This document shows, in pieces, positions 1 through 64,000 of a stretch of 64,000 bases of DNA (positions are counted from its first letter, which is position 1; the number at the start of each line of letters is the position of its first letter). A program made the position numbers and the translations under genes. The notes below the pieces were generated by a model that was not told where the DNA came from, did no database searches, and saw only the letters and a program-made list of their open reading frames with translations. This stretch comes from an uncultured Gammaproteobacteria bacterium (GTDB lineage Bacteria > Pseudomonadota > Gammaproteobacteria > Arenicellales > JAANXG01): positions 31,363-95,362 of the forward strand of contig CAMYIN010000097.1 of NCBI GenBank assembly GCA_947258495.1, given 5' to 3'.

Positions 1-58
1 TTACGCTACGGGCACGCGCCGGTGTCCGCTGTGCGGCCAGCCTCGGCAGCGGCTCGGG

Positions 59-259
59 TCAGACGAGGCCTTCGAATCTTGTCCCCGACTCGAATCCGAA
101 CACGGACCCGAGGTCGAGATCCCGGATCAGCCTGTCCACCGCCTCCTGGCCGTGTTCCCGCTGCACCTCCGCGAGAATGAGGCGCGCGGAATTGCGATTG
201 TAAAAACCCCCGAAATCGGCCTGCACCTTCAGCAGTTCGTAGGCCTTTTCCAGCGTCAT
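59..259 (-). CDS. small conserved-looking hypothetical protein downstream of PPi-PFK
   Basis: 66-aa ORF co-directional with the PFK gene; amphipathic globular-looking sequence. Confidence 0.55.
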   Translation of the reverse strand: MTLEKAYELLKVQADFGGFYNRNSARLILAEVQREHGQEAVDRLIRDLDLGSVFGFESGTRFEGLV

Positions 260-288
260 GGGTGTCGCCTCCCCAATGCGGGGCAGCC

Positions 289-1560
289 TCAGACCTCGAA
301 TTTGTGCGGCAGCTTTTTCTTCACCGGCAGGTTCTTCAGCCGCACGTAGCGCGGCATGCCGTTCGCATAGGGCGGATAGTCTTCGCCGCGAATGAGCGGC
401 GCCAGGTAGTCGCGACAGCGTCGGGTAATGCCGAAGCCGTCGCGCGAAATGAAGTTCTTCGGCATCATTTTTTCCACGTTGGCGACCTTGTCCAGCGGCG
501 CCAGTTCGATTTTCCAGCGGTAGGGCTTGTTTGACACGCGTTTGATGGCCGGCATCACCGCGTTGTGGCCCTTGAGTGCCAGGCGAACGGCTTCCCGGCC
601 CACCGCGTAGGCCTGCTCCACATCGGTCTTGGAAGCTATATGGCGTGCTGCGCGCTGCAGGTAATCCGCCACCGCCCAGTGGTACTTGAGGTCGAGATCC
701 TGTTTCACCATGTTGGCCACCACCGGCGCCACGCCTCCCAGTTGCGCGTGGCCGAAGGCGTCCGTCAGGCCCTGGTCGGAGAGAAACCGGCCTTCGGGCC
801 CTTTCACGCCCTCGGATACCACGACCGAGACGTAGCCGTGCTGTTTCACCAGCTGGTCGACCCTGTCTATGAATTTCTGCCGATCGAATCGCACCTCGGG
901 AAACAGGATGAGGACCGGAATCGGGGTGTCTTCGCTCGACGCCAGGCCGCCGGCGGCGGCGATCCAGCCCGCATGCCGACCCATGACCTCGATGATGAAC
1001 ACCTTGGTCGAGGTCTTGGCCATGCTCGCCACATCGAAACTCGCTTCCCGGGTCGAGACCGCGATGTATTTCGCTACCGAGCCGAAGCCCGGGCAGTTGT
1101 CCGTGATAGGCAGGTCGTTATCCACGGTCTTGGGGACGTGGATGGCCTGTATCGGATAACCCATGGTCTCCGAGAGTTGCGACACCTTCAGGCACGTATC
1201 CGCCGAATCTCCACCACCGTTGTAAAAGAAATATCCGATATTGTGCGCCTCGAACACTTCTATCAGCCGCTGGTACTCGCGCCTGTTTTCCTCCAGGCTC
1301 TTGAGTTTGTATCGGCACGAGCCGAAAGCGCCGGAGGGCGTGTGGCGGAGTGCGGCTATTGATCTTGCGTTTTCCCGATTGGTATCTATGAGGTCTTCGG
1401 TCAGGGCCCCGATGATGCCGTTGCGCCCGGCGTAGACCCGTCCGATCTTGTTCTTGTGCTTTCTTGCGGTTTCGATGACGCCACAGGCGCTGGCGTTGAT
1501 CACCGCGGTGACGCCGCCGGATTGGGCATAGAAGGCATTCTTCGGTTTGATTTTAGGCAT
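289..1560 (-). CDS. 6-phosphofructokinase, probably pyrophosphate-dependent
   Basis: 423 aa; YAQSGGVTAVINAS start, GGGDSADT, PKTVDNDLP and EVMGRHAGW motifs of the PFK family; GGGDS/PKTVDND pattern typical of PPi-dependent enzymes. Confidence 0.9.
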   Translation of the reverse strand: MPKIKPKNAFYAQSGGVTAVINASACGVIETARKHKNKIGRVYAGRNGIIGALTEDLIDTNRENARSIAALRHTPSGAFGSCRYKLKSLEENRREYQRLIEVFEAHNIGYFFYNGGGDSADTCLKVSQLSETMGYPIQAIHVPKTVDNDLPITDNCPGFGSVAKYIAVSTREASFDVASMAKTSTKVFIIEVMGRHAGWIAAAGGLASSEDTPIPVLILFPEVRFDRQKFIDRVDQLVKQHGYVSVVVSEGVKGPEGRFLSDQGLTDAFGHAQLGGVAPVVANMVKQDLDLKYHWAVADYLQRAARHIASKTDVEQAYAVGREAVRLALKGHNAVMPAIKRVSNKPYRWKIELAPLDKVANVEKMMPKNFISRDGFGITRRCRDYLAPLIRGEDYPPYANGMPRYVRLKNLPVKKKLPHKFEV

Positions 1561-1605
1561 GTTCCCCTCTGATGGTTGCTGAAATGGTTGTCCCGTCCAA
1601 TCGTG

Positions 1606-1974
1606 TCAGAGATCTTTTCCGGTGACGCCCGAGGTCACGCCTTCCCGATCCCTTTCGCTGTCCGACTGTACCTGCAGTAATGCCGACACGCATTCCTGGA
1701 TGTCGTCGTACTTGTCGAGGCCGGTGCCGAACTGATCCGAGGGCTCGTAAAAAAATTGACAGCGGTACTCGCGCACTCCGGTCTTGAATATCACAAAGCT
1801 GCAGTCACGCTCCTTCCAGAATACGGTAGGGCATTCGCGCAGATCGTTAGAGGACGGGTCCAGCCGCAACTCGGCGTCCGCGAGGTGAAGCTCCACGGAT
1901 TTCTTGTAACGCAGCTGCAAAAGATCCCGTATTATGTCCAGCTCCGACTCACTGAAATCAGGAATAACAGGCAT
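1606..1974 (-). CDS. hypothetical protein (likely start at internal Met, MPVIPDFSESELDII...)
   Basis: ORF 1606..2067; the N-terminal 31 residues look non-coding, the rest is a plausible acidic small protein. Confidence 0.6.
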   Translation of the reverse strand: MPVIPDFSESELDIIRDLLQLRYKKSVELHLADAELRLDPSSNDLRECPTVFWKERDCSFVIFKTGVREYRCQFFYEPSDQFGTGLDKYDDIQECVSALLQVQSDSERDREGVTSGVTGKDL

Positions 1975-2078
1975 GATTCGACTCCCGGAGACGCGGATTT
2001 TCCCATAATGCCGTGATTCTGCAAGCGCGGGCGGAGGCGATGCGGTTGGTGCCCGGCGCGAGGGCATTTATAGTATAA

Positions 2079-3170
<1,092 letters not shown>

Positions 3171-3218
3171 CATCGACCTTACCGCGATACGCGGTGGTCA
3201 CCGACGGTATGCCAGGCG

Positions 3219-3614
3219 ATGGCTGAAAGCAGGCCGAAACCTACCGACATCAGGCTGCATCAGCAGTCCCGCGTGCTGGAAACGGCGTTCGACGACGGCG
3301 CCCGGTTCAAGCTGCCGTGCGAATATCTGCGCGTATACTCCCCATCCGCGGAGGTGCGGGGCCACGGGCCCGGTCAGGAGGTGCTGCAGATGGGGAAGGA
3401 GAAGGTAAACATCGTCGCCATCGAGCCGGTGGGAAGCTATGCCGTGATGCTGCGGTTCGATGACGGCCACGATACAGGTATCTATTCCTGGGAAACGCTT
3501 TATGAACTCGGCGCCAAACGCAAGGAGTACTGGGAGGCCTACCTCAGGCGTTTGAAAGACGCCGGTCATGAAAGGAACCCACAACCCTACGACGATCTGA
3601 TGCGCGGTGACTGA
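3219..3614 (+). CDS. DUF971 / gamma-butyrobetaine hydroxylase-like N-terminal domain protein
   Basis: 131 aa; [47 protein letters not shown] motif; upstream of ubiE. Confidence 0.85.
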
Positions 3615-4365
3615 CACGAATCGCGACAAGTATACACACTTCGGATTCCGTGACGTCCGCGAGAAAGAAAAATCGCGACTGGTGGGCGAGGTTTTTCATT
3701 CGGTTGCGGACAGATACGATCTCATGAACGACCTCATGTCGTTCGGCGTTCACCGGATGTGGAAGCAGTTTGCCGCGGCCCTGAGCAACGTCAGGAGTGG
3801 CGATGCAGTGTTGGACATTGCCGCGGGAAGCGGGGATCTGACGAAAAAGTTCGCGCACCGGGTCGGAGAGTCCGGACTGGTGGTCTCGACCGACATCAAC
3901 GCGGCGATGTTGCGACGCGGACGAGACCGATTGGCGGATGCCGGTATCGTCGGCAATGTATTCTACGTTCAGGCGGACGCGGAGAAACTGCCGTTTGCGG
4001 AGAATTCCTTTCACTGCATCAGTATCGGTTTCGGCTTGCGCAATGTGACGCGCCAGGAGCAGGCGCTGCAATCCATGTACCGGTGCCTGATACCGGGCGG
4101 GCGGGTCGTGATCCTGGAGTTTTCGCGTCCAACCTCGAAGCTGCTTCGCAGGCTTTACGACGGTTATTCGTTCGGTGTGTTGCCGCAACTCGGACGATGG
4201 GTCGCGGGGGACAGGGGCAGTTACCGATACCTCGTCGAATCGATTCGAAAGCAACCCACCCAGGAGGAGTTGCGGGCGATGATGGAAGCGGCCGATTTCG
4301 AACGTGTCGCCTACCATAATCTCAGCGGGGGCATCGTCGCAGTGCACAGCGGCTACAAGCTTTGA
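3607..4365 (+). CDS. ubiE: bifunctional demethylmenaquinone/ubiquinone C-methyltransferase
   Basis: 252 aa; [50 protein letters not shown]. Confidence 0.96.
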
Positions 4366-4414
4366 GCGGTCGCCGACGAACATTGAGAATTCAGTCCGGG
4401 GTGACGAAAGCGGC

Positions 4415-5011
4415 ATGTTGTTTGACCTGATCGAATCCGGTGGAAATTGGTTGCTTCGTTTGGACCCCGAATCCGTCCGCCGAATGCGTGAGCTCCAGGG
4501 CGTGGTCGTATGTCTGGAGATAGAGGGTCTGCACCAGCGGTTGTATCTCATGCCGAAGGAAGACGGCATCGCGATCCGCCGCGGCCATGAGGGTCCCGCC
4601 GACGTGACCTTGTCGGGATCCCCCGTCACGATTGCACAACTGGGTCTTCGCGGGATTCAGGGCAAGATTTTCCAGGACGGCAAGTTGACGATCGAGGGCG
4701 ACGTCGAACTGGGTCAGCGCTTTCAGAATGTGTTGTCGCAGATCGACTTGGACTGGGAGGAATTCGTGGCACGCATATTGGGCGACGTACCGGCCCGTCA
4801 GCTCGGTAATCTGTTGCGCGGCTTCGGCGACTGGCAGCGGAGCGCCCGAACCACGGCGCTTCAGAATGCGTCAGAGTACCTGCAGGAAGAAGCCCGACTG
4901 CTGGCGCCCGCCTCGCTGGTGTCGCAATTCACCGCCGCGGTTGACGAACTGCGTTCCGCTGTGGACCGGCTCGAGCAGCGCGTACAGAGACTGCGATCTC
5001 TTAAGCCATGA
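4415..5011 (+). CDS. ubiJ: SCP2-domain ubiquinone biosynthesis accessory factor
   Basis: SCP2-like domain, position between ubiE and ubiB; ORF starts at 4304 but MLFDLIESGGN at 4415 is the likelier start. Confidence 0.88.
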   Translation: MLFDLIESGGNWLLRLDPESVRRMRELQGVVVCLEIEGLHQRLYLMPKEDGIAIRRGHEGPADVTLSGSPVTIAQLGLRGIQGKIFQDGKLTIEGDVELGQRFQNVLSQIDLDWEEFVARILGDVPARQLGNLLRGFGDWQRSARTTALQNASEYLQEEARLLAPASLVSQFTAAVDELRSAVDRLEQRVQRLRSLKP

Positions 5012-6663
5012 TGCGTCCGTCGCAGTTCTTCCGGCTCCTGCGCATTTCGCAGGTGTTCGCAAAACACGGGCTGGACGACTTCGTTACCGCGATTCACCTG
5101 TTTCGCCCTTACCGCTACGTCTCCTACCTCATGCCGTGGCGCTGGCGGCGTTCGATGCGAAAACCGCGCGGCAAACGCCTGCGGGAAGCGTTGGAGGAAC
5201 TGGGCCCGGTGTTTGTCAAATTCGGGCAGATGCTGTCGACCCGGCCGGACTTGATCTCGGAGGACCTGGCGAACGAGTTGAGCAAGCTGCAGGACCAGGT
5301 CCCGCCCTTCTCCAGCGCGAGCGCCAAGTCCGTGATTGAACACGCGTACGAAGCACCGTTGGACAGGTTCTTCTCTTCCTTCGAATCCACACCCATGGCG
5401 TCCGCCTCCGTGGCCCAGGTGCATCCGGCGACGCTGTTGAACGGAACCGACGTAGTGGTGAAGGTCCTGCGGCCTAACATTCAAAACGTAATCGATCGCG
5501 ATATCGAGTTGCTCTACACGGTCGCGCGCCTGGCGGAGAAATACTGGGAAGAAGGTCCACGTTTACGTCCCGTGGACATCGTCGATGAATACAACAAGAC
5601 CATCCACAACGAATTGGACCTGAGAATGGAGGCAGCCAACGCCAGTCAATTGCGCTCCAACTTCGAGGGTTCGGATATCATCTACGTGCCGGAGGTGTAC
5701 TGGGATGTGACGCGCAAAGATGTGATGGTGATGGAGCGTATCCACGGCATCCCTATCCGCGACATCGAGGCCTTACGGGCCGCCGGCATCGATATGCGCA
5801 CGCTCGCGCACAACGGCGTAGAAATCTTTTTCACCCAGGCTTTCCGAGACGGCTTTTTCCACGCCGACATGCACCCGGGCAACATATTCGTCTCCGACAG
5901 TGGGCAGTACAGAGCAGTTGATTTCGGCATCATGGGCACCCTCAGCGACGACGACAAGCGTTATCTGGCGGAGAATTTTCTCGGCTTTTTCAATCGAGAC
6001 TATCGCGCCGTCGCCGAGGCGCATCTGACCGCAGGCTGGGTGCCGGCGCACACCAAGGTGGACGAGTTCGAGGCCGCCATCCGGACCGTGTGTGAGCCTA
6101 TATTCGCCAAACCGATCAGCGAAATCTCGTTCGGGAAACTGGTGGTGCAGCTGTTTCAGACGGCGCGGCGATTCGAAATGCCGATCCAGCCGCAACTGGT
6201 ATTGCTGCAGAAGACGCTGCTGAATATAGAGGGCCTGGGGCGACAGCTGTATCCCCAGTTGGATCTCTGGGAGACGGCGAAACCGTTCCTGGAGAAGTGG
6301 ATGCGTAGACAGGTCGGCCCCGCGGCATTTCGTGACGGCCTCAAGCGCGAGCTCCCCAAGTGGGGCCGGGTGCTGCCGGAAATTCCCACACTGGCGCACG
6401 GACTGCTGCGCAAGTTGCACGACGACGAGACCGCGAGCCGGCGCCAGACCGACGAACTGGCGCGGTTACGCAAGACGCTGCTCGCCAACCATCGTCGCCA
6501 GTTCGTCGGCACGGTCGGCGCGGTGCTGCTGCTCGCGGCGGCCATTCTCGCGGCCCTGGACGGTTATGCGCCGCTCATGGTCCACGACATGCCGCTGTCG
6601 ACCTGGGTGCTCGGTGGGTTGGGCGTGGGGTTTCTGTTGCTGAGCTGGCCCAACGGGAAATAA
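5008..6663 (+). CDS. ubiB: ubiquinone biosynthesis atypical kinase UbiB
   Basis: 551 aa; KPRGKRLREALEELGPVFVKFGQMLSTRPDL (KxGQ), ADMHPGNIFV, C-terminal TM segments. Confidence 0.96.
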   Translation: MMRPSQFFRLLRISQVFAKHGLDDFVTAIHLFRPYRYVSYLMPWRWRRSMRKPRGKRLREALEELGPVFVKFGQMLSTRPDLISEDLANELSKLQDQVPPFSSASAKSVIEHAYEAPLDRFFSSFESTPMASASVAQVHPATLLNGTDVVVKVLRPNIQNVIDRDIELLYTVARLAEKYWEEGPRLRPVDIVDEYNKTIHNELDLRMEAANASQLRSNFEGSDIIYVPEVYWDVTRKDVMVMERIHGIPIRDIEALRAAGIDMRTLAHNGVEIFFTQAFRDGFFHADMHPGNIFVSDSGQYRAVDFGIMGTLSDDDKRYLAENFLGFFNRDYRAVAEAHLTAGWVPAHTKVDEFEAAIRTVCEPIFAKPISEISFGKLVVQLFQTARRFEMPIQPQLVLLQKTLLNIEGLGRQLYPQLDLWETAKPFLEKWMRRQVGPAAFRDGLKRELPKWGRVLPEIPTLAHGLLRKLHDDETASRRQTDELARLRKTLLANHRRQFVGTVGAVLLLAAAILAALDGYAPLMVHDMPLSTWVLGGLGVGFLLLSWPNGK

Positions 6664-6754
6664 TCGGCGTTGCCTCTGGCGCCCCTCTCGATAGAGGTAT
6701 ATATTCCCACCAGCATATTGGGGGATTATGGTTCAAATAGGACTAAGCCATGGT

Positions 6755-6779
6755 TTACTTGACCATATTAGTCGGGTAT
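6755..6779 (+). promoter_or_regulatory. predicted Type 1 IscR binding site upstream of iscR-suf
   Basis: TTACTTGACCATATTAGTCGGGTAT matches the Type 1 consensus ATASYYGACTRWWWYAGTCRRSTAT at 23 of 25 positions by eye. Confidence 0.72.
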
Positions 6780-6861
6780 TTTACATTTCAATAAATCTGC
6801 CCCGTCATCCAATCGTTCTACGCGCCCGATGGTTTGGGCAGAGCAAGCAGGAGTCGCGACT

Positions 6862-7338
6862 ATGAGACTGACTACGAAAGGCCGTTACGCTGTCACCGCA
6901 ATGATGGATCTGGCAATACACGAGGTCTCCGGGCCGGTGACCTTGAGCGACATTGCCACGAGCCAAAATATTTCCCTGTCCTATCTGGAGCAGCTGTTCG
7001 CGGCGTTGCGTAAAGCCGGGCTGGTGAAGGGTCTGCGGGGGCCTGGAGGCGGTTATCGCTTGGCCATACCGGCGAGCGACATATCCGTTGCCGACATCAT
7101 TACCGCGGTTGACGAAAAAGTCGACGTCACGCGCTGTGGGGGTCGCGGGGACTGTCAAGACGGGCAGCCGTGTCTGACCCACGAGCTTTGGAAGGATCTG
7201 AGCCGCCAGCTGTATGAATTTCTCGACAAGATCAAGCTGGGTGAACTGACTCAGTGGCCCTGCGTGCAGGAGAGGTCACAGCAGCAGGACGTGCGCCTGG
7301 GCCGCGTCGGTACCGCGTCTTCCAACGCTTCCGTCTGA
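6862..7338 (+). CDS. iscR: Rrf2-family Fe-S regulator, IscR type
   Basis: [18 protein letters not shown]; from this Met the cysteines fall at C92, C98, C104 and a His at 107, identical numbering to the E. coli IscR cluster ligands; heads the SUF operon. Confidence 0.88.
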
Positions 7339-7353
7339 GGTCACCGAGCGATC

Positions 7354-8817
7354 GTGACGGAGCGTGCACCGGTGACGAGTCCTGCGAACGACCTCGACCG
7401 GCTGGTCGGTCGGGAGTACAAGGAGGGTTTCGTCACAGAAATCGATGCCGAGACTTTGCCCCCGGGCCTCAACGAGGACGTGGTGCGCGCGATTTCGGAA
7501 AAAAAGCGGGAGCCGGCGTTCATGCTGGAGTGGAGGTTGCAGGCGTACCGCCACTGGCTGACGATGCGCGAGCCCCGGTGGGCCCAGGTGCAGTATTCGC
7601 CGATCGATTATCAGGCCATCAGCTACTATTCCGCTCCCAAGCAGACGCCCGGTCCCAAGAGCCTGGAGGAGGTGGACCCCAAGCTGCTCGAGACCTATGA
7701 AAAACTGGGTATCCCCCTCGAAGAACAAAAGGCGCTTGCGGGCGTGGCTGTGGACGCCGTTTTCGACAGCGTGTCGGTGAAAACCACGTTTCGCAACACG
7801 CTCGCGGAGGCGGGAGTCATCTTTTGCTCCATCTCCGAGGCGTTGCAGGAGCATCCCGAGTTGGTGCGGCGATACCTGGGTTCGGTCGTGCCGCAGGGTG
7901 ACAATTTTTACGCCGCACTAAATTCCGCGGTATTCAGCGACGGTTCTTTTGTTTACATTCCCAAGGGTGTTCGCTGCCCCATGGAGTTGTCGACGTATTT
8001 TCGCATCAACGCCATGAACACCGGCCAGTTTGAACGCACGCTGATCATCGCCGACGAGGGCAGCTACGTCAGTTATCTCGAGGGTTGCACGGCGCCCATG
8101 CGCGACGAGAACCAGCTGCACGCGGCCGTAGTGGAGTTGATCGCCCTGGAAAACGCGCAGATAAAATATTCCACCGTGCAGAACTGGTATCCCGGTGACG
8201 AGCTCGGGCGGGGAGGAATCTACAACTTCGTCACCAAGCGCGGCGCGTGCCGGGGCCACCGTTCGAAGATTTCCTGGACCCAGGTGGAGACGGGTTCCGC
8301 CATCACCTGGAAGTATCCGAGTGTGCTCCTCGAGGGCGACGGCTCCGTGGGTGAGTTTTATTCCGTGGCCCTGACGAACAATCGGCAGCAGGCCGACACC
8401 GGCACCAAGATGATACACATCGGAAAGAACACCGCGAGCACGATCATTTCCAAAGGCATCTCCGCCGGACACGGTCAGAACACCTACCGTGGATTGGTGA
8501 AAGTGCTGAGCGGATCGGATAACGCGCGCAATTACTCACAATGCGATTCGCTGTTGCTGGGCGATCGCTGCGGCGCACACACCTTCCCCTACGTCGAGGT
8601 GAAAAACCCTACAGCCCGGGTGGAACACGAGGCTACGACGTCCAAGATCAGCGACGATCAACTGTTCTATTGTCGACAGCGGGGGTTGTCCGAGGAGGAT
8701 GCGGTGTCCATGATCGTAAACGGATTCTGTAAAGAAGTATTCAGGGAACTGCCCATGGAGTTCGCCGTGGAGGCGCAGAAGCTTCTGGATGTGAGCCTGG
8801 AAGGGGCGGTCGGCTAG
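7354..8817 (+). CDS. sufB: Fe-S cluster assembly protein SufB
   Basis: 487 aa; [54 protein letters not shown]. Confidence 0.97.
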
Positions 8818-8911
8818 TCGCCTATTCGTTTGTTACGCAGAGCACGGCGCGTGCACCCGGGACCAACGCCGCCTGCGCGTTCCACTATTGACCGGAAGTT
8901 GACTCATCGAA

Positions 8912-9688
8912 ATGTTGAAGATCGAGAACTTGCACGTTGATGTTGACGGTACGCCGATACTGAAGGGCATCGATTTAGAGGTTCGTGCCGGGGAGGTTCA
9001 TGCGATCATGGGCCCCAATGGTTCGGGCAAGAGCACCTTGGCGAACGTACTTACGGGTCGCGACGGATACGAAGTCACTCAGGGCAAGATCAGCTATCGG
9101 GACCGGGACCTGTTCGCGCTGTCGACGGAGGAGCGAGCCCGGGAGGGGATTTTTCTCGCGTTTCAGTATCCGGTGGAGATCCCGGGCGTGAGCAATTTGT
9201 ATCTGCTCAAAGCGGCCCTCAACTCCAAGCGCAAGCACCTGGGACTCGGCGAGTTGTCGGCGGTGGAGTTCTTGAAGCTGATCAAGGAAAAAGTCAAATT
9301 GGTGCAGATGAAGGAAGAATTCCTGCACCGGTCGGTAAACCAAGGATTCTCCGGTGGTGAGAAGAAGCGCAACGAGATACTGCAACTGGCGGTGTTGGAG
9401 CCGCTGCTAGCGATACTGGACGAGACCGATTCCGGACTCGACATAGACGCTCTGAAGATCGTCGCCCACGGCGTCAACTCGCTGCGCGATGCGGAGCGCG
9501 CCATTATCGTCGTCACGCACTACCAGCGGTTGCTCGACTATATTGTGCCGGACTACGTTCATGTATTGGCCAATGGACGGGTCGTAAAGTCCGGGGACAA
9601 GGAATTGGCGCTCGAGTTGGAGAAACACGGCTATACGCAGCTTGTGCAATCGTCCGGTGAAGGTGCGGCGCGTTCCGCGGGAGCTTGA
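8912..9688 (+). CDS. sufC: Fe-S cluster assembly ATPase SufC
   Basis: 258 aa; GPNGSGKSTL Walker A, FSGGEKKRNEI signature. Confidence 0.97.
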   Translation: MLKIENLHVDVDGTPILKGIDLEVRAGEVHAIMGPNGSGKSTLANVLTGRDGYEVTQGKISYRDRDLFALSTEERAREGIFLAFQYPVEIPGVSNLYLLKAALNSKRKHLGLGELSAVEFLKLIKEKVKLVQMKEEFLHRSVNQGFSGGEKKRNEILQLAVLEPLLAILDETDSGLDIDALKIVAHGVNSLRDAERAIIVVTHYQRLLDYIVPDYVHVLANGRVVKSGDKELALELEKHGYTQLVQSSGEGAARSAGA

Positions 9689-11034
9689 ATACCGTGACCG
9701 ATCCCGTACGTCAATCGTACGTCGACTCCCACCGTAGTGTTGCGCAACGACTTCCGGGAAGCGCGCAGCCGTGGCTGCGGCGGGTACGCGAAGCCGGTCT
9801 TTCACGCTTCAATAACGTCGGATTTCCCACCCTGCGAGACGAAGACTGGAAATACACCGACGTTCGGGTCATCGCCAAGCAACCGTTCTTGCCCGTACTC
9901 GACCCCGGCGACGGTGTCGACGGTGAACGTTTGCGGCCGCTCTCGTTTGCGGGTTTGGAGAGCCATCGTTGTGTCTTCGTCAACGGTCACTATGCGCCGC
10001 ACCTCTCCGCACTCGGCACACTAGCGGATGGAATCGTGGTGGACAACCTGGCAACGGTCCTGAATCAGCAGCCCCGGGAGCTGGAGGGAGAACTGGGCCG
10101 CAGCGCGCCCGGAGAGCTCCACGGGTTCGCCGCACTGAATACGGCCTATCTCATGGATGGCGCCTATGTCCGCCTGGGCCGCAACTGCGAGTTGGAGCTC
10201 CCCATTGAGTTGATCTACGTATCGACGGGTACTGACGACAACCGGCGGGTTACCTATCCGCGGAACCTAATAATCGCGGAAAGCGGCAGCCGTGCCGTGA
10301 TCGTGGAACGCTTCGTCGGTCTGGGACAGAACCGATACCTGACCAGCGCGATAACCGAAGTCATCGCCGGGCCTTCGGCGCACATCGACTACTACAAGCT
10401 GCAGGAGGAGAGCCAGCGCGCGTATCACGTGCACGGCTTGTATCTCGAGCAGGCGCGGGACAGTGCGGTCACGACGAACAATATCGCCTTGGGCGCCGCC
10501 ATCGCCCGCACCGACATCCAGGTCTCCCTCGCCGCTCCGGGGACATGCAGCAAACTCAACGGGCTTTACATCGGTACCGGCAAGCAGCATATCGACAACC
10601 ACACCCAGGTCGACCATCGGTCGCCGCACTGTATCAGCGATGAGTTCTACAAGGGCGTCCTGGATGGCCGCGCCCGCGCGGTCTTTCACGGGCGTGTCGT
10701 CGTGCACCAGGATGCGCAGCACACCGACGCCCAGCAGCAGAACAAGAATCTGTTGTTGTCTCCGAACGCCGAAGTCGATACCAAACCCCAGCTCGAAATC
10801 TATGCCGACGATGTCAAGTGTTCCCACGGCGCAACCGTCGGCCAGCTCGATCCCGATGCGATTTTCTATCTCCGGTCACGGGCACTTGACGAATCGACTG
10901 CGCGTAACCTACTGACCTACGCGTTCGCCAACGATGTCATCAACCGATTTGCGCTGGATCCGATTCGACGGGCGATGGAGGGTCGTCTGGTGTCGAAATT
11001 ACTGCACGGCCAGCAGTTAGAGGATTTGGCGTGA
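9685..11034 (+). CDS. sufD: Fe-S cluster assembly protein SufD
   Basis: 449 aa; DEDWKYTDV near N-terminus, KCSHGATVGQLDPDAIFYLRSR C-terminal motif, operon position. Confidence 0.96.
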   Translation: MNTVTDPVRQSYVDSHRSVAQRLPGSAQPWLRRVREAGLSRFNNVGFPTLRDEDWKYTDVRVIAKQPFLPVLDPGDGVDGERLRPLSFAGLESHRCVFVNGHYAPHLSALGTLADGIVVDNLATVLNQQPRELEGELGRSAPGELHGFAALNTAYLMDGAYVRLGRNCELELPIELIYVSTGTDDNRRVTYPRNLIIAESGSRAVIVERFVGLGQNRYLTSAITEVIAGPSAHIDYYKLQEESQRAYHVHGLYLEQARDSAVTTNNIALGAAIARTDIQVSLAAPGTCSKLNGLYIGTGKQHIDNHTQVDHRSPHCISDEFYKGVLDGRARAVFHGRVVVHQDAQHTDAQQQNKNLLLSPNAEVDTKPQLEIYADDVKCSHGATVGQLDPDAIFYLRSRALDESTARNLLTYAFANDVINRFALDPIRRAMEGRLVSKLLHGQQLEDLA

Positions 11035-12299
11035 CCCACGCGGAAGCATCTTTGCATCGCGCGCCTGATGCACAGAGTTTCGATATCGATCGAGTTCGCG
11101 CCGACTTCCCCATACTGCATCAAGAAGTGCACGGGCGACTGTTGGTGTATCTCGACAATGGCGCCACCACACAGAAACCCGTGTCGGTGATAGAAACCCT
11201 TGAGCGGTATTACTATCTCGACAACGCAAACGTGCACCGGGGCCTGCACGAATTGAGCGAACGCGCCACGCGTGCCTTCGAGGCGGCGCGGGAGAAGGTG
11301 CGAAACTTCATACACGCCTCCGAAGTGCAGGAAATCGTGTTCGTTCGTGGGACCACGGAAGCGATTAATCTGGTGGCGCAAAGCTATGGCCGCCGGAATA
11401 TCCGCGAGGGCGACGAGATTTTGATCACGCAGATGGAGCACCATTCCAACATCGTACCCTGGCAGCTGCTTTGCGAGCAGACCGGCGCCGTGCTGCGGAT
11501 CGTGCCGATGTCCGAGCGTGGCGAACTCGTCCTCGAGGAGTTCGACCGCCTGCTCAACGAACGCACCAAAATGGTTGCGGTAACCCACGTTTCCAACGCC
11601 CTCGGCAGCATCAATCCGATCAAGACGCTGATCCGCAGGGCCCACGACGCCGGCGCGGTGGTGCTCGTCGACGGGGCGCAGGCCGTAGCGCATATACAGG
11701 TGGACGTGCGAGATCTGGATTGCGATTTCTATGCATTTTCCGGTCACAAACTGTACGCCCCCACCGGAATCGGCGTGCTTTACGGCAAACAAGCACTGTT
11801 GGAGGCGATGCCGCCCTATCAGGGCGGCGGCGAAATGATCGAACGCGTCACCTTCGAGAAGACCACGTACAACGCGCTGCCGTACAAGTTTGAAGCCGGA
11901 ACGCCGAACATTTCCGGGGCGATCGGTCTGGGATCCGCCATAGATTACGTCAAGGCCATGGGTCTGGGGGCTATATCCGCCCACGAAAGAAGCATATTGC
12001 AGTACGCGACACAAAGGGCGCTGGAGGTGCCGGGGCTGCGAATCATCGGTACCGCGTCGCTGAAGTGCAGTATTCTCTCGTTCGTCATCGACGACGTCCA
12101 TCCTTCGGATGTGGGCACGATATTGGATCAGTTGGGTGTCGCCGTTCGCGCCGGTCACCATTGCGCGATGCCGGTGATGCAGTATTTCAACCTTCCCGGT
12201 ACCGCACGGGCGTCCATTGGAATGTACAATACCCGCGATGACGTGGACAGATTTATCGACGCAGTGGTGCGGGCCAAGCACATGTTGAGCAAGCAATGA
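11031..12299 (+). CDS. sufS: cysteine desulfurase, SufS type
   Basis: 422 aa; LVYLDNGATTQKP, FSGHKLYAPTGIGVLYGK (PLP Lys), VRAGHHCAMP active-site Cys. Confidence 0.96.
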   Translation: MTHAEASLHRAPDAQSFDIDRVRADFPILHQEVHGRLLVYLDNGATTQKPVSVIETLERYYYLDNANVHRGLHELSERATRAFEAAREKVRNFIHASEVQEIVFVRGTTEAINLVAQSYGRRNIREGDEILITQMEHHSNIVPWQLLCEQTGAVLRIVPMSERGELVLEEFDRLLNERTKMVAVTHVSNALGSINPIKTLIRRAHDAGAVVLVDGAQAVAHIQVDVRDLDCDFYAFSGHKLYAPTGIGVLYGKQALLEAMPPYQGGGEMIERVTFEKTTYNALPYKFEAGTPNISGAIGLGSAIDYVKAMGLGAISAHERSILQYATQRALEVPGLRIIGTASLKCSILSFVIDDVHPSDVGTILDQLGVAVRAGHHCAMPVMQYFNLPGTARASIGMYNTRDDVDRFIDAVVRAKHMLSKQ

Positions 12300-12652
12300 G
12301 CACGATCCAAGAGCAATCGAAATCGGCACAGCTAACGGACGCGGTCCGGGGCTCCCTGGAGGAGCGCGTGATCGCCGCGCTCAGGACGATTTACGATCCG
12401 GAAATTCCGGTGAACATCTACGACCTGGGTCTGATCTACGAGATCAACATCGACGCCGAAGCGGTGGTCAGCGTCAACATGACCCTGACCGCCCCGGGGT
12501 GCCCCGTGGCGCAGACCTTTCCCGGAGTCGTGGAGGAGAAGATAAGGTCTGTGGAAGGTGTCAAGGACGCGGTCGTCGAACTGGTGTGGGACCCCCCCTG
12601 GGACCAGGATCTGATGAGCGAGGAGGCCAAGCTCGAACTCGGCCTGCTTTAG
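12296..12652 (+). CDS. sufT: SUF-associated DUF59 (MIP18-like) protein, SufT type
   Basis: 118 aa; IYDPEIPVNIYDLGLIYEI, MTLTAPGCPVAQTFPGVVEEK, VWDPPWDQDLMSEEAKLELGLL. Confidence 0.88.
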   Translation: MSTIQEQSKSAQLTDAVRGSLEERVIAALRTIYDPEIPVNIYDLGLIYEINIDAEAVVSVNMTLTAPGCPVAQTFPGVVEEKIRSVEGVKDAVVELVWDPPWDQDLMSEEAKLELGLL

Positions 12653-12845
12653 GGGCCGGGTGCCCAGGGCCGCAAAATCGGCCACGCTCCGCTGTAGCCT
12701 AGACGAGAAAGTGTAATCGCCGCAGTACGACGATTCGGCGCTCGCGTTTCCTGCGCGCACGCCCTCTCTTGTATCGGGTGCTGAATATTGTGGGCCACGC
12801 GCGGCTCGGCCACAGCGCGATCATCAAGCTTTTGTTTCGTCACTT

Positions 12846-13169
12846 ATGTCCGATTGGGTTGATGTAGCGAAAAAAGACGAACTCCCGCCCGGTGAGCGAG
12901 TCATCGTAGATGTCGATGACGTAGCCGTAGCGGTGTTCAATATCGATGGCGAATTTCTCGCAATCGAAGACGTGTGCTCCCACGACGGTGCGGAGCTGGC
13001 CAGTGGTGAGCTGGAGGGAGACGTCATCGTCTGCCCTCGGCACGGCGCCAAATTCTGCCTCAGGACCGGCGACGTGCTGGCGCCCCCCGCGTACGAACCC
13101 ATTTCGGTTTTCCCCGTTCGCATCGTCGGTGACACCGTGCAGGTGCGTGACGACCGGTGGGATTCGTGA
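12846..13169 (+). CDS. Rieske [2Fe-2S] ferredoxin-like protein
   Basis: 107 aa; CSHDGAELASG...CPRHGAKFCLRTG = C-x-H...C-x2-H Rieske motif. Confidence 0.92.
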   Translation: MSDWVDVAKKDELPPGERVIVDVDDVAVAVFNIDGEFLAIEDVCSHDGAELASGELEGDVIVCPRHGAKFCLRTGDVLAPPAYEPISVFPVRIVGDTVQVRDDRWDS

Positions 13170-13342
13170 TGCCGACCGTCCGTCACCTGTCGCCGATCGG
13201 TGTCGAGGACACGGGCGAAGGAGTTCGCATCGAGGGTTGTCCGGAGACGCGGGAACGCACACGTGCTCGTTGCGGTGTCGCTCACGCGAGTGCACGCCGG
13301 TCCAGCACGGGGACCCAATTTCGCAGATCGGGCTGAACGAAC

Positions 13343-14395
13343 ATGCCGATTTCGGGCACGGTAACCGTCTCCCTAGCTATCGTTGCCACGGTGGTGGGAT
13401 TCTATGTTCTCGCCGTGGGCAAAGCGCTGCTGGTGCCGTTCGCGGTGGCCGTCATGATCTGGTACGTCATTAACGCCTTGAGCCGCGCCTACGGACATTG
13501 GTTGCTGCGGGGGCAGAAAGCTACCAATTGGGTGACGTTGTGCCTGGCGTTGGTGACGATATTCGTCGTCGCCGGTATTTTGGTCAACATGATCCAGTCG
13601 AACATCGCCCAGGTCTCGGCGGCGGTGCCCGCTTACAGGGAAAACCTGGAGCGGATCTTCCATCAATTTACGGTCTGGACCGGCCTGGAACAATTACCGC
13701 ATATCGGGCAGCTCACGGAGACGATAAAGCTCGGACCGGCAGTCTCGCAGCTGGTGTCGGCGCTCACCGGTTTTCTGGGCAATACCGGATTGATTCTCAT
13801 ATACGTGATTTTTCTGTTGGTTGAGCAAAAGACGTTTTCACGCAAACTGGATTTTCTTTTCGCCGATCCGCAGCACCGCGTTGCTACAGAGCGGCTGTTG
13901 TCGCACATGCAATCCGACATCCAGACGTACATCTCCATCAAGACGCTGATGAGTCTGGTCACCGGTTTCTTGAGTTATGGGATCTTGCTGGCTGTCGGAG
14001 TCGATTTTGCCGAGTTCTGGGCGTTTACCATTTTCCTCCTCAACTACATTCCCACCATCGGGTCGATTATCGCCACGGTCTTTCCCGCGCTTCTGGCGCT
14101 GGTGCAGTTCGACAATGCGACGCCGTTTCTGGTCGTAGCCGTAGGTCTGACGGCGGTGCAATTCCTCGTAGGCAACGTCGTCGAACCGAAGCTCATGGGA
14201 AGTTCGCTGAACCTGAGCCCTTTGGTGGTGCTGTTGTCATTGGTTTTGTGGGGAAGCGTATGGGGCATCGCGGGAATGTTTCTGAGTGTGCCGATTACGG
14301 TGATCGCCATGATAGTGCTGGCGCAATTCGACGGTACCCGGCCCATCGCCGTGCTCCTTTCCAAGGACGGCAAGCTCAAATACGCTTCGCCGTGA
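13343..14395 (+). CDS. AI-2E family transporter (PerM/TqsA-like)
   Basis: 350 aa polytopic; LNYIPTIGSIIATVFPALLALVQF, VGNVVEPKLMGSSLNLSPLVVLLSL. Confidence 0.92.
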   Translation: MPISGTVTVSLAIVATVVGFYVLAVGKALLVPFAVAVMIWYVINALSRAYGHWLLRGQKATNWVTLCLALVTIFVVAGILVNMIQSNIAQVSAAVPAYRENLERIFHQFTVWTGLEQLPHIGQLTETIKLGPAVSQLVSALTGFLGNTGLILIYVIFLLVEQKTFSRKLDFLFADPQHRVATERLLSHMQSDIQTYISIKTLMSLVTGFLSYGILLAVGVDFAEFWAFTIFLLNYIPTIGSIIATVFPALLALVQFDNATPFLVVAVGLTAVQFLVGNVVEPKLMGSSLNLSPLVVLLSLVLWGSVWGIAGMFLSVPITVIAMIVLAQFDGTRPIAVLLSKDGKLKYASP

Positions 14396-14465
14396 CGCCG
14401 CCGGGGAAAGTCGTCGGGGGCGTCCTCCGGGTCCCGGGTAATGGCGCGGGGATCGGGTCAAGACC

Positions 14466-14492
14466 TCGGGCCTGAGTTCGATTCAGGCCCGA
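14466..14492. terminator. perfect 10-bp hairpin in the convergent intergenic gap (putative bidirectional terminator)
   Basis: TCGGGCCTGA-gttcgat-TCAGGCCCGA between the 3' ends of the AI-2E transporter and ctpA; no clear U-tract. Confidence 0.5.
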
Positions 14493-14540
14493 TCGGCATT
14501 CGCGTCAAGCCGCGCGCAGGCGTTGCACAGCGGCCCGGAC

Positions 14541-15857
14541 TCAGCCTTCCTTTCTGCCGCCGACGACGTTGACGCCTTTCAGCAGGTTCAGCGCTTCGCG
14601 CAGCTGGAAATCGTCATCGATGGACGGACCTCTGTCGGGCGCGTCCTGCGCCTCTTCGTCGTTGTCTTTTCCGTTCTCGTTTCGCAGATGACCGAGCAGG
14701 TCCTGTTCACGGATGCGCCGCGAGGCGTCGCTGTCCTTCTTTGCGAGCTTCAGATCTTCGACGACCACATCGGGGACAATGCCGGCGGCCTGGATGGAGC
14801 GGTCCTGTGGCGTGTAGTAACGGGCGGTGGTGATTTTCAGCGCCGCGCCGTTTTTCATCGGTAGTATGGTCTGCACCGATCCCTTGCCGAAGGTCTTGGT
14901 GCCCATGATGATCGCGCGTTTATGGTCCTGCAGGGCACCGGCGACGATTTCGGACGCAGACGCCGATCCGCCGTTGACCAGGACGACGATCGGTGCGTCG
15001 TCGCTGTAGTCATTGGGGGTGGCGGTGAATTTGAGTTGCGAGTCCTCGATTCGGCCCTTGGTGGAGACAATCACCCCCTTTCGCAGGAAGGTGTCGGTGA
15101 CCGCAACTGCGCCGTTCAGTACTCCCCCCGGGTTGTTCCGCAGGTCGAGCACGATGCCCTTCAAGGCTCCGCCGGATTGTTTCTTCATTTTGCCCAGTTG
15201 GCGTCGCACGGCGTCTGCGGTGGACGATTGAAACTGAGTCACGCGCAGATAGCCGTAGCCGTCCTCGAGGATTTTACCGCGCACACTGGTGATCTTGATG
15301 ATAGCCCGCGTGAGCACGAACTCCAGCGGCTGAGGTTCGTCTTCTCGAATTACCGTCAGTTTTATTTTCGTGTTCGGCTTGCCGCGCATGCGCCGCACCG
15401 CATCGCTCAAGGTCATTCCCTTCACCGGGGAATCATCCAGGCGGGTGATCAGATCTCCGGCCTTGATTCCCGCTCGATGAGCCGGGGTGTCGTCGATGGG
15501 GGCCACCACCTTGACGAAGCCGTTTTCCATGGTGACTTCGATTCCAAGGCCCCCGAATTTGCCTTCGGTACCGATGCGTACTTCCTTGAAGGACTCCGGG
15601 TCCAGATAGGTCGAATGCGGGTCCAGGCCGGAGAGCATGCCTTGAATCGCGTCGATAAGGAGTTTCTTGTCATCCACGTCTTCGACGTAGTCGCTCTTTA
15701 CCTTGCCAAAGACCTCCGTCAAGACCCTCAACTCGTCCAGAGGCAGCGGCTGCAATGAATCCTGACGTTCAGCCTGAACGTCCCGGTAAAACGTGGTACT
15801 GACGCCGAGCAACGCGCCTAGGGCCAACACTAATAAATTTCGAGTTACTCTACCCAT
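14541..15857 (-). CDS. S41 family C-terminal processing peptidase
   Basis: 438 aa; PDZ region, LRNNPGGVLNGAVAVTDTFL, NGGSASASEIVAGALQDHKRAIIMGTKTFGKGSVQT. Confidence 0.94.
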   Translation of the reverse strand: MGRVTRNLLVLALGALLGVSTTFYRDVQAERQDSLQPLPLDELRVLTEVFGKVKSDYVEDVDDKKLLIDAIQGMLSGLDPHSTYLDPESFKEVRIGTEGKFGGLGIEVTMENGFVKVVAPIDDTPAHRAGIKAGDLITRLDDSPVKGMTLSDAVRRMRGKPNTKIKLTVIREDEPQPLEFVLTRAIIKITSVRGKILEDGYGYLRVTQFQSSTADAVRRQLGKMKKQSGGALKGIVLDLRNNPGGVLNGAVAVTDTFLRKGVIVSTKGRIEDSQLKFTATPNDYSDDAPIVVLVNGGSASASEIVAGALQDHKRAIIMGTKTFGKGSVQTILPMKNGAALKITTARYYTPQDRSIQAAGIVPDVVVEDLKLAKKDSDASRRIREQDLLGHLRNENGKDNDEEAQDAPDRGPSIDDDFQLREALNLLKGVNVVGGRKEG

Positions 15858-15912
15858 ACTGCTGTTCTCCCGCCGCTACGATACCTGCGTGCGACTCGCC
15901 TGATGACTGCAT

Positions 15913-17052
15913 TTACCCGGCCTTGCACCACAAGAGCGGATTGCGTGGTTTCCCGTTATGCCTGATTTCAAAATATAATCCGGTCTGGCTCAAACCGCCA
16001 CTGTTCCCCACCACCGCGATGGGATTGCCGGTATCTACCCAGTCCCCCACTTCCTTGTACAGCAGCTTGTTGTGGCTGTACAAGCTCATATAGCCGTCGC
16101 CGTGATCGATAATCAATAATAACCCAAACCCCCGCAGCCAATCCGCGAACGCCACTCGTCCGTGAAATACGGCGCGCACGACGCGGTCTTCGGGAGCCTT
16201 CAGGAACAGGCCCTGCCAGCGCAGGTTGCCTTTCTTCTGCTGATTGAAACGCGCCCCGATGGTCCCTTTTACCGGCAGCGCCAAGCGACCTTTCATGTCG
16301 CCGAATCTGATCTCGGCCTTCAAGGTCGCCGGCAGCTCTCGCATCATTTCCGCGAGCTCGGCAAGCAGCGTTTCGAGTCGGCGCTCGTGCTCGTGAAGCG
16401 ATGCCAGTTCCTCGTTTTGGCTCAGAATGCGTGCCTCCAGTTTGGCAAGCAGCGCAGCGCGCTCCTTGCGCTTCTGTCGCAACGCCCGGCGGCTTTCCAG
16501 CTGCGTCTGCTGCAGCGCAACCAGTTCCCGCTGCTCCTTATCCAATCGTTCCTGCGACTGCTGCAAAGCCGCCAGGGACTGACGCACGGCTTCGATCTGT
16601 TGACTGCGCGCACGCGCGAGATAGCGGTAGTAGGTGATCGCCCGGCCCAGCTTGGCCGGGTCCTCCTGATTGAGCAGCATCTTGACATACCCCTGCCGTC
16701 CCATGACATAGGTTGCGTATATCGTGCGACTGAAGACGTCGGTGTGCGTCTGCAGACGTTGCTGCTGACGCTCGCGATCCGCATTGAGCTCTTTGATGCG
16801 CGTGTTTTTCTGTTCGATCGCCGTGCGCAGCGCGCGCAGCTTGGCGTTGATGGCCCCGATTTCCCGCTCGCTGCGATGCAGCGCTTCGCGGGTCTCATCC
16901 CGCTTTGACCTGTCGCGATTTATTTCAGCCTGCAGCGCCTGCATTTTTACCCGCAGTCGCTGCAGCTGTTTTTCGTACGGTCCTTCGGGCGGCGCGGCCG
17001 CGGTCGTCGCGGCCGCGAGCATGGTAGCGAAAACGAGGAATCTGGGAGCCAC
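15913..17052 (-). CDS. envC: murein hydrolase activator, EnvC-like (coiled coil + degenerate M23/LytM)
   Basis: 379 aa; signal peptide, long coiled coil, C-terminal RVAFADWLRGFGLLLIIDHGDGYMSLYSHN...QTGLYFEIRHNGKPRNPLLW. Confidence 0.9.
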   Translation of the reverse strand: MAPRFLVFATMLAAATTAAAPPEGPYEKQLQRLRVKMQALQAEINRDRSKRDETREALHRSEREIGAINAKLRALRTAIEQKNTRIKELNADRERQQQRLQTHTDVFSRTIYATYVMGRQGYVKMLLNQEDPAKLGRAITYYRYLARARSQQIEAVRQSLAALQQSQERLDKEQRELVALQQTQLESRRALRQKRKERAALLAKLEARILSQNEELASLHEHERRLETLLAELAEMMRELPATLKAEIRFGDMKGRLALPVKGTIGARFNQQKKGNLRWQGLFLKAPEDRVVRAVFHGRVAFADWLRGFGLLLIIDHGDGYMSLYSHNKLLYKEVGDWVDTGNPIAVVGNSGGLSQTGLYFEIRHNGKPRNPLLWCKAG

Positions 17053-17136
17053 AAACGGCGATTATAGGGGCTTTTATCGGCGTAATATTAGTGTATAATC
17101 GACTACTAATAGAGTTACGACTGGAAAGGGTGGCCC

Positions 17137-17493
17137 ATGAGCAGTTCGAAATCCGGCGCCGGCAATTCCGCAGCCACTGCGGCCGAGATGCTGCTGGCGA
17201 GCGAGGCGGACATTCATCATGCCTCGCGATCGCTGAAAGCGATGGCCCATCCGCTGCGACTCAAGATCTTGTGTATCCTGGGAGGAGCGCCGGAGACCAG
17301 CGTCCAGGACCTCGTTGATATGGTCGGTACTTCGCAAAGCAACATTTCCCAACACCTCTCCATTTTACGGGATAAAGGCATCCTGGACTCGCGCAAGGAC
17401 GCCAACAAGGTCTACTACAGCATCGGCGACGAACGCATTCTTCGGCTCATGGAGTCGATGCGGCTCGCGTTCTGCACCACACAGGATCACTGA
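17137..17493 (+). CDS. ArsR/SmtB-family HTH regulator with two cysteines (C46, C113)
   Basis: 118 aa; LKAMAHPLRLKILCILGG...TSQSNISQHLSILRDKGILDSRKDANKVYYSI. Confidence 0.9.
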   Translation: MSSSKSGAGNSAATAAEMLLASEADIHHASRSLKAMAHPLRLKILCILGGAPETSVQDLVDMVGTSQSNISQHLSILRDKGILDSRKDANKVYYSIGDERILRLMESMRLAFCTTQDH

Positions 17494-17623
17494 CCACCAC
17501 GTCCTGCGCCGTACGGACGGCGCTACCGCACCGTCGGCGCCGATCTATTGCTGATGGCGACCATAACCGGTAATCTCGCGCACTTCCAGGATTTATCGAT
17601 ACCGGTCTCAACGGCCTCCTCAG

Positions 17624-18040
17624 ATGACGACAAAATTCATCATCGACAACTGGTATTTATTCGCGATGGCGGCCGCGATCGTCGTCATGCTACTGCTGGA
17701 GCCTCTACGGACACGCCGTTCCGGAATCAAGTCGGTATCGGCATTGGAGCTCCCCCGTTTGCTCCGGGATGACGCCCTCATCGTCGATGTCAGTGAGCCC
17801 CATGAATTCAAGAAGGGTCATATAGCCCGTTCCTTGAACGTGCCGCTAAAGAAACTATCCTCAGATAACGTCGCCCTGAAGAAGAACAAAGATAAGACGA
17901 TAATCATCACTTGCAGAACCGGGAATCGCTCGTCGACCGCCGCCCGTGCACTCAGCAAACAAGGGTTCGAGCGCGTGTATACGTTGGCGGGAGGAGTGCT
18001 TTCCTGGGAAAAGGAAAAGCTGCCCATAGAAAAAGGTTAA
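17624..18040 (+). CDS. membrane-anchored rhodanese-like sulfurtransferase (YibN-like)
   Basis: 138 aa; N-terminal TM, LIVDVSEPHEFKKGHI, ITCRTGNRSSTAARAL active-site loop. Confidence 0.92.
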   Translation: MTTKFIIDNWYLFAMAAAIVVMLLLEPLRTRRSGIKSVSALELPRLLRDDALIVDVSEPHEFKKGHIARSLNVPLKKLSSDNVALKKNKDKTIIITCRTGNRSSTAARALSKQGFERVYTLAGGVLSWEKEKLPIEKG

Positions 18041-18085
18041 CAGGTCTCTGATCAATTCAGAGCCGTCGCGAAATTCTAAAATAAG

Positions 18086-18631
18086 GTGCGCGAAATGGCA
18101 GAACAGCCGCAAAGTCAAGCAAAATTCGGTATACGAAAGATCTACCTCAAGGACGTTTCCTTCGAGTCGCCGCAGGCGCCGCAAATCTTCGTTAAGGCCG
18201 ACATCACGCCGACCATCGATGTGCAGATTCGCCTTGCCCACTCGGTATTGAGCAAGGAAACGGGTTTCTACGAGGTGGTATTGACGATGACGGTGACCGC
18301 GAAGTCGGGCGACCAGACCACGTTTCTCATCGAGGCGCAACAAGCGGGTGTGTTCGAGATAATGGGGGTCAGCGACGACGAATTGCCCCTGGCCCTCGAA
18401 GTGGCCTGCCCCAACGTATTGCTGCCGTTTGCCCGCGAAGCGGTGGCGGATTTCGTGGCCAAAGGTGGTTTTCCTCAGCTTTTGGTCAACCCCGTGAATT
18501 TCGAGGCGCTCTACCTGCAGAAAAAGTCGCAGCAGCAGGCGACGTCCCCGGCGGGCGGAAACGGCGAGGCCGATGCCAAAACGGCCACCGCGCCGGAAAA
18601 GTCCCCGCCCGAGGAACCGAAGGCCAACTGA
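18086..18631 (+). CDS. secB: protein-export chaperone SecB
   Basis: FGIRKIYLKDVSFESPQAPQIF, FARE AVADFVAKGGFPQLLVNPVNFEALY. Confidence 0.96.
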   Translation: MREMAEQPQSQAKFGIRKIYLKDVSFESPQAPQIFVKADITPTIDVQIRLAHSVLSKETGFYEVVLTMTVTAKSGDQTTFLIEAQQAGVFEIMGVSDDELPLALEVACPNVLLPFAREAVADFVAKGGFPQLLVNPVNFEALYLQKKSQQQATSPAGGNGEADAKTATAPEKSPPEEPKAN

Positions 18632-18667
18632 AGTCCGCGCAACGGACTGACGTACGTCCCCCGGGTC

Positions 18668-19693
18668 ATGCCGAGTCTGGATCCCGGTAACATGAGCGCC
18701 TCCGTGGCGGTGCTCGGCGCGGGTTCCTGGGGTACCGCCCTGGCCGTACTGCTCGCCCGCAACGGCCATCGCGTGCGCCTGTGGGGCCACGATGCGGAGC
18801 ACATGGCGAGGCTCTCAAGGCATCGCGAAAACAAGGACTACCTTCCCGGCATTGCACTTCCCGACGCCGTAGATGTATGCCTCGAATTGGCGGCCGTGGT
18901 GCGCGGCAACGACCAGATCCTTATCGTGGTTCCGAGCCACGCGTTTCGGCATACGGTGGCGCAGATCGCCGAGACGCGTCCCGACCGCAGCGGAATGATC
19001 GTCGCCTGGGGCACTAAGGGATTCGATCCCGATCGCGAGTTGCTGCTGAGCGACGTCGTCGTCGAGTTACTGGGCACGTCGGTGTCGCGCGCCGTAGTGT
19101 CTGGACCCAGTTTCGCGAGCGAAGTCGCCAGGGCGTTGCCGACGGCTCTGACGGTGGCCTCGGACGACGAGGAGATCGCGGCGCGCGTGGCCGCTTGGTT
19201 GCGCAACGAACGCGTACGTGTGTACACCAACCCGGACATGGCGGGGGTTCAGCTCGGAGGCGCCATCAAGAACGTCATGGCGTTGGCGGCGGGGATCAGC
19301 GATGGGCTGGGATTCGGCGCCAATGCCCGCGCCGCCCTCATAACCCGGGGTTTGGCGGAGATGCATCGATTGGGGGTGGCGCTCGGGGGGCGCGCTTCCA
19401 CCTTCATGGGATTGACCGGCGTTGGGGATCTGGTACTGACTTGTACCGATGACCAGTCTCGTAACCGGCGCGTTGGCATCGCACTCGGAAAAGGCCGAAG
19501 CCTGCAGCAGGCGCTGGCGGATGTCGGTCAGGAAGCGGAAGGCGTGAAGACCGTGCGCGAGTTGTACAATATGGCGACACGCGCACGCATAGACATGCCG
19601 ATCACGGAAAAAGTCTACCGGGTGATCTACGAGGGACATTCGCCGCAGATGGCGGTGGAAGAGCTCATCCGGCGCGAGCCCAAATCGGAGTAG
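18668..19693 (+). CDS. gpsA: NAD(P)H-dependent glycerol-3-phosphate dehydrogenase
   Basis: VAVLGAGSWGTALAVLLARNGHRVRLWG, GGAIKNVMALAAGISDGLGFGANARAALITRGLAEM; start may be 18692. Confidence 0.96.
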   Translation: MPSLDPGNMSASVAVLGAGSWGTALAVLLARNGHRVRLWGHDAEHMARLSRHRENKDYLPGIALPDAVDVCLELAAVVRGNDQILIVVPSHAFRHTVAQIAETRPDRSGMIVAWGTKGFDPDRELLLSDVVVELLGTSVSRAVVSGPSFASEVARALPTALTVASDDEEIAARVAAWLRNERVRVYTNPDMAGVQLGGAIKNVMALAAGISDGLGFGANARAALITRGLAEMHRLGVALGGRASTFMGLTGVGDLVLTCTDDQSRNRRVGIALGKGRSLQQALADVGQEAEGVKTVRELYNMATRARIDMPITEKVYRVIYEGHSPQMAVEELIRREPKSE

Positions 19694-19710
19694 TCACGGA
19701 CAGCGGCGTT

Positions 19711-20178
19711 TCACGTCTTTCTCTCCGCAAAGCCGAGTTGTCGCCACGCCTCGAACACCACCACGCTGACTGCGTTGGAGAGATTGAGGGAGCGGTTGTT
19801 GGGGATCATCGGCAGCGTGATACGCTGCCCCTCGGGCACCGAGTCTCGAAGATCGGGGGGCAGTCCTCGGGTCTCCGGACCGAACAGAAACACGTCCTGC
19901 TGCCGATACCGGGGCGCGGTGTAGACGGTGCGGTTGTGCGTCGACACCGTGAACAGACGTCCGCTCGTGATCGACGCCAGGAACGCCGCTACCGAGGGGT
20001 GCCTCGCCACGCTCGCCCAGTCGCTGTAATCGAGTCCGGCGCGGCGGAGTTTCGCGTCGTCCGGACTGAAACCGAGCGGTTCGATCAAATGCAGACGACA
20101 ACCGGTATTGGCGCACAATCGCATGACGTTGCCGGTGTTGGGCGGTATCTCGGGTTGATAGAGAACCACGTGAAACAC
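19711..20178 (-). CDS. trmL: tRNA (cytidine(34)-2'-O)-methyltransferase
   Basis: 155 aa SPOUT protein; MFHVVLYQPEIPPNTGNVMRLCANTGCRLHLIEPLGF, FGPETRGLP, LPMIPNNRSLNLSNAVSVVVFEAWRQ. Confidence 0.95.
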   Translation of the reverse strand: MFHVVLYQPEIPPNTGNVMRLCANTGCRLHLIEPLGFSPDDAKLRRAGLDYSDWASVARHPSVAAFLASITSGRLFTVSTHNRTVYTAPRYRQQDVFLFGPETRGLPPDLRDSVPEGQRITLPMIPNNRSLNLSNAVSVVVFEAWRQLGFAERKT

Positions 20179-20190
20179 GGCGGCCTCCTC

Positions 20191-21456
20191 CTATTCGAGG
20201 TTCGTTCGCCGCTTGCGGCGATGTCCGGGCGCCGGTTCCGGCAGCATCCGCAACAGCAGCCCATCGAGATGGCGATAGCCGCGCGCGGTCGCGCGCACGC
20301 GCGTGCCGTCGATCGACATCAGGCCCATACGTGTCAGCGTTTCGCATTGCTGCAGGAGACGATGCGGGCACAAACCCGTGCGGCGCTCGAACAGCGTGGT
20401 CGAGAATCCGTGTCTCAGCCTCAGGGCGTTCATGAGGAATTCGAAAGCGCGATCCTCGGCGGTCAACTCCCTCACGCCGGCGACACGGGCGTCGCTGGAC
20501 GCGTTACGCATGTATTCCTTCGGATGTCGGGTTTTCCAACTGCGCACGACGCGATGCGGGTGCGTGATCTTGGAGTGCGCCCCGGCGCCGATGCCGAGAT
20601 AGTCGCCGAAACGCCAATAGTTGAGATTGTGCCGGCACCGGCGCGCGGCCCGGGCGTACGCGGAAACCTCGTATCGGGCATACCCCGCGGAGCGCAGTAC
20701 CGCCTGGATCAGCCGTTGCATGCGGCACAGTTCGTCTTCGTCGGGCAGCGGTGGCGGGTTGCGGTGAAACGGTGTGTTGGCCTCCAGGGTCAGTTGATAG
20801 TAGGACAAGTGAGGCGGCCGCGCCGCGATGGCGGCCTCCACGTCCCTGCCCGCGTCGTCGAGCGTCTGTGCCGGCAGACCGAACATCATATCGACGTTGA
20901 CGCTGTCGAACCCGGTGGCGTTGGCGGCGGCAACCGCCGCCAACGCCTGCTCGTCATCGTGGGCCCGACCCAGGCGCCGGAGAAATGCGGTTTGAAAGCT
21001 TTGCACCCCGAGCGACAATCGGTTGACGCCGGCTCGTCGATAACCGAGAAACGCATCCGCCTCGGCGCTCTCCGGATTTGCCTCCAGGGTGATCTCTGCG
21101 TCGGGCTCCAAGGGAAGCCTTGCGGATATGCCTGCGATCAGCGAGGCGATGCCTGCAACACTGAATAGGCTGGGGGTACCGCCGCCGAGGAAGATCGAGC
21201 ACAGCGTTCGGCCTTCTATTTCGTGGAGGTGCTGCTCAAGATCGATGAGCAATGCGGCGATGTAGTCGCGCTCCGGCAATCGCGCTCGAAGCGGGTGCGA
21301 ATTGAAATCGCAATAGGGGCACTTCGAGGTGCACCAGGGCAGGTGCACATACAGGGACAGCGGCGGCAATTCAGAAAAAAGCGCCACGCCGGGCCGGCCG
21401 TCGGCGAATCCGATTGCACGGCCGTGGCTACACCACGACGTTCTGCGGTTTGCCAT
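20191..21456 (-). CDS. hemW: radical SAM HemW (coproporphyrinogen III oxidase-like heme chaperone)
   Basis: LSLYVHLPWCTSKCPYCDFNSH, FLGGGTPSLFS, MFGLPAQTLDD; true start may be downstream at about 21387. Confidence 0.93.
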   Translation of the reverse strand: MANRRTSWCSHGRAIGFADGRPGVALFSELPPLSLYVHLPWCTSKCPYCDFNSHPLRARLPERDYIAALLIDLEQHLHEIEGRTLCSIFLGGGTPSLFSVAGIASLIAGISARLPLEPDAEITLEANPESAEADAFLGYRRAGVNRLSLGVQSFQTAFLRRLGRAHDDEQALAAVAAANATGFDSVNVDMMFGLPAQTLDDAGRDVEAAIAARPPHLSYYQLTLEANTPFHRNPPPLPDEDELCRMQRLIQAVLRSAGYARYEVSAYARAARRCRHNLNYWRFGDYLGIGAGAHSKITHPHRVVRSWKTRHPKEYMRNASSDARVAGVRELTAEDRAFEFLMNALRLRHGFSTTLFERRTGLCPHRLLQQCETLTRMGLMSIDGTRVRATARGYRHLDGLLLRMLPEPAPGHRRKRRTNLE

Positions 21457-22387
21457 GCAGGTACGCGCGGATGTTTGCGACCACTATGTCTACGACCCGC
21501 TGTCGCGACGCACGCGCCGCCCAGGCGATGTGCGGGGTGACGATCAGATTCGGTATATCCGGATCCAGCAGCGGATTGCCGTCGACCGGCGGTTCCTGCG
21601 ACAGCACATCCACGCCGGCGCCCGCTATGGTTCCATTGCGCAGTGCCTGCGCCAGCGCGCTTTCGTTGACGATCCCGCCGCGTGCAGTGTTGATCAGGAT
21701 AGCGTCGTCCTTCATGAGCTGCAATTCCCGCTCCCCGATCAGGTCCCTGGTCTCATCGGTGAGCGGACAATGTAGACTCACTATGTCCGCTTCCCGCAGT
21801 AATTGCTCGATGGGCACACGGCCAGGCTGCGGCGCGCCGCCCGGCCTCTGTCCGATCTTGACCGTGAGGCCGAAAGCGGGTGCGGCTTCGGCGACGCCCC
21901 GCCCGAGCGCGCCGTATCCTACGATGCCCAGGGTGAGGCCGGCGAGCTCGCGTATGGGAAAATCCAGCAGGCAGAAATGCGGGTGCCGCTGCCAGCGACC
22001 GTCGGCGACCGCGCGTTGGTACTGGGGCAGCCGCGTGGTGAGCGCCAGGATCAATGCGTACACGTGCTGCACGACGGAGGGGGTGCCGTAGTCGCGGACG
22101 TTGCACACCGTGATTCCGAGCCCTGTAGCCGCCTCCAGGTCGATGTTGTTGGTGCCGGTGGCGGCGATGACCACCAACTTAAGGTTTTTCGCCTGTGTCA
22201 GCGTACCGCGAGCCAGCGGAACCTTGTTGGAAATGACGACGGTCGCGTCCCGCACCCGCGCCTGGATCTGGTCCCCGGCGGTGGTACCGAACGTGTTCCA
22301 GGAGATGGGAAATTCCTGCAGTGCGCTCAGGTCCAAGTCGCCGGGGTCGACCGTGTCGGTGTCGAGGAATACGCCGGCGAGGGTCAT
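21428..22387 (-). CDS. D-2-hydroxyacid dehydrogenase (NAD-dependent)
   Basis: 319 aa; LGIVGYGALGRGVAEAAPAFG, LMKDDAILINTARGGIVNESALAQAL, NLIVTPHIAWA. Confidence 0.93.
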   Translation of the reverse strand: MTLAGVFLDTDTVDPGDLDLSALQEFPISWNTFGTTAGDQIQARVRDATVVISNKVPLARGTLTQAKNLKLVVIAATGTNNIDLEAATGLGITVCNVRDYGTPSVVQHVYALILALTTRLPQYQRAVADGRWQRHPHFCLLDFPIRELAGLTLGIVGYGALGRGVAEAAPAFGLTVKIGQRPGGAPQPGRVPIEQLLREADIVSLHCPLTDETRDLIGERELQLMKDDAILINTARGGIVNESALAQALRNGTIAGAGVDVLSQEPPVDGNPLLDPDIPNLIVTPHIAWAARASRQRVVDIVVANIRAYLHGKPQNVVV

Positions 22388-22875
22388 CGCAGATTATCGC
22401 AGTGAATCTGCTTCCACTTCGTCGCCCAGCGCTTTCCCCGCGTCACGGCTTCGGCCGACATCCTCCCTGCGAGTTGCTCGCGAACGTCGAGGGCCTGTCG
22501 GTGCCCGTTGATGGAAGCGACCGTGTACCACATGTAGGCACTGGCGTAGTCGGGTGCCGAGAACGCGGTGCTCCGGGCGTCGTCGTTGAAGAATCCCGAG
22601 AGCACGTTGCCCATTTCGTATTGCGCCGTGACGTCGCCCTGAATCGCTGCACGACAATACCAGTACAGGGCCTTAACGGTGCTGCGGCGCGGTCCCAGTC
22701 CGCAGCAGTAGGACTTTGCCAGCTGATACTGGGCCTGTGCGTCACCCTGCTCCGCCGCTGCGCGCCACTGCTCGCGGTTGTCGGGGGCGCGCTGCAACCC
22801 CCCGGCGCAACCCACCGAGGTCAACCCGAGGACGACGCAAACGATCAGCGGCAGGCATGCGGGCTTGGTGGTCAT
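22384..22875 (-). CDS. Sel1-repeat lipoprotein
   Basis: Lipobox-like LTSVGC; AEQGDAQAQYQLAKSYCCGLGP, AIQGDVTAQYEMGNVLS Sel1-like repeats; ORF opens at 22911. Confidence 0.75.
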   Translation of the reverse strand: MTTKPACLPLIVCVVLGLTSVGCAGGLQRAPDNREQWRAAAEQGDAQAQYQLAKSYCCGLGPRRSTVKALYWYCRAAIQGDVTAQYEMGNVLSGFFNDDARSTAFSAPDYASAYMWYTVASINGHRQALDVREQLAGRMSAEAVTRGKRWATKWKQIHCDNLR

Positions 22876-23155
22876 CGGCACTCCCTTTATCATTATCGGC
22901 ATCGCGACCATTGTGCCACGGCATTTGCGACGTCCTCAACCGGATCGCAGAGGAACCTGGCGCATTGTGGCGCGCACCGGAATTCGATGATCCTGAAACA
23001 AAAACGCTGGCTTCGCACCGCTTGACACACCGACGGCATAGAGATGTCCGTTGCGTTCTTGCGTCGCGATCTTGGAACGCCGCATCAACGCAACGCCGAG
23101 GACCGCCGAGCTCCGCGACGGGCGCGGACCGCGCGACGGCCGGGATGAGCAGGTG

Positions 23156-23773
23156 ATGTACGTGTCGTGTCTGGATCTGGAGGGTGTGCTGGTGCCTGAA
23201 ATCTGGTTGAACGTCGCAGAGCATACGGGACTGGATGCTCTCGCGTTGACGACGCGCGATATGTCGGATTACGACCAGCTGATGCGCCACCGCCTAGGTG
23301 TAATCCAGAAAAACGGCCTGCGCTACAGCGACATTCAGCGTGTCATTGCGGGGATGGCTCCCCTGGACGGCGCCCTGGAGTTCCTGGATTGGCTGCGCGA
23401 GCGCAGTCAAGTGATAATCCTTTCGGACACGTTCTACCAGTTTGCCGGGCCGCTCATGCGCCAGTTACGCTGGCCGACCCTGTTTTGTAACGAACTTCTG
23501 CTCCATGACGACGGACGTATCGGCGGCTATCGATTGCGCCAGGCGGACCAGAAACGTCGTGCGATCGAGGCGCTGCATCGATTGAACTTCGTGGTCGTCG
23601 CCGCCGGTGATTCCTACAACGATACCACCATGCTGGCGGAGGCGGACCGCGGCATCCTGTTTCGTCCGCCGGCGCAGATGGCGACGGAATTTCCCCAATA
23701 CCCGGTTACCGTCGACTACGACGAGTTGCGCCGGGCGTTCGAGCACGCGGCGTCGGAGCTCAACGTTCGTTAG
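23156..23773 (+). CDS. thrH: HAD phosphatase ThrH (phosphoserine phosphatase / phosphoserine:homoserine phosphotransferase)
   Basis: MYVSCLDLEGVLVPEIWLNVAE, DYDQLMRHRL, ILSDTFYQFAGPLMRQL, VVAAGDSYNDTTML. Confidence 0.9.
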   Translation: MYVSCLDLEGVLVPEIWLNVAEHTGLDALALTTRDMSDYDQLMRHRLGVIQKNGLRYSDIQRVIAGMAPLDGALEFLDWLRERSQVIILSDTFYQFAGPLMRQLRWPTLFCNELLLHDDGRIGGYRLRQADQKRRAIEALHRLNFVVVAAGDSYNDTTMLAEADRGILFRPPAQMATEFPQYPVTVDYDELRRAFEHAASELNVR

Positions 23774-25148
23774 TCGAGCAGAGACCGGTGGAAACCGCTT
23801 CACCAGTCGGTTCGGATTCCTTGTTTTCGAGCGGGATCTGCGCCGACACCGTCGTCCCTTGCCGCGGCCGGCTTTCCACGATCAAGCGGCCGCCGTGCGC
23901 CTCGACGATCAGGCGACACAAATACAGTCCCAATCCGTAGCCGCCCGTCCGCCGCTGGCGCGAGCGGTCGGCGCGGAAAAACGGTTCCGTCACGTGGCCC
24001 AGGTCCTGGGGCGGGATCCCCTCACCGTGATCGCGCACCCGTATGCAAACGCTCCGTTGGCCGGTTTTGACCGACAACTCCGGGCCGCGTTGGGCGCCCC
24101 TGCTGTGTCGCACCGCATTCGACAGCAGGTTTACGATCAACAGCTTGATGCGCGACGCGTCCAGCATGACGTAGTCGTCGCCTTCGGGTAGCCGCGTGCG
24201 GATGCCGGCGCCGGGAAAGTGCATCTCGAGGACCTCGTCGACCAACTGGCGCAGGGATACAGGTGTGCGATTCAATATCGCGTGGCCGCTGTTCAGCCGT
24301 TCGGTCTCGAGTATCTCCGATATCAGCGCCTCCATCTCTCCCAGATCGTTGATCAAGTTCTGTTTCAATGCGGAGTTTTCCAGTAATTCGGTGGAAACAC
24401 GCGCCCGCGTAATCGGCGTGCGGAGTTCGTGGCTGACAGAAAGAAGAAGTTGTCGTTTGGCTTCCAGCATGCGTTGGATTTCGTCGGCCATGGCATTGAT
24501 GCTGCGGCCGAGGTCTCCCAGCTCGTCTTTGCGGTCGATCGGGATGCGCTGTTGCAAATCACCCGCGCCGAAACGCCGTACCGCATCATTGATCACGTGT
24601 ACCGGTCGAAAAAGGCGCCGGATCAATCGGTACATGGTATACAGCGCCGCCAACACACCGGCCATGGCCGCAAGAACCACCCATAGCGCATGCCTCGGTC
24701 CGGATTGCTTGGGAATGGACAGAAACGCAACGTGTCGACCCAGTCGCGTTCGCAACACCAGGCGGTCGCGGTAATCGCCTATAGCAAACGCACGCATTGG
24801 CGTGTTTACGGTGGGTCCGTGGCGGGGGCGACGGAAGCGGATCTCGGCGAGATCCAGGTCTCCGTTTCCGGAGGACCAGTTCATCTCCGGACCGCGGATG
24901 TAGATTTCGATACCGGCGCGCTCCGCCAGGCGCCGGGCGCGCTCGCGGTCCGGCGGGTCACCCAGCTCCCTTTGCACGTAGTGAAGGTACTGGGTCAGAT
25001 GGGGTCGCAGGTTACGGTCGAATTGATGCTTGAGGGCGAAGCCTATGGTGATATTGAGGACGAAAAGTATGAAAATGCCTGCCGCCAGAAACAACAACAT
25101 GAGGCGCGCGGCAAGGCTGTAACGCAGCTTGGAGAGCCAGTCTTTCAA
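23760..25148 (-). CDS. HAMP-containing sensor histidine kinase (CpxA/RstB-like)
   Basis: 462 aa; two TM, HAMP, LLLSVSHELRTPITRARV H-box, GGYGLGLYLCRLIVEAHGG G-box. Confidence 0.92.
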   Translation of the reverse strand: MKDWLSKLRYSLAARLMLLFLAAGIFILFVLNITIGFALKHQFDRNLRPHLTQYLHYVQRELGDPPDRERARRLAERAGIEIYIRGPEMNWSSGNGDLDLAEIRFRRPRHGPTVNTPMRAFAIGDYRDRLVLRTRLGRHVAFLSIPKQSGPRHALWVVLAAMAGVLAALYTMYRLIRRLFRPVHVINDAVRRFGAGDLQQRIPIDRKDELGDLGRSINAMADEIQRMLEAKRQLLLSVSHELRTPITRARVSTELLENSALKQNLINDLGEMEALISEILETERLNSGHAILNRTPVSLRQLVDEVLEMHFPGAGIRTRLPEGDDYVMLDASRIKLLIVNLLSNAVRHSRGAQRGPELSVKTGQRSVCIRVRDHGEGIPPQDLGHVTEPFFRADRSRQRRTGGYGLGLYLCRLIVEAHGGRLIVESRPRQGTTVSAQIPLENKESEPTGEAVSTGLCSTNER

Positions 25149-25819
25149 TTACCTGGACCGATGAACGCGTAGCCGGAACCCCAGACGGTCTTGATGTATT
25201 CCGTGGGCCTCAACTTCTGGCGCAGTCGACTCACCAGAATGTCCACCGATCGGGAATAGATGTCGGCATCGACCCCTTTCAGTGCGGAGAGGATGTCGTC
25301 GCGCGTAAAATTTTTTCCCGGAGACCGGACGAGCAACGCAAGCAGCTGATATTCCATTGTTGTCAGACGCAGCGGACGGTCCGCCAAAGACACCTGCTGT
25401 TTTCCCAGGTCGACTTCCAGTGCTCCAAAACGCAACACCGTCTTTTGCCGATACGGGCGGGTGACGCGTTTGAGCACGTTCTGCACGCGCGCGACCAACT
25501 CTCTGGGTTCGAACGGTTTCGGCAGATAATCGTCGGCGCCGATTTCGAGACCGACCACGCGATCCATGACGTCCCCGCGTGCGGTGAGCATGACGATGGG
25601 AATATCGCTGTTTCTGCGAATGCGTCTGCACAACGCGAATCCGTCTTGTTGCGGAAGCATGACGTCCAGAATGAGCAGATCAAAATCCTCGTCTCGCAGC
25701 CGTTTCAGCCCGTCGGCCGGATGCAGCGCGTTATCGAGCGTCATGTCGAACCTGGAGAAATACTGCCGCAGCGGCTCAGCCAGTTTTTCGTCGTCGTCGA
25801 TGAGCAGTATCTTGGTCAT
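25145..25819 (-). CDS. OmpR/PhoB-family response regulator (CpxR-like)
   Basis: MTKILLIDDDEKLAEPL, LLILDVMLPQQDGF, winged-helix C-terminus IKTVWGSGYAFIGP; ORF opens at 25858. Confidence 0.93.
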   Translation of the reverse strand: MTKILLIDDDEKLAEPLRQYFSRFDMTLDNALHPADGLKRLRDEDFDLLILDVMLPQQDGFALCRRIRRNSDIPIVMLTARGDVMDRVVGLEIGADDYLPKPFEPRELVARVQNVLKRVTRPYRQKTVLRFGALEVDLGKQQVSLADRPLRLTTMEYQLLALLVRSPGKNFTRDDILSALKGVDADIYSRSVDILVSRLRQKLRPTEYIKTVWGSGYAFIGPGN

Positions 25820-25887
25820 ACCGAGAAACGGACGGTGTTTGCTGTCGTGCGGCAGCACAGCTTGGGGTAACGCAAGGCGCGCAGTGT

Positions 25888-26012
25888 AGCAGATGCGACC
25901 CTAGGAGCCTGTCCGCGTATTCTGCCCGTAGCGAGAATGTGGGAGGGTGAGACCAGTTGGTCGAAGATTCGAGGAGAATAGCCAGCTATCTGACAAGAAG
26001 CTTCGGCAAAGT
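25888..26012. repeat. possible dispersed intergenic repeat / mobile-element remnant
   Basis: non-coding block beginning ...CTAGGAGCCTGTCCGCGTATTCTGCCCGTAGCGAGAATG... with nested short palindromes (GACCA-gt-TGGTC, CGAAgaTTCG, ATAGC-ca-GCTAT) between two co-directional genes. Confidence 0.3.
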
Positions 26013-26040
26013 GGGCCGCTGACGCCGGTCGACGCTGAGG

Positions 26041-26514
26041 CTAGCGCTGCCAGCGGCCTGCTTTGCCCCGCATCCGATGCGCAAGCCAGTCTCGTATCTG
26101 TTGTTTCTGGTCCGCCCGCAGAGTGTCCGTAAACGACGCGATCGCGGCGATCACTTCCGGGGCGCGCCGCTCGAGAATTCCGACGTTCTGCCGTACCACT
26201 TCCAGGGCCGAGTTCTGATCCAAAGTGGGAGACCCGAGCAATCCCAGTAACTGTTCTCTGCCGTCGCGCCGCTGCCTGCGCACGTCCCTGCGGAATCGAT
26301 GCAGTTGTTCCATGGCCCCGTCAAGTTTGGCTTCCTGTGCATCGGTGAGATCTAATTCTTCCTGCAGCCGATCCAGTAAGTGAGCGCCATGGTGGCCGCC
26401 AAAATAGCCCGGTCCTGCGGTTGGGCCGCCACGCCAGTTATGGGCGAACGCCACGCCGCCCAGGATCGTCGCGCCCAGTACTCCTGCAATGGCAAGCTTG
26501 CTCGCGATGTTCAT
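26041..26514 (-). CDS. Spy/CpxP-like periplasmic protein
   Basis: 157 aa, signal peptide, LDLTDAQEAKLDGAMEQLHRFRRDVRRQRRD...FTDTLRADQKQQIRDWL; next to the HK/RR pair. Confidence 0.82.
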   Translation of the reverse strand: MNIASKLAIAGVLGATILGGVAFAHNWRGGPTAGPGYFGGHHGAHLLDRLQEELDLTDAQEAKLDGAMEQLHRFRRDVRRQRRDGREQLLGLLGSPTLDQNSALEVVRQNVGILERRAPEVIAAIASFTDTLRADQKQQIRDWLAHRMRGKAGRWQR

Positions 26515-26657
26515 GCGTCGGTCTCCTGTAGTGAATTGAATTGTGCGTTCATGCTAACCACTCGCCGGCGGGCGTTCTTTTCCGAACGGTAACGATGTGT
26601 ATCAATTTGTAACAGGAAACGGGATGGCGTGCGGCCGTTTCGAGGGGCGAAACCGAA

Positions 26658-27059
26658 TTACTGCGTTCGTTTTCTTTTGCGCATCGCTCTCCGCTCGCGC
26701 GACGACGGTGCTTGACGGTCGTAGACAATTTGTGCCGCGAGCGTGCGGCGCTCGCCGGCAAGGCGGGCACGCTCGGAGATGCTGTGGTCGGATTCGGTGT
26801 AGAGCGCCGACGCGTCGTCTGCGGAACCCCGTTTCGCGGACAAGGCGTCCACCCTAACTACCCAGGTGTAGTGCCCGCGACGGATCTCGAGCGCGTCGCC
26901 GACCGCGACAGTCTTCGCCGGTTTGGCGCGACCCCCGTTGACGTGCACCTTTCCGCCCTTCACCGCGGCCGCGGCGAGCTGGCGGGTCTTGAAGAACCTG
27001 GCGGCCCACAGCCACTTATCCAGGCGCGTGTGGGAAACCTTGCGATTATCATCGGCCAT
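26658..27059 (-). CDS. hslR: S4-domain heat-shock RNA-binding protein Hsp15
   Basis: RLDKWLWAARFFKTRQLAAAAVKGGKVHVNGGRAKPAKTVAVGDALEIRRG. Confidence 0.93.
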   Translation of the reverse strand: MADDNRKVSHTRLDKWLWAARFFKTRQLAAAAVKGGKVHVNGGRAKPAKTVAVGDALEIRRGHYTWVVRVDALSAKRGSADDASALYTESDHSISERARLAGERRTLAAQIVYDRQAPSSRERRAMRKRKRTQ

Positions 27060-27358
27060 GGTCGTCGTCGGAGGGCCGTCAGTCGTCGGCGGTGGAAACC
27101 GCGGAGCAGTGGCCGCGTTTGTCTGCGGAATGCGCTTGTGGTGGTGTCACGTTGTCGAATTGTAGGCAAACTGCCCCGGTGCGGTAAGTCCAACGCGACA
27201 GGTGCTTCGGAGAGGCGTTGGTCGAATCCACGAAGCCCGGCGTTGCCGGTACGAATTGCCCCTATCGGCACGAGCTCAAGGCGTAATGTTGAATTGCGCC
27301 GCGCGGGCGGATAAGTGCTATCATCTCCAGGTTAACGTAAACCTCCTTTTCCTCTCGC

Positions 27359-28471
27359 ATGTTTTCCAGGCTCCCAGTTCGTGGCGCGCGCATCGTCCTT
27401 CGCCGCCTTTGTGCCGCTTTCGCCGTGTTTGCGTTTGCCGCCGTGTCGCAATCGGCCCATACCCAGGACAAGACACCGACCGCACCGCCGCCCGCGCTGG
27501 TGCAGGTCGCGGAAGCGCAACAAATACACATGGCGCCTACCGTGTGGATGCCGGGGGCGATCGTCAGCCGCGACGACGCGCGCGTCGCCGCGGAGGTCGA
27601 AGGCCGGCTGGTTGAGGTCGCCGACGTCGGCGAACGCGTTGCCGGCAATGATCCCATCGCCCGCATTGACGATACCGATCTCAAGATCGAGTTCGCCGAG
27701 GCGCGCGCGGTGCTTTTACGCGAGCGGGCAAAGTTGCAGTTCGCCGAGCAGGAACGCTCGCGCCTGCAGGGTCTTGCCGGCAAGGGCCTCGTGACCAAGA
27801 GCCGTTTGGATCAGGCACGGGCGGAGCGGGATGCGGCGCAGGGTGAATGGCAGGTGGCGCGAGCGCGGCTCGACGCGGCGGAGGATCGGCTGGCCGACAC
27901 CGTCCTGCGCGCGCCGTTCGCGGGCGTTGTCGCGGAACGTTATCGCCGCTCCGGAGAAAGAGTGGACGTGGGCACCGAAGTTCTGCGTTTGGTGAGTCCG
28001 GAATCGCTCGAAGCGCAGACGCGCGTACCGCCATCGAGCCTGCCACACGTTACCATCGGGTCGGCGATGCGGGTGCGCGCCAACCCTTCCGAGACCGACG
28101 CGCGCGTACGCGCCGTGGTGCCGGTCGGCGACGACCGGTCGAGGTTGTACGAGGTGCGACTCACACTCGACAACGTCCACTGGCCGGCGGGCACCGTGGT
28201 GCGGGTGTCGGTGCCGACGGCGAAGCCGAGAAGCGTGGTTGCGGTTCCCCGTGATGCACTGGTTTTACGGCAGGACGGCGTCTCCGTGTTTCGAGTCGGC
28301 GACGACCACACCGCGCAACTGATCCCGGTCACCACCGGTCTGGCCGATGAGAGCATGATCGAGGTTCACGGCGACATCGCACCCGGCGATCGCGTCATTA
28401 CCCGCGGCGGGGAACGGTTGCGCCCGGGCCAGCCATTGAAGCTCATGCCGCCGGTGAAGCCGAAGCCATGA
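27359..28471 (+). CDS. RND efflux periplasmic adaptor subunit (HlyD/MFP family)
   Basis: 370 aa; ARVAAEVEGRLVEVADVGERVAGNDPIARIDDTDL, coiled coil, LRAPFAGVVAERYRRSGERVDVG. Confidence 0.93.
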   Translation: MFSRLPVRGARIVLRRLCAAFAVFAFAAVSQSAHTQDKTPTAPPPALVQVAEAQQIHMAPTVWMPGAIVSRDDARVAAEVEGRLVEVADVGERVAGNDPIARIDDTDLKIEFAEARAVLLRERAKLQFAEQERSRLQGLAGKGLVTKSRLDQARAERDAAQGEWQVARARLDAAEDRLADTVLRAPFAGVVAERYRRSGERVDVGTEVLRLVSPESLEAQTRVPPSSLPHVTIGSAMRVRANPSETDARVRAVVPVGDDRSRLYEVRLTLDNVHWPAGTVVRVSVPTAKPRSVVAVPRDALVLRQDGVSVFRVGDDHTAQLIPVTTGLADESMIEVHGDIAPGDRVITRGGERLRPGQPLKLMPPVKPKP

Positions 28472-31400
28472 ACCCGACGCGGCTGGCTCTCTCCAACCCG
28501 GTGGCGGTCATCGTCGCGCTCCTGCTGGTGCTGCTGTTCGGCGGCATCAGTCTGTCGCGGCTACCGGTGCAGTTGACCCCCGATATTGAGAAACCCGAGA
28601 TCACCGTGCGTCAGTCTTGGCGCGCGGCGGCGCCGGAGGAAGTGGAGGCGGAACTCGTCGAAGCGCAGGAAGAAGTGTTCCGGGGCCTGCCGGGAGTGAC
28701 CAAGATCGTCTCCAAGGCCAGCCGTGGCCAGTCGGAAATCACTTTGACCTTCGACGTCGATACCAGCCTGGAACGAAACCTGCTCGAGGTCTTGAATCGC
28801 CTCAATCGCGTAGCGAGCTACCCCGAAGACGCGGACGAGCCCGTCATCAGCGCCGTCGGCGGCGACAGCCGCGCCATCGCCTGGTTCATCGTGAAAACCG
28901 CCGCGAACAACCCCCGACCCATCGACAGCTACCAGGATTTCATGGAAGAGGTGGTGCAAGCGCGATTCGAACGTGTCCCGGGGGTGGCGTTGTCCGAGGT
29001 CTACGGTGGTCGGGAGACGGAAATCCGCGTGACTTTCGATCCCTATGTGGCTGCGAGCCTGGGGGTGGAGCTGCCGCGGGCGGCGCAGCTCGCAGGCAGC
29101 GGTAAAGACGCCTCGGGGGGGTTTACCGACATCGGCAAGCGTCGCTACACGGTGCGCTTCGCCGGGACCTATCCCGTGGAAGAGCTGCAGGAGATGGTGA
29201 TTGAGTGGCGCGACGGTCGACCCATCCAGCTCCGGGACGTGGCCGAGGTGGAAACGCGCCTGGTCGACCGCGACAGCTTCGTTACCACCAACGGTACGGC
29301 ATCGATTGCGGTGAACGCCCACCGGGAGCAGGGCGTCAACGTGCTCGCAGTCATGGCGGGGTTGCGGGACGCGGTCGCGGAGCTACAGCAGGGGCCCTTG
29401 CAGCGCGCCGGCCTGACGATCGAACAGGTCTACGACGAGACCACGTATATCGACAAATCCATAGAAATGCTGCGTAATAATCTGATTGTCGGCATGCTGC
29501 TGGCGATCGGCGTTTTATGGTGGTTCTTGCGTAAGTTTCGCGCCACCTTGATGGTGGCGGTGGCGATACCTCTGTCTTTGTTCGTGGCGTTCATGTTCAT
29601 GGACGCCCTGGGGCGAACCCTCAACGTTATTTCTCTGGCTGGGCTGGCGTTCGCCGTGGGCATGGTATTGGACGCCAGCATCGTGGTGTTGGAGAACATC
29701 ATGCGCCTGCGGGAATCGGGCGAAGCTCCGGCTCGGGCGGCGGAACGCGGCGCGCTTCAGGTATGGGGCGCACTGCTGGCGTCGACCGCAACCACCGTAG
29801 CCATCTTTCTCCCCGTGGTGTTTCTGGAAAACGAGATCGGGCAGCTATTCGGCGACCTGGCGCTGACCATCGCCGCGGCCATCATTGCGTCTCTGGTCAT
29901 CGCGCTGACGATCATACCGACGGCGGCGAGCCAACTGATACGCAGCAAATCGATCCGGGACCCTCACCATCACTGGTGGGAGGCGGGTTGCCGCCTGGTC
30001 ATGCAGCTCACCGCCACGCCGGCGAGGAGGTGGTCCTGGATAGCGGTGCTGCTCACGGTTCCCATAGTGATCGTTTATCTGCTTTTTCCCAAAGCCGACT
30101 ATCTGCCCGAGGGCAACCGCAATCTGGTCTTCGCCTTCATCGTTCCGCCCCCCGGCTCGAGCGTCGACTACATCGACAAGGAAATGGGCCAGATCCTGGC
30201 GGATCGGCTGGCCCCCTTCATGACCGGCGAGCGCGAGCCCAGGGTCCGCTACTACTTTTTCGTGACCTTCTCCCGCGGCACCTTCATAGGGGCGCGGACC
30301 CGGGATCCGGCGCGCACCGCTGAGCTGGTCGCGGTGGTGAACGAAGTCGTCCAGGGTTTCCCGGACACCATCGCGTTTGCCAGGCGCGCGTCGTTGTTCG
30401 GGGGGCTGTCGGGGGGCAACACCGTCGAGGTCGACATTCAATCGAACGACGTACCGGCGCTGCTGGAAGCGGCGCGCACGGGCCTCGGGGTCATTGCCGG
30501 CGTGCTGCCCGGCGCCAGGGTCCGGCCGTTGCCCGGGGTGGTGCTTGCCGAGCCCGAGTTGCGCTTGATCCCGGATGAGCAACGCATCGCCGAGGCGGGG
30601 TGGGACCGGGGCATCATGACGGCGGTGATCCGCGCCCTCGGGGACGGACTGTTCGTGGGCGACTACTTCGACGGCGATAAGCGCCGCGACATCATACTGC
30701 GCGCCCAGCCCTGGAAGACCCCGGAGGAACTGGCGGCGATTCCGCTGGCAACGCCCGACAGTGGCGTGGTGCCGGTCGGGGAGCTGGTGCGCATTGCGCG
30801 CACCGCGGGACCCAACGAGATCCGCCGGGTGAATCGCCGGCGCACCATCACTTTGCAGGTCACGCCGCCGGAAGGCATGGCGCTGGAGACGGTGATCCGC
30901 ACGCTGCAGAAGCAGGCGGAACCCGCGATCAAGAATGCGTTGCCGGAGGACGGCGCCATCAGTTACTCGGGATCGGCGGATAAACTCGACGTCGCCGTGC
31001 AGACCATGGGCGGCACCTTCCTTCTCGCCATCGTCATACTTTATCTTCTCATCAGCGCCTTGTTCCGTTCATTCATCGACAGTTTGCTCGTGATCCTGGT
31101 CATACCTCTGGCCACCGTGGGGGGTGTGGTGGCCGTCGATTTGGTGAACCGCGTCGTTCCCCAGCCCATGGACCTGTTGACCATGATCGGATTCATCATT
31201 CTGCTGGGACTGGTGGTGAACAACGCCATTCTCCTGGTGCATCAGACGCGGGCGGCGGAACGGGAAGGCACGGCCAGGCGTGACGCCGTCGAGCAGGCCG
31301 TGCACCTGCGGTTGCGGCCGATACTCATGAGCACCTTGACCAGCCTGTTCGGCATGTTGCCGCTGCTGTTGAATCCCGGAGCGGGCAGCGAGCTGTACCG

Positions 31401-31536
31401 TGGCCTGGCGGCGGTGATCGTCGGCGGCTTGAGCGTGAGTACCGTCTTTACCCTGATCCTGCTTCCCAGTCTGCTGCGCTTGGGTGAATCGAGGAAAGAA
31501 GCGCAAAGTGCGTCGCCCGCGCCGGCCGTCTCCTGA
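28468..31536 (+). CDS. RND efflux permease (AcrB/HAE family)
   Basis: 1022 aa; LSRLPVQLTPDIEKPEITV, GVLWWFLRKFRATLMVAVAIPLSLF, GLAFAVGMVLDASIVVLENI, RPILMSTLTSLFGMLPLLL. Confidence 0.96.
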   Translation: MNPTRLALSNPVAVIVALLLVLLFGGISLSRLPVQLTPDIEKPEITVRQSWRAAAPEEVEAELVEAQEEVFRGLPGVTKIVSKASRGQSEITLTFDVDTSLERNLLEVLNRLNRVASYPEDADEPVISAVGGDSRAIAWFIVKTAANNPRPIDSYQDFMEEVVQARFERVPGVALSEVYGGRETEIRVTFDPYVAASLGVELPRAAQLAGSGKDASGGFTDIGKRRYTVRFAGTYPVEELQEMVIEWRDGRPIQLRDVAEVETRLVDRDSFVTTNGTASIAVNAHREQGVNVLAVMAGLRDAVAELQQGPLQRAGLTIEQVYDETTYIDKSIEMLRNNLIVGMLLAIGVLWWFLRKFRATLMVAVAIPLSLFVAFMFMDALGRTLNVISLAGLAFAVGMVLDASIVVLENIMRLRESGEAPARAAERGALQVWGALLASTATTVAIFLPVVFLENEIGQLFGDLALTIAAAIIASLVIALTIIPTAASQLIRSKSIRDPHHHWWEAGCRLVMQLTATPARRWSWIAVLLTVPIVIVYLLFPKADYLPEGNRNLVFAFIVPPPGSSVDYIDKEMGQILADRLAPFMTGEREPRVRYYFFVTFSRGTFIGARTRDPARTAELVAVVNEVVQGFPDTIAFARRASLFGGLSGGNTVEVDIQSNDVPALLEAARTGLGVIAGVLPGARVRPLPGVVLAEPELRLIPDEQRIAEAGWDRGIMTAVIRALGDGLFVGDYFDGDKRRDIILRAQPWKTPEELAAIPLATPDSGVVPVGELVRIARTAGPNEIRRVNRRRTITLQVTPPEGMALETVIRTLQKQAEPAIKNALPEDGAISYSGSADKLDVAVQTMGGTFLLAIVILYLLISALFRSFIDSLLVILVIPLATVGGVVAVDLVNRVVPQPMDLLTMIGFIILLGLVVNNAILLVHQTRAAEREGTARRDAVEQAVHLRLRPILMSTLTSLFGMLPLLLNPGAGSELYRGLAAVIVGGLSVSTVFTLILLPSLLRLGESRKEAQSASPAPAVS

Positions 31537-31684
31537 TTGCGACGTCGCATATCTGTGCGATCGCCGCAAGGTCAATTCCGGTCTGCACGCTACGGTTGTC
31601 CAAGGCGTGGACGCCGGCAGCAATCTACGGTTGCGTGCGTACATCTTTGCACCGCTCCCACGGACGTGCCTTAGGTGTTAGGCC

Positions 31685-32431
31685 ATGGAGCTACCGCCGA
31701 GCGGGCAATCCATTTGGTTTCTGATACTCATCGGTCTGGCCGCCGCCCTCTATTCCTCGGTCGGCCAGGGGGGCGGTTCCGGTTACCTCGCCGTCATGGC
31801 CCTGTACGGCATGAGTCCCGCTCATATGAAGCCGGCGGCGCTCATCATGAATATCTTCGTCACGTCGCTGGTCTGGTATCGCCATTATCGCGCGGGCGAA
31901 TTCAAGTGGGTGTTGTTCTGGCCCTTCATTGTCACTTCGATCCCGGCCGCGTTTGTCGGCGGTGCGTTGACCCTCGGCCCTTCCTTGTACCGTGCGCTCG
32001 TTGCCGTGGCGCTGCTGGTGGCGGCGTTGCGTACCCTGTGGCGCTCGCAGGTCGACGACACCGTGGTTCGACCCACGGCGACGGCGATGCTCATCACCGG
32101 CGCGGTGCTGGGCCTGGTCAGTGGCGCAACCGGCGTGGGCGGGGGTATCTTTTTGGCGCCGTTGCTGCTGTATTTTCGATGGTGCGACCTGCGGGAAACG
32201 TTCGCCCTCTCCGCGGCGTTTATCTGGGTCAACTCCGTCGCCGCGGTTTTCGGCTATGGGTTCGCCGGACACGCCTTTCCATTGAATGTGGCGTGGCTGG
32301 TCGTCGCCGCTTTGGCGGGGACCTTCGTGGGTGTAAAAATCGTCGCTTTCTATGGAACGCCGCACAGGCTCCAGCGCCTGCTGGGGATCGTGTTGGCGGT
32401 CGCCGCCGTAAGAATGCTGACCGACCTATGA
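31685..32431 (+). CDS. TauE/SafE family membrane transporter
   Basis: 248 aa polytopic; LAAALYSSVGQGGGSGYLAVMALYGM, GLVSGATGVGGGIFLAPLLLY. Confidence 0.92.
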   Translation: MELPPSGQSIWFLILIGLAAALYSSVGQGGGSGYLAVMALYGMSPAHMKPAALIMNIFVTSLVWYRHYRAGEFKWVLFWPFIVTSIPAAFVGGALTLGPSLYRALVAVALLVAALRTLWRSQVDDTVVRPTATAMLITGAVLGLVSGATGVGGGIFLAPLLLYFRWCDLRETFALSAAFIWVNSVAAVFGYGFAGHAFPLNVAWLVVAALAGTFVGVKIVAFYGTPHRLQRLLGIVLAVAAVRMLTDL

Positions 32432-33045
32432 GTGACGCAAGCAAACTGACTATGGATGCGATCAGGGCGCGGCTGCAGCGATACTCGCCCCAGAGACTCG
32501 ACATAGGCGAGCATCGGCATGCCTCGGTGGCGATGGTGCTCAGGCCGGCAGGCGCGCACGCCGAGGTGTTGTTGATCCAACGCGCCCACTGCGAAGGAGA
32601 TCCCTGGTCGGGACAGATGGCGTTCCCCGGGGGTATCGTCGAGGCGGGTGATCGCGATGCCCGGGCGGCGGCGGTCAGGGAGACCGAGGAGGAGATCGGC
32701 TTGCAACTGCGCGAACGGGATTATTTGGGTCGCATCGACGACATGCAAGGGCGGCATCGGGGACATCCCGTTGGCATCGTGGTGGCGGCCTTTGCCTACG
32801 CGGTGAACGAACGTTTCGTTCCGAAACCGAACTACGAGGTTCGCGACATATTGTGGGTACCGCTGCACACCTTCCTCGATCGGCGGCGCCGGGTTGAGGT
32901 GCGGCATCCGGCGTCACCGAATGAGCGCTTTCCGGGTATCCGCGTCTCGGACAATACAGACCAGGTCGTTTGGGGGCTGACCCGCCGCTTCCTGTATGCG
33001 TTCTTTCAAATTCTCGACGAGAGCTTGATCGACGCCATGGAGTAG
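32428..33045 (+). CDS. NUDIX CoA pyrophosphatase (NudL-like)
   Basis: LLIQRAHCEGDPWSGQMAFPGGIVEAGDRDARAAAVRETEEEIGL; in frame with ORF 31675..33045, ATG at 32428 overlapping the tauE-like stop. Confidence 0.93.
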   Translation: MSDASKLTMDAIRARLQRYSPQRLDIGEHRHASVAMVLRPAGAHAEVLLIQRAHCEGDPWSGQMAFPGGIVEAGDRDARAAAVRETEEEIGLQLRERDYLGRIDDMQGRHRGHPVGIVVAAFAYAVNERFVPKPNYEVRDILWVPLHTFLDRRRRVEVRHPASPNERFPGIRVSDNTDQVVWGLTRRFLYAFFQILDESLIDAME

Positions 33046-33110
33046 CGGTCTTCGGCCGTGTGGTAACATTCGCTCCCACTATCGTTCCAGGCACCAATAC
33101 GGAGGCACCT

Positions 33111-33707
33111 ATGGCACGCACGCTCTCGACGATGATGGAACTCGGTACCGCCGCGCCGGACTTCTGCCTGCCCAATACCAATCCGCGAAGCGGCGGCGAC
33201 ACCGTATCTCTGGCGGACTTCAATGACGCACCGGCATTACTGCTGGCGTTCATATGCAACCACTGTCCCTACGTGATCCATATCCGAGACGCTTTTGTCG
33301 GCTTCGCCAAAGACTATCAGTCCAAGGGGCTGGCGGTGGTGGCCATCAGTGCCAACGACGCCGGCACGCATCCCGATGACGGCCCCGAAAGAATGGCCGA
33401 GGCAGCGAGTAAAAACGGCTTTACGTTTCCGTATTTGTACGACGAGTCTCAAACTATCGCCCGGGCCTACCAGGCGGCGTGCACACCGGACTTCTTTCTG
33501 TTCGATGCGGATCGCAGGCTGTTCTATCGGGGACAGTTTGACCGCGCCCGTCCGCGCAACGACGAGCCCATTACCGGTGAAGACTTGCGCGCCGCGGTAG
33601 ACGCCTTGCTCGAAGGCAGGGACGCGCCCACGGAACAGAAACCGAGCATGGGCTGTAATATTAAATGGAGGGCCGGCAACGAACCGGCCTACGCCGTGGG
33701 CGCTTAG
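33111..33707 (+). CDS. thioredoxin-family/redoxin protein
   Basis: ALLLAFICNHCPYVIHIRDAFVGFAKDYQSKGLAVVAISANDAGTHPDD; CxxC = CNHC. Confidence 0.92.
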   Translation: MARTLSTMMELGTAAPDFCLPNTNPRSGGDTVSLADFNDAPALLLAFICNHCPYVIHIRDAFVGFAKDYQSKGLAVVAISANDAGTHPDDGPERMAEAASKNGFTFPYLYDESQTIARAYQAACTPDFFLFDADRRLFYRGQFDRARPRNDEPITGEDLRAAVDALLEGRDAPTEQKPSMGCNIKWRAGNEPAYAVGA

Positions 33708-33875
33708 ACTTCGCCCGGCCGCGTGCAATAAAGTGGACGCCCGCTGTTGACGCGGGCAGGTGGGACGCGCGCTGACGTCTGCAAAGGTTCGGCGGGTAGG
33801 CGCGCTCGGCGGGACCGAAATGCCGACACGCTTGTGCAACCAAGACGGCGATAAACGAGGGTTAACCGGGGCGGC

Positions 33876-35045
33876 ATGACGCACGACTCCATCATCTTTT
33901 CGATCTTTCTCATCTTTACCGGCGCTGCCGTCACCGCAACCCTAGCCCTGTACGCACGCCAGGCCCTTCTGGTCGGTTACATCGTGCTCGGGGCCGTGGC
34001 CGGACCCTGGGGGTTCGGGTTGGTCTCCGACTCCGACTTGATTCGCGATATCGCCCACGTCGGAATCATCTTTTTACTGTTCCTGCTGGGCTTGAATCTC
34101 TATCCGCAGAAGCTGCTGCAACTGCTTCGCGAAACGACTCTCGTCACCATCGCCACTTCTCTGGTTTTCGGGGCTGTCGGCGGCCTCATCGCCCTGGCCT
34201 TCGGGTTCCCCTTCGGCGACAGCGTGGTCGTCGGTCTCGCCGCGATGTTTTCGAGCACCATCATAGGCCTCAAGCTGCTGCCGACGACGGTATTGCATCA
34301 TCGCCACATGGGGGAAGTCATCATCAGCGTGCTGCTGCTGCAGGACCTGGTCGCCATCGTGGTGCTCCTGGTCATGCAGGGCCTGAAACGGGGAGGGGTG
34401 CCGTTCGCCGACATTGCCCTGCTCATGCTTGCGCTGCCCGCTCTGATCGGCGTCGCCTATCTCCTGGAACGGTTCGTCCTCATCCCACTGTTCCAGCGAT
34501 TCGACCGGATACAGGAGTACGTGTTCCTGCTCGCCGTGGGCTGGTGTCTCGGTATCGCGGAGCTGGCGCACAAGGTCGGACTTTCCTACGAGATCGGCGC
34601 GTTCGTGGCCGGGATCGCGGTCGCCACCAGCCCGATCTCGCGTTACATCGCGGAGAGCCTGCGGCCGATCCGGGATTTTTTCCTGGTCATGTTCTTTTTC
34701 GCCCTCGGTGCCGGCCTGGACATGAGCGTGATCGCCGAAGTCTGGATGCCGGCGGTTGTGCTGACGACGGTGCTGCTGGCCGTAAAACCCGTGGTATTCC
34801 GGTTCTTGTTGATCAAGACCGCGGAGAACGAGAAGCTGGCGTGGGAAACGGGCTGGCGCCTGGGGCAGATGAGCGAATTCTCGCTGCTGATTGCGTTCCT
34901 CGCGCTCGAGGCCGGACTGATAGCGAGTCAGGCGGCGTCCCTGATCCAGGTTGCCACCTTGCTGACGTTCGTAGGCTCGTCCTACCTCATCGTTCTGCGG
35001 TTTCCCACCCCGATCGCGGTGTCCGATCGCCTGCGTCGAGATTGA
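33876..35045 (+). CDS. CPA2 family cation:proton antiporter
   Basis: 389 aa polytopic; LFLLGLNLYPQKL, LLLQDLVAIVVLL, SYEIGAFVAGIAVATSPISRYIAESLRPIRDFFLVMFFFALGAGLD; no RCK domain. Confidence 0.92.
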   Translation: MTHDSIIFSIFLIFTGAAVTATLALYARQALLVGYIVLGAVAGPWGFGLVSDSDLIRDIAHVGIIFLLFLLGLNLYPQKLLQLLRETTLVTIATSLVFGAVGGLIALAFGFPFGDSVVVGLAAMFSSTIIGLKLLPTTVLHHRHMGEVIISVLLLQDLVAIVVLLVMQGLKRGGVPFADIALLMLALPALIGVAYLLERFVLIPLFQRFDRIQEYVFLLAVGWCLGIAELAHKVGLSYEIGAFVAGIAVATSPISRYIAESLRPIRDFFLVMFFFALGAGLDMSVIAEVWMPAVVLTTVLLAVKPVVFRFLLIKTAENEKLAWETGWRLGQMSEFSLLIAFLALEAGLIASQAASLIQVATLLTFVGSSYLIVLRFPTPIAVSDRLRRD

Positions 35046-35109
35046 GCGCCGACAACGGCGGGCGTCTCGGCCGTGGCGGCGCGGCCCGGCGACGGGCGAG
35101 AGGCGGGAC

Positions 35110-35397
35110 CTACCTGTCGGTGGCGGGCTCCGGGACCGGGCAGGCCTTGTTGTACCAGTACTCCGCCCGGGCGGCGTCGCGCGGCAGTCCCAGACCGTTA
35201 TCGTACATGGTGCCCAGCCGAAACTGCGCATCCGGCTGCCCTTGTTCCGCGAGCGGTCGCAGGACCTTGAGCGCGGTCGCGTAATCGCCCGATTCGTAGG
35301 CCGCCAACGCCTTGTCCAGGGAATCGGCGCGCGCCGCCGAGAGGCACAGCAGCAGGGCGAAAAACCATACCAACGATCTGGATGAACGAACCATCAT
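35110..35397 (-). CDS. small secreted Sel1-like repeat protein
   Basis: 95 aa, signal peptide, YATALKVLRPLAEQGQPDAQFRLGTMYDNGLGLPRDAARAEYWYNKA. Confidence 0.75.
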   Translation of the reverse strand: MMVRSSRSLVWFFALLLCLSAARADSLDKALAAYESGDYATALKVLRPLAEQGQPDAQFRLGTMYDNGLGLPRDAARAEYWYNKACPVPEPATDR

Positions 35398-35521
35398 GTC
35401 CGGCGAACTCGCAATCTGCGTCTACGGTACCGGCTCGCGACGCGGGAGGCAACCGTTCGCGCTCGTCGGCGGCGATGTGGCCGCTGTGCAATTGCGGCCG
35501 GTTTGTGGTATCCACCCGAGC

Positions 35522-36406
35522 ATGACCCGGGTGTTTATCGTCGGTTGCGGCTATGTGGGAACACGACTCGCGCAGGAGTGGCTGAGGCGCGGCGCCGCGG
35601 TCGCCGCGCTCGCGCGCAGCGACACCGCTGCCGCGCGCTTGCAGCGACTCGGCATTTCACCCGTCGCCGGCGACCTGGGGGACGTCTGGAGCCTGCGACG
35701 CCTGGCGCTGCGGGACAGCCTGCTGTACTACCTGGCGCCGCCACCGCCTTCCGGTGTTGCCGACACCTGGATGCGCTGCTTTGTGTCCGCACTCAGGACA
35801 TCGCGTCTGCCCGGACGATGCGTGTTACTCGGCACCACCGGGGTATACGGCGATCACCGCGGCGGATGGATAGACGAGAACGCGGAGCTGCGGCCGGGTT
35901 CCGACCGTTCGCGGAGACGTTTGGATGCGGAGCGGGTCCTGAGGGCGTGGGGCCGGGTGTGGCGGGTCCCCGTCGTGGTGCTGCGGGTGGCGGGTATATA
36001 CGGACCCGAAAGGCTGCCGTTGCAGCGCCTGCGGGCCGGCGCTCCGCTTGTGCGTGAGCAGGAGTGCCCGTTCACGAACCGGATACACGTGGACGATCTG
36101 GTCGCAGCCTGCGTCGCCGCAGGAGAGCGCGGTCGCGCCGACAACGTATACAATGTCAGCGACGGTGATCCATGCACTATGACCGCCTATTTCAACTCCG
36201 TGGCGGACGCGGTTGGATTACCGCGACCGCCGCAGGTGCCAATGCGGCAGGCCCGGCAGCACATGACGCCGGCCATGCTCGCCTACCTCGCCGAATCCCG
36301 GCGCCTGTGCAACCACAAGCTGGTACAGGAGCTCGGTCTCGAACTGCGTTATCCAACGCTGGCGGAGGGTCTCGGCGCGATCTGTGAACACAAAAAAAAA
36401 GGGTAG
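35522..36406 (+). CDS. NAD-dependent epimerase/SDR protein (YeeZ-like)
   Basis: MTRVFIVGCGYVGTRLAQEWLRRG; LGTTGVYGDHRGGWIDE; VVVLRVAGIYGPERLPLQRL. Confidence 0.9.
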   Translation: MTRVFIVGCGYVGTRLAQEWLRRGAAVAALARSDTAAARLQRLGISPVAGDLGDVWSLRRLALRDSLLYYLAPPPPSGVADTWMRCFVSALRTSRLPGRCVLLGTTGVYGDHRGGWIDENAELRPGSDRSRRRLDAERVLRAWGRVWRVPVVVLRVAGIYGPERLPLQRLRAGAPLVREQECPFTNRIHVDDLVAACVAAGERGRADNVYNVSDGDPCTMTAYFNSVADAVGLPRPPQVPMRQARQHMTPAMLAYLAESRRLCNHKLVQELGLELRYPTLAEGLGAICEHKKKG

Positions 36407-36426
36407 GCGCGTGGCCTACCCTTTTC
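36392..36426. terminator. bidirectional intrinsic terminator
   Basis: AAAAAAAAAGGGTAGGC-gcgtg-GCCTACCCTTTTCT: strong GC stem flanked by A-run and T-run, between convergent genes; the epimerase stop codon lies inside the stem. Confidence 0.85.
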
Positions 36427-36448
36427 TAGCAACCGCTGCGTGTGCGTG

Positions 36449-37120
36449 TTACTTGCTGGCTTCCGTCGGCTGGGTCTGAGTCACGTTGCCCCAAGTCGCG
36501 GGATCGAACCAGTTGAAGCCGCCGGCAGAGGAGACGTCGACGCCCGGAATGCTGTACGCCGCGGGATTCATCCACTGCATGTACGTCATCGGGTTCATGA
36601 ACGCGGCGTAGTTCGCAGGGTTCATGCCCTGGAAGTACTGTGTCGGCTCCATCACGTGCGCATAGGCGCCCGGATTCATCCAGTACAGGTAGTTCGCCGG
36701 GTTAAGAAAGGCGGAGTACGAAGCGGGATTCATCCACGCCAGCCAGTTATTGGGGTTCATAAACTGCATGTAGAACTGCGGCGTCATGAACTGCGCGTAG
36801 GTCGCCGGATTGGTGAAAGCGCGGTGCGCGGAGGCGTGGGTCGCGGGATCAAAAAAGATCGCCCAACCGGCCGGATGGGCTGGATTGAACTGCATGGGGG
36901 TCGTCGTCGCAGCGCCGGTGCTCCATGTGGAGGGATCAAACCAGTTGACGGCTCCGCCCGCGGCTTGATCGCCGTACAGGTTGGTCCAGCTGCTGGGGTC
37001 AAAGGGATTGGGTACGGCGGTCGGCTGCTGCTGCGTCTGGCTGGCCTCTTCGGCGGCGTGCACCGGGCTGAGGGTACTGAGCAACGCGAACAAGGCCGCG
37101 GCAAGTGTGGACTTAAACAT
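36449..37120 (-). CDS. secreted nonapeptide-repeat protein of unknown function
   Basis: 223 aa; signal peptide (MFKSTLAAALFALLSTLSPVHA), strong GGAGG RBS, ten consecutive 9-residue repeats M-N-P-x-x-[YW]-x-x-[FW], flanking NxFDPxxW motifs. Confidence 0.88.
   Translation of the reverse strand: MFKSTLAAALFALLSTLSPVHAAEEASQTQQQPTAVPNPFDPSSWTNLYGDQAAGGAVNWFDPSTWSTGAATTTPMQFNPAHPAGWAIFFDPATHASAHRAFTNPATYAQFMTPQFYMQFMNPNNWLAWMNPASYSAFLNPANYLYWMNPGAYAHVMEPTQYFQGMNPANYAAFMNPMTYMQWMNPAAYSIPGVDVSSAGGFNWFDPATWGNVTQTQPTEASK
36545..36814 (-). repeat. 10 x 27-bp (9-codon) tandem repeat array within the CDS
   Basis: TNPATYAQF/MTPQFYMQF/MNPNNWLAW/MNPASYSAF/LNPANYLYW/MNPGAYAHV/MEPTQYFQG/MNPANYAAF/MNPMTYMQW/MNPAAYSIP. 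Confidence 0.93.
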
Positions 37121-37324
37121 GTTACATATCCTCCGATTTTAGTAAATGAGCCCTAGAGAAGTTGAAAATATTAATATATAAGGAATGTCTAATATAACAG
37201 GATTAAAAACCAAAACCACCCTTTACTCAAGGACAATGGAGATAACGACTTGCTCCAATGGGGAGATGCAACTTAGACTTGTTATATCACTTTTGGGATA
37301 GATGACCGCGAAGAGGGCCGAAAC

Positions 37325-37813
37325 TTGGACAAAAAAATCTGGTGGGGCGCAATCACACTGGCGTCGCTGGTCACCGCGACATTGGGCTGGAACCTGGTCG
37401 GCAACGAGCACAGTTCCGCATCCCTCGATCCATCGTCCGCTGCCGCCACGGCTGCGGTGAAGACCCAGGCGGCGCCGGCGCCGGCCGACGCGCAGACGCC
37501 GGTCGCGGAAATCGACGAACTGGCCACGCCGGCCCGAGACTTGCGCGCGCCCGCCGCCTCCCTGTCGCAACGCGCGGGCTCCCAGGCGGCTTCGGCGCTG
37601 GCACAGCGCCAGCGCGCCGCGTTGCAGCTGCGCAAGGCCGATGTCGCCGCAGCCGGGCCCGTGGGTGTGGGGCCTGCGGAGGCGTGCTTCAACCAGATGA
37701 AGACCGTCTTCTGTCCCATTATCGCCCAAATGCCCTTCGTTCGTGATGTCGCCGGGCAGGTGGCGCTGTGGGGGCGATTCGACTGTCCGGTCGGCGTGAC
37801 GCCGAAGATCTAG
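37325..37813 (+). CDS. hypothetical membrane-anchored/exported Ala-rich protein with C-terminal cysteines (TTG start)
   Basis: 162 aa; N-terminal hydrophobic segment WWGAITLASLVTATLGW, Ala/Pro-rich linker, C-terminal ACFNQMKTVFCPIIAQMPFVRDVAGQVALWGRFDCP. Confidence 0.65.
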   Translation: MDKKIWWGAITLASLVTATLGWNLVGNEHSSASLDPSSAAATAAVKTQAAPAPADAQTPVAEIDELATPARDLRAPAASLSQRAGSQAASALAQRQRAALQLRKADVAAAGPVGVGPAEACFNQMKTVFCPIIAQMPFVRDVAGQVALWGRFDCPVGVTPKI

Positions 37814-37883
37814 ACCGCGCCGCGGCGACGGTGCTCGACACTCTCGGGTGACTGCGACGCCGCGTGGCGCGGCCGCCGGCCGC

Positions 37884-38429
37884 TCAATCCGTCGCCCCGA
37901 CGTCGGCTTCCTCCACCAGACTGCGAATACGGTCGAGGACCTCCGGACTGTCCCACTCCAGCGCGCCGTGCATGATATAGGTCACGCGGCCCCGGCGGTC
38001 CAGCAGGAAGGAGGCCGGCAGGCCCTTGAGCGGCCAGAAGCGCGCAGCGTCCATGTGCTCGTCCAGCAATACGGTGAAGGTGGGTGACGGTGACATGGCC
38101 AACATGAACTTGCTGATGGCGTGGGGATTTTCGTTCACCGCGATTGCGAGGACGATGAAATCTTCGCCTTGGAGCTTTTGCCAGGCGCGTTGCAGCGACG
38201 GCATCTCCGCGCGACAGGGCGGACACCAGGTCGCCCAGAAATTGATCAATACCACCTTGCCTTTGAATTCCTTGAGCCGGTACGGTTTACCACCGAGATC
38301 ACGCAACGTGAAGCCCGGCGCATCTGGGCGTGCTTCCAGCTGTTTCAACGAGGACGATGCGTTCGTAGGTACCAGAACGCACAACAGTCCCACGATGAAC
38401 AGTCCGAATAGTCCGATGTTTCGAATCAT
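37884..38429 (-). CDS. TlpA/ResA-family thiol-disulfide oxidoreductase
   Basis: GKVVLINFWATWCPPCRAEMPSLQRAW; N-terminal TM; ORF opens at 38492. Confidence 0.93.
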   Translation of the reverse strand: MIRNIGLFGLFIVGLLCVLVPTNASSSLKQLEARPDAPGFTLRDLGGKPYRLKEFKGKVVLINFWATWCPPCRAEMPSLQRAWQKLQGEDFIVLAIAVNENPHAISKFMLAMSPSPTFTVLLDEHMDAARFWPLKGLPASFLLDRRGRVTYIMHGALEWDSPEVLDRIRSLVEEADVGATD

Positions 38430-38836
38430 GGTTCCTAATTCGTCGCAGCGCGTTGATACACCCCCGGCTCGCGACTGCGGGCAACATCCCATATCTGCGT
38501 TAGATAATCAAAGGGTAGCGCATTTATCTTCACCACGACAGCGACGGCATTGGCGCACAAGGGTATTGCCGCAGACGCCGGATCGCCATTTTGCCGCAGT
38601 TGAATGCACATCGGTGCGGCATGCCGCGGTTGTTAAACAAGTTTTACATCAGTGAGTCTGTGTTCACCTACGTAAACCGCGGAATCTCGCGGCCGGTGTC
38701 CGCGGCCATGGTGCAATGTGCAGCGGGCGGTTTTATGATAGGACCGTTACCCGTGAAGACGGTCATGGCGTCCTGGGTCGCGCTCTAGAAAGCATGTTTG
38801 TGAATATCCGCCGCGCTGCCGGCGGGAGGAGTTCGA

Positions 38837-40399
38837 ATGTCCGCTGTTGAAGGAGTTCTGGCCGATTTGGGAATCCGCGAAACGAACCTGGGCGGTTGTA
38901 TCGGCGCCGACGCGTGGTTCGATGGCGGGCGCACCTCGGCGCTCGATTCCTTGAATCCCGCTAGCGGCGAGTCCATCGCCTCCATATGGTGCCCCAACGT
39001 CGACGATTACGAACATATCGTGCGCCGGGCGCAGGAGGCGTCTCTTGCCTGGCGCGAAGTGCCGGCGCCCAAACGCGGCGAGGTCGTGCGCAGACTCGGC
39101 AACGCGCTGCGTGAACACAAGCACCAGCTGGGTACCCTGGTTGCCTTGGAGACCGGGAAGATCAAACAAGAGGGGGACGGAGAGGTCCAGGAGATGATCG
39201 ATATCGCCGATTTGGCCGTCGGCCAATCCAGGATGCTCTACGGCAAGACCATGCACTCCGAGCGACCCCGCCACCGTATGTACGAACAGTGGCACCCGTT
39301 AGGTGTAGTCGGTGTCATCACCGCGTTTAACTTTCCGGTCGCGGTGTGGGCCTGGAACGCCTTCATCGCCGCGGTGACCGGCAACACCGTCGTATGGAAG
39401 CCGTCTCCCAAAGGGGCATTGTGCGCGATCGCGGTTCAACATCTCTGTAACCGCGTGTTGCGCGAGGAAGCGATGCCGGGAATCTTCTCGCTGATCGTGG
39501 AACGCGGGACCGAGCTGGCCTCGCGTTTGGTCGAGGATCGCAGAGTGGCGTTGATTTCGTTTACCGGTTCCACCAAGGTCGGTCGCCGGGTGGGCGAGGC
39601 GGTGGCCGCAAGGATGGGCAAGGTGTTGCTGGAGTTGAGCGGTAACAACGCCGTGATCGTCGACGAGACCGCGGATCTGGATCTCGCCATTCCCGCGATC
39701 GTTTTCGGTAGTGTCGGTACCGCGGGACAGCGCTGCACCACTAGCCGACGTTTGTTTGTGCACCAGTCCCACTACGATGAGACGGTTGCACGCCTGCGGG
39801 ACGCCTTTCGCCGGGTCCGCATCGGCGACCCCCTTGACCGTGACGTATTGATGGGACCATTGATCGACCGCGCGGCGAAACAGCGGTTCCTGGACGCGGT
39901 GGAGGAACTGCGGCGCTCGGGCGGCGAGGTGCTGTACGGTGGCCGGGGCATCGACGCACCCGGTTTTTACGTCATGCCCACGCTCGCCACGGCGGACAAC
40001 CGTTCGGATCTGGTGCAGCGAGAAACCTTCGGCCCGCTTCTTTACGTGATGAAATTCAACGACCTCGACGAGGCGATCGCCATGCACAACGACGTCTCCC
40101 AGGGTTTGTCGTCGGCGATATTCACCAACGACCTGCGCAACGCCGAGCGTTTTTTGTCGCACGCCGGCAGCGACTGCGGGATCGCCAACATCAACATCGG
40201 AACCTCCGGGGCGGAAATCGGCGGCGCGTTCGGTGGAGAGAAAGACACGGGTGGCGGTCGAGAGGCGGGTTCGGACGCCTGGCAGGCGTATATGCGCCGC
40301 CAGACCAATACCATCAACTGGGGCCGCGATCTGCCCCTGGCTCAGGGAATCCGCTTCGACCTGAGGCGAACCGAAAAAAAGCCGGAGGACGAGAATTAA
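38837..40399 (+). CDS. aldehyde dehydrogenase, ALDH7 (antiquitin / piperideine-6-carboxylate dehydrogenase-like)
   Basis: 520 aa; [73 protein letters not shown]. Confidence 0.93.
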
Positions 40400-40435
40400 C
40401 GCGCGTTTTCGGGCGCGGCTCGGTGCGGACCCGGT

Positions 40436-40957
40436 TCAGGTGTGGTGTTTGAGAAACGCACTACCGCGGAACAATGCCGCCAGAGTTTTCGCGTCGCGAA
40501 TTTCGTTGCTTCGCGCCATCGAGAGCACGGTTTCGATCGGAAACCAGTGGATCTCAATGAGCTCGTCGCGGTTGTGCCTCGCCGTCGTCACTTCGAGTTC
40601 CTGCGCCAAATAGAGATGCAGGACCTCGTCGCAGAACCCCGGCGTCGGCCAGACGCTGCCGAGGTCGCGCCACACGCTGGCCCGCACCCCGGCTTCCTCC
40701 TGCAGTTCCCGTCTCGCCGTATCCGCCGGCGATTCTCCGGCATCGATGGTTCCGGCCGGCAGTTCCCATATTTTGTCGCCGACGGCGTGCCGGAACTGAC
40801 GCAGTAGACAGACCTCGTTGTCGGCGTTTGCCGCAAGTACGACCGCGCCGCCGGGGTGGCGTACGATCTCGAGCTCCAGGTGCACACCGTCTGGGAGTTG
40901 CAGCGTCTCCAGGCCAACGTCGATGAGGCGACCGCGATAGATCTCTTTCACCGCCAC
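40436..40957 (-). CDS. NUDIX ADP-ribose pyrophosphatase-like
   Basis: 173 aa; WELPAGTIDAGESPADTARRELQEEAGVRA Nudix box. Confidence 0.92.
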   Translation of the reverse strand: MAVKEIYRGRLIDVGLETLQLPDGVHLELEIVRHPGGAVVLAANADNEVCLLRQFRHAVGDKIWELPAGTIDAGESPADTARRELQEEAGVRASVWRDLGSVWPTPGFCDEVLHLYLAQELEVTTARHNRDELIEIHWFPIETVLSMARSNEIRDAKTLAALFRGSAFLKHHT

Positions 40958-40967
40958 CGGAGTACGC

Positions 40968-41714
40968 TCACTGCTTGCCGGCGGCGGTCTGGTTGGCGAC
41001 CTCCTTGACGGCGGATTGCAAGGTCTCTTCGTCGGCCAGATAATAGTGCTTCGTCGGCGTGAGGTCGCTGTTGAATTCGTACACCAACGGTATGCCGGTG
41101 GGGACGTTCAACTCCATTACGGTCTCGCTGCTCAGGTTGTCCAAGTGCTTGATCAGAGCACGCAAACTGTTTCCGTGGGCGGAAACGATGGGTTGTCTTC
41201 CGGCCTGCAACAGCGGAACCACTTTCTCCTCCCAGTACGGCACGACACGGGCGAGCGTGTCCTTGAGGCTCTCCGAGCTGGGGACCTGCTTCAGGCCTTG
41301 GTAGCGCGGGTCGTGGCTTGGGTGGCTGGGATCACCGGGATCCAGTTGCGGAGGCCGCACATCGTAGCCGCGCCGCCATTGCCTGACCTGGTCTTTCCCG
41401 TGTTGTTCCACCATCTGTTTCTTGTTGAATCCCTGAAGCGCACCGTAGTGGCGTTCGTTCAAGCGCCAGTCGGTGTCCACCGAGAGCCACATGCGGTCTA
41501 GTTCCTCGAGCACCAGCCAGAGGGTGCGTATGGCGCGCTTGAGATAGGAGGTCAAGGCGATGTCGAACTCAAAACCCGACTCTTTCAGGGTCTTGCCCGC
41601 AGTTCGCGCCTCCTGGATTCCCCTCTTTGAGAGGTCTACATCGGTCCATCCGGTGAACAGGTTCTGCGCGTTCCAGGTGCTCTGTCCGTGACGTATCAAC
41701 ACTATTCTCGTCAT
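40968..41714 (-). CDS. gpmA: 2,3-bisphosphoglycerate-dependent phosphoglycerate mutase
   Basis: MTRIVLIRHGQSTWNAQNLFTGWTDVDLSKRG; LNERHYGALQGFNK; VSAHGNSLRAL. Confidence 0.96.
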   Translation of the reverse strand: MTRIVLIRHGQSTWNAQNLFTGWTDVDLSKRGIQEARTAGKTLKESGFEFDIALTSYLKRAIRTLWLVLEELDRMWLSVDTDWRLNERHYGALQGFNKKQMVEQHGKDQVRQWRRGYDVRPPQLDPGDPSHPSHDPRYQGLKQVPSSESLKDTLARVVPYWEEKVVPLLQAGRQPIVSAHGNSLRALIKHLDNLSSETVMELNVPTGIPLVYEFNSDLTPTKHYYLADEETLQSAVKEVANQTAAGKQ

Positions 41715-42035
41715 TCAGTCTTCCTCAGGCTAGGGCCTATTGAGTCTCCCCGCGCTCATGTGCGGGAAGCGTCCCGGCGTAGCCGGGATACACTGGACTC
41801 GGCCGTCTGTCGGCAGAGCCGCGTCCGACCTCGTCCGTGGCCCGCAGGATTCCATACGGGCATTGCGTCCGAGCCCGTGGTCTCGCACGGGGTCTTGTTC
41901 CGCGACGAAACGCCGCACCGTGCCGGTGTGTGTGCGCGCGCCGTGCGTCGGGATTCGGGCGGGGCGCCGCCGGCCCCGCGGCTCGGGCACGTTGGGTTTG
42001 TGCGCGATTCATTGTAAACCAAGCGCCGCGAGCCA

Positions 42036-42629
42036 TCAGGAAAGCCGTTGCTGAAGTTGCGCCAACGCCTGACCGCGGTGACTGAGCCGGTTCTTGGTTT
42101 CCGGATCGAGTTCCGCCGCGGTACATCCGTGCGTCGGGACGAAGAACACCGGATCGTAGCCGAACCCGTTCGACCCGCGCGGTGCTGCCCCTATCCGGCC
42201 CTCCCAGGTTCCCTGGGCGATGATCGGTGTGGGATCCAGGGCGTGCCGTAAAAAGACGGCCAGGCACTGGAAGCGCGCGCCGCGCTCGTCGGCCGGTACG
42301 TCCACCAGGTTCCGCAGGAGTTTTCGCGTATTGTCGTCGTCCGATGCGTTCGGGCCTGCGTAACGCGCCGAATAGATCCCGGGTGCGCCGTCCAACGCGT
42401 CCACCTCGAGGCCGGAATCGTCAGCGATCGCCGGAAGACCGGTCGCCCGGGTGGCGTTTCTTGCTTTGATGACGGCGTTCTCGACGAACGTCAACCCGGT
42501 TTCCTCCACGGATTCCACCCCGAATTCGTTCTGTAAACGTACGCGGACCTGCAGCGGTGCAAGCAGGGTGTGCAATTCACGCAGCTTTCCGGGGTTTCCA
42601 GAAGCCAGCACAATCTGCGGTTTCGGCAT
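42036..42629 (-). CDS. rdgB: XTP/dITP diphosphatase (RdgB/HAM1)
   Basis: [58 protein letters not shown]. Confidence 0.96.
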
Positions 42630-42642
42630 TGCCAGGCGCTGG

Positions 42643-43380
42643 CTACGAGGTCAGGGCGTTCCGTTGCATATCGATCAACTCTCGAATACCACGCTCGGCG
42701 TATTCCGACATGGTGACGAGTTCATGCATGCAGAATGCTTCACCCTCCGCCGTGCCCTGAATCTCGATGAATCTACCGGCCTCGTTCATTACGAAATTCA
42801 TGTCCGTACCGGCGGTGCTGTCCTCGACGTAATCCAGGTCCAACACCACCTGGTTGTTGTAGATGCCGGTGGAAACCGAGGCGACCTGCCCGAGCAGGGG
42901 ATCTTCACGAATCGCCCGGGTCTCGAGTAAGAACGAGACCGCGTCCGAGAGGGCGACATACCCCCCGGTGATGGCGGCTGTGCGCGTGCCGCCGTCGGCC
43001 TGCAACACATCGCAATCGATAGTGATCGTACGTTCACCTATTTTACGCAGGTCTATAATAGCCCTGAGTGATCGCCCTATGAGACGTTGGATTTCCAGGG
43101 TGCGCCCGGATTGCCTGCCCCTCGCCGCTTCGCGCGCGGTTCGAATTCCGGTTGCGCGGGGCAGCATTCCGTATTCCGCGGTAACCCAGCCCCTGCCGGC
43201 ACCGCGCAGAAACCCCGGGATCTTGTCTTCGAGGCTGGCGTTGCACAGTACTCGCGTGTCTCCATAAGCGATCAGCACCGAACCCTCGGCGTGCTTGGTA
43301 TAGTGTCTGGTTATTGACACAGGTCGCATCTCGTCGGGAGCGCGTCCACTGGGCCGGACACTGCGTGACTCGTCAGGCAT
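42643..43380 (-). CDS. rph: ribonuclease PH
   Basis: [67 protein letters not shown]. Confidence 0.96.
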
Positions 43381-43517
43381 GCTATTGATCAGACGATGGC
43401 TCTCAGTTTCTTAATTGCGGGCCGGGCTAGTATAAAGTAGCAGTCAACACTGAGCGAGTCCTGCCGTGACAGCGGGCGAGTGGCCCCGACGAGGCGAGAC
43501 GCCGACGGTCGATTCGT

Positions 43518-44444
43518 CTAGATAATGTCGTCGATCTTGTTGACGAACGATTCTATGTCCGCGAGCTTGCTGCCCAGGTTTGCCTTCGGCTTTTGGGTGC
43601 CGTTCGCGTCTGCGTCCGTCTCCGCGGTTTGGTTGCTGCGTGCCTCCCAGATCTTGTCCTGATCGAGCTCGGGAACGGAGAGTTTGTAGAGAGGTGTACC
43701 GGTGGTCGATGGTTCTTCCCAGCGGAACAGGACGGCGCTTAGATTGTCGCAATCTTTCGGTTGTGCCCGTTGCGCATGCGACAGCAGTGATTCGATTCCA
43801 TCTTCGATCTGCGCTGCATTGGCGTGAGATTCGAGGTCTCTCGTTTTCAACGCTCGCCAGATCCCGTCACTGCAGAGCAGTAGAGTGTCTCCCATCTGCA
43901 GGCGTGTTTCCGCGCCCAGCGTCATGCGGGGCGTGCGCACGCCTCCGACGCAGCGGGTAAGCTGGCTTGAATCGAAATCGGAGCCATGTTCTCGTATCAA
44001 ACCGTCGCGGATGAGCTCTTCGCGCGTGGAGTGGTCCCGCGTGCGCAACAATCTGCGTTGATTTCGAAACAGGTAAAGGCGGCTGTCGCCGACGTGGGCC
44101 CAGTAAGCCAGGCCGTTTTGTACCAGGCACACGACACAGGTCGTGCGCGGCGAAATGGCGTCCAGTCCCTTCGCCTGCGAACGCTCCTGGATCGAGGTAT
44201 GTGCGTGTACCGTCGTCAGGACCAGATAGGCCGCCGGATCGGAGATGCAAGGGTGGCGTATGTGTTCGAAGGAGCGTATAAACGTTTCGACCAGCGTTTC
44301 CGCAGCCAGGTCTCCTCCCTCGTGGCCGCCCAGCCCGTCCGCGACGACCATCAACACGGCATTATTGCGCTCGGCGTAAGCGACGCGGTCCTGGTTGATG
44401 GAGCGCGATCCTTTGATGCTCTGTTGGGCGACGGTAAAGCGCAT
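43518..44444 (-). CDS. PP2C-family serine/threonine phosphatase
   Basis: 308 aa; SINQDRVAYAE, MVVADGLGGHEGGDLAA, LLLCSDGIWRAL, DNLSAVLFRW. Confidence 0.92.
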   Translation of the reverse strand: MRFTVAQQSIKGSRSINQDRVAYAERNNAVLMVVADGLGGHEGGDLAAETLVETFIRSFEHIRHPCISDPAAYLVLTTVHAHTSIQERSQAKGLDAISPRTTCVVCLVQNGLAYWAHVGDSRLYLFRNQRRLLRTRDHSTREELIRDGLIREHGSDFDSSQLTRCVGGVRTPRMTLGAETRLQMGDTLLLCSDGIWRALKTRDLESHANAAQIEDGIESLLSHAQRAQPKDCDNLSAVLFRWEEPSTTGTPLYKLSVPELDQDKIWEARSNQTAETDADANGTQKPKANLGSKLADIESFVNKIDDII

Positions 44445-44486
44445 AGACCTGTGTGGTTGCTGGCGCGGGGATCTCTGGTTCGCGGA

Positions 44487-45398
44487 CTAGGGCCGCCAAC
44501 CGAGCAGACCCCTCTTGGGCCTCGGCTTGGTCTTTCGATTCCACAACTGCAGCAGGGCGTTGACGTCCCGGGGGCGCCTTTGGTAATCCAGTTCGATAGA
44601 CCAGTCTATGGATTCGAGAATCTGAGGACTGTACTTGCGGTGATGGGTCTTCGAAACCGGTGTCAGGCTCTCCTTCTCCAGGCGCTGGCGCGCCGCCGGC
44701 GGCGGCTTGCCGGTGATACACATGCGCATGGTCATTCCCAGGGAATAAAGGTCCGACCACGGGCCCATAGCGCCCTCCTCGTATTGCTCGGGTGGGGCGT
44801 ATCCATGGGTAAGCGTCTGCACCCCGGTGCATTGTTCTCCGGGGCGCAGGTGCTGCACCGCGCCGAAATCGAGCAACAGCGGTTGCCCTGATGCCCGCAG
44901 CAGTATGTTGGCCGGTTTTATGTCCAGATGCAGAAAATCGTACGAGTGCAGTTCCCGCAGGCCTTCCAGTATCCTGGGAAAAACCGCGAGTAGAAACTGC
45001 TCGCCGAGACGCCCTTTCGTGCGTTTTATGAACCACCGCAGGTCTCGTCCTTGTTCGAAATCCATCACCATGAATACGGTGTTGTTGCAGCGGAAAAAGT
45101 TGGAAACGTGTACGATGTTGGGATGCTTGAGCTTCGATAACGCCGCACCTTCGCTGAAAAAACGTTTCAATCCCGCCTGGAACTGCGGAACCGCATCGGC
45201 GCTGACCGGGTCCACCCGCCCTCCGGCCAGACGGTCTACGAGATCGTGTGGGAAGTATTCTTTGATGACGACCTTGGCTTTGGTTCGGATGTGGTAAGCG
45301 AGGTACACAAGACTGAATCCTCCGCCCCCAATCACCCGTTCAATGCGATAACCGTCGAGAAGATACCCTCGGGGAAGGGATTGTTTTATGATCGCCAT
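44487..45398 (-). CDS. Hanks-type serine/threonine protein kinase
   Basis: 303 aa; VIGGGGFSLVYLA, VVIKEYFP, FLHLDIKPANILL, LLDFGAV, GYAPPEQY. Confidence 0.93.
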   Translation of the reverse strand: MAIIKQSLPRGYLLDGYRIERVIGGGGFSLVYLAYHIRTKAKVVIKEYFPHDLVDRLAGGRVDPVSADAVPQFQAGLKRFFSEGAALSKLKHPNIVHVSNFFRCNNTVFMVMDFEQGRDLRWFIKRTKGRLGEQFLLAVFPRILEGLRELHSYDFLHLDIKPANILLRASGQPLLLDFGAVQHLRPGEQCTGVQTLTHGYAPPEQYEEGAMGPWSDLYSLGMTMRMCITGKPPPAARQRLEKESLTPVSKTHHRKYSPQILESIDWSIELDYQRRPRDVNALLQLWNRKTKPRPKRGLLGWRP

Positions 45399-45535
45399 GC
45401 GCCTCGAATTTATTGATGTGTCGTCCCGACGGGTCCCGATACAAGGGGTATACTTATCTAAGTGTAGATTTCAACTAGCTACATTTAAGCCCGTACGTCT
45501 GTTTTTTTCAAAAGTGATGGAGAATCGATCAAGCC

Positions 45536-46399
45536 ATGCCGTGTAGCATGACCGCATTTGCCCAGGCCAAGGCGGCCATGGAATGGGGCGAAATCGGCTG
45601 CGAGCTGCGCACCGTGAACCACCGGTTCTTGGAGTTTTCCCCCCGCCTGCCGGAGGAACTGCGCCAATTTGAGCCTGACATCCGGGCCCGCATCACCGCT
45701 TCCATAAAGCGCGGCCGGGTGGATTGCACGGTTCGCTTTCAGCCGCAGCTCGATGTCGAATATCTGCAATTCAACGACGAGGCGGTGGCGGCGCTGAGTT
45801 CGGTGGCCGCAAACGTGCGAAAACGCTACGGCGACGTCGCCCCGATCCGCGTCATCGATATTCTGCGTTGGCCCGGAGTCATGAAACCGCCGAGGCTGGA
45901 TGCCAAAATGCTGCAGCGAGCGGTCGTTGATGTAGTATCGGCTGCACTGAAGGACCTCCTCGCGTCGAGGAAGAAGGAAGGGGAGCAGCTGGCGGAGCTG
46001 GTCCTCGAGCGCGTTGCCTCGGCGAGAAAGGTGGTCGTCGGTGTCAAGGAGATTCTGCCTAGTGTGAACGAGACCTTCCGACAGCGTTTGCTGGAGCGCC
46101 TCGCGGAGGTCCAGGAGCAACTGGAAGCCGGCCGGGTGGAACAGGAGATGGTCATATTCTCCCAGAAAATGGACGTCTCGGAGGAGTTGGACCGACTTGA
46201 AGTGCACCTGGACGAGGTCCAATCCGTTCTCGCAAAAGACGTGTCCATCGGTCGGCGTTTGGATTTCCTCATGCAGGAATTGCACCGTGAGGCGAACACC
46301 TTGGGCGCGAAGTCGGTGGACACGGCTATGACGCAGGCGTCGCTGGAGCTCAAGGTGCTCATAGAACAGATGCGTGAACAGGTGCAGAATTTGGAATAA
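45536..46399 (+). CDS. YicC/YloC family endoribonuclease-like protein
   Basis: MTAFAQAKAAMEWGEIGCELRTVNHRFLEFSPRLPEEL; C-terminal IGRRLDFLMQELHREANTLGAKS. Confidence 0.93.
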   Translation: MPCSMTAFAQAKAAMEWGEIGCELRTVNHRFLEFSPRLPEELRQFEPDIRARITASIKRGRVDCTVRFQPQLDVEYLQFNDEAVAALSSVAANVRKRYGDVAPIRVIDILRWPGVMKPPRLDAKMLQRAVVDVVSAALKDLLASRKKEGEQLAELVLERVASARKVVVGVKEILPSVNETFRQRLLERLAEVQEQLEAGRVEQEMVIFSQKMDVSEELDRLEVHLDEVQSVLAKDVSIGRRLDFLMQELHREANTLGAKSVDTAMTQASLELKVLIEQMREQVQNLE

Positions 46400-46468
46400 A
46401 ATGCCGCATGGTCCGGTCTACGCGGCGGTGCTCCGAGCCACCCGCAATCAGGTCACCCGAGAACTACA

Positions 46469-47113
46469 GTGCCCCGTGGAAGGTTAGTCATCGTATCCGC
46501 GCCCTCCGGCGCGGGCAAGACCTCGCTTGCCAAGGCCTTGGTGGCGTCGCTGGACGATACGGTACTATCGGTATCGCACACCACCCGGCCGCGCCGAGAA
46601 AGCGAAATCGACGGGGTCGACTACTACTTTGTCGATAAGGCGCAGTTTCAGCGCATGGTGCGGGCCGACGCGTTTCTGGAATACGCCATGGTGTTCCAAA
46701 ACTATTACGGAACGTCGCGGGACGAGGTGGAACGGCAATTGTCCCGGGGGGCAAACGTTCTGCTGGACATAGACTGGCAGGGGGCGCGAAAGGTCCGGGA
46801 AAAAATGCATGATGTATACAGCGTTTTTGTCGTAACACCGAGCATGGACGAGCTGGAAAAACGATTGCGGAGTCGGGCGCAGGACACCGAGGCCGTGATT
46901 GCCCATCGCATGCGCGAGGCGGCCGAGGAAATGCGGCATTATGAAGAATACGATTACCTGGTGGTGAACGACGACTTCGATTTGGCCCTGGCGGATCTGC
47001 GCGCCATTGTCACCGGTCGTGACCGCGAGCGGCGATCGACGAACAAGGAATTGGTGCAGATGTTGCTTCAGGACGCCGAATCGCGTATGACAAGTAAGCA
47101 CATGAGTTTTTGA
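46469..47113 (+). CDS. gmk: guanylate kinase
   Basis: GRLVIVSAPSGAGKTSLAKAL, VSHTTRPRRESEIDGVDYYFV. Confidence 0.97.
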   Translation: MPRGRLVIVSAPSGAGKTSLAKALVASLDDTVLSVSHTTRPRRESEIDGVDYYFVDKAQFQRMVRADAFLEYAMVFQNYYGTSRDEVERQLSRGANVLLDIDWQGARKVREKMHDVYSVFVVTPSMDELEKRLRSRAQDTEAVIAHRMREAAEEMRHYEEYDYLVVNDDFDLALADLRAIVTGRDRERRSTNKELVQMLLQDAESRMTSKHMSF

Positions 47114-47128
47114 TATGAGAGGTGAATT

Positions 47129-47428
47129 ATGGCCAGGATTACGGTAGAGGACTGTCTGGCACACGTCGACAATCGGTTCCAGCTGGTGCTGGTCGCAACC
47201 AAGCGTGCGCGGCAACTTGCGATGGGCGCGTCACCGTTGATAGAAGTGGAAAACGACAAGCCTACGGTTATCGCCTTGCGCGAGATCGCCGAAGGCAAGG
47301 TGACCAAGGCCATCCTGGAGGACGAGCCACCCACCCTCGACTTGGGCGAGGAGCACGAACCGGAAGAACCAGTCGAAGAGGCTTCTGACGATGCAGATAT
47401 CGGCGCTGCGGAGGAAACGACCGCGTAA
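47129..47428 (+). CDS. rpoZ: DNA-directed RNA polymerase omega subunit
   Basis: [30 protein letters not shown]; gmk-rpoZ-spoT order. Confidence 0.96.
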
Positions 47429-47432
47429 CGCG

Positions 47433-49574
47433 GTGACGACCGGCTCGCGGGTTCCGGAAAGGCCCGCGAGCGCGCTATGCGACAAGCTCAGCGCGTACTT
47501 GGACGAGAGCGCTGTAGAGGAAGTCTATAACGCCTATCTGTTCGGCGCGCAGGCCCATCGAGGACAGCGCCGCCGCAGCGGTGAACCGTATATTCACCAC
47601 CCCATCGCGGTCGCCGAAATACTTTCGGAAATTCGCTTGGACAGCCGCAGCATCATCGCCGCGATTCTGCACGATGTTGTCGAGGATACGCCCACCGAAC
47701 CGGAGCAAATTGCAACGGAGTTCGGGGAAGAGGTCGCCTATCTGGTCGACGGCGTGAGCAAGATCGGTCAGTTGGAGTTCGACAGTAAAGAGCATGCGGA
47801 GGCGGAAAACCTGCGCAAGATGCTCATGGCGATGTCCCAGGACATTCGAGTCATCCTCATCAAGCTCGCCGATCGTATACACAATATGCGAACCTTGGCG
47901 GCGTTGCCGGCGATAAAACGCAGGAAGATTGCCAAGCAGACGCTGGACATTTATGCCCCCATCGCCAATCGACTGGGTCTGCATCAGTGGAGCCGCGAAC
48001 TGGAGGACCTGAGTTTTCAATACATCTACCCGAAGCGCCATCGGGCGATCGAAAAGGCATTGAAGAGGCGCGCCGGTAACCGCAGGTCGGTAGTAAAAAA
48101 GCTCACCTACAGCATCGAGAGGGAACTGCGGGAATCCGGTCTGAACGCGCAGGTAGTAGGGCGTAAGAAGAGTGTCTTCAGCATCTATAAAAAGATGTCC
48201 CGGAAACGCAGCTCGTTCGATGAGTTGCACGATATCTACGGCTTCCGGATCATCGTCGACTCGGTGGACGATTGTTACCGCGCATTGGGCGTCGTCCACA
48301 ATTTGTACAAACCGATACCCGGTAGATTTCGAGACTATATCGCCATTCCGAAGGCAAACGGATATCAGTCGCTGCACACGGTGGTATTCGGCGCTTTCGG
48401 CGAATCTCTCGAGATCCAGATCCGCACCGAAGACATGAACCGCATCGCCGAGGCGGGCGTCGCCGCGCACTGGGTCTACAAATCCGCGCCGGATACCGGT
48501 GTCAAGCCGAGGCAGCTGGCCCGCCAGTGGCTCCTCGACCTGTTGGACACGCAGAAACAAACCGGAAACCCGAGCGAGTTTCTGGAACATCTCAAGATCG
48601 ACCTGTTTCCCGATGAGGTGTACGTGTTCACGCCCAAAGGCGACATCAAGAAACTGCCGCGGGGCTCGACGGCCTTGGATTTCGCCTACGCGGTGCACAC
48701 CGATATCGGAAACCGCTGTGCCGGCGCGCGCATCAACCGGGAACTGGTCCCTCTGCCGACCGTGCTCAACAACGGCGACCACGTGGAGATTATCACCTCG
48801 GAAAAAGCTCGCCCCACGGTGAGCTGGCTCAATTACGCGGTGACCAGCAAATCACGCGCCACGATCAGAAATCACCTGAAAACCCAGCAGCGGTACGAAG
48901 CAGTGAAACTCGGCAAGCGCCTGCTCGACAGGGCGGTGAAAACGCGCCGGTTCGGACGAAAGAAGCTGAGCGACGAGCAACGCAAGATGCTGTTGGACAC
49001 GCTCGGCGTCGACAACTGGGACGACTTGTTGTGCGATATCGGTTTGGGAAAACGAATGGCGGACATGGTTGCGAAGCAGTTGCTCCCGCCGCCCACCGAG
49101 TCCGACAGCGCCGCCAGCGCAGCGGCGGAACATGCCCTGGCCATTCGCGGTTCCGAAGGCATGCTCATCAACTACGCGCGCTGCTGCAGTCCTGTTCCTG
49201 GTGATACCATCGTCGGTCTCTTCACTACGGGTCGCGGCATCGTCGTTCATACCTCGGACTGTCCCAACGCCAGGGGTAACCGCAGGCAACCCGATAAATG
49301 GATCCCTGTAGAGTGGGACGACGATGTCGACGGCCGGTTTTCGGTCAACCTGCGGGTGGAGGTGTACAATCAACGCGGCGTGCTCGCCCGCATCACCACC
49401 ATAATCGCGGAACAGGAATCCAACATAAACAACGTCAATGTCGATGAGCGGGACGGCCAGTTCCCCGTAATCCGATTTGTCATAGAGGTTTCCAACCGGG
49501 ATCATCTGGCGAGAATATTGCGCAAGTTGCGTAACGAGCCGTCCGTGGTTCGCGTGCATCGGGCCAAGGGTTGA
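47433..49574 (+). CDS. spoT: bifunctional (p)ppGpp synthetase/hydrolase
   Basis: HD domain ILHDVVEDTPT, RelA synthetase DIYGFRIIVDSVDDCYRALGVVH, TGS, ACT; ORF opens at 47391 inside rpoZ, GTG at 47433 is a plausible start 4 nt after the rpoZ stop. Confidence 0.95.
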   Translation: MTTGSRVPERPASALCDKLSAYLDESAVEEVYNAYLFGAQAHRGQRRRSGEPYIHHPIAVAEILSEIRLDSRSIIAAILHDVVEDTPTEPEQIATEFGEEVAYLVDGVSKIGQLEFDSKEHAEAENLRKMLMAMSQDIRVILIKLADRIHNMRTLAALPAIKRRKIAKQTLDIYAPIANRLGLHQWSRELEDLSFQYIYPKRHRAIEKALKRRAGNRRSVVKKLTYSIERELRESGLNAQVVGRKKSVFSIYKKMSRKRSSFDELHDIYGFRIIVDSVDDCYRALGVVHNLYKPIPGRFRDYIAIPKANGYQSLHTVVFGAFGESLEIQIRTEDMNRIAEAGVAAHWVYKSAPDTGVKPRQLARQWLLDLLDTQKQTGNPSEFLEHLKIDLFPDEVYVFTPKGDIKKLPRGSTALDFAYAVHTDIGNRCAGARINRELVPLPTVLNNGDHVEIITSEKARPTVSWLNYAVTSKSRATIRNHLKTQQRYEAVKLGKRLLDRAVKTRRFGRKKLSDEQRKMLLDTLGVDNWDDLLCDIGLGKRMADMVAKQLLPPPTESDSAASAAAEHALAIRGSEGMLINYARCCSPVPGDTIVGLFTTGRGIVVHTSDCPNARGNRRQPDKWIPVEWDDDVDGRFSVNLRVEVYNQRGVLARITTIIAEQESNINNVNVDERDGQFPVIRFVIEVSNRDHLARILRKLRNEPSVVRVHRAKG

Positions 49575-49595
49575 ACTCCGGGAGAAATAAGCGCA

Positions 49596-50003
49596 ATGGT
49601 ACGTAGAAAAACGATTCACAGCGCGAACGCACCCAGTGCTATCGGCACTTATTCACAAGCTGTACGCGCCGGCAACACGGTATACATATCGGGACAGATC
49701 CCGCTGGATCCCGCTACCATGGAGCTGGTGGAAGGTGGGTTTCACGCTCAGGCGCATCGCGTTTTCGAGAATCTCAGCGCCGTGGCAAGGGCCGCGGGCG
49801 GATCTCTGGTCGACGTCGTCAAGCTCAACGTGTTCATCACCGATATGGCGAATTTCGCCATCGTCAATGAGGTCATGGGCGATTATTTTCGCAAACCGTA
49901 TCCGGCGCGCGCGGCGATAGGCGTGGCCTCGCTGCCCAAGGGAGCGCAGGTGGAAATCGATGCGATTCTCGAACTGGACGAGGGGCCCAATTTGGGTGCA
50001 TGA
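49596..50003 (+). CDS. ridA: RidA family enamine/imine deaminase
   Basis: [57 protein letters not shown]. Confidence 0.95.
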
Positions 50004-50050
50004 GGGCCTGGCGATGGTAGACGAGCCCGATAAACTGCAGATCAGTCCTT

Positions 50051-52165
50051 TTGCCCGCTAAATCGACGGCCAAGACCCAGGTTCACAGCAGCAGAGATCC
50101 GAACCGGATACCGGTCACTGCGCTCAAGGGCGTCGGCCCGCAACTGGCGGCGAAGCTTGCGCGAATCGACATTCGCACCGTCCAGGACGTACTGTTCCAT
50201 CTTCCCTTCCGCTACCAGGACCGCACCCGGGTAACACCCATAGGTGCGGCGCGAGCCGGCGATGAAATCGTGGTGGTCGGACAGATCGAGCACGCCGGGA
50301 TCAGCTACGGGCGACGGCGCAGTCTGTTGTGTACGATCAGCGACGGCAGCGGCTTGTTGACCGTGAGGTTGTTCCATTTCAGTTCGGCGCAGCAGGCCCG
50401 CCTGAAGCGTGGTCTATGGTTGCGGTGTTTTGGTGAAGTTCGCCGGGGCCCGGCCAAGCTGGAAATGGTGCACCCGGAATACGAGCTGAGTGAACGCAAA
50501 CCGCAGACCGCCGGCATTGAGGGCCTGACACCCGTCTATCCCAGCACCGAAGGCGTGGGTCAGGGAATGTGGCGCAGAATTACGACTCAAGCCTTGCAGC
50601 AGCACCTTCGTGGGGTAACGGAGTTGCTGCCGGATCGGCTGTTGAAGCCGTGGCGCTTCCCCTCCCTGCAGGCGGCCCTGTGGCATGTCCATCGCCCGCC
50701 CGCGGACACCGATGTAGAGCAATTACGGGCGGTCACCGACCCGAGTCAACAGCGGTTGGCGTTGGAGGAGCTGCTGGCCCATCACCTGAGCCTGCGGTTT
50801 GCGCGACGCAAACGCCGGACGCACTCCGCGCCGGCGATGCGTGAGGACAACGGATTGTTACAGGCGTATTGGGAGGCGCTGCCGTTCCGTCCCACGCCGG
50901 ATCAGCGTCGCGCCTGTTCGCAGATACTGAGCGACCTCGGCGAGGCGACCCCCATGCTTCGGTTGCTGCAGGGCGACGTGGGGTCCGGCAAGACCGTGGT
51001 TGCGGGCGCCGCCGTCGTGCGCGCCTTGGAGAATCGCTACCAGGTCGCGGTCATGGCGCCTACGGAGCTGCTCGCCGAGCAGCATTACCGAACGTTGTCC
51101 GCGTGGCTCCACCCTCTCGGTCAAAACGTTGCCTGGCTGAGTGGACGCGTCGTCGGCCGTGAACGGAACGAACTCCTGGGCGCTCTGCAGGCGGGCGATG
51201 TCCGGCTCGTGGTCGGCACCCATGCCTTGTTTCAACGCGGGGTCGAATTCCCACGGCTGGGACTGGTCGTGGTCGATGAGCAGCACCGGTTCGGGGTGGA
51301 CCAGCGTCTTGCTTTGCGCGACAAAGGCAGCGTCGACATGCAGATACCGCATCAGCTGATTATGACGGCGACCCCTATACCTCGCACCCTGGCGATGAGT
51401 TTTTACGCCGACCTCGATGTCTCGAGCATCGAGCACCTGCCGCCGGGCAGAAAAGCGGTGGAGACGGTGGTGGTGCGTGAAAGCCGCCGCGCGGAGGTCG
51501 TTGCCAGGGTGGAGGCTGCATGCCGAGAGGGAAGGCAGGCTTACTGGGTATGTCCCATCATCGACGAATCGGAAGTCCTGGAAGCGCAGGCGGCGACGGA
51601 CACGGAGGCCGCGCTGCGGGCATCGCTGCCGGGTCTGCGCATCGGCCTGGTCCACGGACGCATGCGGCCGCGAGAGAAGGAGAAAGTCATGGAGCGGTTT
51701 CGCAACACCGGGCTCGATCTGCTGGTCGCCACCACCGTCATAGAGGTCGGTGTCGACGTGCCGAACGCGAGCCTGATGGTAATCGAAAATGCCGAGCGCC
51801 TGGGCCTGGCGCAGCTTCACCAACTACGCGGCCGTATCGGTCGCGGCAGCGATCAAGCTTGCTGTGTGTTGATGTACCGATCTCCGCTTGCATCGCAGGC
51901 CCGCACCCGATTGGCGTTGATGCGAGAGACGACCGACGGATTCGAGATCGCGCGTAAGGACCTGGAGCTACGTGGTCCGGGCGAGGTGCTGGGCAGGAGA
52001 CAGACGGGACTGATGCAACTCATGATCGCCGATCTCGTTCGCGACCGCGAGCTTCTTCCGGCGGTCGAGAAAATCGCCCGCGCGTTGATCGACGAATACC
52101 CGGATCAGGCGCAGGCGCTGGTAAGCAGATGGGTCGCCGAGGACCCGGACTATGCCAGTGTCTAG
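50051..52165 (+). CDS. recG: ATP-dependent DNA helicase RecG
   Basis: 704 aa; LLQGDVGSGKTVVAGAAV, VVDEQHRFGVDQR, LIMTATPIPRTLAMS. Confidence 0.96.
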   Translation: MPAKSTAKTQVHSSRDPNRIPVTALKGVGPQLAAKLARIDIRTVQDVLFHLPFRYQDRTRVTPIGAARAGDEIVVVGQIEHAGISYGRRRSLLCTISDGSGLLTVRLFHFSSAQQARLKRGLWLRCFGEVRRGPAKLEMVHPEYELSERKPQTAGIEGLTPVYPSTEGVGQGMWRRITTQALQQHLRGVTELLPDRLLKPWRFPSLQAALWHVHRPPADTDVEQLRAVTDPSQQRLALEELLAHHLSLRFARRKRRTHSAPAMREDNGLLQAYWEALPFRPTPDQRRACSQILSDLGEATPMLRLLQGDVGSGKTVVAGAAVVRALENRYQVAVMAPTELLAEQHYRTLSAWLHPLGQNVAWLSGRVVGRERNELLGALQAGDVRLVVGTHALFQRGVEFPRLGLVVVDEQHRFGVDQRLALRDKGSVDMQIPHQLIMTATPIPRTLAMSFYADLDVSSIEHLPPGRKAVETVVVRESRRAEVVARVEAACREGRQAYWVCPIIDESEVLEAQAATDTEAALRASLPGLRIGLVHGRMRPREKEKVMERFRNTGLDLLVATTVIEVGVDVPNASLMVIENAERLGLAQLHQLRGRIGRGSDQACCVLMYRSPLASQARTRLALMRETTDGFEIARKDLELRGPGEVLGRRQTGLMQLMIADLVRDRELLPAVEKIARALIDEYPDQAQALVSRWVAEDPDYASV

Positions 52166-53042
52166 TGGCGACGAACGGTGGGGCGTGTTGGTCGAGAGGT
52201 TGCGTCAATACGCGTTGTTGATACGCCTCGACAAGCCGATCGGTACGCTGCTGCTGCTCTGGCCGACCTTATGGGGGCTGTGGGTCGCCGCGGAGGGCCG
52301 CCCGGACCCGTGGGTATTGTTCGTGTTCCTGTGCGGCGTGTTCCTCATGCGCTCCGCCGGGTGCGCCGTCAACGACTATGCCGATCGGGAGATCGACCCC
52401 TTTGTGGAGCGGACCCGCAACCGCCCGCTTGCAGCCGGCGCGGTCTCACCGCAAGAAGCCCTGACGGTTTTCCTGGTCTTGAGTATCTGCGCGTGGTCGC
52501 TGGTGTGGACCTTGAACGGTCTCACTGTCGCGCTTTCGACCGCCGGTATCGCCATGGCGGCGGTATATCCCTTTACCAAACGCTACATCTATCATCCACA
52601 ACTGCTGCTCGGGGTGGCGTTTTCCTGGGGAATCCCGATGGCGTTCGCGGCTCAGACGAATACCGTGCCCGCTGTTGCCTGGGGACTGGTGGCGGCGAAC
52701 GCCGCCTGGGTAGTGGCCTACGATACTATGTACGCCATGGTGGATCGCGGGGACGACGTGCGTATCGGCGTCAAGTCGACGGCGATCCTATTCGGTCGGT
52801 ACGATCGCGCGGTGATAGCGCTGCTGCATGTTCTAACCCTTGCGATTCTGCTTGCGCTGGGTAGACACCTCGGCCTCAATGCCTATTATTTCGGCGGCTT
52901 GCTGGCGGCAACCGGGTTCTCGGTGTATCAGCAATTCTTGATACGCCATCGAGTCGAAAATGCGTGTTTTCGGGCATTTTTGAACAATGCCTGGTTCGGA
53001 GCCGCCGTATTTCTTGGCTTGGCGCTCGCCTATTTGCCGTGA
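52152..53042 (+). CDS. ubiA: 4-hydroxybenzoate octaprenyltransferase
   Basis: LIRLDKPIGTLLLLWPTLWGLW, GCAVNDYADREIDPFVERTRNRPLA, YDTMYAMVDRGDDVRIGVKST. Confidence 0.96.
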   Translation: MPVSSGDERWGVLVERLRQYALLIRLDKPIGTLLLLWPTLWGLWVAAEGRPDPWVLFVFLCGVFLMRSAGCAVNDYADREIDPFVERTRNRPLAAGAVSPQEALTVFLVLSICAWSLVWTLNGLTVALSTAGIAMAAVYPFTKRYIYHPQLLLGVAFSWGIPMAFAAQTNTVPAVAWGLVAANAAWVVAYDTMYAMVDRGDDVRIGVKSTAILFGRYDRAVIALLHVLTLAILLALGRHLGLNAYYFGGLLAATGFSVYQQFLIRHRVENACFRAFLNNAWFGAAVFLGLALAYLP

Positions 53043-53122
53043 CTGCGCGCGGTGGCGTCGGCATCGGCGACGCGCTATCCTACGGGCCCAACGCCAATAA
53101 CGATATCTTTGAGGAGAGAATA

Positions 53123-53773
53123 ATGCGGTCGATACTAGTGGTTAACCCTAAAGGCGGCTGCGGAAAAACCACCATCGCCACCAATCTCGCAACCTACTAC
53201 GGGGTTTGGGGAGTGTCGACGGCGTTGGTGGACGTGGACCCACAGCAGTCGTCGATGGAATGGCTACAGGTACGGCCGGACAACTACCCGAAAATCAACG
53301 GCCTGTCGGCGTTGAGCGGATACGTGACGCTTCCCAACGGCACCGAACGCGTCGTCTACGACGCCCCCGCCCGTTCGAACACCGAAAAGGTCCTGGAATT
53401 GATGAAATTGACCGAGGCGGTGATCATTCCGGTGTTGCCCTCGCCGATAGATATCCGCGCCGCCGCGCATTTCATCGGCGACCTTCTGATCAAGGGTCAT
53501 CTGCGGCAAAGCCGGAAACTGGTGGGCGTGGTGGCAAATCGCGTGCGGGAGAACACCATCGTCTACCATGACCTGGAAAAGTTCCTCAAGAGCCTGGAGA
53601 TCCCGTTCGTCACTACCTTGCGGGATACGCAGAATTATGTGCGCGCGGCGGCCCGCGGAATCGGCATCTTTGAGATGGGGCCTTCCGCGGTGGAGCAGGA
53701 CATCCAGCAGTGGCGTCCCTTGATCAACTGGATAGAGGGAAAAAAGGTCATAAGGAGGGGCGGCAGGAAATAG
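53123..53773 (+). CDS. orphan ParA/MinD-family ATPase
   Basis: MRSILVVNPKGGCGKTTIATNLATYYG (deviant Walker A), LVDVDPQQSSMEWL; no ParB-like partner adjacent. Confidence 0.9.
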   Translation: MRSILVVNPKGGCGKTTIATNLATYYGVWGVSTALVDVDPQQSSMEWLQVRPDNYPKINGLSALSGYVTLPNGTERVVYDAPARSNTEKVLELMKLTEAVIIPVLPSPIDIRAAAHFIGDLLIKGHLRQSRKLVGVVANRVRENTIVYHDLEKFLKSLEIPFVTTLRDTQNYVRAAARGIGIFEMGPSAVEQDIQQWRPLINWIEGKKVIRRGGRK

Positions 53774-53802
53774 GTCCGGCGCGCTACCGCAAACGGCAGC
53801 GT

Positions 53803-55170
53803 TTACCAGGAATCGGTGGTGTAGCGTTCCACCTTCAGCCGGCTGGACCAGTGATCCCGATCCAGGCCGACCTTGCATTTGAGCTGTTCGAGAAAACTCC
53901 TGCGGTCGGGAATGTTGTTCCACACGCTGGGTAGAAACGTCCCGCGGCGGCTTCCTTCCGTCAATATTAAGCCGTCGACGCCGGGGCGCAGCTGATCGAG
54001 CAGGTCTTGCTGGCTGCGAAACGCCAGCTCTTCCGGCGCGGAGAGCACGGAAATGCCGATCTCCAGTTGGTCCAGCTCGGCCTCCGTGAGCCTGGGGAAC
54101 CGGGGATCGCGGAACGCCGCGGCGTAGGCGTTTTCGGCGATGTCCTCGACCAGTGGCCGGCTTGCCTCGAGATTGCCTATGCAGCCGCGCAGGGCCTGCT
54201 GTTTCTTCAGCGTGACAAAGCTCGCCTTGTGCCTGCGCAGCGATTGCGGCCATTCTTCCATCGATACCGACAACGCCTTACCGTTTTCAAGCCCGTGTTT
54301 GATCGATTCTCTGGCGAGTTCGGTAAGCCGCGAGCGGTCGGACTCGTCCAGTGCCTGTGCAGTGTGTGGTTCGAAGAAAGCGTACGCGCCGTAGCCTACT
54401 ACCTGGTCGCGCGGACCCGCGGTATCTCCGGAGTTGCGCACGTCGAGGGTTTCCACCTGTAATCGGTGGCGCGTCGCGGCCCGCAGCAGGCCACAGATCG
54501 GAATCTGGCCGCACGCGTTTTCCCCGCTCAGACCGGTCGGGTCCAGGCGTTCTATGTGGCTCGTAGTGACGCCGTCGAGGCGCCGGGCGTCGTCGTACTC
54601 GTGGTAGTGGCTGAGATCGGAGCTGATTACGATCAGCGTCTCGGGCCCGCCCCAGAGCCGCTCCAGCAGCCGCTCGACGTCCACCGGATCAGCGTTACCG
54701 GCGGCGAAGGGCAGCAGCGAAAAATCCCGCAACACCGTCTGCAGGAACGGCAGGTGCACCTCGAGACTATGCTCCGGGGCATGGGCCTCGTCCATGAAGA
54801 CCAGAAAATCGAGTTCCTCCACCAGCGTGCGCATCGTCTCCTGGTCGACCGCCACCTCGCCCAGCGGTGTCGCGAACGCCCGGGCGCTGCTGGCCGCCAC
54901 TGCGTTTACCCGCACGCGGTGCGCAGGGCCGACAAGGACCACTCGGCGTATGCGCGTGCTCAGGGACTTCAGCGCGGCGTAGGCGGAGCCGGCAACCGGT
55001 CCCGAGTAGATGTACCCGGCGTGTGGTGCGATAACGGCCTTGGGGACGTGGTGGGCGGGCTTGGCGTCGGCGAGAAACCCGTCGACCTGCCGGCGCAGGC
55101 GCACGGGATCGTCGGTGTAGAACATGCCCGCAACTGCGGGCGGACGCACGTGTGACATGACCAAACTCAA
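53803..55170 (-). CDS. fused Memo (AmmeMemoRadiSam system B) - AMMECR1 (system A) protein
   Basis: 455 aa; N-terminal VIAPHAGYIYSGPVAGSAY, GPAHR, HSLEVHLPFLQ, SSDLSHYHEY (Memo); C-terminal ASFVTLKKQQALRGCIGNLEASRPL...AFRDPRFPRLTEAELDQLEIGISVL (AMMECR1). Confidence 0.94.
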   Translation of the reverse strand: MSLVMSHVRPPAVAGMFYTDDPVRLRRQVDGFLADAKPAHHVPKAVIAPHAGYIYSGPVAGSAYAALKSLSTRIRRVVLVGPAHRVRVNAVAASSARAFATPLGEVAVDQETMRTLVEELDFLVFMDEAHAPEHSLEVHLPFLQTVLRDFSLLPFAAGNADPVDVERLLERLWGGPETLIVISSDLSHYHEYDDARRLDGVTTSHIERLDPTGLSGENACGQIPICGLLRAATRHRLQVETLDVRNSGDTAGPRDQVVGYGAYAFFEPHTAQALDESDRSRLTELARESIKHGLENGKALSVSMEEWPQSLRRHKASFVTLKKQQALRGCIGNLEASRPLVEDIAENAYAAAFRDPRFPRLTEAELDQLEIGISVLSAPEELAFRSQQDLLDQLRPGVDGLILTEGSRRGTFLPSVWNNIPDRRSFLEQLKCKVGLDRDHWSSRLKVERYTTDSW

Positions 55171-55272
55171 CGTGTGTTCCTAGGTATATTAACCGATAAT
55201 TATAATCCCGTGCCCGCCGTCGTGCAGGCATCGCAGCTTGAAGTCGGCGTTAGCGGGCCGCATAGTAGAGCA

Positions 55273-56361
55273 ATGGGCGCCCTGCACGATACCGTTGCGA
55301 CCAAATACTGGCACGTCCTCGACGACGGTCGCGTTCAATGCGACCTCTGCCCGCGCTATTGCCGCCTGCGTGAAGGTCAGCGTGGACTGTGTTTCGTCCG
55401 CATGCGCCAGAACGACCAGATCGTGCTCACCACCTACGGCCGATCCAGCGGTTTTTGCGTAGATCCGATAGAAAAGAAGCCGCTCAATCACTTCCTCCCG
55501 GGCACCAGCGTGCTGTCCTTCGGCACCGCCGGATGCAACCTGGCGTGTAAGTTCTGTCAGAACTGGGATATCAGCAAGTCGCGGGAAATCGATACTTTGG
55601 CGGACAGCGCGTCACCGGGGCGCATCGCCGACGTCGCTCGGGAACTGGGTTGCCACAGCGTTGCCTTCACCTACAACGACCCGGTTATCTTCCACGAATA
55701 CGCCGTTGACATCGCCCGGGCCTGCCGGGAGCAAAGCATCAAGTCCGTAGCGGTCACGGCCGGTTACGTCTGCTCCGAACCGCGCCGGGAATTCTACCGA
55801 TACATGGACGCCGCCGATGTCGATTTGAAGGCGTTCACGGAGACGTTCTACAAGAAGATCTGCGGCGGTTCCCTGGCGCGGGTGCTGGAAACGCTGGAGC
55901 ATATCAAGCACGAAACCGATGTCTGGCTGGAGCTGACGACGTTACTGATACCGGGAGAGAACGATTCCTCGGCCGAGATCGAGTCGATGACGCAGTGGGT
56001 GGTGAGTCGTCTGGGTGCGGACGTGCCCATGCATTTCACCGCCTTCCATCCCGACTGGAAGATGCGCGACAAGCCGCCGACGCCTCCCGCAACGCTGACC
56101 CGGGCCCGCGAGATCGCGATGAAAAACGGGGTACGCTACGCGTATACGGGAAACGTCCACGACGAAGCCGGGGGCAGCACCTACTGCCACCACTGCGGCG
56201 TCAAGCTTATCGGACGCGACTGGTACGAGCTGCACGAGTGGCACCTGGACGACAACGGCCATTGCCGCAGTTGCGGCACGCGGTGTGCCGGGGTGTTCCA
56301 TGGGCCGCCCGGTGCGTGGGGTCGGCGCCGCATGCCGGTACGTTTGGGCGTGACGGCGTGA
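55273..56361 (+). CDS. AmmeMemoRadiSam system radical SAM enzyme
   Basis: GTAGCNLACKFCQNWDISKS (CX3CX2C); N-terminal CDLCPRYCRLREGQRGLC; C-terminal YCHHCGVKLIG...HCRSCGTRC; ORF opens at 55174, ATG at 55273 likelier. Confidence 0.93.
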   Translation: MGALHDTVATKYWHVLDDGRVQCDLCPRYCRLREGQRGLCFVRMRQNDQIVLTTYGRSSGFCVDPIEKKPLNHFLPGTSVLSFGTAGCNLACKFCQNWDISKSREIDTLADSASPGRIADVARELGCHSVAFTYNDPVIFHEYAVDIARACREQSIKSVAVTAGYVCSEPRREFYRYMDAADVDLKAFTETFYKKICGGSLARVLETLEHIKHETDVWLELTTLLIPGENDSSAEIESMTQWVVSRLGADVPMHFTAFHPDWKMRDKPPTPPATLTRAREIAMKNGVRYAYTGNVHDEAGGSTYCHHCGVKLIGRDWYELHEWHLDDNGHCRSCGTRCAGVFHGPPGAWGRRRMPVRLGVTA

Positions 56362-56579
56362 AGCGATAGCGCCGGTGCTGCTTGTGCGGTCCCGCTTCCG
56401 GCGTCCGCTGTGGGCGACCAGCCGTCATCCTGCGGGTCGGACACGTTTACTGTGTGCTCGGTGGCGGAACCGTCGATGCTCTGGTTGGCGGCTTGCGCGC
56501 GGATCGTCTGCCGGCATGGACGACGGCGTCTGTTCTCGGCAACGGCTAAGTTCCTATTGTCAAACTGGAGGTTTTTTCA

Positions 56580-56981
56580 ATGACAGGTCCAAGCTACGGC
56601 TTCACCGTAGAGGTTAAGGGCGCCTTCGACGAAGTCGTCTCACGCGTCACCGAAGAACTGGCAAATGAAGGATTCGGTGTGTTGACCGAGATCGACGTGC
56701 AGGCGACCCTGAAGAAGAAATTGGGGATCGACAAGGACCCCTACGTAATCCTCGGCGCGTGTAATCCGCCGCTGGCGAATCGGGCATTGACTGCGGATCC
56801 GGATATCGGTCTGCTGCTTCTCTGCAACGTCGTCGTGCGGGAGGAGAACGGGACCGTAACAGTCGCGTTCATGGACCCGGAGGCGGTACTCGGGATCGTT
56901 CAAAGGGCGGAAATGGCGGATCTAGGGAGAGAGGTGCGGGCCCGTCTGGAACGGGTGCGCGACGCTCTCGGTTCCGGGTGA
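56580..56981 (+). CDS. DUF302 domain protein
   Basis: 133 aa; EELANEGFGVLTEIDVQATLKKKLGIDKDPYVILGACNPPLANRALTADPDIGLLLLCNVVV. Confidence 0.92.
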   Translation: MTGPSYGFTVEVKGAFDEVVSRVTEELANEGFGVLTEIDVQATLKKKLGIDKDPYVILGACNPPLANRALTADPDIGLLLLCNVVVREENGTVTVAFMDPEAVLGIVQRAEMADLGREVRARLERVRDALGSG

Positions 56982-57125
56982 CGTATTGCGTTGCCCGCCG
57001 ATCGCCCTGGCGTTTTACCGAGAATCGGGAGATCGCGCCGTCCTGATCACCGACCGGTGTCGCCGCGCGCCGATCCCCTGCGTCGCCGCCGCGGTGCCGC
57101 CGCCATCGTCCCGGGGACACGGTAA

Positions 57126-57977
57126 ATGTCCGTTCACGATTTCATTTTGAGCAACGAGGGGGCCATCCGGATCGGGTTTTTCGTCGGCGTGTTCGTGCTG
57201 ATGGCGTCCTGGGAGATCGCCGCGCCGCGCAGGGCCTTGACGGTCGCAAAATTGCGCCGCTGGGCGAGCAACATCGGAATCGTCGTCTTCAATACGCTGC
57301 TTTTGCGGCTGATCTTTCCCGCCGCGGCGGTGGGCGCGGCGATCTTCGCGGCCGAACACGGTTGGGGCGTGCTGAACCACCTATCGCTTCCGTACCCGGT
57401 AGCGTTCGCGGTGTCCGTCCTGATCCTGGACCTGGTGGTGTATCTCCAGCACGTGATGTTTCACGCGGTGCCCGCGTTTTGGCGCCTGCATCGCACCCAC
57501 CACGCCGATCTGGACTTCGATGTCACCACCGGATCGCGCTTCCATCCCATCGAGATCCTGCTTTCGATGTGCATCAAATTCGGCGTGATTTTCGCGCTCG
57601 GTCCGCCGCTGTTGGCGGTACTGATGTTCGAAGTGCTGCTCAACGCCACCGCCATGTTCAACCACTCCAACGTGGCGATACCGGTAACCCTGGACAGATG
57701 GCTGCGATGGCTCGTGGTGACGCCGGACATGCATCGTGTGCACCACTCGATCCGACGGCACGAAACCAACAGCAACTTCGGTTTCAATCTGCCGTGGTGG
57801 GATCGGCTGTTCGGTACCTACCGGGATCAGCCGGAGGACGGTCATGCCGGCATGACCATCGGCATCGACGATTTGCGGGACGTGACGGTCTGCGTAGATC
57901 TGCCCGGGATGTTGTCGATTCCGTTCAGGCGCGGCAGCGGCCGCTACCCGATTGGTCACGGACCCAGGTCTTCGTGA
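57126..57977 (+). CDS. sterol desaturase / fatty acid hydroxylase family protein
   Basis: 283 aa; His boxes HVMFH, HRTHH, HRVHHSIRRHETNSNFG. Confidence 0.93.
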   Translation: MSVHDFILSNEGAIRIGFFVGVFVLMASWEIAAPRRALTVAKLRRWASNIGIVVFNTLLLRLIFPAAAVGAAIFAAEHGWGVLNHLSLPYPVAFAVSVLILDLVVYLQHVMFHAVPAFWRLHRTHHADLDFDVTTGSRFHPIEILLSMCIKFGVIFALGPPLLAVLMFEVLLNATAMFNHSNVAIPVTLDRWLRWLVVTPDMHRVHHSIRRHETNSNFGFNLPWWDRLFGTYRDQPEDGHAGMTIGIDDLRDVTVCVDLPGMLSIPFRRGSGRYPIGHGPRSS

Positions 57978-58016
57978 GCGCGCACCCGCCGCGCGCGCCA
58001 ACACGCTGCACCGGTT

Positions 58017-58646
58017 CTACGCCGAGACCTTGGGGTTGAGGCTGTACGTTCCGGTGACGCTCGCCTTGGCGAGGACGTGGCCCTCGATGGCGGTCAAGAC
58101 GTCGGCGCCGGTAAATGCGCCCTCCACCGCGCAGCGCTCGACGTCCAGCGCGTACACGCCGAATACGTATCGGTGTTTAATGGCGTCGTTCCAGGGTGGG
58201 CACGGTCCGTCGTAGCCGAAATATTGACCCTTCATGTCGGCGTCGCCTTCGAACCAGTCGGTGTAGTTGTTCAGCCCCCGGCGCGCGCCGCCCGGTCCCG
58301 GGACCTGGTCTTTTCCGCGTACGCTGACGCCCTCGGAATCCTCGCCGGCCTCGATCTGTCGCAGCGAGGCCGGGATGTCGACCAGCACCCAGTGAAAGAA
58401 ATCCACCCGGGGCAGATCCGCCGGCACGGTGCGGCCTTCCTTGTTGACATCGTTCGGCCTGCTGGGTACGTCGGGATCGTGGCAGATCAGCGCGAACGAC
58501 CGTGTCCCCGGAGGGACGTCGTCCCATCGCAAGTGTGGGTTGCGGTTCGTCGACAGACCCGCATGGGAAGCTGGGTCGGGCCGGCAGAAAGCGAATTCGC
58601 TGTCGATGGGACCGCCGTCGCGGAAACTGTCGCTGCTGAGCTGCAT
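58017..58646 (-). CDS. YbhB/YbcL family (PEBP/Raf kinase inhibitor-like) protein
   Basis: LRWDDVPPGTRSFALICHDPDVPS, FFHWVLVDIPASLRQI, YDGPCPPWNDAIKHRYVFGVYAL. Confidence 0.92.
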   Translation of the reverse strand: MQLSSDSFRDGGPIDSEFAFCRPDPASHAGLSTNRNPHLRWDDVPPGTRSFALICHDPDVPSRPNDVNKEGRTVPADLPRVDFFHWVLVDIPASLRQIEAGEDSEGVSVRGKDQVPGPGGARRGLNNYTDWFEGDADMKGQYFGYDGPCPPWNDAIKHRYVFGVYALDVERCAVEGAFTGADVLTAIEGHVLAKASVTGTYSLNPKVSA

Positions 58647-58706
58647 GTGTGCCTCCTTATTGTGGGTGTCGTGTCGGTTCTGTGTCGCCGCTGCGCGGGT
58701 GATGTG

Positions 58707-61298
58707 TCAAGTGCCCCGCTCCCGCCGGTCGCCGCCCTGGACCTCGTTTCCGTCGCCCTCCGCTCCGCTGTCCGCCGGGCGGCGAATGCGGGTGATCTTT
58801 TCGCGTTCAGCGGACAACGCCGCCGAGGTTCCGGTCTGCGCCCAGTCGGCGGCGTTTCCGATATCGCGGATGTGAACATCCCGTTGCGGAAAGGGAATTT
58901 CAATGCCTGCGGCGTCAAACGTCTTTTTGATGGCGAAGCGCATTTCGCTGGCGATGCGCAGACGTTGATCTATGTCGCGTATGTAAAATCGCAACTCGAA
59001 GTCCAAAGAGCTGTTCCCGAAGTCCTTAAAGATCACATGAGGCGCGGGTTTGCGCATTACATCGGCATGTTCGTCCGCGCATTCGAGCAGCAGGTCGCGT
59101 ACCTGTTCCGGATTGGATCCGTAGGAAACCCCGACGGCGATAACTACGCGCCCCACGGAGTTGCGATGCATCCAGTTCATGACTTCCGCTGTCACCAGGT
59201 TGCTGTTCGGGACGATCAAGGATGCGTTGTCGAAGGTCTGGATTTCCGTGGCGATAACGTTAATCCGCTTGACGTAACCCTCGTTGCCGCCGACTACGAT
59301 CCAGTCGCCGGCTTTGATCGGTCGTTGAATGAGCAAAATCAGCCCCGACACGAAATTATTGACCGCATGCTGTAGACCGAAACCTATACCGACCGACAAC
59401 GCACCGAAGATAATTGCGAGTTCGCTGAGGTTCAGCCCGAGCATGGAGAAAGTGATCAGCGCGGCCAGCACGATACCGACATAACCGACGCCCGACGTCA
59501 GCGCATCGCGTACGCCGATGTCCAGATTCGTTTGTACTAGAACGCGGCTCGACAACAGGCGCTGAATCATGCGGACGCCGATAAGCAGTAGCACGAAGAC
59601 GAGAACGGCGATGCCGATGTTGATCAGGGAGAACTCGAAACTGCCGAGCTTGGTACCGTAGATCAGGTTTGTGAATCTCGGTTTCAATTCCGCCCACGAC
59701 ATTCCCCAAATCAATAGCGACAGCACCAGTATCGACAAAACCAGCAGCGTGTCGGCGAACAGACCGATCCAAAACACCAGGCGTGCACTGCCGGTGTCGT
59801 CGAGCGCCACACGTCTACGTACCCATGAACCAAACGCGTTGCTGTCCGACGTCGCTTCGCGTATCCCCATCGATACGATTCCATGGATCAGCCAGGCGAT
59901 TGCGAGCAGTGCGAGCGTCCAAAATATGCGTTTCGTGACGAACAGGCCGAAATTGAGATAGCCGATGACGCCGACCACCATGCCGACGATCAAGCCCAGC
60001 CGGGCGAGATTGAAGATTGTTCGGAAGATCAACCCTGGAGGCCGCTCGGGGTTCGACTCGTCGCGCGTATCGACGAAACGCCAGTTGCCCGGACGCAGCA
60101 GTTTCAGCAGCAGCACGCCGATGACGAGCAACGCCACCGTGGAGACGACGGCGGACAGTTCATTCGGCGCCTGCGCTTCGGATAAGCGGCTGACGAGCAG
60201 CGGTTCGCGTATGTCGATGCCGCTGATTGCCATGATCACATGCACCAACAGCCCGGTTCCGGCGAGTATTCGCAGGCTGCGGTCGAGCCTTACCGCCGCT
60301 TTGTCGGTGAATTGCGTGATACGCCAGCGCGATTGGTGCGGGGCGAGGGTAACCGCGGATAATCCGGTGATGATCACGAACTGCAGCGCCGCCACCGTAA
60401 GTCTGTCGGTGATGGTTCGAAAGTCGTGATCCAGCGCGATCACGGACAATGCGATGACCCTCAGCAGCAGGATCGCGACCACCGGAAGAACGATGCGCGC
60501 GGCGCTCTCCATGAAGGTGGCGACGAACTTCTGGTGCGACGTGGGAGCGTCGATGCCGGGTTTGCGTCCGTATCGATCGAGAATCCAATAGCGACCGATC
60601 CACCAGGCGCTGAAAGTGACGACCAGCACCAGGATCAATATCGTGAAGCGGGCGCTGCGGTCCTGCGCAAAGTCTTTCTGCGACCACCACTCCGACGCCG
60701 AACGCGAGAGATCGTCGAGACGTTGCGGAGTCTGCCCCATCGCTTGCGCTAGGATCGTCGGGGAAAAAGCGGAAGGTGAGCGCTGGCTGAGGACACGCGC
60801 GACGGTCCCGTATTCGACTTCGGCGACCCGCTGCAGCAGGTCGTTGACACGCGCCAGCACGACGTTGCTCTGCTTGATCTGACTGTCGAAGCGGGCCAGC
60901 TCGTGGTTGATGGCGGCTCGCCGCGCGGCAACGTCGTCGGCTTCCGGCGGCGCGCCCTCGCCGGGCGCCGGGCCCAAGGCGTTCAGCAGCTTCTGCTGCC
61001 GGCCGTACTCGAGCCTGGCCCGATCGCGCAGTTCCAGCGCCGACTCCCGCACCACCTGGATGCTTTCCAGCAGCAGACGGATTTCCTGCCTGCCGAGACT
61101 CGGCTGGCGAAGGATGCGTTCACCGGACTCGAGGGTGGCGTTCCAACGGTTGAGCAGGTCCTCAAAAGAGGAGTCGGGACTCGTGTCCGGCGCCGCCCGG
61201 GACGCCGTCGCGAAAGCCGTCGCCACCCACAGGAGACAGCACAAGAGGTATCGAATCGTCGTGCGCGGGTCGTTCTTCGTCACCGGCTCGCCCATCAT
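58707..61298 (-). CDS. large MscS-family mechanosensitive ion channel
   Basis: 863 aa; multi-TM N-terminus; LSVGIGFGLQHAVNNFVSGLILLIQRPIKAGDWIVVGGNEGYVKRINVIATEIQTFDNASLIVPNSNLV. Confidence 0.93.
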   Translation of the reverse strand: MMGEPVTKNDPRTTIRYLLCCLLWVATAFATASRAAPDTSPDSSFEDLLNRWNATLESGERILRQPSLGRQEIRLLLESIQVVRESALELRDRARLEYGRQQKLLNALGPAPGEGAPPEADDVAARRAAINHELARFDSQIKQSNVVLARVNDLLQRVAEVEYGTVARVLSQRSPSAFSPTILAQAMGQTPQRLDDLSRSASEWWSQKDFAQDRSARFTILILVLVVTFSAWWIGRYWILDRYGRKPGIDAPTSHQKFVATFMESAARIVLPVVAILLLRVIALSVIALDHDFRTITDRLTVAALQFVIITGLSAVTLAPHQSRWRITQFTDKAAVRLDRSLRILAGTGLLVHVIMAISGIDIREPLLVSRLSEAQAPNELSAVVSTVALLVIGVLLLKLLRPGNWRFVDTRDESNPERPPGLIFRTIFNLARLGLIVGMVVGVIGYLNFGLFVTKRIFWTLALLAIAWLIHGIVSMGIREATSDSNAFGSWVRRRVALDDTGSARLVFWIGLFADTLLVLSILVLSLLIWGMSWAELKPRFTNLIYGTKLGSFEFSLINIGIAVLVFVLLLIGVRMIQRLLSSRVLVQTNLDIGVRDALTSGVGYVGIVLAALITFSMLGLNLSELAIIFGALSVGIGFGLQHAVNNFVSGLILLIQRPIKAGDWIVVGGNEGYVKRINVIATEIQTFDNASLIVPNSNLVTAEVMNWMHRNSVGRVVIAVGVSYGSNPEQVRDLLLECADEHADVMRKPAPHVIFKDFGNSSLDFELRFYIRDIDQRLRIASEMRFAIKKTFDAAGIEIPFPQRDVHIRDIGNAADWAQTGTSAALSAEREKITRIRRPADSGAEGDGNEVQGGDRRERGT

Positions 61299-61406
61299 GG
61301 CGTTATTTTAACCCTTCTGAACGGGAATGATCGGAGAGAGGTTGATCTGCCCGGAATGGCGTGTCAACCTTAAGAATATGGGCACGATAGGCCGGAATTA
61401 CGGGTC

Positions 61407-61877
61407 GTGAGTCTGATCGCCGAAGCGGGGGTACTCGGGAAGATTCCGATGTTCGCCAATCTGCCCTCGGCCAAGCTGAAGTTGTTGGCGTTTACCAGCG
61501 ATGCGGTCACGTTCAAAGACGGTGAGGCGCTGTTCCACGAAGGCGATCAATCGGATTGCGCCTATGTGGTCCTCGAAGGTGAGGTCGAAGTGTTGACCCA
61601 TAGCGACGGCAACGAACCGAGCTTTGTGCTTGGAGAGAACGAACTCATCGGCGAGATGGGTATCCTGAATAAGGCGCCGCGATCGGCGACGATTCGGGCG
61701 CGGGGTAACGTCCGCGTGCTTCGATTGACGGCGGAAACCCTGCTGAAACTGATATCCGAAAACTCCGAGATCGCGCTCGACATAATGCGTCTGCTGAGTG
61801 ATCGTCTGGCAAAGACGCTGCACAAGTACGAAGAAGCCCTTGCCGCGCTGAGAAAATACCAGCAGGGCGATACCTAA
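61407..61877 (+). CDS. stand-alone cyclic nucleotide-binding domain protein
   Basis: 156 aa; GEALFHEGDQSDCAYVVLEGEVEV, GENELIGEMGILNKAPRSATIRA phosphate-binding cassette-like; no DNA-binding domain. Confidence 0.9.
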   Translation: MSLIAEAGVLGKIPMFANLPSAKLKLLAFTSDAVTFKDGEALFHEGDQSDCAYVVLEGEVEVLTHSDGNEPSFVLGENELIGEMGILNKAPRSATIRARGNVRVLRLTAETLLKLISENSEIALDIMRLLSDRLAKTLHKYEEALAALRKYQQGDT

Positions 61878-61891
61878 CTGCCGGCAGGATA

Positions 61892-61923
61892 CCGGTACCG
61901 GGGAAGGGGTTTTCCCGTACCGG
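61892..61923. terminator. hairpin between convergent genes (putative bidirectional terminator)
   Basis: CCGGTACcGGGGAA-ggggt-TTTCCCGTACCGG inverted repeat in the cNMP-binding/cyclase gap. Confidence 0.5.
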
Positions 61924-61936
61924 CGCTCAGCGGCAG

Positions 61937-63286
61937 CTAAACACCCGAGTCGGCGTCGATATCCACGGTGTAGATCGTGGTGTTGGCCTTCCTTCCTCGA
62001 ACCTGCACGTCCCCGATTTTTCGAAATGGGAAGCGCGCCGGACCGGCGAGTCGGTAGGTGTTTTCCGATAACAGGATCTGGGTTCCGTATTCCTTGTTCA
62101 GCTGTTCCAATCTCGCCGCCAGGTTCACATCGTCACCCAGAACGGTATAACTCAACCTGTCCATGGTGCCCACCAGGCCACCCACAACGACGCCGGTATT
62201 GATGCCAATGCGGGAATGCAGGCTCAGTCCGGCGCCGAAGGTTCGGTCCCGCAGCACCTGTTGGATGCTGATCGCGGCGCTGACGGCTTTTGCCGCGTGC
62301 GCGGCATCGGCCTGGGGCAGGTTGAAGCTCGCGAGAATGGCGTCGCCTTGAAACTGGTTGACGACGCCGCCGAATCGTTCGATGGGTTCGACCACCGCGG
62401 TCCAGAATTCGTTGAGCGCGGTGATCAATTCGCTGGGAGACATGTTTTCGGAGATGGTCGTGAATCCCTCCACGTCCGCGAACAGGACGGTGGTCTCACG
62501 CACCTCGCCCTCCCCCGCGGTCATCACGTGGTCGGATGTCTTGACCTGGCGTGCGATCTGGTCGGGAACGAAGCGCGACAGGTCACGCGCCGCCGCGCTC
62601 TCGACGACCGACTGCACCAGCAGTCCACGGGCCCTGTAAAGGGCGATGGCAAGTATGGTCGTCACCATGAGGATGGAGATCACTTTATCGAACTCCGCGC
62701 CTAGCAACACACTGTTGGACGTCATGTATTCGATGTAATCCCGAGTCACCATGTCCCCTCTGTCGTTCGACTGGACCACGTACCACACCATCAGAAGCCA
62801 GCCCAGGGCGGCCACGATACCGGCGATGGCGACAAATCTCGCCTCAAAGCGCAACGCCCGCAGCGAGATGAATATGAAGACATAGAGCAAGGTGGGCGCC
62901 TTCAGGTAAAACGACGGCGGCTGGTCGTACTGCACGTGAAACGTCCATATCAATCCGAACAACAACGCGATGTCGACCACGACCGAGAGATAGAGCAGCC
63001 AATCGGGCATGCTTCTGTTGTGCGCCAGGACAAGGCGCATGACGGTAAATAGAAAATAGGCGCTCAAGACCCACGGGACCGGGGCGAATTCTACATCCGC
63101 GCTGAAGGTCTTTGGTGCGAGGGTGTAGAGAACGGCGAATACACTGACGACACCGAGCTGGATCCAGCCAATCAGGACCTCGCTCGTGTCCTGCTGCGTG
63201 CGAATCGCGCGAAGCACGCGCGGTGGCAGCCGCGTCTCACGGTTGCGCGCCGCGGCGGAGATAAAACTGCGTAGGTTGTCCAGCAT
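61937..63286 (-). CDS. membrane-bound class III adenylate/guanylate cyclase
   Basis: ORF opens at 63352, likely start MLDNLRSF; six hydrophobic segments, then FADVEGFTTISENM, VNQFQGDAILASF, YTVLGDDVNLAARLE. Confidence 0.9.
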   Translation of the reverse strand: MLDNLRSFISAAARNRETRLPPRVLRAIRTQQDTSEVLIGWIQLGVVSVFAVLYTLAPKTFSADVEFAPVPWVLSAYFLFTVMRLVLAHNRSMPDWLLYLSVVVDIALLFGLIWTFHVQYDQPPSFYLKAPTLLYVFIFISLRALRFEARFVAIAGIVAALGWLLMVWYVVQSNDRGDMVTRDYIEYMTSNSVLLGAEFDKVISILMVTTILAIALYRARGLLVQSVVESAAARDLSRFVPDQIARQVKTSDHVMTAGEGEVRETTVLFADVEGFTTISENMSPSELITALNEFWTAVVEPIERFGGVVNQFQGDAILASFNLPQADAAHAAKAVSAAISIQQVLRDRTFGAGLSLHSRIGINTGVVVGGLVGTMDRLSYTVLGDDVNLAARLEQLNKEYGTQILLSENTYRLAGPARFPFRKIGDVQVRGRKANTTIYTVDIDADSGV

Positions 63287-63380
63287 ATCGGTGACCCTGG
63301 CGGATTTCAGTGTAAAAACCGGTCGTCGATAGTAATAGACCGTTCGACGCAACCAAAGTTGGGCCGGATTTTCTCGCCGC

Positions 63381-63405
63381 CTCGCGCGGCCTGCCGCCGC
63401 GCGAG
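63381..63405. other. GC-rich perfect hairpin in the divergent intergenic region
   Basis: CTCGCGCGG-cctgccg-CCGCGCGAG, 9-bp stem, between divergent cyclase and glycosyltransferase genes. Confidence 0.45.
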
Positions 63406-63513
63406 CCTCCTCCGGGGGCGGGCGATGGGAGAAAAATGCGTCCGGGGGGGATGGTGCGCCGGATCAATTCGCCATGTACTATTCGCCTACAGGACAGCAC
63501 GGGGAGATCCATC

Positions 63514-64000
63514 ATGAGTGACCGACTCAATGAAGGCCGAGTACTCATCTACAGTCACGACACCTTCGGTCTCGGACACCTGCGCAGGTGCCGGGCCATC
63601 GCTCATGCGCTGGTTGAAAAATACAAGGGACTTTCGGTGCTGATTCTTTCGGGTTCACCGATAATCGGCAGTTTCGATTACCGCGCCCGCGTCGACTTCG
63701 TGCGTATTCCGGGTGTAATCAAGCTGCACAATGGCCAATATACCTCGCTCGGTCTACACATCGATCTGGAGCAGACGCTGGCGATGCGCGCCTCCATCAT
63801 TCGCCATACCGCGGAAATATTCGAACCCGATTTTTTCATCGTCGACAAAGAGCCGTTGGGACTGCGCGGCGAGATCGTTCCCACCCTGGAACGCCTGCAG
63901 GAGCAGGGAACCGTTAACATTCTGGGTCTGCGCGACGTGATGGACGAGCCGAGCCTGCTGCGCCGCGAATGGCAACGGAAACGGGCGCTGCCGGCGCTGC
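63514..64000 (+). CDS. glycosyltransferase-like protein (MurG/GT28-type fold), truncated by window end
   Basis: Manual translation MSDRLNEGRVLIYSHDTFGLGHLRRCRAIAHALVEKYKGLSVLILSGSPIIGSF...; ORF runs off the window. Confidence 0.75.
   Translation, partial: MSDRLNEGRVLIYSHDTFGLGHLRRCRAIAHALVEKYKGLSVLILSGSPIIGSFDYRARVDFVRIPGVIKLHNGQYTSLGLHIDLEQTLAMRASIIRHTAEIFEPDFFIVDKEPLGLRGEIVPTLERLQEQGTVNILGLRDVMDEPSLLRREWQRKRALPAL

Follow-up and report, generated by a model that had tools for sequence, protein, structure and literature searches.

The window, the whole stretch of 64,000 nucleotides analysed here, contains on its reverse strand a gene (positions 36449-37120) with an ATG start, encoding a protein of 223 residues that we call the type-A Asn-Pro nonapeptide-repeat (NPR) protein. 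The assignment follows from the open reading frame, the orthologues and the dN/dS ratios. Same-genus orthologues are 70-74% identical to the window protein, and the dN/dS of 0.08-0.25 across six orthologues indicates a real gene under purifying selection. A GGAGG Shine-Dalgarno sequence (37130-37134, reverse strand) is read directly 9 nt upstream of the ATG; a preliminary description of this DNA had stated a strong RBS. The same description assigned the gene its own terminator. A terminator-like hairpin of 14 pairs followed by a T-run does lie 3′ of the gene (36395-36427, reverse strand) and is the sole such site that the scan found in the region, but shuffled sequences average 1.2 sites, so the scan alone is weak.

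The N-terminal 22 residues (37055-37120, reverse strand) form a putative Sec signal peptide, read by inspection as MFKSTLAAALFALLSTLSPVHA, with the junction at SPVHA/AEE, and the hydrophobic N-terminus is conserved in the orthologues. Residues 103-192 (36545-36814, reverse strand) divide without gaps into the ten 9-residue units originally listed, with the consensus MNPxxYxxF/W, as seen by direct reading and in the array counts of the orthologues. Three related motifs flank the array, all of them as described before: NPFDPSSW (residues 38-45, 36986-37009) and NWFDPSTW (residues 59-66, 36923-36946) precede it, and NWFDPATW (residues 203-210, 36491-36514) follows it, each on the reverse strand and read directly. 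The latter two also appear in the family consensus, in which DPxxW recurs. Chance does not account for the 9-residue period: at lags 9, 18 and 27 the mature chain has an identity autocorrelation of 0.219, 0.197 and 0.207, whereas the maximum at any lag from 3 to 30 in 2000 shuffles was 0.164.

The gene is accompanied by a TlpA-like thioredoxin gene at a distance of 0.8 kb, a TauE-like permease gene a few kb away, in surroundings that six related contigs conserve, and an RND pump gene; no core sulfur gene was noted near this copy. Divergent from the NPR gene, a small ORF on the forward strand (37325-37813) encodes a putatively secreted or membrane-anchored protein; inspection relates it to a cluster (L044_10) that five related contigs conserve.

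The NPR arrays are rich in Met, Tyr, Trp and Phe and almost uncharged; the window array has one charged residue in 90 (1%), the whole window protein contains no Cys, and the Kyte-Doolittle GRAVY is -0.43. All of the long-array orthologues examined retain the 9-residue period; neither of the two outcomes that the first reading had named as refuting it, loss of this period in the orthologues or a significant match to a characterised repeat family, was encountered. Among 37 type-A proteins that were aligned, 28 have 10 or 12 units in their longest unbroken array, and the strict counting rule partly explains why the others have fewer.

Prediction with AlphaFold2 (37 sequences) renders the array of the window protein as successive short helices, mostly of 7-8 residues, one per 9-mer and each beginning at Asn-Pro. 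A 12-unit orthologue gives the same pattern with lower confidence. The array may be a short-helix solenoid, with one Asn-Pro-started helix in each unit. The solenoid that had been suggested from the sequence receives weak support in this respect: one helix per unit is predicted and the array has a pLDDT of 80-89, but the pTM of the model is 0.45. Foldseek searches of the PDB and BFVD returned no similar fold.

How widespread is this protein? The window protein exceeded the cut-off of no Pfam or NCBIfam model and matched no PDB sequence, a literature search turned up no sulfur protein with Asn-Pro repeats among the papers covered, and a search of plasmids gave no match. The first reading had recognised no characterised family, and none emerged from these searches; NPR appears by sequence to be an undescribed protein family. 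The JmjN model (PF02375) scored 11.7 bits against a cut-off of 26, with a maximum of 24.9 in a paralogue, and shares only a short Pro-aromatic resemblance; the oligopeptide-binding-protein and nucleoprotein identities were likewise set aside, their matches being sub-threshold only.

With the window protein as the query, 26 of 145 genomes (the window genome included), from 11 genera, gave matches, and 25 of the 144 relatives carry one to four members each. An NPR profile was positive in 6 of 274 genomes of an even sample of the class, and the window genome was the sole positive in a sample of the phylum (n = 399), where the listed genomes were again of the same class. The positive records include uncultured Gammaproteobacteria MAGs, MAGs of the Arenicellales and Chromatiales, Marine bacterium B5-7 and the Olavius algarvensis Gamma 3 endosymbiont. 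Among the genomes sampled, the family is found only in gammaproteobacteria that are predicted to oxidise sulfur.

Reading of the sequences separates four kinds, and none of the proteins tested exceeded a Pfam or NCBIfam cut-off. Type A has the long array, as in the window; type B is Met-rich with fewer repeats; type C, of about 235 residues, has a charged N-terminal segment followed by Asp/Asn-Pro repeats; and type D comprises short proteins that combine Asn-Pro motifs with a single CxxCH haem motif. The window genome has four members, further copies having first come to light in a pattern search: besides the window gene, a second long-array protein lies on contig C178 and two divergent ones on C28. 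Convergent, sequence-divergent type B and C paralogues are seen in this same genome at L009:5731-6438(+) and 6770-7567(-). Elsewhere, a fragment of a Met-Pro-Gly-Gly repeat protein (L114:1-261) lies upstream of type C and A genes.

The type D proteins, monohaem cytochromes c with Asn-Pro repeats (NP-cytochromes), were found by direct search in seven relatives, all NPR-positive, and in six of the seven their genes directly adjoin an NPR match; none was detected in the window genome, which is 74% complete. One contig (L099) encodes a 331-residue version with a long Met-Asn-Pro tract. Secreted monohaem (CxxCH) proteins carrying Met/Asn-Pro or Met-Pro-Gly repeats occur at L099:7595-8590(-), L088:14323-14778(+), L062:11107-11679(+), L121:407-829(+) and L122:1471-2118(-); the three that were tested had no Pfam or NCBIfam match. 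These proteins may be a redox-active partner of NPR. In several genomes, including the window genome (L010), genes for Spy/CpxP-like periplasmic chaperones lie directly downstream of NPR genes, with NF007769 scoring below its cut-off; this neighbour is not a homologue but perhaps serves as a chaperone for NPR proteins. Spy/Metal_resist-like genes with Met-Pro-rich N-termini occupy this downstream position at L010:5649-6293(+), L092:7504-8019(-) and L079:11763-12386(+).

The window genome itself carries sulfur-oxidation genes. It carries dsrA (C134), an operon on C29 for DsrE, DsrF, DsrH, DsrC, DsrL-like, DsrO, DsrN-like and IscA-like proteins, SoxB and DsrE2 on C14, and also SoxY. DsrEFH is a feature of sulfur oxidisers and indicates the oxidative direction (PMC5733100); the window organism has an oxidative dsr operon together with soxB. 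Across the relatives, dsrA exceeded the cut-off in all 26 NPR-positive genomes, as compared to 71 of 145 overall (hypergeometric 5e-10, phylogeny ignored), and the four further NPR-positive genomes from the class-wide sample also have dsrA, giving 30 of 30. The reverse does not hold, as 45 of the 71 dsrA-positive genomes are missing the family. Moreover, the control gene for PhaC co-occurs in about 25 of the 26 NPR-positive genomes versus 67 of 145 overall. The co-occurrence with dsrA alone is therefore not specific, and we dropped it as sole proof. Proximity discriminates between the two: phaC lies within 10 kb of none of the 64 NPR genes, despite 62 phaC-like targets, and gene proximity was kept as evidence for this reason. 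Thirteen of the 64 NPR genes, from eight genomes and four taxonomic families, have soxY, dsrA or fccB no more than 10 kb away, where at most 0.97 would be expected if relatedness is ignored. The short MAG contigs make this linkage an underestimate wherever a contig ends.

The gene order is the decisive evidence that ties NPR to sulfur oxidation, and it is repeated in unrelated families. In the f2 genomes (L090, L091), soxB, a SoxW-like thioredoxin gene and NPR are consecutive and are followed by dsrABEFHCMKL. In the f7 genome (L088, L089), soxXYZA, a SoxW-like thioredoxin gene, a type B NPR gene and a type D NP-cytochrome gene are consecutive, with dsrA about 10 kb further on, and a relative (L116) has the similar order soxXYA-NPR-NP-cytochrome. 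An Arenicellales MAG (L096) has the order ATP sulfurylase/NPR/nap/fccAB/NPR/NPR, plus dsr-like genes; NPR genes adjoin soxYZ in L099, and DsrE2 and SoxW-like thioredoxin genes in the f8 genomes (L095, L100, L101). Among these neighbours, examples of SoxY, SoxZ, FccB, ATP sulfurylase, SoxB and DsrE2 were verified by HMM, while several other names rest on reading of the sequence. Truncated Sox systems without SoxC accumulate sulfur, and SoxC exceeded the cut-off in none of the type-A genomes, a difference that is not significant (p 0.09). Other genes share these neighbourhoods: a secreted DUF302-domain protein is encoded beside NPR and sox genes at L091:13305-14039(-) (by Pfam) and L099:8669-9679(-) (by inspection), and FadL/OmpP1-like outer-membrane proteins, recognised by inspection, are encoded in several families close to sox or NPR genes (L095:8898-10034, L112:16578-17936, L111:4789-6006).

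We propose, with a probability of roughly 0.6, that the window NPR protein, exported by the Sec route, has a structural role in sulfur storage in the periplasm of a chemotrophic, sulfur-oxidising gammaproteobacterium, where it coats or organises the sulfur. The data show the repeats, the family, its genomic tie to sox, dsr and fcc genes and the sulfur-oxidation genes of this genome; that the protein is exported, resides in the periplasm, touches sulfur, acts as a coat and folds as modelled is what we infer here. The periplasmic Sox and flavocytochrome c chemistry would produce zero-valent sulfur, which several NPR paralogues would coat or organise, as SgpA-D do in Allochromatium, and which would later be oxidised in the cytoplasm through the reverse Dsr pathway. 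Within each 9-mer, Met and aromatic residues keep to set positions and could provide a non-polar surface for sulfur or for the packing of coat proteins.

The gene order also suits another arrangement, in which NPR would be a scaffold that holds the Sox, Fcc and cytochrome c partners, or an electron conductor, rather than a sulfur coat. NPR genes are indeed interleaved with soxXYZA, soxB, soxW and fccAB, and the NP-cytochrome genes adjoin them in six of the seven relatives that have such cytochromes; on the other hand, the lack of a detected NP-cytochrome in the window genome (74% complete) speaks against this role, and the many paralogues with near-zero charge resemble a coat more than an enzyme scaffold. 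We therefore consider it unlikely. That the coat covers a different mineral or polymer, periplasmic or extracellular (for example, extracellular sulfur, carbonate or metal sulfide), would draw on the same genomic evidence, and export beyond the periplasm is possible, but no mineral-specific genes were seen nearby and periplasmic sulfur is the simplest target in a sox/dsr context, so that this reading is improbable.

A surface location had been raised as well, as the repeat was thought to be adhesive. A secreted, repetitive and aromatic-rich protein could act as an adhesin or as a biofilm or matrix component; nevertheless, neither a cell-wall anchor nor an outer-membrane domain nor a partner dedicated to secretion was seen for NPR, the array is mostly fixed at 10 or 12 units, unlike the variable repeats of adhesins, and the neighbours are sulfur genes. 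The surface-adhesive function thus gained no support, the genomic context, which lay outside the view of the preliminary description, pointing instead to periplasmic sulfur oxidation and storage, and we regard it as improbable. The secreted repeat protein and assembly scaffold of that description are supported. Finally, the co-occurrence with PhaC would suit a coat of polyhydroxyalkanoate granules, phasin-like or otherwise, but these granules are cytoplasmic while the NPR proteins bear putative signal peptides, and the absence of phaC within 10 kb of any NPR gene leaves this assignment barely credible.

For chemosynthetic bacteria, animal symbionts included, sulfur globules serve as a major energy store, yet most of what is known of the proteins that coat them comes from a single purple sulfur bacterium (PMC10386293). 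As an undescribed repeat family present in multiple copies and tied to sox, dsr and fcc genes in uncultured lineages, with the Olavius algarvensis Gamma 3 symbiont among the relatives, NPR would offer a sequence marker for sulfur storage. It would also be a tractable, regular repeat for structural work and give the Met/Asn-Pro cytochromes a testable role. Beyond the sulfur-coat reading itself, NPR might, as a rather unlikely extension, be a second, unrelated sulfur coat built as a short-helix solenoid, which in some lineages contains haem through the adjacent NP-cytochromes c. Such a haem-containing coat would pass electrons between the stored sulfur and the respiratory chain, although the idea that these cytochromes connect sulfur stores to electron transport is speculation.

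Two known systems invite comparison. The RTX proteins are also secreted and have a nine-residue tandem repeat, but their calcium-binding Gly/Asp repeats fold as a parallel beta-roll, and type I secretion exports the proteins by means of a signal at the C-terminus (PMC6891781), whereas NPR has Asn-Pro, Met and aromatic residues, is predicted to be helical and has an N-terminal signal peptide, as read by inspection; the consensus MNPxxYxxF/W and the helical model place it outside the RTX family. The periplasmic sulfur globules of Allochromatium vinosum have the exported, repetitive proteins SgpA-D, whose structure is unresolved, and a genome may hold between 1 and 6 sgp genes (PMC10386293). Since sgpD lies beside a hydrophobic/amphiphilic exporter gene (PMC10386293) and RND pump genes are found close to some NPR genes, we considered whether NPR is SgpD; the published P-X2-P-X2-P pattern and the near-restriction of SgpD to Chromatiaceae do not fit. 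NPR differs from the Sgp proteins in its strict Asn-Pro/aromatic period, its Met-rich composition and its size (about 22 kDa when mature, as compared to 11-13 kDa for SgpA-C). SgpA-C are called “extremely hydrophobic” (PMC10386293); NPR, despite the 1% of charged residues in its array, misses this description on the Kyte-Doolittle scale, given the GRAVY of -0.43. The window NPR gene and sgpD both appear to form their own transcription unit with a terminator, and both families occur in sulfur oxidisers with reverse Dsr, as judged for NPR from the genes. NPR shares with the Sgp proteins the putative Sec export signal, the repetition, the regularly spaced Pro residues, the multiple paralogues per genome and the genomic setting, and from these common features we infer its role in coating or organising sulfur.
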